A stretch of 64,000 nucleotides of DNA from an uncultured Actinomycetes bacterium. Lineage in GTDB: Bacteria; Actinomycetota; Thermoleophilia; Miltoncostaeales; Miltoncostaeaceae. Shown here piece after piece: positions 1-64,000 of this stretch. A program made the translations under genes and the position numbers. Below the pieces are notes generated by a model. It made no database searches, had not been told where the DNA came from, and saw only the letters and a program-made list of their open reading frames with translations. Positions within the stretch are counted from its first letter, which is position 1, and each line of letters starts with the position of its first letter. The stretch lies in the NCBI GenBank assembly GCA_903896045.1, contig CAITWD010000002.1, positions 1-64,000 on the forward strand, read 5' to 3'.

Positions 1-1
1 G

Positions 2-742
2 GCAATTGCGGTTGTCGCGGCAGTGGCCTGGATGTGGCTGCGGCCGTCAACGCGCATGCTGATGATTGGCACCGCTGTCATCGTGCTCCTGCTTGGCGGA
101 CTGATGGTGAGCTTCTCGCGGTCAAGCTGCCTGCTCGTCATGACCGCAATGGTGCTTTTGGCATGGCGCGCATTTGGTGCGCGGCGCACACTCGCGGTTG
201 GCGGAATCGCATTTGTGATTTTGGCGGGAGGAGCAATTGCGGGCAGTCACAACATCCGTGGCGCCCTCACCAGCACGCACCACCTCTCCACAGTGAGTGA
301 GGGCCGGTTCGGGCTGATGAGCGGAGGGCTTCATATTTGGAAGCAGGCGCCGATTGTCGGTTCGGGGGTCGGCAGTTTCCAAGCAAAATTCACTGCGACG
401 GAGACCGCAAGCCAGATAGCCCACAAGCAGGTATCCATTAGCCACAATGCTCCAATTACCGTGTTGGCGGAACTGGGTCTTATCGGCATAGCGATCTTTG
501 TCTGGCTCTGCGTCGCCACTTGGCGCTCAATTGCACAGGCATCACGCCGTGCACATGCAGCAATCGGTTGGATGCAGTGGTCGCTGCTCGCGCTGATTGT
601 CGGAATTTTCATCCACTCTCAGCTCTATGCAGACCTCTTCGAAGATCCGATCCTGTGGGTGATTGCCGCGGCGGCGATCTCCCTCAATCTTCCGAGCGTG
701 GCCGGCACTCCTTCGCTCGACTCATCTGCACCAGAAAGCTAA
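2..742 (+). CDS. O-antigen ligase/polymerase-like membrane protein (5' partial)
   Basis: The reading frame is open from the left edge of the window, so the start and N-terminal half are missing; 246 residues are visible. Several hydrophobic segments flank a long extracytoplasmic loop with the Wzy_C-type pattern (GGLHIWKQAPIVGSGVGSF, then a HNAP stretch and a LAELGLIGI helix). This is the pattern of O-antigen ligases and polymerases that join undecaprenyl-linked oligosaccharides outside the membrane. It is followed 7 bases later by a glycosyltransferase gene and soon by a second Wzy-like gene, so it belongs to a surface-polysaccharide cluster. Ligase and polymerase cannot be told apart from sequence alone. 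Confidence 0.8.
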   Translation, partial: AIAVVAAVAWMWLRPSTRMLMIGTAVIVLLLGGLMVSFSRSSCLLVMTAMVLLAWRAFGARRTLAVGGIAFVILAGGAIAGSHNIRGALTSTHHLSTVSEGRFGLMSGGLHIWKQAPIVGSGVGSFQAKFTATETASQIAHKQVSISHNAPITVLAELGLIGIAIFVWLCVATWRSIAQASRRAHAAIGWMQWSLLALIVGIFIHSQLYADLFEDPILWVIAAAAISLNLPSVAGTPSLDSSAPES

Positions 743-749
743 GCAATCG

Positions 750-1829
750 ATGAGAGTGCTCTGCCTGACCAATATGTATCCGAGTCCAACCGCTCCCGAC
801 TACGGATCATTCGTGCGGGACATGTGTGATGCACTCGAACAACGGGGCCATGACGTGCAACGGACCGTCATCGACTCGCGCGCATCAGGAGTAATTGCCA
901 CACCAAAAAAATACGGACAACTCGGCGCGCGCGGTATCGCAGGTGCGCGTTGGGCTGATGTCATCTATTCCCACTATCTCTTTCCGACTGGGGCCATTGC
1001 CGCGGCGGCGGGACGGATCTCCAAACGTCCATGGGTGATCACTGCCCACGGAGGTGATGTCGCTCAATTACATCGCTGGCCATTGCGATGGGCCACCGGT
1101 CTGGGGACAGCGCACGCAGCCGCGATCATCGCGGTCAGTCACTACGTCGCCGCGCGCATCACTCAATCAGGCGTGCGCACGCCATCCCTCTACGTCGCAA
1201 ATATGGGCGTCGATGTGCAGCGCTTTCTCGTCCGAGACAAGATCGAGGCGCGCCAGGAATGCGGACTCTCCAACTATGGGCCCGTCATCATCGCGGTTGG
1301 TGGCCTGACTGAGCGCAAAAACCCCTTGACACTCCTGTTGGCATTCCAACGCCTACGCGCGACATACCCAGATGCACATCTCGTGTTTGTCGGGGATGGA
1401 CCGTTGGCGGGCGCCCTCAGGGAGGGTCTGCAGCGCATGGGCCTTTCGCATGCCGTCACGCTGACCGGCGCAATTGCGCATCGCGACGTGGCCCCCTGGA
1501 TTGCGGCAGCTGATGTCCTTGCGCTTGTCAGCCAGGTTGAGCCATTGGGCATCGTTGCCCTTGAGGCACTTGCAAGCGGGCGACCAGTCGTTGCAACTGA
1601 TGTCGGGGGCGCGAAGGAAATCGTCGATGCAACGTGTGGTGCACTGACATCACCGTCGGACCCGATCGCGATCGCGACAGCGCTTGCGCATGTGCTCCAG
1701 CGGCAGATCTCGCCTGAGGCATGTCGCGCAGTTGCGCAACAATCGACACTCGCCCGACAAGCCCAGATTGTCGACGAGATACTCACGGGCGCGGTCACCG
1801 GAAATCTCCCCGCGACATACCCGTCATGA
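750..1829 (+). CDS. GT4 family glycosyltransferase
   Basis: A 359-residue GT-B fold glycosyltransferase. The N-terminus (MRVLCLTNMYPSP...DYGSFVRD) is typical of GT4 enzymes, ITAHGGD marks the acceptor domain near residue 95, and the donor-site E-x7-E signature is visible as EPLGIVALEALASGRPVV around residues 262-280. The ATG at 750 was chosen because it gives the canonical N-terminus; the frame stays open upstream into the preceding gene. The stop overlaps the next start (ATGA at 1826-1829), indicating translational coupling with the polymerase gene. The sugar donor is unknown; the closest general resemblance is to EPS/teichuronic-acid type transferases. Confidence 0.85.
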   Translation: MRVLCLTNMYPSPTAPDYGSFVRDMCDALEQRGHDVQRTVIDSRASGVIATPKKYGQLGARGIAGARWADVIYSHYLFPTGAIAAAAGRISKRPWVITAHGGDVAQLHRWPLRWATGLGTAHAAAIIAVSHYVAARITQSGVRTPSLYVANMGVDVQRFLVRDKIEARQECGLSNYGPVIIAVGGLTERKNPLTLLLAFQRLRATYPDAHLVFVGDGPLAGALREGLQRMGLSHAVTLTGAIAHRDVAPWIAAADVLALVSQVEPLGIVALEALASGRPVVATDVGGAKEIVDATCGALTSPSDPIAIATALAHVLQRQISPEACRAVAQQSTLARQAQIVDEILTGAVTGNLPATYPS

Positions 1830-3292
1830 CAGCCGCCAATTACCGCCTCGAGCACTCGCTCCCGAGGTGGCCGTGGCTTACCGGGATCGGTCTTCTCACC
1901 ATTGTGACCGGATGGGTCGTCGCTGTGCAGCCAATTATTGGACTTGCGGTGATCGCAGCGTCGTTGCTGATTGCAGGCATCGTGCTGATTCGTCACTGGC
2001 CGATCTCACGCGTCGGAGTCGCTCTCGTTGGGTGTGCAGTGTTCACGGCCATTTTCGGACCAAATTTGGCGCTCCCTCAAGCGTCCGGCGTCTTCGCATT
2101 TCGCATCATCATCGTCGTTCTCGGACTGGGAACGCTCGCGTATTTGCTTCTGGGGGAATCTCTCAAATTCCCCCGATCGATTGGAATCCCCGTCGTCCTC
2201 CTGCTGCTGATGACCGCATGGGCCGTCATGTCACTGGCATGGGCGACAAATCTCGGTGCGGGAATTCGGTGGTCAAGCTTTTTTGTGATGATGGTGGGCC
2301 TTGTCATTGCAATGCCCATCGCATTCACAACCCGCCGACGAGTCATACGACTCCTCATCCTCTTGGGCATCGTTTTTGGGTGCGTCACCCTAGTTGCGCT
2401 TATCGAGGTCAACTTCGGGATACGGCTTCCCACCTCGCGGTTTGCCGGTGTCGGGAAGGTCAGTTCTTTTGCCGCAACCTCGGTGTTCGGAAACGAAAAT
2501 AATTTCGCTACGTACCTCACGCTGACGCTCCCATATCTGTTCTGTCTCGGACTGATCTTTCGCGAACGGCGTGTACGCATCATCGGCGGCGTATTGACTG
2601 CCGCAGATCTCATCGCGCTGCTGTTCACCGGCAGCAAGGACAACCTCATCGCCATGGCACTGGTGTTTCTCACCGTCCTCATCTTCCTTGCGACCGATCC
2701 GCGCCAGCGCACTCGATTCCTTGGTTTGATCCTCATTGGAATCGTTGCGCTGTTAGTGATCATCCCTTCGCTCAACGGAACCGGGCTTTTACCCCTCCCG
2801 CAACGAGCAGTGACAAAATTCAGCTTCACTGCGCTGCAGCAGGAAATCGCATCCGGTCAAGGATCCGGGGCAGCACGAACCAGCCTGCTCAAGGACGGAA
2901 TCGGATTTGTCGGCGACTCAGGCGGAATCGGCGTTGGGGCGGGAAATGCGGAAACCTACGTTTTGAATCTGCCCGATTTTCCGGGCGTCAGCAATCTTCA
3001 TGATTGGTGGCTTGAAGTCACCGTGAACTTAGGCCTGGTGGGCTTGTCCTTATATGTGGCGTTCTATGGCTTCCTACTGACGCGTGCCATGCGCATTGCT
3101 CGCCGTGCCGCCGACCCCCTTATTCGCTATCTCAGCCTGGCAGGCACTGCAGCGCTCGTCGGGCTCGTCATTGGAAGCTTGGGCCCGTCAACAATGATCG
3201 CCTTTTCACCAATGTGGGTCACCTTTGGTCTGATTTTGACGACAATCGCGATCGCAGATCGCGCCCAACGCACTGGAGGACGCTTGCAATGA
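1826..3292 (+). CDS. Wzy/TuaE-like polysaccharide polymerase (O-antigen ligase family)
   Basis: A 488-residue integral membrane protein with around ten hydrophobic segments. A large loop near residues 350-410 contains the Wzy_C-type sequence GVGAGNAETY...SNLHDWWLEV, resembling TuaE-type O-antigen polymerases. It would polymerise lipid-linked repeat units on the outer face of the membrane. The start ATG overlaps the glycosyltransferase stop by 4 bases. With the partial gene at the left edge, the cluster holds two different Wzy-family proteins, so one may polymerise and the other ligate. Confidence 0.82.
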   Translation: MTAANYRLEHSLPRWPWLTGIGLLTIVTGWVVAVQPIIGLAVIAASLLIAGIVLIRHWPISRVGVALVGCAVFTAIFGPNLALPQASGVFAFRIIIVVLGLGTLAYLLLGESLKFPRSIGIPVVLLLLMTAWAVMSLAWATNLGAGIRWSSFFVMMVGLVIAMPIAFTTRRRVIRLLILLGIVFGCVTLVALIEVNFGIRLPTSRFAGVGKVSSFAATSVFGNENNFATYLTLTLPYLFCLGLIFRERRVRIIGGVLTAADLIALLFTGSKDNLIAMALVFLTVLIFLATDPRQRTRFLGLILIGIVALLVIIPSLNGTGLLPLPQRAVTKFSFTALQQEIASGQGSGAARTSLLKDGIGFVGDSGGIGVGAGNAETYVLNLPDFPGVSNLHDWWLEVTVNLGLVGLSLYVAFYGFLLTRAMRIARRAADPLIRYLSLAGTAALVGLVIGSLGPSTMIAFSPMWVTFGLILTTIAIADRAQRTGGRLQ

Positions 3293-3417
3293 TGTGCGCT
3301 CGCACACGAATGCGCGTCGACTCCCACTGGCACACGTGCCCAATCGCTGTCACGAAAGTCAGTACCCGCAGCCATCACCCCACGACGCCCAATGGCGTCC
3401 GCTAGCATCGGAGCGAA

Positions 3418-4221
3418 ATGGATCGAGATATCACCTTCAATGACTATCTTCGCGTTGCGTGGAGCGGTCGCTGGTTAATCCTGGTGACCACAGCCCTCGG
3501 CATCATTGTGGGCATCTTGGTCTCAGTGAGCCACGCTGGTGCCTACAGTGCGACGTCACGGGTCTTTCTCGGTCAAGCCGTGAGCTCGCAGGGGGTTCCG
3601 CTGCAAACCCCCTTGGGAACATCACTGACTCAGGCAGGTTCGGTGGATATCACAGCGGCAGCGACTGCAGCAGCACAACAACTCGGTCTTCCTGCATCCG
3701 AGGTCGTGGGGCATGTCCATGTCAGTGCGTTGTTGCCAGTCACGGCGCCAAGCAATGCACTCGGCGTTCTCTTGGTGACGGCGTCCAATGCACGTCCAGC
3801 ACGTGCGATTCAGCTGGCAAACCAAACGGCACAAATTCTGGTCAGTCAATCCAGTACGAATTTTGCAGGTGAGCAGCAGGCACTTGAGGCCCAGATTTCA
3901 CAAGGAAAGGCAGAGGTCGCACGCCTGACGCGTCAGGTGAACGGACTGACCGCCCACGGTGGGGCTGGGGCAGCGGTTGCAGATGGGGCGCTTCTGGCCA
4001 CGGTGCAGTCCAACCTGGCAACTGCCGAAATCTCACTCGCCAAGTATCAACAAGCCGAAGCACCGACCGTCCTCGTGAAGGCATATCGGGCCGCGACTGC
4101 GAATCCCAACTCAAAACGCCTGCAATCGATCGTATTGGCGGGTCTTGTCGGATTTATTTTGGGATTGATCGCAACCTTCATTTGGCGAGGAAGCCCCGGG
4201 GCTCGTGCAGCACAGAGCTAG
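3418..4221 (+). CDS. Wzz-like polysaccharide co-polymerase / chain length determinant
   Basis: A 267-residue protein with one transmembrane helix near residues 18-38 and a second near residues 240-258, flanking an extracytoplasmic region with a coiled-coil-like stretch (EQQALEAQISQGKAEVARL, about residues 155-175). This is the topology of Wzz/YveK chain-length proteins. The N-terminus (ITFNDYLRVAWSGRW) fits the Wzz domain. There is no C-terminal BY-kinase domain and no kinase gene nearby, so it is of the kinase-less type. It lies 125 bases after the polymerase gene and probably sets polymer length for it. Confidence 0.8.
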   Translation: MDRDITFNDYLRVAWSGRWLILVTTALGIIVGILVSVSHAGAYSATSRVFLGQAVSSQGVPLQTPLGTSLTQAGSVDITAAATAAAQQLGLPASEVVGHVHVSALLPVTAPSNALGVLLVTASNARPARAIQLANQTAQILVSQSSTNFAGEQQALEAQISQGKAEVARLTRQVNGLTAHGGAGAAVADGALLATVQSNLATAEISLAKYQQAEAPTVLVKAYRAATANPNSKRLQSIVLAGLVGFILGLIATFIWRGSPGARAAQS

Positions 4222-4336
4222 GCGTCATCCCGCCCGGCATTGTTGTCACACGCGCTGCGCGACATCACCGTACGTCCCCACGGCCGCGTGATGCCCCTCA
4301 CCACACCACACTTCCCCTAAAAAGCATCCCCACACC

Positions 4337-5611
4337 ATGTCCCTTCACCGACCTCGAGCACGCACACTTGTCGCATGCAGTGTTCTCGCGCTGCTCGTTG
4401 CGATCGGTGGGGGGGCATGGGCGTTGCTGGCTGGCTGGTTTGACGCGGGATCAATCCGAGGAACGCCACAGGGCTATATCGCCGCAAATGCACCTCCAGA
4501 CGACGCCGTGGCATCGTCGTGGCCCTCATTCGGGTACTCCACAGGTAACACTCGCTCGAATACTGCGCTGGCAGCTGACGGGCCACTGCGCGCCCGCTGG
4601 AGCGTCAATGCTGGCTCACTGATTGAATTACCACCAGTCATCGGGGCTGGGCGGGTTGTTGTCGGAACAAACCATGCGCGGGCAATCGCAATTGATCTCG
4701 AGAGTGGCCATGTTGATTGGTCGTATCACCTCCCGGGTACTGTGGCTGCGTCACCTGCGCTTTCGGGGCTTGCGAACACCTCGGGAGATCACACTCCCGA
4801 ACTCGACCTCTTCGTCACGATGGCGGGAGCTGTTGTCGCGCTTGACCCCGCCACTGGCACCTTGCGATGGCACATTCGCCTCGATTCAGCGATCGAAACC
4901 TCTCCGCTTGTCATCGGTGATGCCATGTATGTCGGCACCCGGAAGGGATCTGTTGTGCGGATTTCTCTGCGCAATCACTCCGTGGAGTGGAAGGTGCGAG
5001 TCGGCGGACCAGTCAAGGGTGCAATCGCTCAGTCAGACACAAATATTGTCGTTGGCGACTACTCCGGCCACGTCCAAGCGCTTCGCCAGGATACGGGTGC
5101 TCGCGTCTGGCGCGTGACATCACCTGGAGGCGCGCTTCGCGGCCCGGGACGTTTCTATGCGGGCGCATCGGTTGCCTATGGGCGGGTATTTATCGGAAAC
5201 GTCAATGGACGGGTTCTTGGAATTAACGCCACGACGGGAACCATCAGCTGGGTACGAGTCCTGAGTGATTATGTGTACTCGAGCGCGGCGGTTGCCGACA
5301 ATATGGTGTTTGTCGGGTGTTACAACCACAATCTCTATGCGCTCAATGCAATTACTGGAGCGGAGGTGTGGCATCGCGACCTCGGCGCGCGCATCTCGGG
5401 TCCCATCTCCGTTCTCGGAGACCGCGTGTGGGCAAGCACGCTTGGGTATCCAGAGAGCGCAGGTCGTGGCTATGGGCTCGACCTCCATACGGGTGCCATC
5501 ATCCAGAGATTCCCAACGGGTCGCTACGTTGCGGCAATCGGTATTCGAGGAACACTTCTCGACACCGGTATTCGTACCGTGACCGCACTGACGATCGGAA
5601 ATCCGTCGTGA
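4337..5611 (+). CDS. Membrane-anchored PQQ-like beta-propeller protein
   Basis: A 424-residue protein with an N-terminal membrane anchor (residues 10-33) and repeated PQQ/BamB-type blades, for example VVALDPATGTLRWHIRL, VQALRQDTGARVWRVT, VLGINATTGTISWVRV and LYALNAITGAEVWHRDL. The blade spacing of roughly 40-45 residues indicates a propeller of seven or eight blades facing outside. No dehydrogenase active-site motif is seen, so a scaffold or binding role is more likely than a quinoprotein enzyme. Placement between the Wzz-like and MurJ/MviN genes suggests a part in polysaccharide export. Proteins with the same PSFGY opening occur, as I recall, in Thermoleophilia. The stop overlaps the next GTG by 4 bases. 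Confidence 0.75.
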   Translation: MSLHRPRARTLVACSVLALLVAIGGGAWALLAGWFDAGSIRGTPQGYIAANAPPDDAVASSWPSFGYSTGNTRSNTALAADGPLRARWSVNAGSLIELPPVIGAGRVVVGTNHARAIAIDLESGHVDWSYHLPGTVAASPALSGLANTSGDHTPELDLFVTMAGAVVALDPATGTLRWHIRLDSAIETSPLVIGDAMYVGTRKGSVVRISLRNHSVEWKVRVGGPVKGAIAQSDTNIVVGDYSGHVQALRQDTGARVWRVTSPGGALRGPGRFYAGASVAYGRVFIGNVNGRVLGINATTGTISWVRVLSDYVYSSAAVADNMVFVGCYNHNLYALNAITGAEVWHRDLGARISGPISVLGDRVWASTLGYPESAGRGYGLDLHTGAIIQRFPTGRYVAAIGIRGTLLDTGIRTVTALTIGNPS

Positions 5612-7167
5612 CGACAACGCGACTTGCCCGTGCTGCAACCGCGGTTGCCTTGTTCGGGATTGTGTCGCGGTTCCTGGGGCTCGGGCGAGAAATCATCATG
5701 GCGGGTTCATACGGAACAACCGCAGCCACTGACAGTTTCGTCAACGCCCTGCTGCTGGTCAATCTGATTGCCGCAGTTGTGCTGTATGCAGTGGTCACCA
5801 TTGTGATTCCCGTCTTTTCTGCCGAACGGGCACGTGTGGATGAACAGTCGGCCTGGCGCCTTGTGTGGGCAGTCTCAGCCTGGGTTTCGCTCGCCCTCAT
5901 TGCAATCACCGCCGCTATCGCGATCGTGCCAAGCGTGCCAGCGGCGCTGTTTCACCTCGATCCGGTGCGTGCGGCACTCACTGCACACCTCATTCAGATC
6001 ATGGCGCCCGCGCTGTTGTTGCAAGGTGTTGCGGCACTCCTGACCGCGCTCCTGCAGATCTACAACAAGTTTGCCGTCCCTGCAGCAGTCGGAATCGTCT
6101 TCAACCTCGGCATCATTATCGGAATCATCGTCGGACGCGGAAGTATCGGCATCGACGCGGCGGCGTGGGGTGTCACTATCGGTGCGCTTTTACAAGTTGC
6201 CCTGCAAATGCCGCAATTTTTACGGCTCGGAAAGGGCGTCCGGCTCACTCCTGTCTTCACGCATCCGCGGCTCACAGCGGTACTGATCACCGCCATTCCG
6301 ATTGCGCTGACCTCCGTCCTCCAACAGATCAACTCATTCACCGACAAACTCTTCGCATCGTCACTTGTCGCGGGACGTGTCACCGCACTCCAATATGCAA
6401 ACAGCCTCGGTGCAGCGCCCCGGGCAGCATTACTGTTGCCGCTGCTGACACCCTTATTCCCGCTCGTTGCTCGTCTCATTGCCGAAGGGCGCAACGATGA
6501 TGCGCTTCGCGGAATTCATCGCATCAACGGCCTCTTGATACTCGCTGCAGTACCCGCCGGTTTTCTCATTGCGTTGTATGCAACCGAAGTTGTGCAGCTC
6601 TTTTTGGGACGAGGCCACTGCGGGGCCGTGTGTGTGCATCAAACGGCGACGCCACTCGCCTGGTACGCGCTGACCACACTCGGGGCATTTCTGACCATGT
6701 TTCTGAACCGCGCCCTTGCTGCGGCCAATCTGCAGCGTGAGATTTTGATCGGGACGATTGTCTCGGTGGTCGTCACGATTGTGCTCGACCTTGTATTCCT
6801 ACAACCCCTTGCACAAGGCGGTATTGCACTCGCTTCGATGATCGGGATCTATCTCAATGCCGTGCTGTTCGTGTGGTACCTGCGGCGGCATTTTCCCACC
6901 TTTGACATCGGCGTCCTGACGAATCAACTCCTGCGAATGGGTGCCTGTGGCGTCCTGAGCCTCGTGGTTGCACTCGGAGCAAATACCATCTGGCCGACCG
7001 ATGGGAAAACGGGTGCAGTCCTCCTTGGCGAATTGTCGATCAAGGTCGGACTCGGATTCGTCGCCTACTGTGCCGCCGCAGCATTTCTGGCGCGGGAAGA
7101 AATCAAGGATGTCGGGCGCATTCTCCGATCGCTGTTCGTGCGCGCACGACCAACCGCATCGACATGA
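5608..7167 (+). CDS. MurJ/MviN family lipid II-type flippase
   Basis: A 519-residue polytopic membrane protein of the MOP superfamily with about 14 hydrophobic helices. The N-terminus (ATAVALFGIVSRFLGLGREI) and SFTDKLFASSL...GRVTALQYANSLGAAPRAALLLPL around residues 240-280 are typical of MurJ/MviN. The start is GTG at 5608, overlapping the propeller gene stop (GTGA). In this position it could flip lipid-linked polysaccharide units rather than, or in addition to, lipid II. A Cys-x3-Cys pair (GHCGAVC) sits in a loop that usually lacks cysteines. Whether it is the sole MurJ of the organism cannot be judged from one window. Confidence 0.85.
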   Translation: MTTTRLARAATAVALFGIVSRFLGLGREIIMAGSYGTTAATDSFVNALLLVNLIAAVVLYAVVTIVIPVFSAERARVDEQSAWRLVWAVSAWVSLALIAITAAIAIVPSVPAALFHLDPVRAALTAHLIQIMAPALLLQGVAALLTALLQIYNKFAVPAAVGIVFNLGIIIGIIVGRGSIGIDAAAWGVTIGALLQVALQMPQFLRLGKGVRLTPVFTHPRLTAVLITAIPIALTSVLQQINSFTDKLFASSLVAGRVTALQYANSLGAAPRAALLLPLLTPLFPLVARLIAEGRNDDALRGIHRINGLLILAAVPAGFLIALYATEVVQLFLGRGHCGAVCVHQTATPLAWYALTTLGAFLTMFLNRALAAANLQREILIGTIVSVVVTIVLDLVFLQPLAQGGIALASMIGIYLNAVLFVWYLRRHFPTFDIGVLTNQLLRMGACGVLSLVVALGANTIWPTDGKTGAVLLGELSIKVGLGFVAYCAAAAFLAREEIKDVGRILRSLFVRARPTAST

Positions 7168-8099
7168 TCACTCCATCAGGTCCCGCCGCGCACGCAGTCG
7201 ATCTCGTCAAGCGGTATGGCGATCGGATCGCGGTCGATCACCTGACCTTCGAGATTGCCCCGGGCCAATGTTTTGGATTGCTCGGGCCGAATGGTGCCGG
7301 GAAATCAACCACGATGCGCATGCTGTGCTGTCTGACGTCGCGTGATGGCGGTGCGCTGTCGGTACTGGGACTCGATCCAGAAACCCACCCCCGCCAACTC
7401 AAGCAACGACTCGGTGTTGTTGCACAAGACATCAATTTGGATCTTGAACTCACCGTACGGGAGAACCTGCTGGTCTACGCCCGCTATTTTGGGATACCGC
7501 GAGCGGCAGCTCACGCACGAGCAGATGAATTACTCGCATTCGTGCAGCTGACCGATCGTGCCGAGGACGCAGTGGAGCGCCTCTCCGGAGGAATGCAGCG
7601 TCGTCTGCAGATCGCGCGGGCACTCATCAATGATCCTGAGCTTGTCCTCCTCGATGAACCAACCACTGGGCTTGATCCGCAAGCACGACGTGTGGTGTGG
7701 GAACGACTACGTGAATTACGCGAACGCGGAGTGACCCTCATCCTGTCCACGCACTACATGGACGAGGCAGAGCAGTTATGCGACCGCATCGTCATCGTTG
7801 ACGAGGGACACATTATTCGCGACGGGACTCCCCAAGATCTCATTCGCAATGAGGTGGGTCGAGAAATTCTTGCGCTCCGCGTCGACTCGATGCTGCGCGA
7901 TCACATCCTTGGCCAGGTCCCTCCGGAGTCCATTCTCGATGACGCTGAGGGTCGCCTCGAACTCGCCTGTGAGAACGCGGAGGTCCTTCATGAATCACTG
8001 CGAGCAGCCGGAGTCACGGCAGAATTGATCGGCGTGCGGCGTGCGTCGCTGGAGGATGTGTTCCTGCGCATCACGGGTCGTCGCCTCCGCGACGACTAG
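7164..8099 (+). CDS. ABC transporter ATP-binding protein, DrrA-like
   Basis: A 311-residue ABC ATPase with Walker A GPNGAGKST (41-49), signature LSGGMQRR (140-147), Walker B LVLLDEPTTGLD (160-171) and switch His in LSTHYMDEAEQL. The extra C-terminal domain (about residues 220-305, ending in SLEDVFLRITGRRL) is characteristic of DrrA/NodI-type exporters for drugs, lipids or polysaccharides. Its ATG overlaps the flippase stop by 4 bases. No permease gene follows: the next gene, tatC, is convergent and overlaps by 4 bases. Its membrane partner must be encoded elsewhere or was lost. Confidence 0.9.
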   Translation: MITPSGPAAHAVDLVKRYGDRIAVDHLTFEIAPGQCFGLLGPNGAGKSTTMRMLCCLTSRDGGALSVLGLDPETHPRQLKQRLGVVAQDINLDLELTVRENLLVYARYFGIPRAAAHARADELLAFVQLTDRAEDAVERLSGGMQRRLQIARALINDPELVLLDEPTTGLDPQARRVVWERLRELRERGVTLILSTHYMDEAEQLCDRIVIVDEGHIIRDGTPQDLIRNEVGREILALRVDSMLRDHILGQVPPESILDDAEGRLELACENAEVLHESLRAAGVTAELIGVRRASLEDVFLRITGRRLRDD

Positions 8100-8965
8100 A
8101 CCGAAGGGGACACCGGCTCATCCGAAGGCGGGGTTGGTGTCTCGTTCCAGGACGCCGATTTCCAGACCAGGGGGCGACCCACGACCGATGACAGCCAGAT
8201 TCCCACCACGTAGAGCACGATCATTGGCACCATGATCAGCAACATGCTGAATGGATCCCCTGTCGGCAAAAACGCTGCTGCCCCCGCAATTGTGACAACC
8301 GCCAACCGCCAGTGCTTGCGATACATATCTGGCGTGATGAGGCCCATACGCGCGAATGCGGCCATGGCAAGCGGCACCTCAAAGGTCAATCCGCAAATGA
8401 AGAGCAACGTCGCCACGAAGCCCAAATAATCCGCTGCACGCACTTGGCTGGTGAATTGACTTCCACCAAAGCTCAACAGGAATTTCAGTGCCAACGGCAG
8501 CACGAACACATAGCCGAATGCTACCCCCAGCAAAAAGAGTCCCGATACTCCCCCGATAAGCGCCAATGTCTTTCGGCGGCTTTGTCGGCCGACGGCAGGA
8601 ATGACAAATGCATAGACCTGAAAAATAAGGATCGGCAGCGTCACTAAAATGGCAGTCCACAAGCAGACTTCCATGATCGTGATAAACGGCTCAGTCGGCG
8701 ACAGCGTCACCAAACCAAACCCCCGTTGGCGGGGTGGAAGCTGGCGAACCAACAGGTGCAGGATGTGATCGCGGAATATGTATGCGCCGATGAATGCCAC
8801 AACGATCGCCACAATGCAGACCACAAGGCGGCGCCGAAGCTCGCTTAGGTGGTCGACAACACTGAGTTTCTCGTCAGGGGCGACCGTACGGAGCCCCAAA
8901 GGGATGCGTAGCCGTGATGCCACTATGCGGCAACCGAAATCAAATTGCGCATTCGCCACCCGCAC
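8096..8965 (-). CDS. tatC: Sec-independent protein translocase TatC
   Basis: A protein of up to 289 residues with six transmembrane helices and the TatC hallmarks: LSVVDHLSELRRRL at the cytoplasmic N-terminus, TEPFITIM in the first periplasmic part, and FEVPLAMAAFARMGLI around helix 4. TatC is the receptor for twin-arginine signal peptides. The ATG at 8965 is the only plain start but adds about 30 residues before the conserved region; a TTG at the IPLGLRTVAP stretch is an alternative. No tatA or tatB lies beside it. The gene is divergent from chorismate mutase and converges, by 4 bases, on the ABC ATPase. Confidence 0.93.
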   Translation of the reverse strand: MRVANAQFDFGCRIVASRLRIPLGLRTVAPDEKLSVVDHLSELRRRLVVCIVAIVVAFIGAYIFRDHILHLLVRQLPPRQRGFGLVTLSPTEPFITIMEVCLWTAILVTLPILIFQVYAFVIPAVGRQSRRKTLALIGGVSGLFLLGVAFGYVFVLPLALKFLLSFGGSQFTSQVRAADYLGFVATLLFICGLTFEVPLAMAAFARMGLITPDMYRKHWRLAVVTIAGAAAFLPTGDPFSMLLIMVPMIVLYVVGIWLSSVVGRPLVWKSASWNETPTPPSDEPVSPSV

Positions 8966-9044
8966 ACACAGGGGCGTTGTCGCATGTCAGAAATGGGCAC
9001 AACTCTCCTCCGTCACGGGCGACATCCATCACACCAACACATAG

Positions 9045-9070
9045 GGTAGCCCGAGAGTGCTTCGGCTACC
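9045..9070. promoter_or_regulatory. Inverted repeat between tatC and chorismate mutase
   Basis: Perfect 7-bp arms GGTAGCC (9045-9051) and GGCTACC (9064-9070) are separated by 12 bases. They lie in the 181-base divergent spacer, about 77 bases before the chorismate mutase start. It could form a leader hairpin or an operator. There is no T-run, so it is not a standard terminator. Function is unknown. Confidence 0.35.
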
Positions 9071-9146
9071 AACGCGGAATTCATACCAGCATGTCGAAAC
9101 ACGTCATGCGGCACTTCTCCCATCAGTCTCACCGAGTCGAGGTCCT

Positions 9147-9434
9147 ATGTCACCCGATCAGCAATCGGAATATGTCATTCGTCAAATGCGAGATGCCGTC
9201 CTCGACACGGATGTCAAAATCGTGCAGCTGATCAATCAGCGCCTGACCCAGGTCAGGCGGCTGCGCGATTACAAACAGGACCAAGGCATCCCATTTGTTG
9301 ACCCTGAGCGGGAGCGCTGGATGCACAGCTATTTGCAAGGTGCAAATCGCGGGCCGCTCTCCCCATCGGGACTCGATGCAATCTACGACGAGATTCTCGC
9401 CTTGACCAAGCGCGAAACCGAAACACAGGCCTAG
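9147..9434 (+). CDS. Chorismate mutase, AroQ class
   Basis: A 95-residue all-helical protein matching the AroQ chorismate mutase fold: VLDTDVKIVQLINQRL in helix 1 with the conserved Arg/Lys pattern (RRLRDYKQDQGIPFVDPERE) leading into helix 2. It converts chorismate to prephenate for phenylalanine and tyrosine synthesis. The start ATG at 9147 has GAGG upstream (9137-9142 region); the frame extends further upstream but without family similarity. No prephenate dehydratase domain is fused and no other aromatic amino acid gene is next to it. Confidence 0.8.
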   Translation: MSPDQQSEYVIRQMRDAVLDTDVKIVQLINQRLTQVRRLRDYKQDQGIPFVDPERERWMHSYLQGANRGPLSPSGLDAIYDEILALTKRETETQA

Positions 9435-9573
9435 TTCGGTCCAGTTATTGAGTCGGCGGCGGACTGCGCAAGCACAGTCCTTTTCAGGACGCCATCCCCG
9501 TGCGACTGGAGGCCTTCCCTACGCGACCTCGGTGTCGCGCTCGAGACTGATGACCCTCGTTGACCTATTGCTG

Positions 9574-9966
9574 CTACTGGATGCGGAGGTCGATGCCGAG
9601 GAGCAAAAGCGGCCAGAGAAGGACGGCCAGCACCGCCGACAGCAGGGGCTTGAGAGTGCTTGCGTGCGCGAAGGAGTGGTGTGATGACGCGACGGCCGCC
9701 GCGGACCGGCCAATTGTGCCGGGAAAGGCGGTGTTCATCATTCCGCCACCGGCTGCGACCAATACGAGGAAAAAGGTGCCGAGGAGTTCTGAGAAAAGAC
9801 GGCGCCACTCTCGACGCGGATCCTTGAAGTTCTGGGTCCGCTCCCGCGCATCACGGTCGCCTCGAGCGACGGAGCCCCAATGGGAAACTTCTTGCCGAGG
9901 ACTCATCCTCGCCACACCTCTCCGGTCAATGGCCACGACCGGTGATTCGCTCACTCGTGTCGCCAC
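9574..9966 (-). pseudogene. Aquaporin/MIP family relic (truncated)
   Basis: The translated minus strand begins at GTG 9966 and contains EWRRLFSELLGTFFLVLVAAGGG (read as two pieces) and GTIGRSAAAVA at about residues 50-90. This is the start of an actinobacterial MIP/aquaporin-type channel, including the usual N-terminal preamble ending in NFKDPRREW. After that point the expected helix 2 and the first NPA loop are absent. Instead a short hydrophobic tail (LLSAVLAVLLWPLLLLGI) ends at a stop. Neither NPA motif is found in any frame up to 9435. I read it as a decayed gene of about 130 codons; the tail could alternatively be an unrelated short membrane peptide. Confidence 0.55.
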
Positions 9967-10117
9967 TGCAGTACTAGGGTACCGTCGATCGGTCGTCTTC
10001 CTGAGTCCCGATTATGTGGTTGCGTCACGGCACCGAGGTATTCGTGATGTCGCTCAAGCGCTGTCGGTCATCGCCTGCTGGTGAGCGGGTTTGACGGATC
10101 GTCCGTGGAAGATCTGC

Positions 10118-10600
10118 CTAGCCCGCAAAATCTTCGGGGGAGACGTCGTCGAGAAACTCTCGAAACTTCTCCACGACATCGTCAGAACTTTGCGCGTCCG
10201 GGATGAACTCAAGCGCGCTATCAGCGATCACGCTTTCCGCAGCGAAGATGGGAACATCCTCGCGGACAGCAAGGGCAAGCGCATCTGATGGACGCGCATC
10301 GATTTCGATTTCTTCGGCGTCGGTTTTGAGGGTAATTGCAGCAATAAATGTGTTTTCCCGAAGTTCTGTCACCGATACCTTGATCACCTCGCCATGCAAT
10401 TGACGCACAACGTTGGAGAGCAAATCATGAGTCATGGGGCGGGGGGTTTCCACACCCTGGAGCCGAGTCATAATTGCCGTTGCTTCGGCACTTCCGATCC
10501 AGATGGGCAAGTATCTATTCCCCGACTGGGTCTTGAGCAAAATGATCGGCTGTTTGCCAACCATGTCGAAGCTCACCCCGTAAATCTCCATCTGCTCCAC
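10118..10600 (-). CDS. Bifunctional nuclease (BFN/DUF151) family protein
   Basis: A roughly 160-residue protein of the BFN/DUF151 family. Visible family features are KQPIILLKTQSGNRYLPIWIG, EATAI, the RPMTHDLL segment and the ARPSDALALAVREDVPIF block followed by an acidic C-terminus. Family members have been linked to DNase/RNase activity in plants and bacteria, but the role here is not known. GTG at 10600 has GGGG about 6 bases upstream; ATG 10591 and TTG 10612 are alternatives. The gene stands alone between the aquaporin relic and the divergent tRNA. Confidence 0.85.
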   Translation of the reverse strand: MEQMEIYGVSFDMVGKQPIILLKTQSGNRYLPIWIGSAEATAIMTRLQGVETPRPMTHDLLSNVVRQLHGEVIKVSVTELRENTFIAAITLKTDAEEIEIDARPSDALALAVREDVPIFAAESVIADSALEFIPDAQSSDDVVEKFREFLDDVSPEDFAG

Positions 10601-10760
10601 CTGCGACCCCAATCAATCGATCGCGCGCCGGACACCTGCGCGTCTGACTACATGATAATCGCCGCACAGAATGACAACGCGTCATGATTCATGACAGAAG
10701 ATGCCATAAAGGATGGCCGAGCGGCCGATCGATTGCTAGGATCGCCCTCGCTGCGCACGT

Positions 10761-10834
<74 letters not shown>

Positions 10835-10869
10835 CTCAGCAGCGACGTGACGGTCACCCCGGAGGCCGA

Positions 10870-11544
10870 ATGAGTGACATCAGCCCGGCGGTGCCCAGAG
10901 AGGGGTACCCCGCCCGCAGGGTGGATGCGAACGATCCGCCTTTTCGGGTCTGGATTGTCGATCCACTCCCCACGAGCCGAGAAGGTTTACGGCGCATCAT
11001 CGACGGACAGTCGCAGCTGCGCGTTGCCGGCACGAGTAGCGACGCGAGTGATCTTATCGCCACATCGGATACACCCTCACTCGACGTAGTGCTGATCACA
11101 GATAAAGTCCCTGTAAATAAGGCTTTTATCACCATTCAAAAGATTCGCCAGACAAAACCTGAACTACCAATAGTTCGTCTCGCCAACGGCACGGATGCGG
11201 CACTCAACGACCCAGGGCTCAAGATCACTGCCACCATTGATGCCACCGCCAGTGTCAACCTTCTTCTTGCCACTCTCGTGACGGCAGCGCAATTGCACGG
11301 CGTGGGATCACGAGAGGCGCTCAGCCAACAGCGACGATCAGCCATTCGTCGGCCGTTAAGCGCTCGGGAACATCAGGTATTGGAGCTGTTGGCAAACGGC
11401 ACTTCGAATAGAGGGGTTGCCCAGCTCCTGTCGATCGGAGATGAGACCGTCAAAACCCATGTCGCGCACATTCTCTCCAAGCTGGAGGCACGAGATCGCA
11501 CCCACGCGGTCGCAATCGCTCTGCGCAACGGAATTATTCGCTAG
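10870..11544 (+). CDS. LuxR-type response regulator with degenerate receiver domain
   Basis: A 224-residue protein with an N-terminal CheY-like domain (about 25-145) and a C-terminal LuxR/GerE helix-turn-helix (about 158-222: PLSAREHQVLELLANGTSN...VKTHVAHILSKL). GGAGG at 10861-10865 precedes the ATG. The receiver looks non-phosphorylatable: strand beta1 ends IVDPLP with Pro replacing the second acidic residue, and the phospho-acceptor position in DVVLIT is Thr77 instead of Asp (Asp78 is shifted by one). No sensor kinase is adjacent. It probably binds DNA constitutively or responds to a ligand or partner. Confidence 0.82.
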   Translation: MSDISPAVPREGYPARRVDANDPPFRVWIVDPLPTSREGLRRIIDGQSQLRVAGTSSDASDLIATSDTPSLDVVLITDKVPVNKAFITIQKIRQTKPELPIVRLANGTDAALNDPGLKITATIDATASVNLLLATLVTAAQLHGVGSREALSQQRRSAIRRPLSAREHQVLELLANGTSNRGVAQLLSIGDETVKTHVAHILSKLEARDRTHAVAIALRNGIIR

Positions 11545-11554
11545 CCGGTCGTCA

Positions 11555-12412
11555 CTACTGTGAGAGGCGACCAAGGGCAGCACGCACCGCAGCCTCATCA
11601 GAAAATCGCAGCTGCACCACAACTTCACCCTGTGCCGACACCCGAATCCGAACGGGCGTGTCAAATGCGGTCGCAAATCCGTCCAGCACGTCATTGTCGA
11701 GCGCAAACTGAGATCCGGTCGGTCGCGGGCTCGGTGATGACTGTGTCTTCGCCAAGGCCTCTGTCTGACGCACAGACAAGCCTTCTCGCGTCACCCGCTC
11801 AGCCAAAAGGCGTTGCGCCCGCGGACCATCCGCCATCAAAATTGCTCGCCCATGACCCTCAGAAAGGGTTCCGACGTCGATCGCAGTTTGGATCTCCTCA
11901 GGCAACTCCAGGAGCCGCACAAGGTTCGCCACACCGGAACGCGAACGCCCAAGGCGCGAGGCGACCTCTTGTTGGGTCTGATGGAAGTCTTCAATCAATG
12001 TTGCGCATGCAAGCGCAACTTCAATTGGCGAAAGATCCTCGCGCACCATATTTTCGACCAACGCGAGCTCGAGACGATCCGCCGCATCCGAGGACCGCAC
12101 TAACGCCGGAAGGTGCGTCAGACCAGCGACCCCTGCGGCACGCCACCGCCGTTCCCCTGCAATCAGCTCATATCCGCCTTCGCTGCGCTGACGCACCACG
12201 ACCGGTTGGACGAGCCCGTGACGTGTGATCGAATCCGCAAGAACCGCCAATGCGGCATCATCAATGCGTTTGCGCGGCTGATGGGGATTGGGAAATATTT
12301 CATCACGCGAAATCTGGAGCAACTGCTCCTCGCCGACCGTTGCAATGGATTGATCCCCCAACAGTGACGCCAATCCCCGTCCCAAACGTCGCCGGTCGGT
12401 CGAGTCAGCCAC
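11555..12412 (-). CDS. parB: Chromosome partitioning protein ParB (Spo0J)
   Basis: A 285-residue ParB with the N-terminal RRLGRGLASLL peptide that contacts ParA, the CTP-binding box with ELIAGERRWRAAGVAG (about residues 80-95), an HTH region (QQEVASRLGRSRSGVANLVRLL) and a C-terminal dimerisation domain. It loads on parS and spreads to organise origin segregation. The start is GTG at 12412: AGGAGGT at 12421-12427 sits 8 bases upstream, whereas an in-frame TTG at 12418 would be only 2 bases away. It overlaps the parA stop by 8 bases. Confidence 0.96.
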   Translation of the reverse strand: MADSTDRRRLGRGLASLLGDQSIATVGEEQLLQISRDEIFPNPHQPRKRIDDAALAVLADSITRHGLVQPVVVRQRSEGGYELIAGERRWRAAGVAGLTHLPALVRSSDAADRLELALVENMVREDLSPIEVALACATLIEDFHQTQQEVASRLGRSRSGVANLVRLLELPEEIQTAIDVGTLSEGHGRAILMADGPRAQRLLAERVTREGLSVRQTEALAKTQSSPSPRPTGSQFALDNDVLDGFATAFDTPVRIRVSAQGEVVVQLRFSDEAAVRAALGRLSQ

Positions 12413-13157
12413 GTGCAATTACCTCCTGTGCAGCTGCGATATAGGCCTGGGCACCCGCACACTGCGGGTCGTATCGGGTCACCGGTTCTCCGTATGACGG
12501 CGCCTCAGTAATCCGCACATTTCTGGGAATGACCGTGGCAAACACGGAATCTGGAAAATGACGACGCACCTCGGTCACGACATCGGTACTCACACGCGTC
12601 CGGATGTCATGCATCGTGAGTAACAATCCCGCCAGGCCGAGCCCGGGATTGAGGTGATTCCGCACCCCTCGGATTGTCTCCATCAGCCGTGACAGCCCCT
12701 CGAGTGCGTAGTACTCGCACTGCACGGGGATGATCATGCGATCGGCGGCCGCAAAGGCATTAATCGCCAGCAAATCCAACGAGGGTGGACAGTCAACAAA
12801 AATATATTCATATGCAGGCAGAACTTCAGTAAGAGCCTGTTTAAGGATGTATTCCCGACCGTCACGTTGCGGTAACTCGATCGCGGCACCGGAAAGATCC
12901 GGGCTCGACGGGACGATGTCGAGTTGCGGAATCCGGGTCGAAAGGACCGCGCTGCTCATCGGTGCGCCATCGAGCATCACATCAACAATTGTGGGACCCG
13001 TCACGTCACGGAAACCAAGCCCGCTTGATGCGTTCGCCTGTGGGTCGAGGTCGATCAACAGCACCTTGGCGCCGGTATCCGCCAAACAGGCAGCAAGGTT
13101 CACCGCACTTGTCGTCTTCCCAACACCGCCTTTTTGATTGGCAACTGCGTAGATCAT
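12405..13157 (-). CDS. parA: Chromosome partitioning ATPase ParA (Soj)
   Basis: A 250-residue ParA/MinD-type ATPase with deviant Walker A KGGVGKTT (9-16), Walker A' DLDPQANAS (about 39-47) and Walker B FVDCPPSLDLL. It drives segregation of ParB-parS complexes along the nucleoid. ATG at 13157 overlaps the rsmG stop (ATGA); an in-frame GTG at 13172 lies inside rsmG and is less likely. Part of the rsmG-parA-parB operon. Confidence 0.96.
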   Translation of the reverse strand: MIYAVANQKGGVGKTTSAVNLAACLADTGAKVLLIDLDPQANASSGLGFRDVTGPTIVDVMLDGAPMSSAVLSTRIPQLDIVPSSPDLSGAAIELPQRDGREYILKQALTEVLPAYEYIFVDCPPSLDLLAINAFAAADRMIIPVQCEYYALEGLSRLMETIRGVRNHLNPGLGLAGLLLTMHDIRTRVSTDVVTEVRRHFPDSVFATVIPRNVRITEAPSYGEPVTRYDPQCAGAQAYIAAAQEVIARG

Positions 13158-13888
13158 CGCGATACCGGCCACACCGGCGAGCTCACCAAGGGACGCGCCG
13201 TTGCCCGACCGGGCCGGCGCGGGTAGCGCTCGACAGTTGGATCCGTTTTTGGAAACACCAATATTTGGCGACGAGCATCAGGGAATGGTGCGACGACATG
13301 GCGGGTCGATAGGCCAAATCCCAGCATCTGGGCTGCGCGTGCCCCCTCGGCATCCTGCGACTGATCGTCGGTAGCCCACACCAGAAGATGCCCGCCCACC
13401 TGGACAAGTGGCGCTGCCAATTCAAGTGTCGGCACCAGGGGCGCGACAGCGCGTGCAGTTACCGTCGCGAAGGCTTCACGTTCCATCGATGCCAGTGATT
13501 CCGATCGGTCAGCCACAACTCGTACGTTAGGGAGATCCGCAGAGATTTTCCGAAGCCAATCGCATTTGCGCTGTTCGCTTTCCACGAGCGTGACGTTGAT
13601 CTCTGGGCGGAGCATTGCAATCACAAGCCCGGGAAAGCCGCCCCCACTTCCCAAGTCGACCAGGCGGGGTCCCACAAGCTCCGAGAGCGTCAATCCCGCG
13701 ACCGAATCCGCCAAATGACGACCAACCGCTTCAGAGACATCCTCGATCGCGGTCAGATTCTGGGGTTCAAGGAGAAGGCAATCCACGAGATTGACGAGTT
13801 CTGCCGCCTGCATATCTGAAATCTTGACATCCATCGATGCCGCGAGGTGGCGCAATTGGATCGCCGGACCATGTTTCACGTGAAACAT
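13154..13888 (-). CDS. rsmG: 16S rRNA m7G527 methyltransferase RsmG (GidB)
   Basis: A 244-residue Rossmann methyltransferase with SAM-binding motif RLVDLGSGGGFPGLVIA (about residues 73-90) and LTAIEDVSEAVGRHLADS upstream. It methylates G527 of 16S rRNA. The first six codons (MFHVKH) are formed by the parS sequence, so the partition site constrains the protein's N-terminus. It lies 5 bases after jag and overlaps parA by 4 bases. Confidence 0.95.
   Translation of the reverse strand: MFHVKHGPAIQLRHLAASMDVKISDMQAAELVNLVDCLLLEPQNLTAIEDVSEAVGRHLADSVAGLTLSELVGPRLVDLGSGGGFPGLVIAMLRPEINVTLVESEQRKCDWLRKISADLPNVRVVADRSESLASMEREAFATVTARAVAPLVPTLELAAPLVQVGGHLLVWATDDQSQDAEGARAAQMLGFGLSTRHVVAPFPDARRQILVFPKTDPTVERYPRRPGRATARPLVSSPVWPVSR
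13872..13887. other. parS centromere-like site
   Basis: The perfect 16-base palindrome TGTTTCACGTGAAACA matches the canonical bacterial parS consensus. It spans codons 1-6 of rsmG, within 1.5 kb of parB and about 2.3 kb from the rpmH-dnaA spacer. I saw no second copy in the window. Confidence 0.97.
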
Positions 13889-13893
13889 TGCTG

Positions 13894-14370
13894 TCAGTCA
13901 GCCGGCTCCACAATGATGCGCCGTCGTGGTTCATCGCCCTCGCTCCGCGTCACGACGTCGTCGCGATCCTTTAATGCCATATGAACAATCCGACGATCAT
14001 GCGGCGACATCGCATCGAGCTCAATCTCTTCGCCAAATTCCAGTGCTTCCTCAGCAGCACGGTTCGCCAAATCCACAAGCGCGGCTTCACGGCGCGCCCG
14101 ATATCCGCCAGCGTCGAGTGCCACTCGGTATCGTCCGCCGCCTTCCGCACGACTCATGATTTGCGATGACAGGTACTGCAGCGCATCAATGACCGAACCG
14201 TCGGTACCAACAAGCGCGTCGGCACCCTCACCCTCGATCACGACCGAAAATTCCTCATCCCCCACGTCGGTCACGGTGACCGTCGCAGCAACTCCGAATC
14301 CCGTCGCCACCACAGTGAGCACCTCAACCAGCGCGAGGCCGCCAGGACTCAACTCGTTTTGATCCGCCAT
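13894..14370 (-). CDS. jag: Jag/KhpB family RNA-binding protein (KH-R3H)
   Basis: A 158-residue protein with a KH domain (residues about 20-90, EGEGADALVGTDGSVIDALQ) and a C-terminal R3H domain (LDAMSPHDRRIVHMAL, about 115-135). KhpB/Jag proteins bind RNA and influence cell elongation and envelope synthesis. The long N-terminal Jag_N domain found in firmicutes is absent, as is usual in actinobacteria. It follows yidC by 5 bases in the rpmH-rnpA-yidD-yidC operon. Confidence 0.92.
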   Translation of the reverse strand: MADQNELSPGGLALVEVLTVVATGFGVAATVTVTDVGDEEFSVVIEGEGADALVGTDGSVIDALQYLSSQIMSRAEGGGRYRVALDAGGYRARREAALVDLANRAAEEALEFGEEIELDAMSPHDRRIVHMALKDRDDVVTRSEGDEPRRRIIVEPAD

Positions 14371-14375
14371 CGTCT

Positions 14376-15311
14376 TTACCTGCGCTTTTTTGGCTTACGA
14401 CGTTGCGCCGGCAGACCTGCACCGCGATTGCGAGGTGGCGGGTTGCGTCGAGCCGGCGAGGAGTCTGTTTCGGTTTCCGTATGTGCCTCGACAGAGGCGT
14501 CTACTGCGATCGGTGTATCGACGTCCGCGTCATCATCAGACCGGGCTGCTGTGGTCACGTCGGTCGTCGCGTCGAGTGGCATGTCGACCGCAGCCGATGA
14601 CGATTTCACTGCTGATGGCGATTTGTTGTCATCAGTGAGGTGCAGGCCAATCAGGTGCTTGATGATCAGCATTTGCCCCGCTGTCCACATGTTTGTCGTC
14701 ACCCAGTAAATCGCCACACCGGCGGGGAATGGGTAACTAAGGGCAAAAAAGACGATTGGAATCGGTATCAAACGCATGATTCGCCGCTGCGATTGCGGCG
14801 TCTGCGGCTCAAAGGATAGCTCTGACGACAGCAGCTGCGATCCGCCGTAGACGATCATTAAAATCACCAGCGAGGTGGCCGGAAGATCGCGGACATGCAG
14901 AGTGATATTCGGAATCACATGCATGAACGAGAGATCCGAACCTGACGCATGCGTCCCTCCCGAAAAGCGCTTCAGTCCGTAGTACAGACCGATGAAGACG
15001 GGAATTTGGGCCAGCATCGGAAGACACGAAGCGAATGGATTCGCATTGTGCTCCTGATAGAGCCGCATGATTTCTTCCTGCTGCTTCTTTTTATCGCCCT
15101 TGTACTTGCGCTGCACCTCTTTGAGTTGCGGGGCGATGATCTGCATCTGCCGCATTGAGCGGTATTGCCGCACCACAAGGGGTACGAGTGCGGCACGAAC
15201 CACCAACACCATCACCACAATCGCCCAGCCATAGCTCAGATGGAAGACGCTATTCAGGTGATTGAGAATCCAGATAACCGCATTCTCAAGGGGATTCAGG
15301 GGATTGATCAT
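14376..15311 (-). CDS. yidC: Membrane protein insertase YidC/Oxa1
   Basis: A 311-residue YidC/Oxa1 protein. The core has five hydrophobic segments including YGWAIVVMVLVVRAALVPLVVRQYRSM (in parts), the cytoplasmic hairpin KEVQRKYKGDKKKQQEE (about 85-102) and LPMLAQIPVFIGLYYGL. It inserts proteins into the membrane alone or with SecYEG. The C-terminus is a long acidic then basic tail (about residues 240-311), ending in RKPKKRR, that may bind ribosomes. The start overlaps the yidD stop (ATGA). Confidence 0.95.
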   Translation of the reverse strand: MINPLNPLENAVIWILNHLNSVFHLSYGWAIVVMVLVVRAALVPLVVRQYRSMRQMQIIAPQLKEVQRKYKGDKKKQQEEIMRLYQEHNANPFASCLPMLAQIPVFIGLYYGLKRFSGGTHASGSDLSFMHVIPNITLHVRDLPATSLVILMIVYGGSQLLSSELSFEPQTPQSQRRIMRLIPIPIVFFALSYPFPAGVAIYWVTTNMWTAGQMLIIKHLIGLHLTDDNKSPSAVKSSSAAVDMPLDATTDVTTAARSDDDADVDTPIAVDASVEAHTETETDSSPARRNPPPRNRGAGLPAQRRKPKKRR

Positions 15312-15556
15312 GCCTTGGTCCTAAAGACGTGCTGGTGGGTTGCGTAATCGACACCGCCAGCACTCCATGGGTTGCACCGAAGGACGCGCCAACCGGCTAA
15401 CACGATCCCTCGTGCCACGCCAAACTCTCGAATTGCGTCGACTGCATACGCCGAACAGGTCGGATGATATTTACAGCGGCGTCCAAACATGGGAGAAATG
15501 AAACGCTGGTAGGCGCGCACAGGGGCAATCGCCACGCGTTGCTGCACTCCAGTCAT
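15308..15556 (-). CDS. yidD: Membrane protein insertion efficiency factor YidD
   Basis: An 82-residue protein with the YidD signature RAYQRFISPMFGRRCKYHPTCSAYAVDAI (read in parts) and CNPWSAGGVD, including the three conserved cysteines. It is thought to help YidC-dependent insertion. It overlaps rnpA upstream and yidC downstream by 4 bases each, so translation of the three is coupled. Confidence 0.94.
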   Translation of the reverse strand: MTGVQQRVAIAPVRAYQRFISPMFGRRCKYHPTCSAYAVDAIREFGVARGIVLAGWRVLRCNPWSAGGVDYATHQHVFRTKA

Positions 15557-15954
15557 GCCGCATCCGATTGCCGGGATTGACCCACAACCTTGGCCACTAT
15601 CTCGCCGAGGCGTTCCCCAATTGCCTGAGAACCGTGTTCCTCGAGATATTCGGCAGACCCCGGTCGCGCGATGATCACGACATCACATCCCGTGGGAACC
15701 ATCTCCGCATATGCAGCGAATTGCTCACGAAGCACCCTTTTGATGCGATTTCGTGTCACCGCATCGCCAACCTTACGGGACACAGATAAACCAACGCGCA
15801 CAGGAGTTTCATCCGACCCTGGATCTCGTGGGAAGATGTACACCACCAAGTGGCGACCCGCGGATGAGCGTCCCCGTCGATAGACGGCGTCAAAATCTCG
15901 GGACCGACTGAGGCGTCCCCGTCGGCCTCTCGTCGAACTTTCGGCCGACGACAT
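15553..15954 (-). CDS. rnpA: Ribonuclease P protein component
   Basis: A 133-residue RnpA with LSRSRDFDAVYRRGRS at the N-terminus and the RNA-binding RNRIKRVLRE motif (about residues 68-77). It supports the RNase P ribozyme in tRNA 5' maturation. ATG at 15954 has a weak GTAGGG upstream. The gene is 11 bases downstream of rpmH. Confidence 0.95.
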   Translation of the reverse strand: MSSAESSTRGRRGRLSRSRDFDAVYRRGRSSAGRHLVVYIFPRDPGSDETPVRVGLSVSRKVGDAVTRNRIKRVLREQFAAYAEMVPTGCDVVIIARPGSAEYLEEHGSQAIGERLGEIVAKVVGQSRQSDAA

Positions 15955-15965
15955 CCCTACCGGAA

Positions 15966-16100
15966 CTAGGCCGAGATCCGCGCGCGGCCTTTCGCGCGCC
16001 GACGCTTCAACACCGCTTGTCCTGCACGGGTGCTCATACGCTTGCGAAAACCGTGGACCTTCTTACGCTTGCGTTTATTCGGCTGGTATGTGCGCTTCAC
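15966..16100 (-). CDS. rpmH: 50S ribosomal protein L34
   Basis: The minus strand encodes a 44-residue protein starting [17 protein letters not shown] and containing [20 protein letters not shown], which is L34 over its full length. The start is GTG at 16100 with AAGGAG about 9 bases upstream. It is the first gene of the rpmH-rnpA-yidD-yidC-jag-rsmG-parA-parB run, whose promoter must lie in the adjacent 331-base spacer. Confidence 0.97.
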
Positions 16101-16431
16101 GGGCCATTCACTCCTTGGCAAACGCCAGAGACATCAGAGGGCGGCCCACAGCACGCCCTGGTTATGCGGATCAGGATCCTATCAGGCGTCGCAATCTGTC
16201 GTGGAAAAAACTTTTCCCCAATTGGGGACAGTATTGTGGAGAACCACAATAAGTTATCTATTTCCAGGCTTTTTCTATTTCCAACACCGTCAATTATGGA
16301 GGGTGGTGATGTGTTTTTGCCGCATGCACCCATCAAACGTTTTCCACAGGCCCTTTTCGCCCTTTCCGTCGGGGCCTACGCGTCATAGGTTTTGATGCAT
16401 CCCCAAACGAGAGCGCGGCCACAACCCCTTC
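16101..16431. other. rpmH to ATPase-wHTH spacer with DnaA-box-like sites (possible part of oriC)
   Basis: No gene is visible in these 331 bases. There are sites one mismatch from TTATCCACA: TTTTCCACA at 16340-16348 (plus strand) and TTCTCCACA at 16235-16243 (minus strand). Between about 16245 and 16290 the sequence is AT-rich. Promoters for the rpmH operon (leftward) and the dnaA operon (rightward) should be here. It may be one half of a bipartite origin together with the dnaA-dnaN spacer. Confidence 0.55.
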
Positions 16432-17154
16432 ATGAGTTCCCAGGTTCTCCAACAACCCCTCGGTGCAACAAGCCAACCCCTGTCGGCGCGCCTGGCGATC
16501 TATCACGAGCCAACCGAGCCACCGACCGTGGCAGAGATTGCCGATACCGACCCAGGAACCTTGGTTGAGCGCCTATTTGAGGCGGTGACCCGATGGACGA
16601 AGCTGCCGATCATTGCGGTACGGGAAATCATCGAAAACCTTGTCCACGCAGATTTTGACGACGCCCTCATTAGCGTGCTCTCGAATGGCCATATTGTGCG
16701 CGTCTCGGATTCGGGACCCGGGATTACCGACCCCATTCGGGCAATGGAACCGGGCTTCACCACAGCCGGCCCACGTGAGCGGGCCATTATTCGTGGCGTG
16801 GGTTCTGGACTACCGCTTGCCGCGAGCGTCATGGAGGCAGAAGGTGGATCGATTGAGTTCACCACGAACCTACATGGGGGCTGTGTTGTCACACTCGCGA
16901 CCCCTCGTGTCCGTCACAATGACGATTCAGAAAACACATCAATGCCTGTTGATGATGACCGTCTCATTATGGCGCTCCTCCTTGAAATGGGGCCGTCATC
17001 ACCCGAGCGCCTCGCCTGTGAGTTATCGTGGACGATTGGGCGCTGCGGACGACAACTCGTCGTACTCGAAAGCAGGGGACTCGTCGCGCGGGACAGCGAT
17101 GGGCGACGCACACTCACACCAAGCGGCTCTCGACTTCTCGCGACACTGTTTTAG
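16432..17154 (+). CDS. GHKL-type ATPase domain protein with C-terminal winged helix, upstream of dnaA
   Basis: A 240-residue protein of two parts. Residues about 40-160 form a compact GHKL/HATPase_c domain with N-box REIIENLVHADFDDA, G1 box SDSGPGI and G2 box GVGSGLPLAASVMEAEGGSI. Residues about 175-240 resemble a winged-helix domain (SSPERLACELSWTIGRCGRQLVVLESRGLV). There is no sensor, HisKA or transmembrane part, so it is not a standard histidine kinase. It stops 9 bases before dnaA and is likely co-transcribed with it. No Shine-Dalgarno is obvious before ATG 16432. Its proposed role in replication or dnaA control is inference from position only. Confidence 0.75.
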   Translation: MSSQVLQQPLGATSQPLSARLAIYHEPTEPPTVAEIADTDPGTLVERLFEAVTRWTKLPIIAVREIIENLVHADFDDALISVLSNGHIVRVSDSGPGITDPIRAMEPGFTTAGPRERAIIRGVGSGLPLAASVMEAEGGSIEFTTNLHGGCVVTLATPRVRHNDDSENTSMPVDDDRLIMALLLEMGPSSPERLACELSWTIGRCGRQLVVLESRGLVARDSDGRRTLTPSGSRLLATLF

Positions 17155-17163
17155 GGTGACCAT

Positions 17164-18549
17164 ATGAACGATGGATCCGTTCCTTTGATCCAAAATGACG
17201 CTGTGGTCGTCTGGGAGGAGGTCACCAACCGCCTCCAGTCGACGCTCAATACATCGACCTTCACCTTTGCGTTTGGTCGAGCCCGAGCTCTTGGGATCAC
17301 TCAGGACACCTTCACGATTGGTGTTGATACCGAATTTGCGCGCAATTGGGTGCAGCAGCGATATTTGACCCTCGTCAAAGATGCGCTGTTTGAAGTCACC
17401 AGTGTCGATCTTGAGGTCGAGATCGTGATCGATACATCGGGCGATCCCATTGTGGAAGCGGCCGATCCAGCGACACCCCAAGCGCCCGTTGCAGTGGAAA
17501 TTCCACGGCGTCACCAGGGTCGCCTTCAGCCGCGATTTACCTTTGAAGCGTTTGTGACGGGGCCGTCAAACCGGTTTGCCCAGGCGGCCGCTATGGCGGT
17601 CGCTGAGGCACCTGCCCGCGCCTATAACCCGTTTTTCATTTACGGGGGTGTTGGACTTGGGAAAACCCACCTTTTGCACGCAATTGGCCACTTCATCGAC
17701 AACAACTACCCAGAATTGGCCTACATGTATGTCTCTGTCGAGACATTCACCAATGAATTCATCAATGCCCTGCGTGATGGAAACATTCGTACCTTCAAAG
17801 ACCGCTATCGCAGCGTCGATGTGTTGTTGATTGACGACATCCAGTCACTTCAGGGACGCGAACAGACGCAGGAAGAGTTTTTTCATACCTTCAACGCGCT
17901 TCACGACAGCGGAAAACAAATTGTGATTTGTTCCGATCGTCCACCGAAGGCAATTGCCACCCTGGAAGATCGCCTGCGGTCGCGGTTTGAAATGGGACTC
18001 ATCACTGATATTCAGCCGCCCGATCTTGAAACACGGATCGCGATTTTGCGCAAACGCGTTCAGTACGACGCCTACAAAGTCAGTGACCCAGAAGTGTTGT
18101 CGTTTATCGCATCACGGGTTTCGACGAATGTGCGAGCTCTTGAGGGAGCGCTCACTCGAGTGATTGCACACGCATCGATTTCGGGTCGCCCTGTGAGTGT
18201 GGAGCTCGCAAGCGAGGTACTTGAAGACCTCTATCCCGCCACGGATGGAGTCATCGATATTGAAAGCATCCAGCGCGAAACCTGTCGGTTTTTTGAGATC
18301 AGTCACGATGAACTCATTGGACACAAGCGCACTCGTCGTCTCGTCACCCCGCGCCAGGTCGCGATGTATCTGAGCCGGGAGCTCACCGATGGATCATTGC
18401 CCAGCATCGGAAAATTGTTTGGGGGCCGAGATCACACCACGGTGATGTACGCCGTCCAAAAGGTTGCCCAACAAATGAGCGACGAAGGCGAAGTTCTCAC
18501 AGCCGTCCAGACACTGACCAGTCGTCTTACTGGAAAACCAACCCGTTGA
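17164..18549 (+). CDS. dnaA: Chromosomal replication initiator DnaA
   Basis: A 461-residue DnaA: domain I (about 10-90, VVWEEVTNRLQSTLNTSTF), a short linker, AAA+ domain with Walker A GGVGLGKTH (about 161-169) and Walker B VLLIDDIQ (about 219-226), and domain IV with the DnaA-box signature GGRDHTTVMYAVQKV (about 420-434). It binds DnaA boxes and melts the origin. The linker domain II is much shorter than in Streptomyces or mycobacteria. GGGTGA precedes the ATG at 17164. Confidence 0.97.
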   Translation: MNDGSVPLIQNDAVVVWEEVTNRLQSTLNTSTFTFAFGRARALGITQDTFTIGVDTEFARNWVQQRYLTLVKDALFEVTSVDLEVEIVIDTSGDPIVEAADPATPQAPVAVEIPRRHQGRLQPRFTFEAFVTGPSNRFAQAAAMAVAEAPARAYNPFFIYGGVGLGKTHLLHAIGHFIDNNYPELAYMYVSVETFTNEFINALRDGNIRTFKDRYRSVDVLLIDDIQSLQGREQTQEEFFHTFNALHDSGKQIVICSDRPPKAIATLEDRLRSRFEMGLITDIQPPDLETRIAILRKRVQYDAYKVSDPEVLSFIASRVSTNVRALEGALTRVIAHASISGRPVSVELASEVLEDLYPATDGVIDIESIQRETCRFFEISHDELIGHKRTRRLVTPRQVAMYLSRELTDGSLPSIGKLFGGRDHTTVMYAVQKVAQQMSDEGEVLTAVQTLTSRLTGKPTR

Positions 18550-18844
18550 AAATCATCCACTCTGTCGTGCTGATAACCGCCACACAACTCGCTCAACACG
18601 GCGTCATTTCTCCACAGAGTTTTGTCCCGACCGAACGACACTCACTCTCCTTTGGATGAATGTGGAGGAATGGGCTGTGTGGACCACAACCAAAAAAGCG
18701 CCATAAACACCATGGATATGGGATTTTCTGAATGTTTTCCAGATATCCACACCACCTACGACTACGACGAAATATTTCTTTGATTCTTTTTAACTTCAAC
18801 ATCACAGACGACATGGGTCCGTGTTCGTCGGTAAGGTCATGCCC
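18550..18844. other. Candidate oriC in the dnaA-dnaN spacer
   Basis: This spacer of about 295 bases holds clustered DnaA-box-like 9-mers: TTCTCCACA (18608-18616, plus), TCCTCCACA (18661-18669, minus), TGGTCCACA (18678-18686, minus) and ATATCCACA (18743-18751, plus), each one or two mismatches from TTATCCACA. An AT-rich stretch follows at about 18769-18804, suitable as an unwinding element. Location between dnaA and dnaN is the usual actinobacterial origin position. The dnaN promoter must also lie here. Confidence 0.75.
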
Positions 18845-19945
18845 ATGCGAATAACGTGCGCCAAAGATGATCTTGCGGCTGTGCTGTCCGCAGTCGGTCG
18901 CGCCGCGTCATCAAAAAACACCGTTCCTGTGCTTGGGAACGTGTTGGTCGATGCACGCGATGGTCAGGTGGTTGTTGCGGCGACCGACATGGAGATCTCG
19001 CTGCGTGCTCCGTTGTTGGCAACGATTGAGGAAGCGGGCAGCGTGGTCTTGCCGCGCCTGGCATCCGACATTGTGCGATCGATGGCATCGGGGCCAGTGA
19101 TGATTGAACATCGCCCTGGTGAAGGTGTCGTGTCGATTTCTGGCGGTGCTTCCGCATTCACGCTGAATTGTCATCAGGCAAGTGAATTTCCTGAATTACC
19201 TCGGGATGAAGGAATTGGTGTCCGGCTTCCCTCCGCAGTGATTACCGCGACAGCTGAACGGGTTGCCCGGGCGGCGTCTCGGGATGACACACGGCCGGTA
19301 TTGACAGGTGTTCTGGTTCGTGTGGAATCAGATTCACTCACAATGGTCGCAACGGATTCTTATCGATTGGCGGTCCGCCGCAGTCAGATCGAAAATGGCC
19401 CAAGTGTGCCAATTGAGGCACTTGTTCCTGCCAGAGCGCTGACTGAGGTACAACGGGTTGTGACACTCGGTGGCGCGGATGAAGTTGAACTTGTTCTCAG
19501 TGACACCCAATGCACATTGCGTGCGGGTGATGTTCGTCTGACAACCCGACTCATCGATGGACAATTCCCTGACTACCGTCAGTTGATTCCCGATCGTTTC
19601 GATCACGATGTGACATTTGATCGCACCGAATTGTTGGGGACCTTGGCGCGAATTGGTGTGCTCGCTCAGCGCAATACCCCTGTGCGGATGTCATTTTCAG
19701 ATGGTGCGCTGACACTCTCTGCAGTCAGTGATCAACTTGGTGAAGGTCGCGAAACCCTTGCAATCGCGTACTCAGGTGATCCAATCGAGATTGGTTTTAA
19801 TGTCGAGTTTTTGCGCGCAGGGGTCGACAGTATTGAGGACGATGTTGTTCGTCTCGGGATTATTAATCCCCTGCGTCCAGGGCTTTTGCGAGGCGGAAAC
19901 GATGAGTACCGCTACCTCTTGATGCCAATTCGGCTCAGCGGGTAG
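18845..19945 (+). CDS. dnaN: DNA polymerase III sliding clamp (beta subunit)
   Basis: A 366-residue clamp with three repeated domains, opening RITCAKDDLAAVLSAVGRA and ending LRPGLLRGGNDEYRYLLMPIRL, the typical DnaN C-terminus. It encircles DNA and tethers polymerase III. ATG 18845 has AAGG at 18833-18836 with 8-base spacing; ATG 18839 and GTG 18821 are in-frame alternatives with worse spacing. Confidence 0.96.
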   Translation: MRITCAKDDLAAVLSAVGRAASSKNTVPVLGNVLVDARDGQVVVAATDMEISLRAPLLATIEEAGSVVLPRLASDIVRSMASGPVMIEHRPGEGVVSISGGASAFTLNCHQASEFPELPRDEGIGVRLPSAVITATAERVARAASRDDTRPVLTGVLVRVESDSLTMVATDSYRLAVRRSQIENGPSVPIEALVPARALTEVQRVVTLGGADEVELVLSDTQCTLRAGDVRLTTRLIDGQFPDYRQLIPDRFDHDVTFDRTELLGTLARIGVLAQRNTPVRMSFSDGALTLSAVSDQLGEGRETLAIAYSGDPIEIGFNVEFLRAGVDSIEDDVVRLGIINPLRPGLLRGGNDEYRYLLMPIRLSG

Positions 19946-19960
19946 GACGGGCTTTCTTCG

Positions 19961-21094
19961 ATGACGGACGGGCATCCATGGCGCGTCCATGATCTTGAGA
20001 TCACCGATGTGCGCTGTTGGAATCATCTCTCAATCGAGATTCCCAACGGACTGGTCGTGCTCTGTGGTCCAAATGGTGCGGGAAAAACATCGATCATTGA
20101 GGCGCTTGTCATCGCGACCCTCGGAGTGTCGCCACGGACATCCCAGCTTGGTGAGTTGATTCGTGCGTCTGCATCAGTGATGCGCGTTACGGGAACATTC
20201 TCTGAATCACGTGCACACGACATGACACAACATCGCGAGATTGGCTACGCAAGCGGTGTTGGTCGACGGCTGTCAATTGATGGAGCCCCTGTGCGGCAAC
20301 TGGCCCAGTGGCGTCGACCAAGTTCAGTCTTAGTGTTCATGCCTGAAGAGTTACGCGCGGTGAAAGGACCACCAGCCGCGCGACGGCGCGGCCTTGATCG
20401 TCTCTTAGAGGCGATGGTTCCCGGCTTTTCTGAACACCTCTCCGGATATCAAGAAGCGACCACACAGCGCAATGCGCTCCTGCGTCGCGCACGAAGTACC
20501 GGAATAGACCCTGCATCTGCATTTGCCTGGGAGACACGTATGGCGACACACGGCGCGGTGGTCGTGCAAAGCCGGCGGGACGCCATTACTGAGCTGCGGC
20601 CCCGATTTGCGTTTTGGCTCGAGGCGCTCGGTGGAGGCAGTGGTGGGGTGCTCGAGCTTGAATCTTCGCCGTCCAATCTCTGCGCTGTTGACAACGACGC
20701 ATTGGTGGCTTCGTTCGTCGAACAATTTGCGCGATTGCGCCCACGTGATCTTGCTGCCGGTCTGACGACAACTGGACCACATCGCGATGACATATGGATC
20801 GGAATCGGGGACCGCGATCTTCGGCGACTCGGGAGCCAAGGTGAACAGAGGACCGCTGCGCTTGCGCTTTTACTCGCACATCGTGACCTTCTTCGGGCAG
20901 CCGGTTCGGGCCCGATCTTGCTTCTCGATGATGTGTTGTCGGAACTGGATCCTGGTCGCCGCCAGGCCCTGCTTGCTGCTCTTACTGGTGACGAACAGGT
21001 CATCTTGAGCTCAGCCGACCCAGATGTGTCGTTCGCTGATCTTCCTGCAGAGACGACTATTTTCCAGGTCCGCGATGGTGTCTGTCATGTCTAG
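19961..21094 (+). CDS. recF: DNA replication and repair protein RecF
   Basis: A 377-residue SMC-like ATPase with Walker A CGPNGAGKTS (35-44), signature region LGSQGEQRTAALALLLA (about 285-301) and Walker B ILLLDDVLSELD (about 317-328). RecF loads RecA at gaps through RecFOR. It follows dnaN by 15 bases and overlaps the dciA start by 8 bases. Confidence 0.96.
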   Translation: MTDGHPWRVHDLEITDVRCWNHLSIEIPNGLVVLCGPNGAGKTSIIEALVIATLGVSPRTSQLGELIRASASVMRVTGTFSESRAHDMTQHREIGYASGVGRRLSIDGAPVRQLAQWRRPSSVLVFMPEELRAVKGPPAARRRGLDRLLEAMVPGFSEHLSGYQEATTQRNALLRRARSTGIDPASAFAWETRMATHGAVVVQSRRDAITELRPRFAFWLEALGGGSGGVLELESSPSNLCAVDNDALVASFVEQFARLRPRDLAAGLTTTGPHRDDIWIGIGDRDLRRLGSQGEQRTAALALLLAHRDLLRAAGSGPILLLDDVLSELDPGRRQALLAALTGDEQVILSSADPDVSFADLPAETTIFQVRDGVCHV

Positions 21095-21578
21095 ACATCG
21101 TTATCGAAGAGATCCCACAGCAGCAGCACAACTCCTCGCACGTATTCAGAAGTCGATTCCTTCACCCACATCGTCGACGGTTGATCTTGTTGCGGCCTGG
21201 CAGGCGCTTGGCCAGATTGGGGCGGGAGCGATTCCCGTGAGCTGCTCACGAAATGGTGTTGTCACGATTGCCTGCCGGGATGGATTTCGTGCCCAAGAGT
21301 TGATGTCGCGCAGCGATCAACTTCTCCAACAACTCAGCCAGGCATCGGGAGTCGATCTCACGGGCCTTCGCACGGTGATTGCCGATCATGCGGTCCACAT
21401 CCCAGAAGTTGATGGACCACCACGTCGCCCAGAACCATCACCCCAAGCAAAGGCCGCCGCATTTGGTGTTGCGCAAGGGGTGACCGAGGATGTTGACGAT
21501 CCAAAACTTCGCGAACTCATGATTCGCGCGATGGCGGACTCACTTGCACAGCAGTGGGGGGCAAATCGTTCCGAGTAG
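21087..21578 (+). CDS. dciA: DciA-like DUF721 helicase-loading protein
   Basis: A 163-residue protein in the standard DUF721 position between recF and gyrB. The N-terminal half has the DciA/DUF721 pattern (VDLVAAWQALGQIGAGAIPVSCSRNGVVTIAC, in parts; then SDQLLQQL). DciA is the ancestral bacterial loader of the DnaB replicative helicase. The C-terminal part (about 110-163) is low-complexity and family-variable. ATG 21087 overlaps the recF stop; further upstream in-frame starts exist inside recF. Confidence 0.8.
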   Translation: MSRHRYRRDPTAAAQLLARIQKSIPSPTSSTVDLVAAWQALGQIGAGAIPVSCSRNGVVTIACRDGFRAQELMSRSDQLLQQLSQASGVDLTGLRTVIADHAVHIPEVDGPPRRPEPSPQAKAAAFGVAQGVTEDVDDPKLRELMIRAMADSLAQQWGANRSE

Positions 21579-21639
21579 ACGAATTTATCCCTGCAAATTA
21601 CGGGAAAAATACTGCCCGGTCGCCGAGCGTAATTGATAA

Positions 21640-24081
<2,442 letters not shown>

Positions 24082-24119
24082 GCACGATGACGATCATTGC
24101 CACGGCGGGGGAACGCTAG

Positions 24120-26663
24120 ATGTCGACTCTTGATCGCAACGGACGCATTGAGATTCGCGAGCTCGAAGTTGAGATGAAGTCGAGCTACCTCGATTACGCA
24201 ATGAGCGTGATCGTGGGACGTGCGCTTCCCGATGTCCGCGATGGCCTCAAGCCGGTGCACCGTCGGGTGTTGTTCACCATGGATGACATGGGGCTTCAGC
24301 CAGAGCGAGCACATGTCAAGAGCGCGAATATTGTCGGACGTGTGATGGGTGAATTTCACCCCCACGGCGACCAGGCGATCTACGACACATTGGTTCGTCT
24401 CGCACAAGACTTTGCTTCTCGGTACCCGCTTGTCGATGGCCAAGGGAACTTTGGTTCCACCGAGTTTCCGGCAGCCGCAATGCGGTACACCGAAGCCCGA
24501 CTCTCGCACGTTGCCGTCGAAATGCTCCGTGGCATCGATGAAGACACCGTGGACGTCATTCCGACATATGACGACCGCCGCACCGAGCCAGTCGTGCTTC
24601 CGGCACGGTTGCCGAACCTACTCATCAATGGTTCGTCGGGCATCGCTGTGGGAATGGCCACCAACATTCCGCCGCACAACATTGGCGAAGTCATCGATGC
24701 GGTTGTCGCGCTGATCGACAGCCCTGATCTCAGCGTTGAAGAACTCATGCAGCACATGCATGGTCCGGATTTTCCCACTGGTGGATTGATTGTTGGTCGC
24801 CAAGGGATTGTGGACGCCTACCGCACTGGTCGCGGGCGTGTGGTCGTGCGCGGTCGTGCGCACAATGAGCAGTTGCGCAATGGGCGCAATGCCATTGTCT
24901 TTACGGAACTCCCCTATCAGGTCAATAAATCTGATCTTGTGCGACGCATTGCCGAGCTTGCGCACGAGAAGGTCATCACTGAGGTCAGTGATGTCAACGA
25001 CGAAAGCGGACGTGACGGCACTCGTGTCGTCGTGGTGCTGCGTCGCGGTGCGATTCCGTTGGTTGCCCTCAACAAGCTCTTTAAGCACACCTCTGCACAA
25101 AGCACCTTTGGTGTGAATGCGATTGCGCTGGTCGACGGGGTGCCGCGCACCCTGGGCCTCCGAGAGATTCTTGGCCACTACCTTGATCATCAGCGTGAGG
25201 TTGTCGTACGTCGGTCGCGTTTCCGCCTCTCGCGTGCGGAACAGCGGGCGCACATCCTCGAGGGACTGCTGATTGCTCTTGAGCACATCGATGAGGTGAT
25301 TGCACTCATTCGGGCTGCGGCCGACCCTGAGGACGCGCGTAACGGGTTGATCCAGCGGTTCTCGCTCACCGAGGTCCAAGCGCGGGCAATTCTGGATTTG
25401 CGCTTGCAGCGACTCACCCAACTCGAAGGCACGGGAATCCGCAAAGAGCACGACCAGCTCCAGACGGAAATCGGTGCATTGCGGGAGATTCTCGGTGACG
25501 AGAGTCGCGTGATGTCGGTGATTCGCGAGGAAATCCTCGCGCTTCGGGCCCGATTTGGCGATGAGCGTCGCTCGGAAATTATTCCGGGTGAGGGCGAAAT
25601 CGATCTTGAGGATCTGATCGCCGAAGAAGAGATGGTTGTCTCTATTTCGCGTGGCGGATACATCAAGCGTTTGCCCGTGTCGACCTATCGTGCGCAGCGC
25701 CGCGGTGGGAAGGGGCTTCGTGGTGCCAAGCTCAAAGAGGACGACTACATTGAGCACCTCTTTATCGCGTCCACGCACGCCTATCTGCTCTTTTTCACCA
25801 ATCGTGGTCGCGTCTATCGCCAGAAGGTCTATGACCTTCCCCAGGGCGCACGCGATGCACGTGGTCGCCACATCAGCAATGTGCTCGCCCTTGTGGAGGG
25901 CGAAGAGGTGCGTGCAGTGTTTGCCACTCGGGACTACACCGAGGGCAAGTACCTCGTGTTGGCGACTCGAGATGGAATGGTCAAAAAGACCGAGCTCAAG
26001 GCCTACGACACCGTATTGCGCGAGGCAGGTCTCTTTGCGATCAACCTGACCGATGACGACGAACTCGTTGGTGTCCAGATGACCGACGGTGATAACGACA
26101 TCATGATCGTCTCGGCCCGCGGCCAGGCGGCACGTTTTAGTGAATCTGCAGCACGCCCGATGGGCCGCCAGACGCGGGGCGTCAAGGCGATGAATCTCGA
26201 GAAGGGCGATCGAGTGTTGGCCCTTTGCGTTGCTCGTGATGATGAAGAACTTCTCGTGGTGACCGGGAATGGGTTCGGCAAGCGCACACCGATGTCGGAC
26301 TATCCGCGCAAGGGCCGTCCCACAAAGGGCGTGCGCACCATCAAGGTCAGCGATCGGAAGGGCGAGCTCGTCACGGCCCGCCCGGTGCGCGAGGGCCATC
26401 AGTTGTTGTTGGTGTCTCTTGGTGGTCAGGTGATTCGGATTGACGTCGCATCAATTCGTCGCACAGGCCGTTCAACTGAGGGTGTACGCCTGATGGTGAT
26501 GGGTGATGAGGATCAGATCGCGACGGTCGCATCGGTGCTTGAACAAGATGACGCACCAGATGCCGTCGACGCAGATGGCATGGAAATTGATGCATCCGCG
26601 GATGACACTGCGCTCGGGGTCGACGCGCCCGATGGCGGCGATGTTGAGGTTGATGAGGAGTAG
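24120..26663 (+). CDS. gyrA: DNA gyrase subunit A
   Basis: An 847-residue GyrA. The catalytic tyrosine is Tyr123 in [10 protein letters not shown]; the fluoroquinolone-resistance region [14 protein letters not shown] is intact around residues 80-95, with Asp at the second hotspot. The GyrA-box QRRGGKG (526-532) opens the C-terminal DNA-wrapping propeller, marking a true gyrase rather than topoisomerase IV. The C-terminus is an acidic tail (about residues 815-847). It follows gyrB by 38 bases. Confidence 0.97.
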
Positions 26664-26675
26664 TCGCACCGGCGC

Positions 26676-27611
26676 TTAGGGGTGCGAAAGCTGCGTGCGA
26701 ATTGCGCTCGCCAGCTCCTCCGGGTCGTTGATGACAGTGAACACGCCGGCACCGAGCTCCATGCCGGCAAGTGTTCCGCGCCGCGGGACGATGTCGACAT
26801 GCCAGTGAAATCGCGACCCAGCTGTTCCGCGTGACTGGCGTAGCCAGAGATTGACCGCAGATGTATCCAGAACGGATGAGAGCGCTGCGAGCACTGGTTT
26901 GAGGATTCCCGCCATCTCGCGACCCGGATTCGTGGGCCAATGCGGCATATGAGTGATCGGGGCAACACGTAGTGCACCCGACAGCAGAGGTGTGGGTGGC
27001 GCCCACGCCACCAGCGATTCGGTGCGTGTAATCACATGGGTTTGCGCCTGAAAGAGCTCGGTGCAAATTGGACACGACAGGGCGACATCGAACGCCGTTT
27101 CATATGCGACCAGCCGCGGTGGGGCGAATGGAAATCCGATGATCTGCGCATGCGAGTGCTGTAATGAGGCGCCGGCGGCTGATCCTTGATTGAGAAAGAG
27201 GAATGGCCAGAGCTTTCGTGGATCTTTGCCAATGGCGGCCTCGCGCAGCGCCCACGCATCAATTGCCCGGCTGAGTTCATCGAGGGTGAGATCCCAAAGG
27301 TGGACGACGTGGCGATCTGAATTAATCAGGACCTCATGCACACCAACTTCTGGCGGCATCACAGGGAAGCGATTGGGAATCACGCGGACTCGCCATCCCG
27401 GTGTGTTCGGGGCACTGTGGTCTGGGCGATCTGCCCACACCTCTGGCGGTGTTTCATGCTCGTTTCCAGGACAAAATGGGCAAGCACCGGGTGGGAGTAT
27501 TCCCGATGAGCGGTGGATGTCGTGTGGACGCGCGGCCCGTCCGGGTGCCCGAAACATGGGCGTTTGGGTCAAGGGATCCCACTGGACCGTTGTATCGTGT
27601 GGTGTCGCCAT
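26676..27611 (-). CDS. GalT-like nucleotidyltransferase (HIT superfamily)
   Basis: A 311-residue protein of the galactose-1-phosphate uridylyltransferase family. The nucleophile triad region is QHSHAQI (His152 and His154), and two CPxC pairs (44-47 and 180-183) could bind zinc. VRVIPNRFPVM is a conserved GalT segment. Length and motifs fit GalT, but related enzymes (ADP-glucose phosphorylase-like, GDP-hexose phosphorylases) share them, so the substrate is uncertain. No galK or galE lies beside it. It is convergent with gyrA (12 bases apart) and divergent from the fatty-acid operon. Confidence 0.8.
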   Translation of the reverse strand: MATPHDTTVQWDPLTQTPMFRAPGRAARPHDIHRSSGILPPGACPFCPGNEHETPPEVWADRPDHSAPNTPGWRVRVIPNRFPVMPPEVGVHEVLINSDRHVVHLWDLTLDELSRAIDAWALREAAIGKDPRKLWPFLFLNQGSAAGASLQHSHAQIIGFPFAPPRLVAYETAFDVALSCPICTELFQAQTHVITRTESLVAWAPPTPLLSGALRVAPITHMPHWPTNPGREMAGILKPVLAALSSVLDTSAVNLWLRQSRGTAGSRFHWHVDIVPRRGTLAGMELGAGVFTVINDPEELASAIRTQLSHP

Positions 27612-27707
27612 ACCTTGACGCTATCGCAGGATCGAGGTCTCGGTGCTGGGAAATGCCTATCGGAGAGCGCCGCCTGTACGAGGGTCCGGTAGGATCTGGT
27701 TCCTCTC

Positions 27708-28148
27708 GTGAGCCTGCCTGAACCTCAAGATTTGCTCCCCCACAGGGAGCCCTTTCTGCTCGTCGACGAGATACTGGAGCTGGTCCCGGGAATCTCTGCT
27801 CGTGCGCGCTGGACACTGCGCGAGGATATGGCCTTCTTTGCAGGCCACTTTCCAGGAAACCCCATCACCCCTGGGGTGTTGATTGTCGAATCGCTTGCCC
27901 AAACAGCGGGTCTCGCGGCGATGAGTTTGCCAGAGAATGCGGGCCGTCTGGCGCTGTTTGCGGGAATCGAGAAGGTGCGCTTTCGCCGCCCCGTGCGACC
28001 AGGGGAAACACTTGAGTTATCAATGCAGATGACACGTCAACGTGGCCCGATGGGCTGGGCAGAGGGTGAGGCGCGTGTGAATGGCGAGCTTGCATGTTCG
28101 GCCAGCCTCTCATTTGCATTTGTCGATGCCGAACAGGCACGCGGATGA
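27708..28148 (+). CDS. fabZ: 3-hydroxyacyl-ACP dehydratase FabZ
   Basis: A 146-residue hotdog-fold dehydratase with LLPHREPFLLVDEI and the catalytic GHFPGNPITPGVLIVESLAQTAG region (His about 48, Glu about 62). It removes water from 3-hydroxyacyl-ACP in type II fatty-acid elongation. The start is GTG at 27708. It is the first gene of a tightly coupled run: its stop overlaps the fabH start by 4 bases. The promoter must lie in the 96 bases shared with the divergent GalT-like gene. Confidence 0.92.
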   Translation: MSLPEPQDLLPHREPFLLVDEILELVPGISARARWTLREDMAFFAGHFPGNPITPGVLIVESLAQTAGLAAMSLPENAGRLALFAGIEKVRFRRPVRPGETLELSMQMTRQRGPMGWAEGEARVNGELACSASLSFAFVDAEQARG

Positions 28149-29167
28149 TTGGGGTGCTTGGATCGGCGGGGCGTGCCCATGCACGCTTGGCGGCGCTTGG
28201 TTCGTATGTGCCCCCTGGGGTGCTGACAAATGCCGATCTTGAGCGCCAAGTCGACACCACCGATGAATGGATTGTGTCGCGCACAGGAATTCGGGAACGT
28301 CATATTGCGGGCCCTGATCAGGCCACGAGCGACCTGGCAATTCTGGCAGCAAAAAACATTCTGAGCACCGCAGGCGTGGACCCGAATGAGATCGATGTGC
28401 TGATCGTGCCAACGTGCACCCCCGATTATCTCTTTCCTTCGGTGTCGGCAATTACCGCCAGCGCGATTGGTGCCCATCGGGCCGCAGCCTTCGATATTCA
28501 GGCCGCATGCAGTGGATTCATTTATGGACTCGCACAAGCTGTGGCGTTGGTTGAGTCGGGGTTGGCACAAAAAGTGCTTGTGGTCGGAGCTGAGGTGTTC
28601 TCGCGGGTCACAAATCCCCAGGACCGTGGAACCTGCATTCTTTTTGGTGATGCGGCAGCGGGTGCCTTGATCGTGGCCGATGAGGATCATGCTGCGTCAA
28701 GCGGGTTTGTCGGGTTTGAGCTTGGCGCAGATGGCAGCATGGGCGATCAGTTGCTGATTCCCGTTGGCGGCACGCGCCATCCCGCAGCCGCGGGATTTCA
28801 TCCCGATGACGCGTACCTACAGATGAATGGCCGCGAGGTCTTCAAATTTGCGACGCGCGTGATGGAAGACTCGGTACTCAGGCTCCTGGATCGTCTGGCA
28901 ATGACGATTGATGAGGTCGATCTGCTGATTCCGCATCAAGCGAATCAGCGAATCATCGACCACGCCATTGGTCGGTTGGGGATTGATCCGGCGCGCGTGT
29001 TCGGAAATCTCGAACGCTATGGCAATACATCGGCAGCATCGATTCCGCTGGCGCTCGCAGAGGCGCGCGATGCCGGGGTTTTGCGGCCTGGAATGTTGGT
29101 AATGATGGTGGGATTCGGCGCTGGCCTGACATGGGCGGCATGTCTTGTGAGGTATGAACCGACGTGA
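28145..29167 (+). CDS. fabH: 3-oxoacyl-ACP synthase III (FabH)
   Basis: A 340-residue initiating ketoacyl synthase. The triad is visible: Cys in FDIQAACSGFIYGL (about 124), His in LIPHQANQRII (about 262) and Asn in YGNTSAASIPLAL (about 292); DEWIVSRTGIRERHI is also conserved. It condenses acetyl-CoA (or a branched acyl-CoA) with malonyl-ACP. ATG 28145 overlaps fabZ; the stop overlaps the fabD GTG by 4 bases. Confidence 0.95.
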   Translation: MIGVLGSAGRAHARLAALGSYVPPGVLTNADLERQVDTTDEWIVSRTGIRERHIAGPDQATSDLAILAAKNILSTAGVDPNEIDVLIVPTCTPDYLFPSVSAITASAIGAHRAAAFDIQAACSGFIYGLAQAVALVESGLAQKVLVVGAEVFSRVTNPQDRGTCILFGDAAAGALIVADEDHAASSGFVGFELGADGSMGDQLLIPVGGTRHPAAAGFHPDDAYLQMNGREVFKFATRVMEDSVLRLLDRLAMTIDEVDLLIPHQANQRIIDHAIGRLGIDPARVFGNLERYGNTSAASIPLALAEARDAGVLRPGMLVMMVGFGAGLTWAACLVRYEPT

Positions 29168-30075
29168 TTGCACTCATGTTTCCCGGTCAAGGGGCACAGA
29201 TCGTCGGCATGGGACAGGAGCTCGCACAGGCCTTTCCTGTCGCACGCCACACCTTTGAAGAGGCCGATGAGGCGTTGGGGTATGGACTCTCTACGCTGTG
29301 TTTTTCTGGCCCTGCCGAACGGCTGATGCAAACAGATGTCTGCCAGCCTGCGCTTGTGGCCACGAGTATCGCGGCCTGGAGAGTTGCCGAGGAGCACGGA
29401 TTGCGTGGCGATCTGGTCATGGGTCATTCGCTGGGTGAGTACTCGGCGTTGGTCGTGGCAGGAGCGATTTCGTATCCCGATGCGCTGCGACTCGTTGCAG
29501 AACGTGGTGCGGCAATGCAGGCGGCAGCCGATGCACAACCGGGTGCAATGGCGGCAATCCTTGGTGCGTCTGACGAGGATGTCGAGGCGCTATGTGCAGC
29601 AATCGGAGATGTGTGGCCCGCAAACTTCAACTGCCCCGGTCAAGTAGTGGTGAGCGGTACGGTTGACGGGATTGAACGCCTCCTTGTACAGATCGCCGCA
29701 GATGGTGGAAAAGCCGCGCGACTGCAGGTGTCAGGTGCCTTTCATTCACCGCTTGTCGCCGCCGCCGCCGATCGTTTGTCCACAGCCTTGGATGCATGGC
29801 AGCCTGATGCGTTGCGGATTCCATTTCTCTCGACCACGACTTGCGTCTATGAGCCTGCCGATCGTTTGCAGGCGCTGCTTGCCGATCAATTGGTATCGCC
29901 CGTACGTTTTGGTGCTGCCGTTTCGGTTGCACTTGAAAAGGGGGTCACCCAATTTGTGGAACTTGGCGTCGGTCGTGTGCTGTCTGGGCTCGTGAAACGG
30001 GTCAAGCGCGACGTGGCCGTGATGCAGATCACGATGCCCGCTGATGTGTCCGCGATGACAGAGGTGGTGAGCTAA
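29164..30075 (+). CDS. fabD: Malonyl-CoA:ACP transacylase FabD
   Basis: A 303-residue acyltransferase opening ALMFPGQGAQIVGMG, with nucleophile serine in MGHSLGEYSAL (about residue 92) and GAFHSPLV carrying the catalytic His region near residue 200. It loads malonyl groups onto acyl carrier protein. GTG at 29164 overlaps fabH; the TAA shares its last base with the fabG ATG. Confidence 0.95.
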   Translation: MIALMFPGQGAQIVGMGQELAQAFPVARHTFEEADEALGYGLSTLCFSGPAERLMQTDVCQPALVATSIAAWRVAEEHGLRGDLVMGHSLGEYSALVVAGAISYPDALRLVAERGAAMQAAADAQPGAMAAILGASDEDVEALCAAIGDVWPANFNCPGQVVVSGTVDGIERLLVQIAADGGKAARLQVSGAFHSPLVAAAADRLSTALDAWQPDALRIPFLSTTTCVYEPADRLQALLADQLVSPVRFGAAVSVALEKGVTQFVELGVGRVLSGLVKRVKRDVAVMQITMPADVSAMTEVVS

Positions 30076-30806
30076 TGCCGGTCGCGCTCGTGACTGGGGC
30101 GAGTCGTGGCATTGGTGCCGCAATCGCAGAAGGCCTTGCCCGGGATGGATTTGACGTTGCCATTGGCTACGCCTCTGATCGCACAAGCGCCGATCAGACT
30201 GCCGCACGTGTGGTTGCATGTGGTCAGCGGGCAGTCGTGCTGCAGGCCGATGTCGCAGACGAAGTCCAAGCAGTGGGATTGGTGGAATCTGCCGAAGCCG
30301 AACTCGGACCATTGGATGCGGTGGTGCTGAACGCGGGGATCACCCGTGACGGATTGTTTATGCGGATGTCCACAGAGGATTGGGATGCGGTGATCTCGAC
30401 CAATCTCAATGGTGCGTTTTATGTCTCGCGGGCAGCAATTCGGGGAATGGTTCGCCGGCGTACGGGAACAATCGTGGCAGTGTCGTCGATTGTCGGATTG
30501 AATGGGAACGCTGGGCAGGCGAACTACGCCGCGGCAAAAGCAGGTGTGATTGGCATGGTCAAATCACTTGCCAAAGAAGTCGGTGGCCGAGGTATTCGTG
30601 TGAATGCGGTTGCTCCGGGATATATCGCAACGGATATGACTGCGGTGTTGGCCGACGAACAGCGCGATGGGATTTTGTCGGCGACCCCCCTCGGCCGACT
30701 GGGAACCCCTGAGGATGTTGCTGCAGTGGTGCAGTTCCTGTGCTCGCCAAGTGCAGCGTTCATCACCGGTACGGTGGTTCGGGTGGACGGAGGTCTGGGG
30801 ATATGA
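30075..30806 (+). CDS. fabG: 3-oxoacyl-ACP reductase FabG
   Basis: A 243-residue short-chain dehydrogenase with the nucleotide motif TGASRGIGAAIAEGLA (residues 7-22), NAGITRDGLFMRM, and the Ser-Tyr-Lys site (VSSIVGLNGNAGQANYAAAKAG). It reduces 3-oxoacyl-ACP with NADPH. TGxxxGIG plus NAGITRD is the FabG-type pattern rather than a general SDR. The stop overlaps the fabF start by 4 bases. Confidence 0.94.
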   Translation: MPVALVTGASRGIGAAIAEGLARDGFDVAIGYASDRTSADQTAARVVACGQRAVVLQADVADEVQAVGLVESAEAELGPLDAVVLNAGITRDGLFMRMSTEDWDAVISTNLNGAFYVSRAAIRGMVRRRTGTIVAVSSIVGLNGNAGQANYAAAKAGVIGMVKSLAKEVGGRGIRVNAVAPGYIATDMTAVLADEQRDGILSATPLGRLGTPEDVAAVVQFLCSPSAAFITGTVVRVDGGLGI

Positions 30807-32053
30807 CCACACAAGAGCGTCGGGTTGTAATCACCGGAATCGGTGTCGTGAGCTCGATTGGAATTGGTCGGGAAGATGTCTGGCGGAATGCGATCGCCGG
30901 TATGAGTGGCGCGGGCACGATTTCACGATTCGACCCGTCGCGACTACCGACCCAGATCGCCTGTGAGGTGCGCGATTTCGATCCTGAGCACTTCATGGAT
31001 CGTCGCGCGGCGCGACGCATGGATCGATTCGCCCAAATGGCGGTTGCCGCTGCCCGCTTAGGACTTGATGACGCCCACCTCGATCCGGCCAAGATTCCCG
31101 ATGCAGGGGTGTATGTCGGAAGCGGTATTGGTGGACTTGCGACCTTCGTGGAGCAGACCCAAATTGGCTTTGAACGTGGCCCAGACCGCCTCTCACCGCA
31201 TTTCATACCGATGATGATCTCCAACATGGGCGCAGCGCAGATTTCGATGCAGCTCGGACTGCGTGGTCCGGTGCTCTCAACGGTCAGCGCCTGCGCAACA
31301 TCCAACCATGCGATTGGTGAGGCCCTTGATGCGATCCGCCTCGGCCGGGCGAATGTGGTGATCGCGGGCGGAAGCGAATGCGCGGTGGTGGAGATCGGCA
31401 TTGGGGCATTTAATGCGATGCGCGCACTCTCAACGCGCAACGATTCCCCGGAGACGGCAAGCCGCCCATTTGATGCCAATCGCGACGGTTTTGTGATGGG
31501 TGAAGCCGGTGCGGTGTTGATTCTTGAAGAGATGTCGCACGCGCAGGCACGCGATGCCCACATCTATGCAGAATTGCTCGGATATGGGCTGACCGCCGAT
31601 GCCCATCATGTGACCGAACCCGATCCGACAGGAACGGCTCCAGCGAATGCGATTCATATGGCGCTCACCCAGGCGGGGATTGCCCCCGAGCAGGTCGGAT
31701 ACGTCAATGCGCATGCCACCTCAACCCCTGTCGGTGATCCCAATGAGATCCGCGCAATCAAGGTCGCCCTCGGTGAGGCGCATGCTGCGACCTGCTTGGT
31801 GAGTTCGACCAAATCCATGCACGGCCATTGCCTTGGTGCTGCGGGTGGAATTGAGGCGGCGCTCACTGCGCTTGCACTCGAGCACGGCACGATTCCACCG
31901 ACGATCAATCTCGAAGAACTCGATCCTGCCTGCGAGGGCGTCGATCACGTCATGAATGTCGCCCGCACTGCGCAGGTTGACTATGCGGTCTCAAATGCAT
32001 TTGGCTTCGGTGGCCACAACGCAGCATTGGTCTTTGGGAGGGCGGGGTTATAA
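30803..32053 (+). CDS. fabF: 3-oxoacyl-ACP synthase II (FabF)
   Basis: A 416-residue condensing enzyme. The Cys-His-His triad is in VSACATSNHAIGEA (about 167), NAHATSTPVGDPNE (about 307) and STKSMHGHCLGAAGG (about 344). It elongates malonyl-ACP with acyl-ACP. In many bacteria acpP separates fabG from fabF; here fabF overlaps fabG directly (ATGA), leaving no room for a carrier-protein gene. Confidence 0.95.
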   Translation: MTTQERRVVITGIGVVSSIGIGREDVWRNAIAGMSGAGTISRFDPSRLPTQIACEVRDFDPEHFMDRRAARRMDRFAQMAVAAARLGLDDAHLDPAKIPDAGVYVGSGIGGLATFVEQTQIGFERGPDRLSPHFIPMMISNMGAAQISMQLGLRGPVLSTVSACATSNHAIGEALDAIRLGRANVVIAGGSECAVVEIGIGAFNAMRALSTRNDSPETASRPFDANRDGFVMGEAGAVLILEEMSHAQARDAHIYAELLGYGLTADAHHVTEPDPTGTAPANAIHMALTQAGIAPEQVGYVNAHATSTPVGDPNEIRAIKVALGEAHAATCLVSSTKSMHGHCLGAAGGIEAALTALALEHGTIPPTINLEELDPACEGVDHVMNVARTAQVDYAVSNAFGFGGHNAALVFGRAGL

Positions 32054-32082
32054 GCGCCCGGCGGGTTCCCGGGCTGCGTGGG

Positions 32083-32643
32083 TTGTGGCACAGCATTGCA
32101 ACCCGGGTCTATGGGCCTCGTCATGGACTCAATGGCTTGGCATTTGTACCGGGAGAACGGGTGGCGATCGGGGCGATGCCGGTTGCGGGAGAGATTTTAG
32201 ATCTGCCCGCCAAAGAGATCACGCATCTGGTTGTCTGTCGGGCGACTCCTCAGACGATCTTTAGCCAAGACCTCTGGGCGGCCCGACGCGTGTTGGGACG
32301 CGACAATGTTGCACATGCACGAATGTGGGATACCGGACGTCCAAAGCCGCCTGAGCAATGGGCTGGTGCCGCCCTTTTTGCCGCCGAGGCGCTCATGGCA
32401 GACCCCAATGCGCATGTGTTGGTGCATTGTCAGCAGGGGCGTCGCCGGTCGGTGATGGTGGCCTATGCGACATTGCGTCTATTAGGTCGATCCGAGATCG
32501 ATGCGGCACGCGGTGTGATCGCCGCCCGGCCAATGGGTCGACTCGTTCCCGCCTACCGCGCGAGCGTTGAACGCTGGCTGGCCTCGAGGTCCCCAACAAA
32601 TTCGTCAGCCACACGTGCGGCACACCCGCCAACCCTGCAATAA
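32083..32643 (+). CDS. Dual-specificity / tyrosine phosphatase-like protein in the fab operon
   Basis: A protein of about 186 residues with the phosphatase signature VLVHCQQGRRRSVMVAYATL, where Cys116 and Arg122 form the CX5R loop. The VAIGAMPVAGEILDLPAKEITHLVVC part resembles the N-terminal region of dual-specificity phosphatases. The general acid Asp may be in the MWDTGRP loop. It lies between fabF and accD, 29 and 10 bases away, on the same strand. The start is unclear: TTG 32083 is the first usual codon after the fabF stop, but no good ribosome site is seen. Substrate could be protein, lipid or phosphoinositide; unknown. Confidence 0.72.
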   Translation: MWHSIATRVYGPRHGLNGLAFVPGERVAIGAMPVAGEILDLPAKEITHLVVCRATPQTIFSQDLWAARRVLGRDNVAHARMWDTGRPKPPEQWAGAALFAAEALMADPNAHVLVHCQQGRRRSVMVAYATLRLLGRSEIDAARGVIAARPMGRLVPAYRASVERWLASRSPTNSSATRAAHPPTLQ

Positions 32644-32653
32644 TCGATAACGA

Positions 32654-33658
32654 ATGTCACGTCACCAAATCTCAGTCTCAATTGATCGCCTACGCGGCAA
32701 GCGTGCTGACGCGGGCCCGACCCGACGGATGCCGGGTGATGATCGGTCGTGTCCAAAGTGTGAAAGCCATTTTCGTGCCGACGAGATGGAGCGAAATTGC
32801 TACGTCTGTGCAGTTTGTGGGTATCACTTCCCGATGACGGCACGTCAGCGGCTCGACCACCTTTCCGGCGGAGCAGGCTGGGAGGAAATTGGTGGGGAGC
32901 TGCGCGCGGCTGACCCATTGCGCTTCATTGATTTGCAGCCATACACCGAACGTGTCCAGGCAGCAGAAGCAAAGGGCGCAACCGAGGCGATTATCGCGGC
33001 GAGCCTTGAAATCGAGGGGCGTCCCTGTGTTGTTGCCGCAATGGATTTCGCATTCTTAGGTGGATCGATGGGCTCGGTTGTCGGTGAACGTTTTGCGCGG
33101 GCTGCCGAGGTCGCTGTCGCCCAGAATGTGCCGCTGATCAGCATTACCTCGTCAGGTGGTGCACGCATGCAAGAGGGCGTGCTCGCGCTGATGCAGATGG
33201 CAAAAAGCATCGTTGCACTCGATGAACTCGCGCAGGCAGGCCTTCCCTTTTTGATGGTGCTTGCCCATCCCACGACCGGTGGTGTGTGGGCATCATTCGC
33301 ATCGCTGGGAGATGTCACCTATGCCGAACCCGGTGCGCTGATTGCCTTTTCGGGCCCTCGCGTGATTGAGCAGACCACGCGGGAAAAGCTTCCCGCTGAT
33401 TTTGGACTTGCCGAACGCCAATATGACCATGGTCACGTTGACGCTGTGGTGGACCGTCGCGATCTTCCCCGGCGTCTTGCTCATCTGATGATGATCCTGG
33501 AGCAGCCCCCGCGTGATGAAGCGCAATCACTCGCAAGTCAATTGGCACAAAATGGCACCGAACGGGCGGCGCGGATGGCACAAGCGCTTCCCAGCCTGAC
33601 GCGTCGATTCCGCGGTCAATCTGAGTCATCCTCGGCAGGAGAGGTGTCCGGATCATGA
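32654..33658 (+). CDS. accD: Acetyl-CoA carboxylase carboxyltransferase beta subunit
   Basis: A 334-residue AccD. An N-terminal four-cysteine zinc ribbon (CPKCESHF...CYVCAVCGYHF, about residues 34-58) is followed by the crotonase-like core with MDFAFLGGSMGSVVGE and SSGGARMQEGVLALMQMAK. With AccA it transfers carboxyl from biotin to acetyl-CoA, giving malonyl-CoA. The bacterial AccA/AccD split form is notable in an actinobacterial context, where fused AccD-type carboxyltransferases are common. The stop overlaps accA (ATGA). Confidence 0.95.
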   Translation: MSRHQISVSIDRLRGKRADAGPTRRMPGDDRSCPKCESHFRADEMERNCYVCAVCGYHFPMTARQRLDHLSGGAGWEEIGGELRAADPLRFIDLQPYTERVQAAEAKGATEAIIAASLEIEGRPCVVAAMDFAFLGGSMGSVVGERFARAAEVAVAQNVPLISITSSGGARMQEGVLALMQMAKSIVALDELAQAGLPFLMVLAHPTTGGVWASFASLGDVTYAEPGALIAFSGPRVIEQTTREKLPADFGLAERQYDHGHVDAVVDRRDLPRRLAHLMMILEQPPRDEAQSLASQLAQNGTERAARMAQALPSLTRRFRGQSESSSAGEVSGS

Positions 33659-34539
33659 GCGTGTCGACGCATCCATCTGGTCGCGGCGGGCGATTCGTGC
33701 GCCGCATCGCGGGGAAAATTGCCGGTGCCGAAGTTGTCTCCGGTGATATCTGGGATGCGATTCAGCTCGCCCGTCATCAAGATCGCCCGTATCCACTCGA
33801 TTACATCGCGCGACTGATGCCCGACTTTGAAGAGATTCATGGGGATCGTGCCGCAGGGGATGATCCAGCGATCGTCGCGGGGATCGGTCGGTATCACGGA
33901 GCTCCCCTGGCGATTATCGGCCAGCAAAAGGGACGTGATGCCCAGGACCGCGCCTACCGTAACTTCGGTATGCCCAGTCCAGAGGGGTATCGCAAGGGTA
34001 TGCGGCTCATGGAATTGTGTGATCGCTTGCAGATTCCGCTGGTCACACTCATCGACACCCCAGGGGCATTCCCGGGGGCTCAGGCGGAAGAACACGGCCA
34101 GGGTGGCGCGATTGCTCGCAGCATGATGATGATGCTGCGTTTGTCTGTACCGACCGTGGCAGTGGTCATTGGGGAGGGTTCATCGGGCGGCGCACTGGCG
34201 CTGGGTGTTGCCGATCGCGTCGTCATGCTCGAAAACGCGACCTACTCGGTGATTTCACCGGAAGGCGCGTCCGCCATTCTCTGGCGTGATGCGGCGAAGG
34301 CCAAACTCGCAGCCGCCGCGTTTAAGCCAATTGCGGCGAACTGTTACCGCTGGGGAATCGCCGATGCGGTGGTGCCGGAGCCAGAGGGTGGAGCCCACAC
34401 CTCGCATGATGAGGCGGCACGCTTCCTCGATGGATATCTCCTTCGCACCATTCGTGAGCTTCAAGCGATTCCACGAGTCGATCGAAATCGCCAACGGCAT
34501 GAGCGATTCCGCCGACTCGGCGCACAGCGCGAGGCTTAG
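33655..34539 (+). CDS. accA: Acetyl-CoA carboxylase carboxyltransferase alpha subunit
   Basis: A 294-residue AccA with FEEIHGDRAAGDDPAIV, TLIDTPGAFPGAQAEEHGQG and VIGEGSSGGALALGVADRV, followed by SVISPEGASAILWRD. It pairs with AccD. The biotin parts accB and accC are not in the window. It ends the fatty-acid operon; its stop overlaps a convergent small gene by 4 bases. Confidence 0.95.
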   Translation: MSVSTHPSGRGGRFVRRIAGKIAGAEVVSGDIWDAIQLARHQDRPYPLDYIARLMPDFEEIHGDRAAGDDPAIVAGIGRYHGAPLAIIGQQKGRDAQDRAYRNFGMPSPEGYRKGMRLMELCDRLQIPLVTLIDTPGAFPGAQAEEHGQGGAIARSMMMMLRLSVPTVAVVIGEGSSGGALALGVADRVVMLENATYSVISPEGASAILWRDAAKAKLAAAAFKPIAANCYRWGIADAVVPEPEGGAHTSHDEAARFLDGYLLRTIRELQAIPRVDRNRQRHERFRRLGAQREA

Positions 34540-34844
34540 GACCGCGCGCTGAGGAGTTGGCGCCGCGGGGGTTCGGCGACATCGCCGAGAATCCGCTCTG
34601 GCGGACGAGTTGTGCCATTTACCCGATCATGCGCAATTGCCTCGAGTCGGAGCGCCTCGCGCAGCAGGGCGCGATTCGTCGGAAGGTGCAGTGCCGGTGG
34701 GGTGCCGAGATCATCGGCAATGCGGTGCGCCCATGTACGCATCGCCTTGGTGGTCGCACGATCTGGATCAATGCGCGCCAAATCGAGGCTGAGAGCGACA
34801 AATCCGCGGGTTGCGGCGCGCGGGTCTGGTCCGGGGAGTGCCAT
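34536..34844 (-). CDS. Hypothetical small protein
   Basis: A 102-residue, Arg- and Ala-rich, mostly helical-looking protein that I do not recognise. It has no signal peptide or membrane segment. The central part (AMRTWAHRIADDLGTPPALHLPTNRALLREALRLEAIAHD, in parts) is the most ordered-looking. ATG 34844 has GAGGAT about 7 bases upstream, which supports it as real. The stop overlaps the accA stop region. The opposite strand has an overlapping open frame with no better support. Confidence 0.5.
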   Translation of the reverse strand: MALPGPDPRAATRGFVALSLDLARIDPDRATTKAMRTWAHRIADDLGTPPALHLPTNRALLREALRLEAIAHDRVNGTTRPPERILGDVAEPPRRQLLSARS

Positions 34845-34920
34845 CTAAGGATCCTCTCGCACGATCTGTTGCATGGAGTGGTGCGTGCAACAGTCCTATC
34901 GGCGGATCCGGAAAAAACCT

Positions 34921-35856
34921 TTAGCCCCTTGGGGACAGCACCCGTAAGCGACCGCCTGGGGCGATGGTGACCTCGGTGAACTCACCGAATGGATCCCCAT
35001 CGACCTGTACGGGGAAGGGGGTCTGTGCATGAATGCGCAGCGGGGTGAGCGTGGTGCCGCCAACGACACCAGGGCCTGCGAGATGCCCACCACCGGTCAG
35101 GCTGCGCACGAGCAGTCGCACTGCCCGTACAGGTGAGCGATCGGTCAGTGCCACCCATTCCAAGCGCCCGTCCCATGCGACGTGGGGGAGCAGATTCAAC
35201 GGTTGGGGGCCCAGATATGCATATGGTGCTCCGCAGGCGGCAATGAGTGAGTGGGCGCGGATACCGGTGCCTGCCTGGGCGTGATGCACGGTGAGTGCAG
35301 GACCCGAGTGGAGTGCGCGCCATCCCGGGCCAAGGCTGGCAACAGCAAACGCTCCTTGGCGCAGGCGATGTTTGATGTTGGGATGCCGCTCCACCCACGC
35401 CACGGTTGCCGCATCGAAACCAATGCCGGCATTGACGCAGAACACCCCAGACCGCCCCTCGGCCTCGACGCGGCCAATTGCGAGCTCACGGACCGAGCGC
35501 TCGAGCGCGTCGTCGATCTCGTTGATTGCGCGCTCAGGGTCCGCCGGCCATCCCAGGCCGCGAGCGAGGACATTTGTCGACCCACCGGGAATCGGTATCA
35601 CGCAGATCGGAGTATCGGCAAGCACGCCTGCTGCAATGCCAATCGTTCCGTCACCCCCCAGAAGCGCGATGATGCTCGCCCCATCGGTGGTGGCATTTTG
35701 GATTGCCTCGCGTAGGCGGTCGGCGCCCTGCGCAACGACGACTTGGGTCAATCCATGCGGTCTGAGTGCCTCTTGCGCACGCAACTGGAGATGCTCATTG
35801 GCCCGCGTCGCTGCGGGATTAATGATCAGCGTGATGCGATGCCGCGTGTCAGCCAC
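34921..35856 (-). CDS. Diacylglycerol/lipid kinase family protein (DagK/YegS-like)
   Basis: A 311-residue kinase of the DAGK catalytic family: INPAATRANEH at the N-terminus, the GGDGTIGIAAG motif (about residues 67-77) and PGGSTNVLARGLG, the actinobacterial variant of the nucleotide/lipid-binding turn. DGRLEWVALTD and a C-terminal QVDGDPFG element are also family-like. It probably phosphorylates a diacylglycerol or related lipid. GTG 35856 overlaps the upstream hydrolase-like gene by 8 bases. Confidence 0.87.
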   Translation of the reverse strand: MADTRHRITLIINPAATRANEHLQLRAQEALRPHGLTQVVVAQGADRLREAIQNATTDGASIIALLGGDGTIGIAAGVLADTPICVIPIPGGSTNVLARGLGWPADPERAINEIDDALERSVRELAIGRVEAEGRSGVFCVNAGIGFDAATVAWVERHPNIKHRLRQGAFAVASLGPGWRALHSGPALTVHHAQAGTGIRAHSLIAACGAPYAYLGPQPLNLLPHVAWDGRLEWVALTDRSPVRAVRLLVRSLTGGGHLAGPGVVGGTTLTPLRIHAQTPFPVQVDGDPFGEFTEVTIAPGGRLRVLSPRG

Positions 35857-36574
35857 GATGTGTGGATATGTCGAATCGCGCGAGAAATGCCGTAATCAAG
35901 AGCCGCAAGGTCTCGGGGGCATCAATGTGTACGAAGTGCCCAGCATCCTCAACGATGACAAAGTGATGTCGTGCGAGGGTTCGGGCGAGTGCCTCTGCAT
36001 CTCGAGGAGGCGCCCAGATGTCATGTGCACCGACCACAACCAGGGTTGGGCACAGAATTTCATGGGCGGTGTCATGGAGGCGTATCGATTCGAACAAATC
36101 GAGTTCGCGCAGGAGCCGTTCTGGATGGATGCGGGTGAGTGCGAGTGCGAGGTCGTCTACCAGGTCCCCATCGGCGATTGCGACACCGTGCGCGACCAGA
36201 CTGTCAGCGATATCAGCCGTATTGCCACGCACACCTGCGGGTATCCGACACTGCGCGGCGCAGCCGATTGCAATCAGCGCATCGACCTCATGTGGAAAGG
36301 TGCGCGCGAGTTCGAGCCCGAGCATTCCACCGAGCCCCGTTCCCACAACCACTCGTGGTCCTGGGATGCTGCTGATCGCCGCTCCGAGCCGCTCGAGGAG
36401 GACTGCGGCGGATTGTGGGTCGACCCCGTCGTCATCGAGGGGAAGGTTGACGATGATTCCTCCGTCAAATCCCTGGATGATCGCATCCCAGCTCGAGGAG
36501 CCGCCAAGGGCGGTCTGGATGAATATGGGGCGCGGAGCAGCTATGACAATCGAGTCCTTGTCTGAGTGCGCCAT
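35849..36574 (-). CDS. Alpha/beta-hydrolase fold protein lacking the nucleophile serine
   Basis: A 241-residue alpha/beta-hydrolase-like protein. The nucleophile elbow that is normally GxSxG reads GTGLG at residues 78-82, so Gly80 replaces the serine. The acid region (VVVGAHDIWAPP) and the His region (EDAGHFVHIDAPETL) remain. It may be non-catalytic, perhaps a lipid-binding or regulatory protein. It is translationally coupled to the lipid kinase (GTGGCTGA overlap). A divergent promoter region of about 100 bases separates it from the HAD phosphatase gene. Confidence 0.78.
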   Translation of the reverse strand: MAHSDKDSIVIAAPRPIFIQTALGGSSSWDAIIQGFDGGIIVNLPLDDDGVDPQSAAVLLERLGAAISSIPGPRVVVGTGLGGMLGLELARTFPHEVDALIAIGCAAQCRIPAGVRGNTADIADSLVAHGVAIADGDLVDDLALALTRIHPERLLRELDLFESIRLHDTAHEILCPTLVVVGAHDIWAPPRDAEALARTLARHHFVIVEDAGHFVHIDAPETLRLLITAFLARFDISTHRG

Positions 36575-36673
36575 TGAGATTGTCGAATTGCACCGGTCAT
36601 GGCGACCTTTTGAGCATGTGGATGGATGTTAGAGGCAAGGCGGATTGTGGGCCTCTGGTACCATCGAGCGCCC

Positions 36674-37336
36674 GTGACACGTTTCCTCATCGCAGTGGAT
36701 TTTGACGGCACGATCACGCAGCGCGACACGCTGCATCTGATCGTTGAGCGGTTTGGCGACCGGTCAGTGTGGGATTCCGTGACGCCGGATGTGATTGCCG
36801 GTCGAATGAGCGTCGAGGAAGCTATGCAGCTGGAGTTTGCAACCGTTCGCGCAACGCCTGGGCAGATTCATGATCTGGTGCGTGATGCTGCGGGCATTCG
36901 CGAGGGTTTCGTCGATTTTGTGATGTGGGCGCGCGGCGCTGGCCATCAGGTGCATGTCTTTTCGAATGGCTTCCGTAGCGTGATCACCGATGTGCTCGCA
37001 CGTATCGGCCTTGCTGATCTTCCCTTTGATGCGCATGACGCGGTGTTTTCTGCCGAGGGCACTGAACTTGTCTGGACCGATCGCGGTACGCGGTGCACAT
37101 TGTGCGATCGCCCGTGTAAACGCGCAGACCTCGCACGTCTGCGAGGTGAGTATCCGGTTGCCTATATCGGTGATGGCGTCTCAGATCGCTGCGTATGTGG
37201 GGCCGCAGACGTGGTGTTTGCCCGTTGGGAACTCGCCGACTGGCTTGCTGGCCAGGATCGACCATTCCACGCATTTGATGACTTTCATGATATTCGTCAG
37301 CAACTGGAGGCGATTGCAAAAAGGGGAATCCGATGA
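36674..37336 (+). CDS. HAD superfamily phosphatase, PSPase/MtnX-like
   Basis: A 220-residue HAD phosphatase with motif I VDFDGTITQRD (residues 8-18), motif II FSNGF and motif IV YIGDGVSDRC. A Cys-rich insertion CTLCDRPCKRADL, of the kind seen in MtnX-like 2,3-diketo-5-methylthiopentyl-1-phosphate or phosphoserine-phosphatase-like proteins, may bind zinc. Substrate is not determinable; no methionine-salvage genes are nearby. GTG 36674 gives the canonical N-terminus. The stop overlaps ileS (ATGA). Confidence 0.8.
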   Translation: MTRFLIAVDFDGTITQRDTLHLIVERFGDRSVWDSVTPDVIAGRMSVEEAMQLEFATVRATPGQIHDLVRDAAGIREGFVDFVMWARGAGHQVHVFSNGFRSVITDVLARIGLADLPFDAHDAVFSAEGTELVWTDRGTRCTLCDRPCKRADLARLRGEYPVAYIGDGVSDRCVCGAADVVFARWELADWLAGQDRPFHAFDDFHDIRQQLEAIAKRGIR

Positions 37337-40300
37337 GCGCATCCAGGCGTGGCGCAACGGGGTGGCGCACCCCAGGTGCAGCTGCCGATTGGCGTGAGAT
37401 GGAGGAAGGCATTCTCGCCTTTTGGCGTGAGGAACAGATATTCGCCAAGAGCCTTGAGAACCGCCAAGGCGCGAGTCCATATGTCTTTTATGAAGGTCCA
37501 CCTACCGCGAATGGTCGACCAGGCTCGCACCATGTCCTCTCGCGGGTGTTTAAAGATGTCTTTCCCCGCTTCCACACCATGCGCGGTCGGTTCGTGGACC
37601 GACGTGGAGGATGGGACTGTCATGGATTGCCTGTAGAGCTTGAGGTCGAGAAGCGACTTGGTATTTCGGGCAAGCCCGACATTGAGGCCTATGGAATCGC
37701 CCAGTTCAATGCGCAGTGTCGCGAATCGGTGGTGACCTACCTCGATGAATGGGAGCGGCTCACCGAGCGCATCGGGTTCTGGATCGATACCGAACGCGCC
37801 TATCGCACCATGGATACGCCTTTTATCGAGAGCGTGTGGTGGAGTCTGGCCGAGCTTGATGCACGCGGACTGATTTATGAGAGCGACAAGGTCGTTCCGT
37901 ATTGCCCGCGCTGTGGAACTGCACTCTCAAGCCACGAGGTGGCACAGGGCTATAAGGATGTTGAGGACCCCTCGATCTATGTGCGTTTCCCGCTGACTGA
38001 GGATCCGACGACTGCGTTTCTGGTGTGGACAACCACGCCGTGGACGCTTCCGGCCAACCAGGCCATCGCAATGAACGCGGACGTCGTCTATGCCACCGTT
38101 GATGTGGATGGCGATCGCCTGATTATTGCCGAACCACTCGTCGCCAAGGTGTTTGGCGAGAACGCACAGATTGTGGACCGTCAGTCTGCATCGGCATTTG
38201 TGGGTCGGGCATATGACCCTCCATTTGACGACATCGCCGGCCATCATCGCGTGGTCGTCGCAGAGTTTGTCACCACCGAGGACGGTACTGGCATCGTCCA
38301 TATCGCTCCGGCATTTGGTGAGGACGACATGCAGGTTGCGCGGGCACATGATCTTGATGCCCCCAACCCCGTTGATCGCCAAGGACGCTTTACCGAGGTG
38401 GTACCACGCGTGGCAGGGGTCTTTGCCAAGGACGCAGACCGTGTGCTGATTGAGGATCTTGCAGCCCGTGGACGCCTGTTCCGCGAAGTGCCGTATCTGC
38501 ACGCCTATCCACATTGTTGGCGGTGCCAGACACCGCTGTTGTATTACGCAAAGCCATCCTGGTACATCCGCACGACTGCAGCGCGCGAGCGCATGATGGA
38601 GCTCAATTCCGGGATCGGGTGGAACCCTGAACGGGTACGTGATGGGCGTTTTGGGAAATGGCTTGAAGGAAACATCGATTGGGCAATTTCCCGTGAGCGT
38701 TACTGGGGTACCCCATTGCCCTTTTGGCGCTGCGGCGGATGCGCACATGTCGAGGTCGTGGGTTCATTTGCGCGCCTTGCCGAATTGGCGACAACCCCGG
38801 TTGGGGATGATCTCGACCCACATCGCCCGTATGTCGATGACATCGAGATCACCTGCCCGCAGTGCGGTGCGACCGCGCAGCGTGTCCCTGAGGTGCTCGA
38901 TGTCTGGTACGACAGCGGTGCGATGCCATTCGCCCAACAGCATCACCCATTCTCAAACGGCGGATCCCTCGAGAATGTCTTCCCCGCAGATTTTATTTGT
39001 GAGGCAATTGATCAAACCCGAGGGTGGTTCTATTCGCTCTTGGCGGAATCGACGCTGCTCTTTGATGCACCGGCGTATCGCAATGTGATTTGTCTGGGGT
39101 TGATCCTTGATGGCCAGGGTCAAAAGATGAGTAAAAGTCGGGGCAATGTGATCGAGCCCTGGAGTGTGCTCGATCGCCAAGGTGCGGATCCATTCCGGTG
39201 GTATCTCCTGACGGCCCAAAGCCCATGGGACTCCTTCCGCTTTAGTTTGGATGCGGTTGATGAGTCGATGCGCTTTTTGTTGACCTTGTGGAATACCTAT
39301 GTCTTCCTGGTGACCTATGCCGCGCTCCCCGATGGCTGGGTGCCGGGTGGAGAAGATCCACCGTTTGCCGAGCGTTCTGATCTCGATCAGTGGATCCTGT
39401 CGCGCTGCGATGCCGTGACCAATGGGGTGACCGAACGCCTGGAGGCATATGACGCCACTGGTGCCGGACGGTTGCTGGAGGCCTTTGTTGATGAGCTGTC
39501 AAATTGGTATGTCCGCGTCTCGCGTGCCCGCTTTTGGGGTGGGCGCCAAGGTGATGCTGTCGCTGATAGCGATCATCGTGCGGCGTTTGCCACCCTGCAT
39601 GAGTGTCTGACGACCATCTCGATCTTGATTGCCCCGTTTTGCCCGTTTGTCGCCGACGAGCTCTACGGCAACTTGGTTGCTGCACACGACCCCACAGCAC
39701 CCCCAAGCGTCCATTTGGTCGATTGGCCAGCACCGGGAGCGCGCATGAATCCAGCACTTGATGCGGCGATGGCTGCGGCACGTACCGCAGTGTCACTCGG
39801 TCGGGGTGCACGATCGGAATCAAAGATCAAGATTCGTCAGCCGCTTGCCGCTGCGGTGATTGCGTGTCCGGTGGCAACGGCGACCGCTCTCGACAGCGTG
39901 CGCGAACTGATTTCCCGTGAGCTCAATGTGCATGAAGTCCGCTTTGTGACCGATCCCGGTGAACTCGTTGCGGTAACGATCAAGTCGAACTACCGCACTC
40001 TGGGGCCACGCTTTGGCAAATCAATGCCCCACGTTGCCGCAGCGGTTGATGCGCTTGATGGTGCGGAGACTGCACGACGCATCGATGCAGGTGAATCGGT
40101 CACAGTCGAGGTTGATGGTGTGCAGCACGCACTGAGCGCAGAGGATCTATTGGTCACTGCACACCCCACCGATGGGTATGCGGTTGGTCAAGAATCGGGC
40201 ATGGCGGTGGGATTGACCCTTGAGATCAGTCCCGCGCTTCGGCGCGAGGGACTTTCCCGTGAGATCGTGCACGCAATTCAAAATGCGCGTCGGGCTGCCG

Positions 40301-40518
40301 GCTTGCGAGTCGAGGAGCACATCGCGCTGCATGTGGATGGCTCCGGACCGATTCGCGAAGTCATCGATGAGTTCCGCACTCACATCTGCGCTGAGACACT
40401 CGTGGATCGGCTGAGCGTTGGCCATGGTGCGCCATTTGCCGGGGTCCACCGCGAGGAGCTCATCCTCGATGGTGAACCCATCGCGCTGCGTCTGGATCGC
40501 ATGGGGTCCGGGGAGTAG
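37333..40518 (+). CDS. ileS: Isoleucyl-tRNA synthetase (long, eukaryote-like type)
   Basis: A 1061-residue class I synthetase. The nucleotide motif is PTANGRPGSHHVLSRVFKD (about residues 56-74) in place of the textbook HIGH, and KMSKSRGN is near residue 598. WYDSGAMPFAQ and DAVDESMRFLLTLWN are IleRS features. Length and the GRPGxHH form correspond to the long IleRS type also found in mycobacteria and eukaryotes, associated with natural mupirocin tolerance. It is coupled to the HAD phosphatase. Confidence 0.95.
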   Translation: MSASRRGATGWRTPGAAADWREMEEGILAFWREEQIFAKSLENRQGASPYVFYEGPPTANGRPGSHHVLSRVFKDVFPRFHTMRGRFVDRRGGWDCHGLPVELEVEKRLGISGKPDIEAYGIAQFNAQCRESVVTYLDEWERLTERIGFWIDTERAYRTMDTPFIESVWWSLAELDARGLIYESDKVVPYCPRCGTALSSHEVAQGYKDVEDPSIYVRFPLTEDPTTAFLVWTTTPWTLPANQAIAMNADVVYATVDVDGDRLIIAEPLVAKVFGENAQIVDRQSASAFVGRAYDPPFDDIAGHHRVVVAEFVTTEDGTGIVHIAPAFGEDDMQVARAHDLDAPNPVDRQGRFTEVVPRVAGVFAKDADRVLIEDLAARGRLFREVPYLHAYPHCWRCQTPLLYYAKPSWYIRTTAARERMMELNSGIGWNPERVRDGRFGKWLEGNIDWAISRERYWGTPLPFWRCGGCAHVEVVGSFARLAELATTPVGDDLDPHRPYVDDIEITCPQCGATAQRVPEVLDVWYDSGAMPFAQQHHPFSNGGSLENVFPADFICEAIDQTRGWFYSLLAESTLLFDAPAYRNVICLGLILDGQGQKMSKSRGNVIEPWSVLDRQGADPFRWYLLTAQSPWDSFRFSLDAVDESMRFLLTLWNTYVFLVTYAALPDGWVPGGEDPPFAERSDLDQWILSRCDAVTNGVTERLEAYDATGAGRLLEAFVDELSNWYVRVSRARFWGGRQGDAVADSDHRAAFATLHECLTTISILIAPFCPFVADELYGNLVAAHDPTAPPSVHLVDWPAPGARMNPALDAAMAAARTAVSLGRGARSESKIKIRQPLAAAVIACPVATATALDSVRELISRELNVHEVRFVTDPGELVAVTIKSNYRTLGPRFGKSMPHVAAAVDALDGAETARRIDAGESVTVEVDGVQHALSAEDLLVTAHPTDGYAVGQESGMAVGLTLEISPALRREGLSREIVHAIQNARRAAGLRVEEHIALHVDGSGPIREVIDEFRTHICAETLVDRLSVGHGAPFAGVHREELILDGEPIALRLDRMGSGE

Positions 40519-40528
40519 CACTCCCCGG
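40508..40528. terminator. GC-rich hairpin at the end of ileS
   Basis: Perfect 9-bp arms CCGGGGAGT (40508-40516) and ACTCCCCGG (40520-40528) flank a 3-base loop and contain the ileS stop codon. There is no T-run on either side. Lying between two convergent genes, it may work as a bidirectional intrinsic or mRNA-stabilising structure, as U-less hairpins often do in actinobacteria. Confidence 0.5.
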
Positions 40529-40532
40529 CGGC

Positions 40533-40790
40533 CTACTTGCGGCCGTGAACTCCGCGGCGGCCAAGCGTGACATCGTCATCGCCACGCAGACGGGCCCAGA
40601 CGTAGTCAGGATTGAGCTCAAATTTCTCAATGAGCCCGGGAAGTCGCAGCACGTCTTCATTTTTATCGATGCGAAGACCGACGACTTTGCCATCTGCGAT
40701 AACGACGGAAATCCCGGGTTCGTCCTCGGGGAATTCCGTGGAGATCTTGGCGAAGGGTTGTACCGACCCGACGGAGAGATAGATCGACAT
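40533..40790 (-). CDS. Hypothetical small protein
   Basis: An 85-residue protein with no family I recognise. It has a beta-rich look (SIYLSVGSVQPFAKI, GISVVIADGKVVGLRIDKNED) and a charged end (RLRGDDDVTLGRRGVHGRK). ATG 40790 was chosen because GAGGAG lies 8 bases upstream; the frame opens further upstream without a ribosome site. Not membrane-bound. It converges on ileS. Confidence 0.6.
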   Translation of the reverse strand: MSIYLSVGSVQPFAKISTEFPEDEPGISVVIADGKVVGLRIDKNEDVLRLPGLIEKFELNPDYVWARLRGDDDVTLGRRGVHGRK

Positions 40791-40885
40791 GCAGTTACTC
40801 CTCGAAATGGCGTGCGCCCGAATCACGGACTCCGGACCTTGCTGCATCCTAGAGATTCTGGCGCTGATCAGTACTCCGTGTCCCG

Positions 40886-41713
40886 CTATTTATCGATATC
40901 TCGACCGGTCAAGAGCGTCGCGAGAGCATCAAGGAGATCGCGGACCTCATCTGGCCCGGATACCGCGATATCGGCCTGTGCGCGCAGCGCATCGGGGGTC
41001 TCGGGTCCGGTGGCGACGATCGCAATCGCGGTATCAAGGGCACTCGCGTCACGAAGCTCGTGAATTGCGTCCCAGGTATCGACATCGGTGGTGTCGTCAC
41101 CAATCGCGATCACGTGGCGCACGCTGGTGTCAGCGACGAGCTCGCGCGCTGCGGTGCCCTTATTGATCGCAACGGGGGGACGTACCTCCATCACCATCCG
41201 TCCCCACGTGACGTGAAGGCCGAGGGTCGTGGCAGCAGGGTGACAGACCCGCATAATCTCGGCCTGCGTTGCCTGAGGATCCGGGGCATTACGCCAGTGC
41301 ACCGACAGCGTTGCGCCCTTATGCTCGATGAAGATTCCCCACCGATCACGGAAGGCGATATCCCATTGTCGGGCGAAGGTGTCGATGATGGGTTGCCATG
41401 AGACAGCCGTGGCTGCCACCTGGACCGGTTGCCCGGGGAGCTGCACCTCAAATCCATGATTGCCCGCGTAGCCACAGCCCGGAAGATCGATCAGCCGCCC
41501 AAGGTCATCAATACCGCGGCCGCTGATGAAGGCAACCATTCCAAATTGAGGAATAAGTTTCGCGATCGCGTCCCGCGCGCCTGCGATCATGCGGGCGTCG
41601 GGTGGATGCGCAACGATTGGCGCAAGTGTCCCGTCGAAATCGAGAAGAAGTGCCGATCGGCGTGGGTGTGCGATCACGGATGTGCATGCGGCGATGGCAA
41701 GCGGAATCGACAC
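40886..41713 (-). CDS. otsB: Trehalose-6-phosphate phosphatase
   Basis: A HAD-type OtsB of about 275 residues with LLLDFDGTLAPIV (motif I), FISGRGIDDLGRL, GYAGNHGFEV, a Lys in VAINKGTAARELV and AIGDDTTDVDTWDAI (motif IV). It dephosphorylates trehalose-6-phosphate. No otsA partner is in the window. The start is uncertain: ATG 41734 would share bases with the ATG of the divergent transporter, so GTG 41713 is listed, and GTG 41677 is also possible. Confidence 0.88.
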   Translation of the reverse strand: MSIPLAIAACTSVIAHPRRSALLLDFDGTLAPIVAHPPDARMIAGARDAIAKLIPQFGMVAFISGRGIDDLGRLIDLPGCGYAGNHGFEVQLPGQPVQVAATAVSWQPIIDTFARQWDIAFRDRWGIFIEHKGATLSVHWRNAPDPQATQAEIMRVCHPAATTLGLHVTWGRMVMEVRPPVAINKGTAARELVADTSVRHVIAIGDDTTDVDTWDAIHELRDASALDTAIAIVATGPETPDALRAQADIAVSGPDEVRDLLDALATLLTGRDIDK

Positions 41714-41732
41714 TACTGACGAGGCTAGCAGC

Positions 41733-42092
41733 ATGACGCGCCATCAGCAGATCTTGATTATCACCGGAATGGGTGCAGGGCTGTTCTCGGCGCTCTTTGG
41801 CGTCGGGGGAGGGGTCATTATCGTGCCGATCTTGGTGCTCGCTGGGGGCTACGCACAAAAACGTGCCTCTTCGGTGTCGCTGGCGGCAATCATTTTCATC
41901 GCCCTGTGGGGGGCACTCGCGCAAGGGGCGTTTGGAAATGTCGAGTGGGGTGCTGCGCTGCTTGTGGGAATTCCCGCGATGGCGGGTGTCGCGTTCGGCA
42001 TTCATCTCAAACACCGACTCAATACAGTTGTCATGCAATATTGCTTTGCGGGATTACTCGCCGTCATCGCCGTTATCCTGGTCGTCAAGTGA
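41733..42092 (+). CDS. TauE/SafE family transporter, N-terminal half protein
   Basis: A 119-residue protein with about four hydrophobic helices, opening ITGMGAGLFSALFGVGGGVIIVP (in parts), the repeat signature of TauE/SafE sulfite/organic anion exporters. Normal family members are about 250 residues and contain two such halves. GAGG lies 8 bases before ATG 41733. Its stop overlaps the next gene's GTG (GTGA), which encodes the second half, so the two chains are probably made together and pair. Confidence 0.8.
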   Translation: MTRHQQILIITGMGAGLFSALFGVGGGVIIVPILVLAGGYAQKRASSVSLAAIIFIALWGALAQGAFGNVEWGAALLVGIPAMAGVAFGIHLKHRLNTVVMQYCFAGLLAVIAVILVVK

Positions 42093-42466
42093 TTTCGGCA
42101 GATCTGGCAGTCATGGCAGTTGGCGTCGGCGCGGGCGTCATCGCCGGCCTCTTTGGCGTGGGCGGCGGGATCATTTTCGTCCCGACCTTAACGCTGCTTT
42201 TGGGCATGACCCAGCATCATGCGCAAGCCACGTCGCTCTTGGCCATCGTGCCGGTCGCGATCTTTGGTACCTGGCGGGAACGTCGCAGTGGGGCGGTTGA
42301 CTGGCGTGACGTGGCAATCATCAGCGTCGCATCGATTGCGACCGCAGTTGCCGGTGCGCTGCTTGCAAACGCACTTCCCGAACATGCGCTGCGGATCGGA
42401 TTTGCCGGCGTGCTGATCTTGACCGCCGTGCAAATCATTCGTCAGGCGCGCCAGGCATCTCAGTAG
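42089..42466 (+). CDS. TauE/SafE family transporter, C-terminal half protein
   Basis: A 125-residue membrane protein whose N-terminus repeats the signature GAGVIAGLFGVGGGIIFVPTL, with Q-H-A-Q-A-T-S-L after helix 2 as in TauE/SafE. It is coupled by GTGA to the preceding half gene. The frame change between the halves comes with a good overlapping start codon, so this looks like a genuine two-gene arrangement rather than a simple frameshift, though a sequencing or mutational frameshift cannot be excluded. Confidence 0.8.
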   Translation: MISADLAVMAVGVGAGVIAGLFGVGGGIIFVPTLTLLLGMTQHHAQATSLLAIVPVAIFGTWRERRSGAVDWRDVAIISVASIATAVAGALLANALPEHALRIGFAGVLILTAVQIIRQARQASQ

Positions 42467-42527
42467 GGCCTATAACGTGATCGGCCCTCATCGGATTCGG
42501 AGGCGTGTGCCCTGATCTTTTTTGGGC

Positions 42528-42569
42528 AAAAAAAACAACGGGGCAGATCTCGAGAAGAGATCCACCCCG
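42528..42569 (-). terminator. Rho-independent terminator after the ADC-like genes
   Basis: On the minus strand a stem with CGGGG/CCCCG (42539-42543 with 42565-42569) and GATCTC/GAGATC (42546-42551 with 42557-42562), separated by a 2x2 internal loop, is followed by a run of T (A-run on the plus strand at 42528-42538). It ends the ADC-like transcript 28 bases beyond the stop. It is the clearest U-tract terminator in the window. Confidence 0.9.
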
Positions 42570-42596
42570 CTGTGGGTAGTACGTATGCGGTAGGGC

Positions 42597-43616
42597 TCAG
42601 ACGCCTGGAGGCTTCGGGAACCGGTGACGCATGGTGTACTGGTAAGGAGTTGCGAACAAGAGGTCCGCAATGTCCTCGTCGGTGCGCTCGATCGTGTTTG
42701 ACCAGATCGTCTCAGCACCAGGGATGATGAGGTCAAAGTTGTAGCTCATAAGACCAATGAGCTCCTTGACCGGCAACATCTCGCCCATGTTGTCGAACGG
42801 AGTTGCCTGAAGTGCCCACGAACGAATCGCAGCCGGCGAAGCGGTACGAATCGACTCAGGCTTCAGCTGGAACCGGTGCTGACCCTCAGTCTCCGGACGG
42901 CCCATGGCGGCTGCAGTTGCTGCAGTCACCTCAGATGGCAAGTAGGTGACTTCCCACTTGGTCTGCTTGAGCGACGGGTGAGTAAGGATACGCAGGTTCA
43001 TACGACCGTATTCCGGGTTGCCGTAGAATGCCGGCTTGGCCGACAGCTCTGCGTCATCGTACTTACCGGTTGCGGTGTGAAGCAGGTAACCACGACGCTC
43101 CATGGTGAAGTTGAAGTAGTCGTTACCAAAGCCACCGTAGCCGTCGTCTTCCTTGCCACCGTGTTCTTGGGTGACAATGTAGGCGATCTTCTTCGGGAAA
43201 CCGAAGGGCTCACGGCCGGCGAACACTGCAGCGTCCTGCGTGAGGTACATGTAGGGGTAGTAACCGGCGTAACGAGTCTTGCCGGTACCATCCTTGCAGG
43301 AAGCCGAAACCGTCACACCCATCTCGCCGTACGGGCCAAGACCTGTGTGAAGGTGGTCGACGTACCAAAACTCAACGATGTCGTCCTCAAGTGTGAGGGC
43401 CTTAGGAAGGATGTGCTTCAGGTCCTTCTCGTCGGCACGGTAGAAGAATGCCGACCAACGTGAGTTGGTGTACGTCAGCGGGACGATGTCGTAATCGACA
43501 AGCGGGTCCGCGATACCTTGTGAAATAATGTCACGCTTGTCGCGGTCGAGGGCCAACGGCGGGGCGTCGCCCGAGTCGATCCACGGCACGCTTGTGACGT
43601 TAACGTTCTGCGCCAT
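42597..43616 (-). CDS. Acetoacetate decarboxylase-like protein (paralog 1)
   Basis: A 339-residue ADC-superfamily protein. FGFPKK at 138-143 holds the Schiff-base lysine pair of acetoacetate decarboxylase, and GPYGEMGVTV (94-103) holds the conserved Glu. It is about 95 residues longer than clostridial Adc, with an added C-terminal region ending in MRHRFPKPPGV. About half or more of its residues match the neighbouring paralog. Codons are strongly biased to GAC, TAC, AAG, AAC, GAG and CGT, indicating high expression. AAGGAGG sits 10 bases before the ATG. The real substrate is unknown. Confidence 0.82.
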   Translation of the reverse strand: MAQNVNVTSVPWIDSGDAPPLALDRDKRDIISQGIADPLVDYDIVPLTYTNSRWSAFFYRADEKDLKHILPKALTLEDDIVEFWYVDHLHTGLGPYGEMGVTVSASCKDGTGKTRYAGYYPYMYLTQDAAVFAGREPFGFPKKIAYIVTQEHGGKEDDGYGGFGNDYFNFTMERRGYLLHTATGKYDDAELSAKPAFYGNPEYGRMNLRILTHPSLKQTKWEVTYLPSEVTAATAAAMGRPETEGQHRFQLKPESIRTASPAAIRSWALQATPFDNMGEMLPVKELIGLMSYNFDLIIPGAETIWSNTIERTDEDIADLLFATPYQYTMRHRFPKPPGV

Positions 43617-43644
43617 TTGCGCTAATCCTCCTTGGAGAGAGCCT

Positions 43645-43684
43645 CACACGACGGAGTCTGGGCAGGCCCGCACCCCGTCGTGTG
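43645..43684 (-). promoter_or_regulatory. Hairpin between the two ADC-like genes
   Basis: Perfect 10-bp arms CACACGACGG (43645-43654) and CCGTCGTGTG (43675-43684) enclose a loop that contains a further GGGC/GCCC pairing. No T-run follows on the transcribed strand. In an operon read right to left it could stabilise the upstream mRNA, or partially terminate, giving different levels of the two proteins. Confidence 0.6.
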
Positions 43685-43704
43685 TGAACACATGTTGTGA
43701 GCGT

Positions 43705-44730
43705 TTACGCTCCGAGACCGACTGGCTTCGGGAAGCGGTGACGAAGACCAAAGCGGTAAGGCTTGGCTGCGCCGGCCCACGTTGCATCGCGGGTGTAGGT
43801 CTCTGTCCAGAGGACCTGACCTGCAGGAATGATCAGGTCGAAGCTGAAGGTCATGAGACCGATGTGCTCGACCGGTGGAAGCTCGTGGCCGAGGTTGTCG
43901 TACGGTGTCGCCTGAGTAAACCAGTTGTAGCTCTCTGGCGAAGCGGTACGGATCGACTCTGGCTTCACCTGGAAGCGGTGTGAACCTTCCGTGTCAGGAC
44001 GGCCCATTGCAGTCGCGAGACCCTTGTCGACGAGCGACGGGAGGTACACGAGCTGCCACTCTGACTTGGAGATGTCAGGAGCGGTGATGACCTTCATGTT
44101 CATGCGGCCGTAGTCAGTGTTGCCATAAAATGCTGGCTTGGCTGACAGGTCGGCATCATCGTACTTACCAGTGACCGAGTTCATCACGTATCCGTTACGG
44201 ATCATGAGGAAGGAGAAGTAGTCAAACTGGTAGTTCTTGCCGTCGTACACCCCGTAACCATCGTCAGGGTTACCACCGTGCTCGAGCACGCGAATGAAGG
44301 CTTCCTTCTTCGGGAAACCAAGCACACGGCCAGCGTCGATCGCGGCGTCCTGGGTCAGGTACATGTACGGGTAGTAACCGGCGTAGTACGTCTTGCCGTC
44401 GCCACCCTTGTAGGAGGCTGCAACAGTCACACCCATCTCGCCGTACGGGCCAAGCATGGTGTGGTTGTGGTCGACGTACCAGTACTCGACGATGTCATCT
44501 TCGAGTTCAAGGCAGTCAGGAAGCACGCGACGAAGGGCCTTCTCGTCTGCGCGGTAGAAAAATGCTGACCAACGTGAGTTCGTGTAGGTCAACGGGAGGG
44601 TGTCGATGTCCCAGAGAGGGTCAGCGAGTGGGTAAATAATCGCTGTCTTCTCGTCACGGTCCAACGGAGACGGTGGAATTTCTCCTGTCTCGCGGCCCGG
44701 TACTTGGGTCACGGCGAACTGCTCGGCCAT
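43705..44730 (-). CDS. Acetoacetate decarboxylase-like protein (paralog 2)
   Basis: A 341-residue paralog of the preceding gene with the same blocks: PLTYTNSRWSAFFYRADEK (46-64), GPYGEMGVTV (94-103), LGFPKKEAF with Lys141-Lys142, and a C-terminal LRHRFPKPVG. It is first in the two-gene operon and has the same strongly optimised codon use. GGGGGA lies about 9 bases before the ATG, and a promoter is visible 93-122 bases upstream. ADC-like proteins act on beta-keto acids or related substrates; which one here cannot be told. No thiolase or CoA-transferase is adjacent. Confidence 0.82.
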   Translation of the reverse strand: MAEQFAVTQVPGRETGEIPPSPLDRDEKTAIIYPLADPLWDIDTLPLTYTNSRWSAFFYRADEKALRRVLPDCLELEDDIVEYWYVDHNHTMLGPYGEMGVTVAASYKGGDGKTYYAGYYPYMYLTQDAAIDAGRVLGFPKKEAFIRVLEHGGNPDDGYGVYDGKNYQFDYFSFLMIRNGYVMNSVTGKYDDADLSAKPAFYGNTDYGRMNMKVITAPDISKSEWQLVYLPSLVDKGLATAMGRPDTEGSHRFQVKPESIRTASPESYNWFTQATPYDNLGHELPPVEHIGLMTFSFDLIIPAGQVLWTETYTRDATWAGAAKPYRFGLRHRFPKPVGLGA

Positions 44731-44822
44731 AGGCTGGCGTCCCCCTAGCTCGGTGAAGGGTAGTTACAGATACATCGCGTGGACCAGGAGGAGTTTTTTC
44801 GGCCCCCCCTGCATCCATTAGC

Positions 44823-44852
44823 AGCATATGTCACATGCTCATCTGGAGTCAA
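44823..44852 (-). promoter_or_regulatory. Promoter for the ADC-like operon
   Basis: On the minus strand -35 TTGACT (44847-44852) and -10 TATGCT (44823-44828) are 18 bases apart, a good match to a housekeeping sigma factor. Transcription would start near 44815, giving a leader of about 85 bases before the ADC-like paralog 2. Confidence 0.6.
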
Positions 44853-44887
44853 CTCGGACCCGTCCGCTGTTATGGCCTGTAACAGAG

Positions 44888-44903
44888 GTATCAAAAATGA
44901 TAC
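44888..44903. promoter_or_regulatory. Palindrome upstream of the ADC-like promoter
   Basis: GTATCA AAAA TGATAC is a perfect inverted repeat with 6-bp arms and a 4-base A spacer. It lies about 36 bases upstream of the -35 element, a position suited to an activator. The regulator is unknown. Confidence 0.5.
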
Positions 44904-44959
44904 TTTGCAGGTGAAAAGTGCGGTATAAGGTGTGACATTGTGCCGATACTTACAAAGTC

Positions 44960-44977
44960 TTTTTCATGTGTGAAAAA
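44960..44977. promoter_or_regulatory. Palindrome upstream of the EamA-F420 operon
   Basis: TTTTTCA TGTG TGAAAAA is a perfect inverted repeat with 7-bp arms and a 4-base spacer, about 145 bases before the EamA start. Its geometry is close to the palindrome at 44888-44903, though the arm sequences differ. Confidence 0.45.
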
Positions 44978-45121
44978 TGCTTCCTTGCGGGGAAAAGATG
45001 ACTTTGCGATAAATGCCACAATGATGACTGATCCTCTCGTCGCATCACGAGTTTTCGCCGGTCATCAGCAGTGTGCGTCACCCAATCCTCTTTCTGGGGT
45101 CATGACCTGTAGAACAGGGGT

Positions 45122-46036
45122 GTGCATCGCGCGAATCTCTTTGCGTTATTGGCCATGGTCTGCTGGGGCACGGCATATGTGCCATCGGCGTGGCTTGCGC
45201 AATCGATCGGTCCGTTCGGCGCGGCGGCATGGCGCCTGGGTGTTGCCGGGGGTGTGCTGTGGGTGATTGCAGCTGCGCGTGGCCATGCCCTGCCGCGGGG
45301 GATTCGTATTGAGCTGTTGATCGGGCTCGCGCTGGCGCAGACAACGGTCTTCTATGGGGCAACCTTTTGGGGCATTGCCCATGAAGGCGCTGGCTTGGCA
45401 TCGGTGCTCGCCAACAGCGACCCATTGTTCGTGGCGATCCTTGCGGTCGGGCTGCTCGGGGAGCACCTTCGTCCACTCCAGCGCGTGGGCCTGGTGGTGG
45501 GTTTTCTGGGCGTGGCAATCGCGGTGTGTACCAAAGGGCTCTTGCCACCCCACCCCACTGTGGCTGCGATCATTGTGGTGATTGGTGCGTTCGCGTGGGC
45601 TGCGGGCACCATCGTCGCCGCCCGGGCCATACGCGATCACTCACATCCATGGAGTCTCGCCGCCTGGCAGCTGATGATCGGCGCGGTGGGGCTCCTCCTT
45701 TTGATGCCCTTTGACCATGGTGCGCATGTGCCGACCCACCCACGAGATATCGGCCTGGTGCTCCTGCTGGGAATACTCGGCTCAGCCGTTCCCACGGCAT
45801 TGTTTTACTTTGCGTTGCGCACTGGGGCGGCGAGCGAGGTCTCCGCCTGGTTTTTCTTGGTGCCGATCTTGGGTGTGTTCACCGCATGGCCGTTGTTGGG
45901 TGAGCAGCCGACGATCACGCTGTGGATTGGCCTCGTTGGAGTGTCAATTGGCCTGTGGTGCGTGCTGCGCCAACGCAGCCGCTTGGTAGCATCTCGGTCG
46001 GTTATGTCGAATCGCCAACCGCCCGAACTTCCGTGA
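45122..46036 (+). CDS. EamA/DMT family transporter
   Basis: A 304-residue protein with ten predicted transmembrane helices in two EamA repeats. The N-terminal repeat has MVCWGTAYVPSAWLAQSIGP, and the C-terminal repeat ends with FFLVPILGVFTAWPLLGEQPT. DMT exporters move amino acids, nucleotide precursors or other small molecules. The start is uncertain: GTG 45122 gives the family N-terminus but has only a close GGGG upstream. Its stop overlaps cofD (GTGA), so it is translationally coupled to the F420 genes, which is unusual. Confidence 0.82.
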   Translation: MHRANLFALLAMVCWGTAYVPSAWLAQSIGPFGAAAWRLGVAGGVLWVIAAARGHALPRGIRIELLIGLALAQTTVFYGATFWGIAHEGAGLASVLANSDPLFVAILAVGLLGEHLRPLQRVGLVVGFLGVAIAVCTKGLLPPHPTVAAIIVVIGAFAWAAGTIVAARAIRDHSHPWSLAAWQLMIGAVGLLLLMPFDHGAHVPTHPRDIGLVLLLGILGSAVPTALFYFALRTGAASEVSAWFFLVPILGVFTAWPLLGEQPTITLWIGLVGVSIGLWCVLRQRSRLVASRSVMSNRQPPELP

Positions 46037-46959
46037 TCCTGGTCCTTTCAGGGGGTACCGGAGGGTCCAAGATGGTCGATGGGGTTGCCCAGGTTGCTGG
46101 CCAATCCCAATTGACGGCCATCGTGAATACCGGCGATGACTCCGATTTTTATGGGCTGCGAGTGTGTCCTGATCTCGACATCTGCACATATGTGCTCGCC
46201 GGGACAATCGATGCGCGTGGGTGGGGATATGCATCCGACACCTTTCGTTGCCTTGAGGGATTGTCGACCTACGGCCTTGATGCATGGTTTGGACTTGGCG
46301 ATCGAGACCTTGCGACACACCTGTTTCGGACGATCCGCTTGGGCGCCGGTCACACCCTTGATCAGATTTCTCGGGAGATGTGCGCGGCGCTGGGCGTGGA
46401 TGCCACCCTCTTGCCAATGACCAACGACCGGGTGCATACCCGTATCACGACGCCCACAGGGGTCCTCGCATTTCAGGAGTATCTGGTCAAAGGCGGTGCC
46501 AAGGAAGAAATCCTGTCGATCACATTTGACGGGATTGAGACCGCGGTCCCCGCGCCAGGAGTGCTGGAGGCGATTGCTGCGGCATCAACCATTGTGGTTG
46601 CACCCTCCAGCCCAATCGTCTCGATCGGAACCATCTTGGCGGTACCAGGTATTCGCGACGCATTGATTGTGCGTCGCGCGGATTGTGTCGCGGTGAGCCC
46701 GATTATTGGCGGTCGGCCCGTGGAGGGGCCAGCGCATCGTTTTCTTGCGGGAGCGGGGTACAACGAGTGCTCGGCGACACAGATGGCCCGCCTCTATGCC
46801 GATGTTGCGGGAACGTTCATCTTGGATACACGCGATGCCAACGAGGTGCCGGCAATTGAGGCGCTTGGCGTGCAGGCGGTGTTACGCGACATCCTCATGC
46901 CCGATCGCACCCAGCGCGCACGCTTGGCCGATGAGGTGTTGGCGGCGGTGAGCGTCTAA
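46033..46959 (+). CDS. cofD: 2-phospho-L-lactate transferase (F420 biosynthesis), CofD/FbiA
   Basis: A 308-residue CofD with the nucleotide-binding LSGGTGGSKMVDG (residues 4-16), NTGDDSDFYGLRVCPDLD, and GWGYASDTFRCLEGL. It joins the lactyl or enolpyruvyl phosphate moiety from the GDP-linked donor to the deazaflavin Fo, forming F420-0 or its dehydro form. GTG 46033 overlaps the transporter gene and TAATG joins it to cofC. Confidence 0.92.
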   Translation: MILVLSGGTGGSKMVDGVAQVAGQSQLTAIVNTGDDSDFYGLRVCPDLDICTYVLAGTIDARGWGYASDTFRCLEGLSTYGLDAWFGLGDRDLATHLFRTIRLGAGHTLDQISREMCAALGVDATLLPMTNDRVHTRITTPTGVLAFQEYLVKGGAKEEILSITFDGIETAVPAPGVLEAIAAASTIVVAPSSPIVSIGTILAVPGIRDALIVRRADCVAVSPIIGGRPVEGPAHRFLAGAGYNECSATQMARLYADVAGTFILDTRDANEVPAIEALGVQAVLRDILMPDRTQRARLADEVLAAVSV

Positions 46960-47630
46960 TGCGGGTGTCGGCAGTCATTCCGGTCAAGCCGATGGATCGC
47001 GCCCTTGGGCGCCTGTCGGCAGTCCTGGGGCGAGGCGAGCGTCGTGAATTACAGGTGGCGATGCTGACCGACCTGCTCATCGCCTGTGTTGATTGCGGGC
47101 GTTTGTCGGAAACGATCATCGTGACCAGCGACGACCATGCAGCGAAGATGAGTCGCGCATTGGGTGCACGTGTGCTTCCTGATCACTCTCCGCCACGGGG
47201 CATGAACCCTGCAGTAGGGATTGGTCAGGCAGATGCTGCCGCCCGCGGTCAGGATGCTGTGTTGATTTTGACCTCTGATTTACCTCTCGTCGGAGCGGAT
47301 GACCTGACGCGGGTCATTGACGCCTGCGGGGCAACTCCGGGAGGGGTGCTCGTCCCATCACGCGCGGGTACCGGAACAAATGCCTTGGTGATCGCACCGC
47401 CCGATGCCCTGACGACCGAGTTAGGTGTGGATTCGCGTGTGCGGCACGTCGAGGGCTTTCGCCGCGCGGGTCTTTCGCTGGCCCAAATTGAGATCCCCTC
47501 GCTGGGTCTGGATGTCGACACTCCCGATGATCTGCTCGCACTTGCGGGATGGGGGCATGGTGGTCGTGCCGCAGCGGTGTGTACCGAATGGAATCTCACC
47601 GAGCGCCTTAGTGCAGGAGTGCTCCCCTGA
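46959..47630 (+). CDS. cofC: 2-phospholactate/PEP guanylyltransferase, CofC/FbiD
   Basis: A 223-residue nucleotidyltransferase with RVSAVIPVKPMDRALGRLS at the N-terminus, LILTSDLPLVGADDL carrying the metal-binding Asp, and GTGTNALVIAPPDAL. It makes the GDP-activated three-carbon donor used by CofD. In actinobacteria the substrate is probably phosphoenolpyruvate (FbiD type). Its TGA overlaps the CTG start proposed for cofE. Confidence 0.9.
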   Translation: MRVSAVIPVKPMDRALGRLSAVLGRGERRELQVAMLTDLLIACVDCGRLSETIIVTSDDHAAKMSRALGARVLPDHSPPRGMNPAVGIGQADAAARGQDAVLILTSDLPLVGADDLTRVIDACGATPGGVLVPSRAGTGTNALVIAPPDALTTELGVDSRVRHVEGFRRAGLSLAQIEIPSLGLDVDTPDDLLALAGWGHGGRAAAVCTEWNLTERLSAGVLP

Positions 47631-48361
47631 GGCTCTTTGCGCTGGAGGGGCTACCAGAGATCGTCGAAGGTCGCGGGCTCGCAGAACGTATCGCACAGTT
47701 ATCGGTTGCACAGGGCGTGCAACCGGGGGACGTGCTGGCGATTGCACAAAAGGTTGTCAGTAAAGATGAGGGCCGTGTGGTCGTGATGGCAGATGTCGTC
47801 CCTTCTGCGCGCGCCCTGGCACTCGCGGATCTCACCGGCAAAGATCCTGCGCTGTGTGAGCTCATCTTGCGCGAGTCATCGCGGATTGTGCGCCGCCGGG
47901 GCAGCCTGGTGATTGCCGAGACCCATCATGGGTTTATCTGTGCCAATGCCGGAATTGATGCGTCGAATACCGCGCTGGGCACAGCGATCTTGCTCCCTGT
48001 CGACAGTGATCGATCGGCGCGACGCATTCAGAGTGTGGTGAGTGCTGCCGTGGGTGGGCGCGTCGGGGTCATCGTCACCGATACACACGGTCGTGCATTC
48101 CGGCGTGGCCTGGTCAACGTGGCCCTTGGCGTCGCTGGATTTGACGCGATCAATGACTGCCGGGGGGAAACCGATCGAGAGGGTCGTGTCCTCGTTGCCA
48201 CCGAGCTTGCCTTTGCCGATGAACTTGCGGCGGCATCCGGGGTACTCATGGGAAAGGCTGCAGGGACACCTGTTGTGGTGATCTCGGGCGTGCCCACGCG
48301 ACCGGCACCCGGCACCATGACGACCCTGCTTCGGGAGCCCGGTCACGATCTTTTTCGATAA
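47627..48361 (+). CDS. cofE: Coenzyme F420:L-glutamate ligase, CofE/FbiB N-domain type, with CTG start
   Basis: A 244-residue CofE that adds glutamates to F420-0. LAIAQKVVSKDEGR, TIVDTHGRAFRR-type metal motif (here VTDTHGRAFRRGLVNVALG) and a C-terminal PAPGTM are conserved. The first standard start (GTG 47717) would delete the family N-terminus. In the same frame CTG 47627 gives RLFALEGLPEIVEGRGL, which matches CofE; it overlaps the cofC stop (CTGA), and AGGAG at 47615-47619 is 7 bases upstream. An in-frame TAG at 47609-47611 excludes earlier starts. There is no fused nitroreductase domain as in mycobacterial FbiB. Confidence 0.85.
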   Translation: MRLFALEGLPEIVEGRGLAERIAQLSVAQGVQPGDVLAIAQKVVSKDEGRVVVMADVVPSARALALADLTGKDPALCELILRESSRIVRRRGSLVIAETHHGFICANAGIDASNTALGTAILLPVDSDRSARRIQSVVSAAVGGRVGVIVTDTHGRAFRRGLVNVALGVAGFDAINDCRGETDREGRVLVATELAFADELAAASGVLMGKAAGTPVVVISGVPTRPAPGTMTTLLREPGHDLFR

Positions 48362-48396
48362 TCGTCGTCAACCGGGCGATATGTGGGGTGGCGGCT

Positions 48397-48414
48397 TACA
48401 ATCGAAGTTCGATT
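48397..48414. promoter_or_regulatory. Promoter-like -10 with overlapping palindrome before fprA
   Basis: TACAAT at 48397-48402 looks like a -10 element. A perfect palindrome AATCGAA G TTCGATT (48400-48414) overlaps it, 32 bases before the reductase start. No convincing -35 is seen. A repressor or redox regulator binding here would block transcription; this is inference. Confidence 0.4.
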
Positions 48415-48445
48415 CGAGACGAATGCGCGCAGCGGGGGTAGGGCA

Positions 48446-49891
48446 ATGACAGATGCACGTTTAGGTACAGATGCGCGTCCATTTCGGGTTGCCGTGATCG
48501 GTTCTGGGCCCTCCGGGTTTTATGCTGCAGAGCATTTGCATCGCCAGGAGGGTGTCGTCACCCAGGTCGATATGTTCGATCGGCTTCCGACCCCGTTCGG
48601 ACTCGTGCGTGGTGGCGTGGCCCCGGATCACCAAAACATCAAGGCGGTCACACGGGTCTACGACAAGATCGCCGAGCACCCCGAGTTTCGTTTCTACGGC
48701 AATATCGAACTCGGTCGTGAAATCACCCACGACGATCTGATCGCCTACTACCACGCGGTGATTTATGCAGTGGGCGCCCGCACCGACAAGCGTTTGGGAA
48801 TCCCGAAGGAATATTTGCCGGGAAGCCATTCCGCGAGCGAATTCGTCGGGTGGTACAACGCCCACCCCGATTTCCGTTCGCTGGCATTCGACTTTTCTGG
48901 TTCGACTGCGGTCATTGTGGGAAATGGGAATGTGGCAATGGATCTGGCCCGCATGCTCTTGGTGCCCGTCGAGAATCTGCATCGCACCGATATCGCCGAG
49001 CACGCACTGCGCGCCTTGGGGAAGTCCGCGATCAATGAGGTGTTGATTCTGGGGCGGCGCGGTCCCTTACAGGCGGCATTCACGACAAAAGAGTTGCGTG
49101 AGTTGGGTGAGATTGCCGATTGCGATGTGATCGTCGCACCCGATGATCTGCCGAGCGCCGAGGAAATCTCTGAAGGGGTCTCAAAAACTGCCTTGGCCAA
49201 TCTTGAAGTGCTTCGTCACTTTGCTGCGAAACCATTGACCGGTGCCAGCCGACGCGTCGTGTTGCGATTTTTCCAATCACCGATTGAATTGATCGGCGAT
49301 GACCGGGTGAGCGGCGTGGTGATTGCCGAAAATGAGCTCTATCTCACCGAGCACGGTTCCGTGCGTGCGCGGGTGACTGACCGCACCGAGCAGATCCGCG
49401 CAGATCTGGTGTTTCGGGCAATCGGCTACCAGGGCGTACCGTTGCTGGGGATCCCCTTTGATGCTGCAGGCGGCGTGATCCCGAATGAAAAGGGACGCGT
49501 CATGGACCCCACGACCACAACGCATGTCGCTGGCGAATATGTGGTCGGATGGATTAAGCGTGGTCCGCGAGGCATTATCGGAACAAATAAGCCCGATTCT
49601 CAAGAGACGGTGGATCAGCTGCTTGAGGACTTTGGTGCAGGGGCATTCGAGGGGCGTGATGTGCCTGGGCGCGCCGTACTTGAGCGGTTGCTCGGTGAGC
49701 GCCGGCGCGATTTTGTCAGCTACAGCGATTGGCAGATGATCGACATGCTCGAGCAGGAGCGCGGCCGCGATGCCGGCGAGCGTCCACGCCTCAAATTCAG
49801 TCGCATCGAGGAGATGCTCTCAGCCCTCGCCGAGAAAAAGCAGGAACAACGACGCGTGCAGAGCGCACAGGCCCAGCACGAGGGCGAGTAA
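48446..49891 (+). CDS. Ferredoxin--NADP+ reductase, FprA/adrenodoxin reductase type
   Basis: A 481-residue flavoprotein with FAD-binding VIGSGPSGFYAAEHL (about 16-30), GLVRGGVAPDHQNIKAV, and NADP-binding VIVGNGNVAMDLARML (about 157-172). VGWIKRGPRGIIGTNKPDS near the C-terminus is diagnostic of the FprA/adrenodoxin reductase family. It passes electrons between NADPH and ferredoxin. The final ~40 residues are a charged, Gln/Glu-rich helix. ATG 48446 was preferred over an upstream in-frame codon because it starts just before the flavin motif. Confidence 0.92.
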   Translation: MTDARLGTDARPFRVAVIGSGPSGFYAAEHLHRQEGVVTQVDMFDRLPTPFGLVRGGVAPDHQNIKAVTRVYDKIAEHPEFRFYGNIELGREITHDDLIAYYHAVIYAVGARTDKRLGIPKEYLPGSHSASEFVGWYNAHPDFRSLAFDFSGSTAVIVGNGNVAMDLARMLLVPVENLHRTDIAEHALRALGKSAINEVLILGRRGPLQAAFTTKELRELGEIADCDVIVAPDDLPSAEEISEGVSKTALANLEVLRHFAAKPLTGASRRVVLRFFQSPIELIGDDRVSGVVIAENELYLTEHGSVRARVTDRTEQIRADLVFRAIGYQGVPLLGIPFDAAGGVIPNEKGRVMDPTTTTHVAGEYVVGWIKRGPRGIIGTNKPDSQETVDQLLEDFGAGAFEGRDVPGRAVLERLLGERRRDFVSYSDWQMIDMLEQERGRDAGERPRLKFSRIEEMLSALAEKKQEQRRVQSAQAQHEGE

Positions 49892-49915
49892 GGGACCTCC
49901 TGTCGCGCGCGGGTG

Positions 49916-50395
49916 CTAGTCCTCGTCCTCGTCGTCTTCGGCGTTGTTGATTGCATCTGAGAGGCCACGAATAATCTGGACGGTGATGGCCTCGCTGACG
50001 GCGACCTGGACTTGACTGCCATCAGCGTCTTCAAATGTCAGTGTCCAGTGCGGAATGACGCCTTCGGGGGTCGACTGTGGCGGAGTGACCGAGATGCCCA
50101 CCACGGCCGGGGTCAGCATCCAGAACATTCCCTCGGGCAACCCCGCTGCTTGAGGGACCCATCCCGTGTCGGCCATTTGCCCGCGATGTGGTTCCGCTTC
50201 GCCGAAGGCATTCATCGTGTTTTGCGCGTCCGCGACCGAGAGCGGTACCTGCAGCACCACATTTGGCCCGGATTGGAAAATCAATACAACGGCAGGGATT
50301 GCATCGGGATTGCTCATGTCGATCTCGGCGTTGGGATCGAGTGGAATTGGCTGGGCATCGAATGCCGTGGCCTGGAATGCAATCGTCTGACGCAT
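49916..50395 (-). CDS. Hypothetical protein with acidic C-terminus
   Basis: A 159-residue soluble protein I do not recognise. It is mostly beta-like (AVVLIFQSGPNVVLQVPLSV, HWTLTFEDADGSQVQVAVSE) with a short helix and an acidic end (NNAEDDEDED). No cysteines, signal or membrane part. GGGAG lies just upstream of ATG 50395. It is oriented with pucR but separated from it by 123 bases that contain an inverted repeat, so it likely has its own promoter. Confidence 0.6.
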   Translation of the reverse strand: MRQTIAFQATAFDAQPIPLDPNAEIDMSNPDAIPAVVLIFQSGPNVVLQVPLSVADAQNTMNAFGEAEPHRGQMADTGWVPQAAGLPEGMFWMLTPAVVGISVTPPQSTPEGVIPHWTLTFEDADGSQVQVAVSEAITVQIIRGLSDAINNAEDDEDED

Positions 50396-50431
50396 GGAAC
50401 TCCCTCAGCGTGCGGGCGGATGAATAGATCG

Positions 50432-50453
50432 TGTGATCGAGAACCCGATCACA
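50432..50453. promoter_or_regulatory. Inverted repeat between pucR-like gene and acidic-tail gene
   Basis: Perfect arms TGTGATCG (50432-50439) and CGATCACA (50446-50453) are separated by 6 bases, 37 bases upstream of the hypothetical gene's start. It may be an operator for that gene or a hairpin behind pucR; it lacks a T-run. Confidence 0.4.
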
Positions 50454-50518
50454 TCACAATACGAAATCAATTCTCACATACCTCTCTCGTGAGCTCGCGA
50501 AAGTCAGGCGTGAAAGAT

Positions 50519-52171
50519 TTAGGAGCCCTGTGAGGTCTGGGATTCCTTGGCGAGCGGAGTCGGCACTCGCTTGCCCAGCAGCCGCATCGACTTGAGCCCC
50601 AGTGACAGCTTTTCACGATCGTCCGTGCGTCCGATATCGAGGCCGCAGAGCTCGGCAATGCGGTCAAGACGGTAACGAATGGTGTGCCTGTGGGTGAACA
50701 GGGTGGCCGCTGTGGCAGCGAGGTTGCAGTCGAATTCCAGATAGGTCGCCAATGTTGTGACGAGTTCGGTTTGGTACTGCTCGTCGTAGCGCACCAAGGG
50801 TGCAAGCGTTTGTTCATAAAAGGCAGCGAGCTCATCGGGGCGATCGGCAAAGATCTGAAACAGCAACTTGTAGGTCCCGGTCTCCTCAAATGTGACGACA
50901 TCTCCCGGACTGCCAATACGCGCGCCAATCGAGAGTGCCAGGCTGGCTTCCTCAAGTGCGGCGCCAAGGCGTTCGGGCTCCGGTGTATAGCGTGAGATCG
51001 CCAATGACAGCACCAGCCCCGGCACGGCATCTTTTGTTGCACTGATGACCCGTGTCGAGAGGGCGTGGGCACGCGCTTCGATGTCGTGACGGTCCGCAAT
51101 TTCATGCTCGCGCGGACCGGGAAGCAGGACCAACAGGCGATCCCCATCCCAATCCACAAGCCCCCGAGGCCACGCGAGCTCCAGCACGGCACGGACCTGC
51201 TGGACAAACCGACGGGTGACACGCTCATCGGGAGCTGCATGCTGGGCGTGTTGAGGGTCCTCAAGTTTTCCGAGCATCGCGATGGCGCCACCCGAGAGAT
51301 CGGCACCGAGATGTCGTGCCCGCCGGATGAGTGCGTCTTTGGTGATCGGCTCACCCGCCATGAGCTCGCGAATGAGATCTCCGCGGATTTCTGATTCGGT
51401 GTCGGTACGCACCTCTTGTCGACTCCACTCAATGGCACATGCATCCACCATTTCCACCAAGACAGCCGCCTGGCTGCGGGTCATCTGACCGGTCAGCCAC
51501 GTGACGACGACAAGTGCGGGTCGGCCCCCTGCGCCAAGGACGCGCAGTGCGGTAATCGGCTCGGGTGCGGCATCGATGAAGGCCTCCACAGTCCGGGAGG
51601 GATCGCTCTGACGTACGGCAGCGATTGCGGTATCGAGCTCGAGGGTGTGCGTGTCATCAACCCCAACTTCCGCGAGGACATCAAGGTAGTCATCAAGCAC
51701 GGCAACGGGTGCGCCAATCAGATCGCGACAGGTGTCGGCGAGGGCGGTGAATCCCCGACCATCAAAGAGTGGGTGCCGGAATGCCTCGCGCGCCCGGGCG
51801 GCACGATGCCGACCGGGTTGATCGCCCACGACATCGGACACATCATCAATCACAGCATTCCAAGATGTTGACTGGTCAAGGACAAAGACGGGGATGGGAT
51901 AGCCCTGCGGCGGCGTGACACGACACACCACCGCGACCGCTCCCGCCGGTGGTGGATCCGGCAGTGGCCCATCGCACAACAGAAGCTCATTTGCGGCGAC
52001 GGTGTCACCGCCCGCTGGCCGTGCCTCGCGTACGACACTACCCAGATCCGCTCCGGGTGGGACCAATTCAGCCCCAGCCAATGACGGCATATCGCGCAGG
52101 TCCGCAAGGGTTGCAGGTCGCGTCAAGAGGTGTGACAGGGAGGATGAATATGCAAGGTCGCGGGCAGGCAT
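50519..52171 (-). CDS. PucR family transcriptional regulator
   Basis: A 550-residue regulator. The N-terminal two-thirds resemble the PucR/CdaR sensory region with a GGDEF-like central segment (LGGAIAMLGKLED...RLLVLLPG). The C-terminus has the PucR HTH_30: LVTTLATYLEFDCNLAATAATLFTHRHTIRYRLDRIAELCGLDI (in parts, about residues 475-520). PucR proteins often control purine or nitrogen use. It is divergent from a type III glutamine synthetase across a palindrome-rich spacer, suggesting it regulates that gene. Confidence 0.85.
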   Translation of the reverse strand: MPARDLAYSSSLSHLLTRPATLADLRDMPSLAGAELVPPGADLGSVVREARPAGGDTVAANELLLCDGPLPDPPPAGAVAVVCRVTPPQGYPIPVFVLDQSTSWNAVIDDVSDVVGDQPGRHRAARAREAFRHPLFDGRGFTALADTCRDLIGAPVAVLDDYLDVLAEVGVDDTHTLELDTAIAAVRQSDPSRTVEAFIDAAPEPITALRVLGAGGRPALVVVTWLTGQMTRSQAAVLVEMVDACAIEWSRQEVRTDTESEIRGDLIRELMAGEPITKDALIRRARHLGADLSGGAIAMLGKLEDPQHAQHAAPDERVTRRFVQQVRAVLELAWPRGLVDWDGDRLLVLLPGPREHEIADRHDIEARAHALSTRVISATKDAVPGLVLSLAISRYTPEPERLGAALEEASLALSIGARIGSPGDVVTFEETGTYKLLFQIFADRPDELAAFYEQTLAPLVRYDEQYQTELVTTLATYLEFDCNLAATAATLFTHRHTIRYRLDRIAELCGLDIGRTDDREKLSLGLKSMRLLGKRVPTPLAKESQTSQGS

Positions 52172-52334
52172 GACTCTAGGATGGCAGTCGCACCGGCAAG
52201 TGCAAGCATCGAATCACAAAACGCAACTCATGAGGATCTTTGGCCGAGCGGCCAAGTGCCTGGCGGCAACCTTGTGTGCGCGGAGGACCCATTGCTGTGC
52301 GTGCCTCCCTATTGTTGGCAGTCGTGGGCACGTG

Positions 52335-52354
52335 CGCATGAAAAAAATCATGCG
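52335..52354. promoter_or_regulatory. Palindrome 1 in the pucR-glnN spacer
   Basis: CGCATGA and TCATGCG, perfect 7-bp arms, flank six A residues. It lies about midway in the divergent spacer. Candidate operator for the PucR-type protein or another nitrogen regulator. Confidence 0.5.
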
Positions 52355-52432
52355 GAATGTGCATGTTTGTTTCGTCATTTTGGCTGCCGAAGGTTAGGCT
52401 CTCGATATCGCCCGACCCCCGCGAGCCATACG

Positions 52433-52450
52433 CGATGTCATCTGACATCG
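52433..52450. promoter_or_regulatory. Palindrome 2 in the pucR-glnN spacer
   Basis: CGATGTCA TC TGACATCG is a perfect 18-base inverted repeat with 8-bp arms, 50 bases upstream of the glnN start. The position fits an operator overlapping or just downstream of the glnN promoter. Confidence 0.55.
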
Positions 52451-52500
52451 ATTGTGTGTCTTTGCGGATAGCCATTTCGCCAGGAGGGACAGCGACTCTT

Positions 52501-54630
52501 ATGTCAAAGATGCGACTCTCGAACGTCGATGCAGTGCAATGGAGCGCCAGTTCTGTTGTTGCATCGGATGAGCCCGCAAACGTATTCGGCGCCAACGTCT
52601 TCGGACAAACCGAGCAACGCCAGCGTCTGCCAAAGCATGTCTTCCGCGCATTGCAGCGCACCATCGAGCGCAGTGAGCCGCTCGACCCAGTGATTGCAGA
52701 TGCCGTTGCTGCTGCGATGAAGGATTGGGCGCTTGAGCGCGGTGCGACCCACTACACGCACTGGTTTCAGCCGCTGACCGGTCTGACCGCAGAAAAGCAC
52801 GATTCATTCTTCGGGCCCATTGGGGACGGAACGGCAATCGCCGCATTTTCCGGTGGTGAGCTCGTTCAGGGAGAGCCTGATGCATCGAGCTTCCCGACCG
52901 GTGGTATTCGCGCCACCTTTGAGGCGCGTGGCTACACCGCGTGGGACCCGACGAGCCCGGCCTTTTTGCTCGAGAACCCGAATGGGGTCACGCTGTGCAT
53001 TCCGACCGCCTTCACCTCGTGGACCGGCGAAGCGCTTGACCACAAGATTCCGCTCCTGCGCTCAATCGAGGCGCTCAACAAGTCGGCATTGCGCGCACTT
53101 GGCCTTTTGGGCGACGACACCGTCACGCGCGTGTTTACGACCACTGGTCCAGAGCAGGAATACTTTCTCATCGATAAGACCTACTACTACCAGCGCCCAG
53201 ATTTGATCAACACCGGGCGGACCCTGTTTGGCGCGAAGCCGCCAAAGGGTCACGAGCTCGATGATCACTACTTCGGGACCATCCCAGAGCGGGTGTTGGC
53301 ATGCATGCTCGACACCGAGCGTGAGCTGATGAAGCTGGGCGTGCCGATCAAGACCCGTCACAACGAGGTTGCCCCGGCGCAGTACGAGATCGCACCGATC
53401 TTTGAAAACAGCAATGTCGGTTGTGACCACCAGCAGCTCTTAATGACGATCTTAAAAAACGTGGCACCACGCTACGACCTGGTGTGTCTCTTGCATGAGA
53501 AGCCGTTCGCTGGCGTCAATGGTTCGGGCAAGCACCTCAACTGGTCGATGGGCACCGACGCGGGCGAGAACCTGCTCGAGCCAGGTGCGACACCGTCAGA
53601 GAACCTGCAGTTCCTTTTCTTTGCCGCAGCGGTCGTCAAGGCAGTTGATACCCACCAGGGGTTGTTGCGGGCAGCGGTTGCGACCGCTGGACAGGACCAC
53701 CGCTTGGGTGCCAATGAGGCCCCGCCGGCCATCATCTCGATCTTCTTGGGCTCCGAGCTTGAGAATGTCTTCAATGCACTCGCAGATGGCCAGGTCTACG
53801 TCTCGCCGTCGGGTGAGTTGATGGATCTCGGTTCCCCAGTGTTGCCGCCGCTGCCAAAGGCATCGGGTGACCGGAACCGCACCAGCCCATTCGCATTCAC
53901 CGGGAACAAGTTTGAATTCCGCGCGTTGGGATCCAACATGTCACCGGGCTTCCCGAACACGGTGCTCAACACCATTGCCGCGCAAGCCATCGACAACCTC
54001 GCAGAGGACCTCGAGGCGGCAATCGGTGGCGGCGCCACCCCAGCTGAGGCAATCCAGAAGGTTGTGGGTGCGACCTACCGGAACCACCGTCGCGTGGTGT
54101 TCGGTGGCGATGGATACTCGGAGGAGTGGCACGCTGAGGCCGCGTCGCGTGGGTTGTTGAACCTGCGGACCACTCCAGAGGCGCTTCCACAGATTGTGGA
54201 GTCCTCGACGGTGGCCCTGTTTGAGTCATACGACGTCTTGAGCGCTCGTGAGTTGCACTCGCGCTTTGATGTCTTTCTCGAGCAGTACATCACCAACATC
54301 AACATCGAGGCCGAAACGGCGGCGGACATTGCCAGCACCATGCTGGTGCCTGCGGCACTTCGGTACCTTGAATTGATCGACAACGCCGGCATCTCGGCGT
54401 TGGACAGTGAGGTCCGGCCATTGGTCGAATCCTTCGTTGCCGCGATTGGGCACCTCAAGACGGTCAATGAGGACCATCCTGAGGGGACCGACGCAGAAGC
54501 TGAGTACATGCGGGATGTGGTGTTGCCCGCAATGGCAGAGGTGCGTCGTTACGCCGACGCCCTTGAACGTGTCGTGGCAGATGACTTGTGGCCGCTTCCG
54601 AAGTACGCAGAGATCCTGTTCATCAAGTAA
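52501..54630 (+). CDS. glnN: Type III glutamine synthetase
   Basis: A 709-residue GSIII. Family features are [17 protein letters not shown] at the N-terminus, [24 protein letters not shown], the [10 protein letters not shown] motif, [13 protein letters not shown] and [16 protein letters not shown] makes glutamine from glutamate, ammonia and ATP as a dodecamer and is unrelated in length to GSI. Codon usage is optimised (AAC, AAG, GAC, CGT), suggesting high expression. ATG 52501 was taken; the frame is open upstream through the regulatory spacer. It is followed by a 16-bp hairpin and then by a GSI gene. Confidence 0.93.
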
Positions 54631-54643
54631 CGGATCACCATGT

Positions 54644-54680
54644 CGCGGTGTGGCGCCGGTGTGTCCGGCGCCACACCGCG
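54644..54680 (+). terminator. Large perfect hairpin between glnN and glnA
   Basis: Arms of 16 bases, CGCGGTGTGGCGCCGG (54644-54659) and CCGGCGCCACACCGCG (54665-54680), pair perfectly around a 5-base loop. It begins 13 bases after the glnN stop. No T-run follows, and glnA begins 21 bases later, so it may be a terminator of U-less type, an attenuator, or a 3' stabiliser of glnN mRNA. Confidence 0.7.
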
Positions 54681-54701
54681 CATCAATGAGGAGCAGTTGG
54701 C

Positions 54702-56027
54702 GTGACCCATGACGACGTAGTGCGAATCGTGCAGGAGCGCGACGTCAAATTTATCCGTCTGTGGTTCACCGATGTCCTCGGCCATTTAAAGAGTTTTGCG
54801 CTTCCCGTCGAGCAGCTCCCTGAGGCACTCGCCCACGGGGTGCGTTTTGATGGTTCGTCGATTACCGGATTTAACTCGTTTGAGGAATCCGACATGGTCG
54901 CGATGCCCGACCCATCGACCTTTGCGATTTTGCCCTACCGCCCGCAGGAGCAGGGTGTCGCGCGGATGATTTGCGATATCCATACCCTGCGCGGTGAGCC
55001 CTATGAAGGCGACCCCCGATTCGTACTCCGCCGTGCAATGGCACGCGCTCGCGAAATGGGTTTTGATGGATTTGAGGTCGCGACCGAGCTTGAGTTTTAT
55101 TACTTCAAGGATTCAACTGCGCCAGAGCCCCTCGATCGCGGTGGATACTTCGATTTGACCACACTTGACGCCGCCAGTGATGTGCGTCGCGCGACCGTGC
55201 TTGCGCTCGAGCACATCGGAATTGACGTGGAGCTCTCCCATCATGAGAGCGGCCCGTCGCAGCATGAGATCGATATGCGCCAAACCGACGCCCTCGAGAT
55301 GGCCGATCATGTGATGACCTACCGCGCGGTGGTCAAAGAGATCGCCCACGCGCACGGTTGGTACGCGACCTTTATGCCAAAGCCCTTGCGCGATGAAAAC
55401 GGCAGCGGAATGCACACCCACCTCGCACTGATGTCGGGTGGATCAAATGCATTTTTTGATGCCGATGACCCGTATCAGCTCTCAGATGTCGGTCGGGCAT
55501 TTGTGGCGGGAATCTTGCGTCATGCACGCGAGTTGTGCCTGGTGTGGGCGCAGTGGGTCAATTCCTATAAGCGCTTGGTGCCGGGGTATGAGGCGCCAGT
55601 CTATGTCGCCTGGAGTCAGCGCAATCGCTCGGCTGTCGTGCGGATTCCACAACAGGGGATCGTCCCGGACGCATCCGCGGGACGACCGGAGCTACGAGGA
55701 CCTGACCCGGCATGTAATCCCTATCTGACCTTCGCAGCGATGCTGCATGCAGGCCTTGAGGGCATTGCCCGCCATTATGAGTTGCCCGACGCGATGGAGA
55801 CCAACCTCTACCACTTGACCCACGAACAGCGGTTGCGTGCTGGAGTGGAGCAATTGCCATCCACCCTTGGTGATGCCGTGGAGATTGGGGCAGGCTCTGA
55901 GTTGCTATTGACCGCATTTGGCGAGCACATCTACTCACGGCTTCTTGAACTCAAGCGTGCCGAATGGGATGAGTACCGCTCGCAAGTTTCGGAGTACGAA
56001 CTCGGGCGTTATTTGCCACTGCTCTAA
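54702..56027 (+). CDS. glnA: Glutamine synthetase type I (alpha-like)
   Basis: A 441-residue GSI with VRFDGSSITGF, ATELEFYYF, HHESGPSQHEID, ENGSGMHTHLAL and NSYKRLVPGYEAPVYVAWS. Length and the segment NLYHLTHEQRLRAGVEQLPSTL resemble GSI-alpha enzymes, which are not adenylylated, rather than the longer GSI-beta. It could be the assimilatory enzyme or a gamma-glutamylation-related homolog; the intact ammonia and ATP motifs favour a true GS. GTG 54702 is preceded by GAGGAG. Confidence 0.92.
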   Translation: MTHDDVVRIVQERDVKFIRLWFTDVLGHLKSFALPVEQLPEALAHGVRFDGSSITGFNSFEESDMVAMPDPSTFAILPYRPQEQGVARMICDIHTLRGEPYEGDPRFVLRRAMARAREMGFDGFEVATELEFYYFKDSTAPEPLDRGGYFDLTTLDAASDVRRATVLALEHIGIDVELSHHESGPSQHEIDMRQTDALEMADHVMTYRAVVKEIAHAHGWYATFMPKPLRDENGSGMHTHLALMSGGSNAFFDADDPYQLSDVGRAFVAGILRHARELCLVWAQWVNSYKRLVPGYEAPVYVAWSQRNRSAVVRIPQQGIVPDASAGRPELRGPDPACNPYLTFAAMLHAGLEGIARHYELPDAMETNLYHLTHEQRLRAGVEQLPSTLGDAVEIGAGSELLLTAFGEHIYSRLLELKRAEWDEYRSQVSEYELGRYLPLL

Positions 56028-56363
56028 GGGCCGGTTCCCGAGGCAGAATTCACTGAATGCACCAACGCCGATAACGCGACATCGCTGCACTGCGATTGGT
56101 CATTTGGTGGTTTGCACATTCGCGGACCATTGTGAAGTCACCGCCACACGGGATTCGAAACCTACGATCACATGCGTTTTCAGTGATCGCGAGTTGTCCT
56201 GTTTGACTGTCACTATTCGTGCCAGAGAGCGCCGGATCGGGTGGATGTGTTGCTCTTGGCACGTGTGTACGCCGAAAAAGCGTCGAATGCATGATCCGCA
56301 CCCATCGCGGGGACGTTTTTGGTTGCGCTATTCCATGGGAAGCCATCAACCGACTGAGTGTCA
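56028..56363. other. Intergenic region, glnA to DUF2142-like gene
   Basis: About 336 bases without a convincing gene on either strand. I see no clear terminator, strong promoter pair or repeat. It marks the border between nitrogen genes and the second polysaccharide cluster. Confidence 0.5.
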
Positions 56364-57911
56364 ATGCTGAAGACTCTGATGACTCATCGTCCGCTCGCTT
56401 CCCCTCGATCAGTCGCAATCGCTCGAATCGGGGCACTCTTTGTCTGCATGTTGATTGCGTTGTCGGCGTGGCTGGTGAGTTCGCCGGTTGGTTCTGCGCC
56501 CGATGACAATTTTCATCTCGGTTCGATTTACTGCGCATCAACGAGTTCGGCATCGATGTGCACGAAGACCTCCTCGGGTTATCTCCTCCCCGCTGCAGTC
56601 GTCAATGCGTATACCTGTTATGAGTATTCGCCAAGCAGTACGGCAAACTGCCAAGACCTTGCCTCAAAGGCACCGGTCACTGAGTCTGGCGCCCAGGTGA
56701 ATAAAACAGGTGAGTATCCCGGCGGCTTTTATTGGTTCATGGGTTTTTTCGCCGGATCGAATGTGTCGGTTTCGGTGTACGCGATGCGGTTCGTCACGAT
56801 TCTTATTGCGGCCATTGCTCTGCTCGCAACCCTCGCAGTTGCGCCACCAAATCTTCGACAAGCTGGCGCAATTGGTGTTGTTGCTGCGCTCGGTCCGTTG
56901 GGATGGTTTCTGCTTGCGTCCACCAATCCGAGCTCATGGGCAATCATCGGGGTCGGGCTCTATTGGGTGGCGCTGCTTTCACATGCGCTCAATGAGAATC
57001 AATATCGTCGATGGGGCGCATTTGGACTGGGCCTCGTTTTGGGAGTGCTCGCCTGCGCTGCGCGTGGTGATGCCGGCGGGTATCTCATAGCGCTGAACCT
57101 GTGTGCCGCGATCGCCCTTGTGGGATTCAGGATCGATCGCAGCCGATGGCGCTCAACGCTGGGTCTGATGATTGCTACTTCGGCAATCGCGGTATTCGTG
57201 TTACTGCAAGCAAGCCAGGTGGGTGCCATATCGAGTGGAGCGACGTCGTCGGGCTCCGGATTTGGAATCGACCAATTTCTCTACAACGTCCTGAATGTGT
57301 TCACGCTCAGCTTTGGGTCGCTTGGCTACTCGCCACTTGGCTGGCTCGATACGGGTATGCCGATCATCATTCCCGTTGCGCTGTCGATCCTCGTCGTCAG
57401 ATTAATTGTTGCTGGGAATCGATCCGTGACACGAGGGGCGAGGTGTGCTGCCCTCATCGTGCTCGTGCTCCTGTTTCTCGTGCCAATGGCCGGCCTTTAC
57501 CAGTACCAGACCGTTGTGCCCTTTGATGTGCAGTCGAGGTACGTCATGCCCCTGTTGCCCGCATTCATTGGTTTTTGGTTTATTCGATTGAATCAACATG
57601 AGCAAGCAGTACTCACTCGTGGAATGCGCTGGTTCTTTTTACTCGCGGTGTTTCTCTCGTTTTCGATCGCGTTGCTGTGGAACACCATCCGCTATACGCA
57701 GGGGCTGCCCCCAGGGGTGGCCACTTTTGGCATCACAACGGGTGCCCCGAGTTTTGATGTCTCGGGAGCGGCAAAATGGTGGCCCACGACCGCATTTTCA
57801 CCGGGTGCAAACTGGATAGTGGGCTCCCTGGCTGCCGGAGCCGTACTTCTGCTCGCGGCACCATATTTTCTTCCGCGCCGAACGATAGATCCGACGCACG
57901 CCCCCGAGTAA
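56364..57911 (+). CDS. DUF2142-like multi-pass membrane protein
   Basis: A 515-residue protein with about 12 hydrophobic segments. After the first helix comes SAPDDNFHLGSIYC, the DUF2142-type motif where acidic residues and His lie outside the membrane, as in GT-C glycosyltransferases. DVQSRYVMPLLPAF late in the protein is also typical. DUF2142 proteins are usually found among polysaccharide or glycolipid genes and are suspected polyprenyl-linked sugar transferases. ATG 56364 is chosen; GTG 56358 is an alternative. Confidence 0.75.
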   Translation: MLKTLMTHRPLASPRSVAIARIGALFVCMLIALSAWLVSSPVGSAPDDNFHLGSIYCASTSSASMCTKTSSGYLLPAAVVNAYTCYEYSPSSTANCQDLASKAPVTESGAQVNKTGEYPGGFYWFMGFFAGSNVSVSVYAMRFVTILIAAIALLATLAVAPPNLRQAGAIGVVAALGPLGWFLLASTNPSSWAIIGVGLYWVALLSHALNENQYRRWGAFGLGLVLGVLACAARGDAGGYLIALNLCAAIALVGFRIDRSRWRSTLGLMIATSAIAVFVLLQASQVGAISSGATSSGSGFGIDQFLYNVLNVFTLSFGSLGYSPLGWLDTGMPIIIPVALSILVVRLIVAGNRSVTRGARCAALIVLVLLFLVPMAGLYQYQTVVPFDVQSRYVMPLLPAFIGFWFIRLNQHEQAVLTRGMRWFFLLAVFLSFSIALLWNTIRYTQGLPPGVATFGITTGAPSFDVSGAAKWWPTTAFSPGANWIVGSLAAGAVLLLAAPYFLPRRTIDPTHAPE

Positions 57912-57962
57912 CTCATTGTGGTCTCGCGTGCGGGCTCGCTGCCATTGCTCGACGGACCGGTC

Positions 57963-58382
57963 CTAAAGGGTTGGCCGCCACGCATCGTCTGTGGCGAGTT
58001 CCCGCAGCCATTCGGGTGCGGTCAGCGTTTGGCGAGTCTCACGATCCAGACACACATGGACAAGCTCGCCTTCGGCGGCAAGGACGCCATCACGCACGAA
58101 CCAGTGTCGTGTGCGAAATGAGGAGTTCCCGATCGATGACACCCATGAATGAAGGGTCAATTCATCATCGAGCAGGATGCGCTGATGAAACTGCGCGTGG
58201 GCATCAACGATGGGGATCCCCGGCCCCTCGCGAAGTAAGTCGGTAAATGAATGGCCCGTCGCGGCAAGCCATTCTGAGACCCCACGATCTATCCATCGAA
58301 AGAGTGCGGTGAAGTGGATTTGGGCGACGTCGACCTCGGACATTGCGATCCGGAAGTGATGGGTATGGATATACGGTGCCAT
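57963..58382 (-). CDS. Acyl-CoA thioesterase, YbgC/4HBT hotdog family
   Basis: A 139-residue single hotdog domain. The motif FRIAMSEVDVAQIHFTALFRWIDRGVSEWL matches the 4-hydroxybenzoyl-CoA thioesterase/YbgC N-terminal block (shown in pieces: the catalytic Asp is in EVDVAQIHF). SFRTRHWFVRDGVLAAEGELVHVCLD follows the usual strands. It hydrolyses an acyl-CoA of unknown chain. ATG 58382 gives the canonical start. It converges with the DUF2142-like gene and diverges from the next glycosyltransferase. Confidence 0.82.
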   Translation of the reverse strand: MAPYIHTHHFRIAMSEVDVAQIHFTALFRWIDRGVSEWLAATGHSFTDLLREGPGIPIVDAHAQFHQRILLDDELTLHSWVSSIGNSSFRTRHWFVRDGVLAAEGELVHVCLDRETRQTLTAPEWLRELATDDAWRPTL

Positions 58383-58495
58383 CGCGTCCTTTTGTCGGTG
58401 AGGTCGGGTGTGAGTGTGTGTCACGTAGGCTAGCGGGGCATGATGATGAACGGGCACATTCTGATGAGGTGCGCACGATCGACGTGGTGTCGAGG

Positions 58496-59617
58496 ATGAG
58501 TGCACGCGGTATTCGGGTTGCCATCGACTGGCACATGATCGGTCAGCCTGGGGTCGCGCTGTCAGATGTGGGCCGGTACCAACGCATGCTGACCGAAGCG
58601 CTTGTCGCGACTGCCCGCACTGATGATGACATTTGGGCGCTTGTTGCCTGGCCGGGAGCTGTTGATCACATTGGCCCTGGGATTGCGCATGCGGGGATCG
58701 GGCATCATCACCGCGCATGGCATCAAAAAGATGCCCGCGACATGATCGATCGCTTGGGATGCGATGTGGTTGTCGCAAGCCCTGATGGGGCACTCCAGAC
58801 GACGGTCCCGGTAATAGAAGTCGTGCACGACGCCTTGGCACTCACCCATCCTGAGTGGGTGGCACGCGGTGCGCGCGCCAGGAATCCCGCGGCCCTTTCA
58901 CGTGTGATGGATGCGACCTCACTGGTGATTGCGGTTTCTGAGATCGCCCGGGTGGATGTGCAATCGGTCTGGGGTATTCCCGATGAGCGGATTGTGGTGA
59001 TTCCACCCGCTATTGATCGGGTCATCATTGATGCGGAGGTCGCACGTGCGCGGATCGCCGCCTCCTTTGGGCTCACGCACTACTGCGTTGCGCTTGGGGT
59101 TCCGGGCCCCCGCGCGAATTTCGATCACCTTGCCCAGGCGGTTGATCGCATCGATGGTTCGCGCACGGTGGTGGTGTCACCGGAGGCATCACCATCTCAC
59201 AGACGCGAGCGCGACTACGCTCGCGGGGTGCGGTTTCTGGGCCCCCTCACAGACGTCGTCCGCCGTGATCTGATCGCCGGGGCCGACATCGCCGCACAGG
59301 TATCACTGCATGACGGGTGTGGAATCAGCGTGCTTGAGGCAATGGCGTGCGGTGTCCCAGTCATCGTGAGTGACCGGGGTGCGCTTCCCGAACTTGTGGG
59401 TACCGCAGCCCTGATCGTTCCGCCGACGGTCAATGGGATCGCGCAGGGACTCCGTGCAGGCCAGGATCAGCTCACGGCAGACCAGCTGCGCGCCAGTGGT
59501 CGCGCACGGGCTGCGGAGTATTCCTATGCGCGTATGGGAGTTGCCGCGTGGGAGGTGCTGCGGGGACGTGGACGTCAGACCGTTGTGTTCGATCAGACGG
59601 CAGGCGCCGGCGTATAG
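58496..59617 (+). CDS. GT4-like glycosyltransferase
   Basis: A 373-residue GT-B glycosyltransferase opening RVAIDWHMIGQPGVALSDVGRYQRML. The donor site reads SLHDGCGISVLEAMACGVPVIVSD, where Asp replaces the first Glu of the usual EGFG, a mild deviation. ALGVPGPRANFDHL replaces the common GxPRKN loop. Likely adds one sugar of the surface polymer. ATG 58496 has GAGG immediately adjacent, so an upstream in-frame GTG may be used instead. Its 3' end overlaps rfbC by 25 bases, tail to tail. Confidence 0.78.
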   Translation: MSARGIRVAIDWHMIGQPGVALSDVGRYQRMLTEALVATARTDDDIWALVAWPGAVDHIGPGIAHAGIGHHHRAWHQKDARDMIDRLGCDVVVASPDGALQTTVPVIEVVHDALALTHPEWVARGARARNPAALSRVMDATSLVIAVSEIARVDVQSVWGIPDERIVVIPPAIDRVIIDAEVARARIAASFGLTHYCVALGVPGPRANFDHLAQAVDRIDGSRTVVVSPEASPSHRRERDYARGVRFLGPLTDVVRRDLIAGADIAAQVSLHDGCGISVLEAMACGVPVIVSDRGALPELVGTAALIVPPTVNGIAQGLRAGQDQLTADQLRASGRARAAEYSYARMGVAAWEVLRGRGRQTVVFDQTAGAGV

Positions 59618-60162
59618 ACAAACGGCAGATCTGCTGCGACATCACGCAACAATGGCGCCTGTTGATCGCGTTCGGAGACCGTGACCTGGATGGTCGGCCA
59701 CGGGGCGTCGACATCCGGGTCATTCCACGCAATTCCCGCCTCGGTCGCCGGGTCGTAATAGTTTGAGCAGCGGTAGATCACATCGGCGATCTCACTCATT
59801 ACGACAAATCCATGGGCAAAGCCAACAGGCACGTAGAGCATGCGCGCGGTCTGGTCGTTGAGCTCCACTGCAATGGATTTTCCATATGAGGGCGAGCCTT
59901 TGCGCACATCGACGATGACATCAATGATCTCGCCACGGGCACAGCGGACCAGTTTGGCCTGCCCCGGGTGGGTTTGAAAATGTAATCCGCGCAACACTCC
60001 ACGCTCGGAACGCGAATGGTTGTCTTGAAGCCATCCATGGGTAATCCCCAGCCCGTCAAACCACTCAGCGCGCGCAGTTTCCACAAAAAATCCGCGCGCA
60101 TCGTGAAAGATGCGCGGCTCGAGGATGACTGCATCAACAAGATCGGTGGGGATGACATTCAT
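59593..60162 (-). CDS. rfbC: dTDP-4-dehydrorhamnose 3,5-epimerase
   Basis: A 189-residue cupin epimerase with EPRIFHDARGFFVET, the active-site GVLRGLHFQTHPGQAKLVR and YVPVGFAHGFVV. It converts dTDP-4-dehydro-6-deoxyglucose to the L-rhamno form. rfbA, rfbB and rfbD are not in the window, but rhamnose in the polymer is implied. ATG 60162 is 2 bases from the stop of the upstream glycosyltransferase. Confidence 0.92.
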   Translation of the reverse strand: MNVIPTDLVDAVILEPRIFHDARGFFVETARAEWFDGLGITHGWLQDNHSRSERGVLRGLHFQTHPGQAKLVRCARGEIIDVIVDVRKGSPSYGKSIAVELNDQTARMLYVPVGFAHGFVVMSEIADVIYRCSNYYDPATEAGIAWNDPDVDAPWPTIQVTVSERDQQAPLLRDVAADLPFVYTPAPAV

Positions 60163-60163
60163 G

Positions 60164-61279
60164 TCATTGCCATTTCGTTGCGTGACCGGACTTGACCTGC
60201 TGATAGGTCTCTGCCGTAAGCGTGGCACACCTCTCCCAGGTAAAGAGGGCGCTTCTGGCCTGACCGCGTGTGCGCAGATCTGCCGCCACGCTCTCCGAGA
60301 GCAACACCTGCTCAATCCCATCAGCAATGGCATCGGGATGTTGGGCATCGACCAAAATGCCGGCATCCCCGAGGACTTCCGGGATGCTGGTGCGATCGCT
60401 CGCCACGATGGGGGCTCCACATGCCATCGCCTCGAGCAAGGGAAGCCCAAATCCTTCATAGAGCGATGGGAAGACAAAACATGTGGTGGCCGAGTAGAGC
60501 GCCGCAAGATCATCATCGGTGACAAATCCTGGGCGAATCACACTCGGACCAAGTTGGCCAAGCTCCCGCTCAATCATCGGGTCTGTCACTTGGTCGATGC
60601 CGACGACCACCAGCACGCATTCGGGGGCGCGGCGGCGCACCAGTGAAAACGCGCGCAGGACCATCCCTAAGTTCTTGCGAGGTTCGGCACTGCCGACCCA
60701 CAACACAAACGGCTGTGGGGGGATGCCGAATCGATGCGCCAGCGCGATGGGCTCTGTGGTGATGGGCCGAAAGCGCCCATCGACTCCGAGAGCAATCACA
60801 CTGACTTGTTCGGGTGCGATTCCCACAAGATCAACGAGCTCGCTACGCAGATGCTCGGAGGCGACCACGATGCGATCTGCCGCACGTGCGGCACGGGTGA
60901 CAAGGAGTCGCTGCTGAGCGGCTCCACTGCGAGAAAAGAGTTCGGGTGCCCGCCACGCCAACACATCGTGGATCGTCACCACAAGCGGCAGTTGCGTGCG
61001 CAATGGAATCATCGGCCCTGGGCAATGCAGGACATCGACGTCGCGTTGGGTTGCCATACGATCAAGTGCCGCGGGGTAGTAGGAAAGATTGCGTCGTGCC
61101 CCCGCGAGCAGACGCGATACCTGGCCTGTGGCCTGGGTGTCAGAGGTATTGAGGCGCTCAACGTGCACGCCGGGGGTACGCGTGAGTGCAGCCGAGAGCT
61201 CGCGGGTGTAGCGACCAATGCCCGGTGAGCTTGCTCGTGCTGGGTACATATCGAAGCCGATGCGCAACAGTCGAGTCAT
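60164..61279 (-). CDS. GT4 family glycosyltransferase
   Basis: A 371-residue GT4 enzyme: RIGFDMYPARASSPGIGRYTREL, TIHDVLAWRAPELF, LWVGSAEPRKNLGMVLRAF, and the E-x7-E motif FPSLYEGFGLPLLEAMACGAPIV. The sequence is close in type to mannosyl- or rhamnosyltransferases that follow an rfb gene. ATG 61279 is preferred; an in-frame ATG at 61300 is possible. It is operon-linked to rfbC (stop and start 2 bases apart). Confidence 0.88.
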   Translation of the reverse strand: MTRLLRIGFDMYPARASSPGIGRYTRELSAALTRTPGVHVERLNTSDTQATGQVSRLLAGARRNLSYYPAALDRMATQRDVDVLHCPGPMIPLRTQLPLVVTIHDVLAWRAPELFSRSGAAQQRLLVTRAARAADRIVVASEHLRSELVDLVGIAPEQVSVIALGVDGRFRPITTEPIALAHRFGIPPQPFVLWVGSAEPRKNLGMVLRAFSLVRRRAPECVLVVVGIDQVTDPMIERELGQLGPSVIRPGFVTDDDLAALYSATTCFVFPSLYEGFGLPLLEAMACGAPIVASDRTSIPEVLGDAGILVDAQHPDAIADGIEQVLLSESVAADLRTRGQARSALFTWERCATLTAETYQQVKSGHATKWQ

Positions 61280-61310
61280 TGTGTCGTGGCTACTCCCCAT
61301 CTGGCGCAAA

Positions 61311-62477
61311 ATGCAGCACGCGGGCGATAAATACCTCCCGCGGACACCATGTACCGATGAATTCGAGGTCGCCGCAGGAAGGCATCTGCATCTTACGTCG
61401 CGAATAGGTGATGAGTCCCCGTGTCGCGTATGTACATCGACGCGCATCTTCAAGGAGTCGATCACGCCCCTTATCTCGATAGTTGTTCCGGTCTACAACG
61501 AGGAAGAGGTGCTCAACGAGCTCTATTCGCGATTGACTGCTGCCGTCGCTGACATCGGGCATGAGTGCGAATTTGTGTTCGTCGATGACGGATCGAGAGA
61601 TCGCTCGATGGAGATCGTGGCGGGGTATGCAGAGGCAGATACACGTGTGCATGGTGTGATGTTGTCGCGCAATTTTGGCCATGAGGCCGCGATCCATGCG
61701 GGCCTCAATGACGCCCGCGGCGATGCCGTGATCGTGATGGATGCGGATCTGCAAGATCTTCCCGAGGCACTTCCCGAGTTAATAGGGGCGTGGGAATCCG
61801 GCGCAGATGTGGCGTACGCGGTCCGCCGCGATCGCAAGGAGGGGGCACTGCAACGCGCGGCATTTTCTGCCTACTACCGGATCGCCACCAGGGTCGTAGA
61901 TATCGCCCTTCCCCGCGATGCCGGCCCGTTCAGCCTGATGAGCCGCCCTGTCGTTGATGCGATTAATGCCATGACCGAGCGCGGTCGATATTTTCCTGGC
62001 CTGCGCGCGTTTGTCGGGTTTGCACAGGTTCCGGTTGAGGTGGACCGCGGTGCGCGTTTTGCGGGGGAAACCAAGTACAGCTTTTGGCGCCGATTTACCG
62101 GTGCGATCAATGCGATCTTTTCGTTCTCCAAGCTCCCATTGCAGGTGGTCTCGGTATTGGGTCTGTTCGCATCGGGCTTGGCGATCTTGGGAGCACTCTG
62201 GGTCATCATCGGGAGTGCACTGAACGGGAGCATTGTTCCCGGTTGGGTGTCGCTTGCCTCGATCATTTTGCTCGCGGCGGGACTGCAGTTATTGACGCTT
62301 GGGATCGTTGGCGATTATGTCGGCAAGGTGTTTGACGAGGTGCGCGCCAGGCCTGGGTTTATCGTGGCCCGCAGGATTGGCCCGCATGGCTTTGATTCTG
62401 ATGATGACCGGCGGCCGGCGAGTACGAGGCGATCAAATCCCGACGTGACCGGGGCCGATTTTTCTTCCGGATCGTGA
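61311..62477 (+). CDS. GT2 family polyprenyl-phosphate glycosyltransferase (DPMS/GtrB-like), start uncertain
   Basis: A GT2 transferase with ISIVVPVYNEEEVL, FVFVDDGSRDRSMEI, MDADLQDLPEALPEL and two C-terminal transmembrane helices, the plan of GtrB/ArnC-type enzymes that load a sugar on undecaprenyl phosphate. The catalytic domain begins about 50 residues into the frame. No ATG, GTG or TTG lies near that point; ATG 61311 gives a 50-residue extension with no similarity. AAGGAG at 61452-61457 is followed by ATC 61461, which would give the family-like start ITPLISIVVPV. So either an extension or a rare start is used. Stop overlaps the next GTG. Confidence 0.8.
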   Translation: MQHAGDKYLPRTPCTDEFEVAAGRHLHLTSRIGDESPCRVCTSTRIFKESITPLISIVVPVYNEEEVLNELYSRLTAAVADIGHECEFVFVDDGSRDRSMEIVAGYAEADTRVHGVMLSRNFGHEAAIHAGLNDARGDAVIVMDADLQDLPEALPELIGAWESGADVAYAVRRDRKEGALQRAAFSAYYRIATRVVDIALPRDAGPFSLMSRPVVDAINAMTERGRYFPGLRAFVGFAQVPVEVDRGARFAGETKYSFWRRFTGAINAIFSFSKLPLQVVSVLGLFASGLAILGALWVIIGSALNGSIVPGWVSLASIILLAAGLQLLTLGIVGDYVGKVFDEVRARPGFIVARRIGPHGFDSDDDRRPASTRRSNPDVTGADFSSGS

Positions 62478-63373
62478 GGGGCGACCCCATCCCAGAGCTG
62501 TCCGTCGTCATCGTCTCGTATCGATGTGCGTACCTCCTTCACCAGTGTCTGGAAAGTCTTGAGCACAATCGCAATGACGTGGATATGCACGTCGAGGTGA
62601 TTGACAATGATTCTGGCGACGGAACGATCGAGGTCGTCAATCAATTCCCATGGGTAACTGCCACGCCGCTTGCGGAAAATGTGGGATTTGGTCGCGCGAA
62701 TAATCTCGGCATCGATCGCGCCCGGGGCCGTGCGGTGCTGCTGTTGAATCCCGATACCGTCGTGCCGCCCGGGAGCCTGCGGGCATGTCTTGATGAGCTC
62801 TGGCGTCAGCCCGATGTCGGGTTGATGACGGCACGCCTCGTTGATCGTGAAGGGCGGCTTGATCGCCGCTGCAAGCGAGGCTTCCCCACGCTGTGGTCAT
62901 CGGTGTGTTATTTCACCGGTCTCGATCAACGGCTGACGAGCAGACGTGCCCAGCGTTATACGGTGGGCTGGCTCCCTGACACCCAGGCTGGTGATGTCGA
63001 GAGCGTCTGCGGTGCTTTCATGCTGATGCGCGGTGATGCGCTTGGAGAGGTCGGCGGCTTTGACGAGCAGTTTTTTATGTACGCCGAAGACATCGATTTG
63101 AGTCTGCGGTTTTTGGAAGCTCACTGGCGGGTCTATTACTGGCCAGGCGTGGATGTCGTGCATGTCGGTGCAGGCTCAAATGTCGATGGCCAACGCCCGC
63201 CAATGGCGAATGCCGCATATTTTCGCACCATGGCCCCATTTGTCCGTAAGCACCGCCCGGGCTGGCGGGGGCAGCTGCTTGGAGCAGTCATTTGGGCTGC
63301 CGCCGAATGCATCTTGGCGGCATCAAAGGTCTTTGGAGGACTTCGTGGCACACCCGGTGCCGCGCGGCAGTAA
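62474..63373 (+). CDS. GT2 family glycosyltransferase, rhamnosyltransferase-like
   Basis: A 299-residue GT-A enzyme with ELSVVIVSYRCAYLLHQCLESL, VIDNDSGDGTIEVV, NPDTVVPPGSLRACL carrying the DxD-equivalent, and GGFDEQFFMYAEDIDLSLRF, a pattern common in rhamnosyl transferases such as WbbL. A C-terminal hydrophobic helix (about 268-285) may attach it to the membrane. GTG 62474 overlaps the preceding stop. Consistent with rfbC in the same cluster. Confidence 0.85.
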   Translation: MRGDPIPELSVVIVSYRCAYLLHQCLESLEHNRNDVDMHVEVIDNDSGDGTIEVVNQFPWVTATPLAENVGFGRANNLGIDRARGRAVLLLNPDTVVPPGSLRACLDELWRQPDVGLMTARLVDREGRLDRRCKRGFPTLWSSVCYFTGLDQRLTSRRAQRYTVGWLPDTQAGDVESVCGAFMLMRGDALGEVGGFDEQFFMYAEDIDLSLRFLEAHWRVYYWPGVDVVHVGAGSNVDGQRPPMANAAYFRTMAPFVRKHRPGWRGQLLGAVIWAAAECILAASKVFGGLRGTPGAARQ

Positions 63374-63381
63374 TTGACGAA

Positions 63382-63999
63382 CTAGCTGCGATGTTCGCGG
63401 CTGAACCCATCGATGAGGCGCTCCCCCGCGGTTTTCGCGAGGAGCTCATGCGCGACAAGCGCACCAAGCGCACAGATCAGGTCGATGGTGATGATGGCGT
63501 GTGCAGAGCGTGCGATGGCAGCCAGTGCCACGATCTGCCCGACGGCAATCCCGAGCAAGATCCATGAATATCGAAAATCACGTCGAGTGATTTGGTGGTA
63601 GAGCAGGACGATCGCGCAGCCCATGATCGCCATTGCGAGACCGTAATACGGAAGTAGATCACCTGCTGCGGCGAATTGGCTGCCATATGTCAGTCGCATC
63701 AAAAGGCGCCCACACGGGATCATCACCGCGATAAAGACTCCCCCTAACAGGAGCGTTCCAATCACGCCAAGGAGCGCGATGTGGGCAGACGATGCCTGCG
63801 CTGCACGCCTGGCCGCAAGACGCGGAACCACGAGGGTGACAAAGACCTGCGGGACGAGAAAGAGTCCTTGAGCGATTGCCGCCGCCGCCGCAAACACGCC
63901 AGCAGGCGTTGATGGCAAGACGAGCTTTGCGGTGATCACGTCAACATTTGTCAGCACCGCGATCGCGGTCGCGCCCATGGCATTCGGAAGTAGCGCGCG
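63382..63999 (-). CDS. Wzx-like polysaccharide flippase (5' partial)
   Basis: The frame is open to the right edge, so the N-terminal part is outside. About 206 residues with six hydrophobic helices are visible, including AIAVLTNVDVITAKLVLPSTPAGVFAAA (in parts) and LVVPRLAARRAA, the core of oligosaccharide flippases of the MOP superfamily. It probably moves the lipid-linked repeat unit made by the neighbouring transferases. It converges on the GT2 gene 8 bases away. Confidence 0.75.
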   Translation of the reverse strand, partial: RALLPNAMGATAIAVLTNVDVITAKLVLPSTPAGVFAAAAAIAQGLFLVPQVFVTLVVPRLAARRAAQASSAHIALLGVIGTLLLGGVFIAVMIPCGRLLMRLTYGSQFAAAGDLLPYYGLAMAIMGCAIVLLYHQITRRDFRYSWILLGIAVGQIVALAAIARSAHAIITIDLICALGALVAHELLAKTAGERLIDGFSREHRS

Positions 64000-64000
64000 G

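Follow-up and report, generated by a model that had tools for sequence, protein, structure and literature searches.

A family-wide tandem pair of long, highly codon-biased acetoacetate decarboxylase-superfamily proteins linked to F420 biosynthesis genes in Miltoncostaeaceae

The window analysed here is a stretch of 64,000 nucleotides of contig C2 of a Miltoncostaeaceae (Thermoleophilia) genome of 1.67 Mb that is 99.85% complete. On the minus strand of this window, two complete open reading frames lie in tandem, the first (gene A, 43705..44730) encoding a protein of 341 aa and the second (gene B, 42597..43616) a protein of 339 aa, with 60% identity between the two. Both match the Pfam acetoacetate decarboxylase (ADC) family PF06314 (E 4e-27 and 9e-25; 95.6 and 87.9 bits, above the curated cutoff of 29.8), and their scores with the NCBIfam ADC model PRK02265 (56.8 and 55.5 bits) fall far below its cutoff of 150. 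AlphaFold2 models of modest confidence (pLDDT 68 for A and 65 for B) each matched 24 PDB chains at E <= 0.001, all belonging to the ADC superfamily, with 3bgt as the top match for both (E 4.9e-14 for A and 6.3e-14 for B). An earlier note on this DNA had described two long paralogs of the ADC superfamily, and the lengths, mutual identity, family and fold all bear this out. Among relatives, the product of gene A is conserved at 82-93% identity.

To compare the active sites, we used an alignment of 33 rows, 32 of which cover the positions of E98 and Trp84, and the residues R29, E61, E76, K115 and K116, which we take to be those of the active site in the Clostridium acetobutylicum ADC. The lysines K141 and K142, equivalent to K115 and K116, are invariant in all 33 rows, and E98, equivalent to E76, is kept in 32 of 32. 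The position of E61 is occupied by Trp84 in 32 of 32 rows, and R29 aligns with Ser52, next to which lies Arg53. The claim that the catalytic residues are kept is thus correct for the Lys-Lys pair and one glutamate only. With these three residues conserved throughout, Trp in the place of E61 and no Arg directly aligned to R29, we treat A and B as long-form Schiff-base proteins of the ADC superfamily, not as demonstrated acetoacetate decarboxylases. The kept residues support Schiff-base chemistry of the predicted proteins.

With the ADCs of C. acetobutylicum (3bh2), C. violaceum (3bgt) and Legionella (3c8w), all of PF06314, the pair shares K115, K116, E76 and a fold that extends over approximately 265 columns (target-normalised TM of ~0.7). 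Unlike these enzymes, however, the pair consists of two tandem paralogs rather than one gene, the proteins measure ~340 rather than ~245 aa, identity is only ~19%, Trp replaces E61, Ser aligns with R29, and there are no CoA transferase or solvent genes nearby. A second comparison is with the aldolase-dehydratases of Streptomyces bingchenggensis (4zbo, 4zbt, 6eej) and Swit_4259 (5upb), and with MppR (4jm3), which have in common with the pair the fold, the Schiff-base lysine in GFPKK and a similar preceding loop, but from which the pair differs in length, pairing and genomic context, the sequence match being weak. The pair could be a Schiff-base aldolase/dehydratase, or a retro-aldolase, with a keto acid and an aldehyde as its substrates in the manner of the Streptomyces bingchenggensis and Sphingomonas members, rather than a decarboxylase. 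The Schiff-base lysine is retained although E61 has given way to Trp and R29 aligns with Ser, the loop GYYPYMYLTQDAAIDAG-GFPKK weakly resembles that of the S. bingchenggensis aldolase-dehydratase (a 31-residue match around the lysine, E 0.5), and two aldehyde dehydrogenases, a GMC and an SDR oxidoreductase are found among the accompanying genes described below. The whole-domain sequence and the fold are, however, closer to the ADCs 3bh2, 3bgt and 3c8w. We therefore consider decarboxylation of a beta-oxo acid to be favoured by family and modelled fold and rate aldolase or dehydratase activity as somewhat unlikely, though a serious rival given the changed pocket.

The codon usage of both genes is extreme. 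Gene calling covered 1.53 of the 1.67 Mb, and the codon adaptation index (CAI) of 1164 genes was calculated against a reference of 23 ribosomal, tuf and fus genes (leave-one-out for those 23). Gene B (CAI 0.807, z ~3.5) ranks second and gene A (0.800, z ~3.3) third of 1164, compared with medians of 0.745 for the ribosomal reference and 0.653 for the whole genome. By the effective number of codons, which does not depend on a reference, B has the lowest value and A the sixth lowest among 926 ranked genes. The earlier note had singled out the pair as the most codon-optimised genes that it saw in the window and proposed comparing its CAI with that of ribosomal genes; that comparison places both genes above the reference median. 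In eight stretches from relatives, scored with the weights of the window's genome, at least one copy is among the top five of the genes present and both are among the top seven; the effective number of codons is saturated by GC3 in the high-GC relatives and hence uninformative there.

The pair is also equipped with its own expression signals. A promoter, TTGACT-N18-TATGCT, lies within TTGACTCCAGATGAGCATGTGACATATGCT upstream of gene A (44823..44852, minus strand). Comparison of 19 regions upstream of gene A revealed TGACATATGCT or TGACATATGGT, with TTG at the normal spacing upstream, in 18 of them, and the core GACATATG in all 19; the promoter is retained at 18 of the 19 loci despite divergence of the surrounding DNA, whereas a promoter scan on the single sequence performed at chance level. 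The 5' leader of the mRNA (44731..44822, minus strand) ends in a conserved AGGGGGA ribosome-binding region. A riboswitch in this leader was considered and rejected (no Rfam family; folding not unusual). Farther upstream, the divergent intergenic region contains an inverted repeat, TTTGT-N-ACAA (TTTGTAAGTATCGGCACAA, 44936..44958), similar to sites at a comparable distance upstream of gene A at four other loci (L005, L008, L014 and L019), which is perhaps a candidate operator of the IclR regulator of the gene module discussed below. Between the two genes (43617..43704, minus strand), a hairpin with a 13-bp outer stem (folding z -2.71) is accompanied by the AAGGAGG ribosome-binding site of gene B. 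Four relatives (L004, L005, L019 and L008) also have hairpins between A and B, although with different sequences, and none was found there in the freshwater genus group. Gene B is followed by an intrinsic terminator with a 17-bp stem and a T-run (42535..42573, minus strand; folding z -5.98), and strong hairpins occupy the same place in seven relatives. The promoter, hairpin and terminator named in the earlier note are all recovered in this way, with one promoter serving both genes. Together with the codon bias, the promoter and terminator signals point to high expression, and the two proteins are probably abundant.

Extreme codon bias, two copies and an adjoining TRAP or DMT transporter would also be compatible with former enzymes that now serve as abundant binding or storage proteins. 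We regard this as very improbable, given that neither copy shows any change at Lys-Lys or Glu and that Lys-Lys is preserved even in an archaeal fragment of the same long form (see below).

Beside the pair, and divergent from it, lies an operon on the plus strand that comprises an EamA/DMT permease (45122..46036; PF00892, synteny), cofD, encoding 2-phospho-L-lactate transferase of F420 biosynthesis (46036..46959; TIGR01819), cofC of the same pathway (46959..47630; TIGR03552), cofE, encoding F420-0:glutamate ligase (47717..48361; TIGR01916), and an FAD/NAD(P)-binding oxidoreductase (48383..49891; Pyr_redox_2), the three cof genes all scoring above the respective cutoffs. Genera differ in the transporter at this position, which is of the EamA/DMT type in some and of the TRAP type in others. 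The oxidoreductase beside cofE, which has an ortholog at most compared loci, is a candidate electron-transfer partner. Between the window and contig C28, the genome encodes the full set of cofC, cofD, cofE, cofG and cofH, as in known F420 biosynthesis operons, with NCBIfam matches above cutoff for all five genes. Unlike in those operons, however, the genes are linked to the ADC-like pair, a transporter and a catabolic set, a linkage that we did not find in the literature searched. The earlier note had seen no ketone-body or solvent pathway gene nearby; this holds for ketone-body genes, but genes of another pathway, F420 biosynthesis, adjoin the pair. On the other side of the pair, two consecutive open reading frames (41589-42466) match the halves of the TauE/SafE permease profile, the C-terminal half first and the N-terminal half second; they represent a gene that was rearranged or else two permease genes of half the usual size.

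The pair was detected in 27 of the 37 family genomes searched, in tandem and in the order A-B wherever contigs show both genes. In the phylogenetic tree, A and B form separate clades with 100/99 support, which places their separation, and the retention of both ever since, ahead of the diversification of the family; such an early split is as expected of two non-redundant subunits, and assembly of A and B into a heteromer is plausible. In a sample of 397 genomes, the pair was found in no other actinobacterial family, and only weak matches to ordinary short ADCs were obtained. The only distant long-form homolog found is in an archaeal MAG labelled Ferroglobus (L023, 1-1917 and 2430-3446). It is a fragment that is 51-60% identical and retains Lys-Lys; the gene immediately after it encodes a close relative of NADP-dependent isopropanol dehydrogenase, and a true cofH lies a short distance further on. 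The long form is absent from all other genomes in a sample of 295 from that archaeal phylum. Two further hits were rejected, L050 being a protein rich in repeats and L051 an ADC-like gene of the ordinary kind. As a parallel case of pairing, six archaeal genomes (G496, G535, G598, G603, G637 and G701) carry two adjacent short ADC-like genes, most encoding ~250 and ~280 aa.

The F420 biosynthesis genes follow the distribution of the pair. The cofD gene was found in 23 of the 27 family genomes that have the pair and in none of the 10 that lack it; the four pair-positive genomes without cofD are fragmented MAGs. Among genomes at least 90% complete, 18 contain both cofD and the pair, six contain neither and two contain the pair only (Fisher p 1.2e-4, uncorrected for phylogeny). 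Bar a few fragmented MAGs, a thiolase ortholog (81-93% identical) tracks the pair as well; it also occurs in one genome (G003, 81% complete) in which the pair was not found. The coiled-coil protein hyp36, which has no significant Pfam match, occurs in the sampled genomes that have the pair and is missing from four that lack it and from nearly all other genomes, and the triplet that it forms with a CbbQ AAA+ ATPase and a VWA protein tracks the pair (L225, 35210-38920; genome G000, contig C38, 16348-20057). The genus Miltoncostaea (g12) includes both pair-positive and pair-negative genomes, which indicates gain or loss within a genus.

In the cultured strain Miltoncostaea oceani SCSIO 61214, this gene set resides on the circular plasmid unnamed2 (46,598 bp). 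In addition to the pair, this plasmid encodes both a TRAP and a DMT transporter, all five cof genes and the FAD oxidoreductase (65% identical to that of the window), accompanied by approximately 20 catabolic genes: a crotonase, an IclR regulator, an aminotransferase-like enzyme, MaoC, an acyl-CoA dehydrogenase, an SDR, a GMC (MftG-like) oxidoreductase, two aldehyde dehydrogenases, Sir2, an MFS transporter, an acyl-CoA ligase, an acetolactate-synthase-like enzyme, a set of HMG-CoA-synthase-like, thiolase and OB-fold proteins, a second thiolase/OB-fold pair and the CbbQ-coiled-coil-VWA triplet. In total, the module encompasses about 25 co-inherited genes. Two relatives contain nearly the same set within ~43 kb of one contig, and in the window's genome most of the module genes are present, spread over contigs C2, C15, C28, C31 and C38. 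There, the second thiolase would rank 8 by CAI, the aminotransferase-like enzyme 21, MaoC 22, CbbQ 23, the OB-fold protein 47 and the thiolase 66; cofC, cofD, cofE and the aldehyde dehydrogenases show average codon bias. The glyoxylate-shunt enzymes isocitrate lyase (rank 20) and malate synthase (rank 46) also rank high, which is consistent with growth on a substrate degraded to acetyl-CoA.

Linked blocks of genes can travel jointly without belonging to a common pathway, and the F420 genes and other module members might be mere neighbours that share a plasmid or island with the pair, which would itself act in an unrelated process. The dispersal of the module over at least five contigs in the window's genome fits such an arrangement, as does the average bias of cofC, cofD and cofE and that of several luciferase-like proteins encoded elsewhere in the genome, which occur in an F420-less relative as well. 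Nevertheless, the association survives changes of distance, order and replicon (plasmid, a single ~43 kb contig, separate contigs), and unlinked module members are still highly codon-biased, so that we judge mere neighbourhood to be unlikely. The link between F420 and the pair is a genomic one only; no F420-using enzyme was identified among the module genes, the cofactor is presumably used by an enzyme other than the pair, and the luciferase-like proteins are candidates for this role outside the module.

As to the substrate, two specific assignments were considered and set aside. Sulfonate (Xsc/taurine) catabolism was hinted at by the TRAP transporter, the aminotransferase, the ThDP enzyme and the TauE-like neighbour, but the ThDP enzyme fails the Xsc cutoff (323 vs 676 bits) and scores as a biosynthetic acetolactate synthase (748.7 bits, cutoff 538). 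The matches of the crotonase, acyl-CoA dehydrogenase and SDR include BadI, cyclohexanecarboxyl-CoA dehydrogenase and ChcB2, all far below cutoffs, and BadI-type catabolism of alicyclic acids remains a lead only.

The family name suggests a third possibility, that the pair is a genuine acetoacetate decarboxylase making acetone in an acetone/isopropanol overflow metabolism, and the archaeal locus, with its adjoining dehydrogenase homolog, does resemble pathways that combine acetoacetate decarboxylase with isopropanol dehydrogenase. In the 91% of the window's genome that was examined, however, motif and single-query searches recognised no ortholog of CoA transferase, HMG-CoA lyase or isopropanol dehydrogenase: the archaeal sADH query retrieved distant dehydrogenases only, and the CoA transferase motif was not encountered. 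Hence, acetoacetate or acetone as a substrate is not supported. Furthermore, E61 is changed, R29 aligns with Ser, and the module looks oxidative and thiolytic, all of which renders acetone production improbable.

Taking these lines of evidence together, our preferred reading, to which we assign a probability of roughly 50%, is that A and B form one heteromeric Schiff-base enzyme that catalyses a major C-C cleavage within an F420-linked catabolic module. Under this scheme, A and B would assemble into a single hetero-oligomeric enzyme that cleaves a C-C bond at high flux through a lysine Schiff base, most likely by decarboxylating a beta-oxo acid. The module, which we infer to run in the catabolic direction, would end in acetyl-CoA, as suggested by the two thiolase/OB-fold pairs, MaoC, acyl-CoA dehydrogenase, crotonase, acyl-CoA ligase, aldehyde dehydrogenases and the GMC and SDR dehydrogenases, and would bring its own F420 biosynthesis for hydride transfer elsewhere in the pathway. 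Given codon-bias ranks of 2 and 3 and a co-inherited F420-making gene set, the pair probably runs a major carbon-breaking step. The earlier proposal that abundant paired enzymes of this type carry out an important, undescribed step is strengthened by the family-wide tandem arrangement, the top codon bias within a co-inherited module and the early A/B split; it did not take into account the adjoining F420 operon, the neighbouring transporter or the plasmid that carries the set in M. oceani. A more ambitious version, which we put forward tentatively and hold to be possible rather than probable, is that the pair is a heteromer, representing a new subfamily of ADCs, and stands at the centre of a hitherto undescribed, plasmid-transferable and F420-dependent catabolic pathway from which a widespread aquatic actinobacterial family draws its main carbon source.

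Neither the ADC superfamily nor F420 biosynthesis nor any single one of the catabolic families is new in itself. In the open-licence PMC literature, we found nothing on the long paired ADC subfamily, its linkage to F420 and the catabolic module, or the Miltoncostaea version, and with respect to that literature the subfamily and its linkage are new. Little has been mapped of the use of F420 beyond methanogens, mycobacteria and streptomycetes; in the present family, F420 biosynthesis is gained or lost along with one catabolic module, the most codon-biased genes of which encode an uncharacterised enzyme pair. Since the pathway is strongly codon-optimised in lake genomes of 1.5-1.7 Mb, it may represent the principal mode of nutrition of these bacteria. 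The cultured M. oceani SCSIO 61214, with the module on a 46.6-kb plasmid, opens the question to direct experiment.

Several observations are peripheral to the pair. Four contigs (L007, L013, L016 and L018) that show the arrangement typical of Miltoncostaeaceae come from MAGs that bear the names Planctomycetota, Bifidobacterium breve or Acidobacteria and are mislabelled or misbinned. Two further highly biased genes of the window's genome were examined as module members and rejected, since both are family-wide regardless of the pair. One (L070, 174-1529, contig C17; CAI rank 28) encodes a 451-aa protein that is conserved across the family, has no notable Pfam, NCBIfam or PDB match and, by its codon bias, is predicted to be an abundant orphan. 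The other (L073, 16109-17197, contig C20; CAI rank 15) encodes a nitroreductase-like protein that is often present in two copies.
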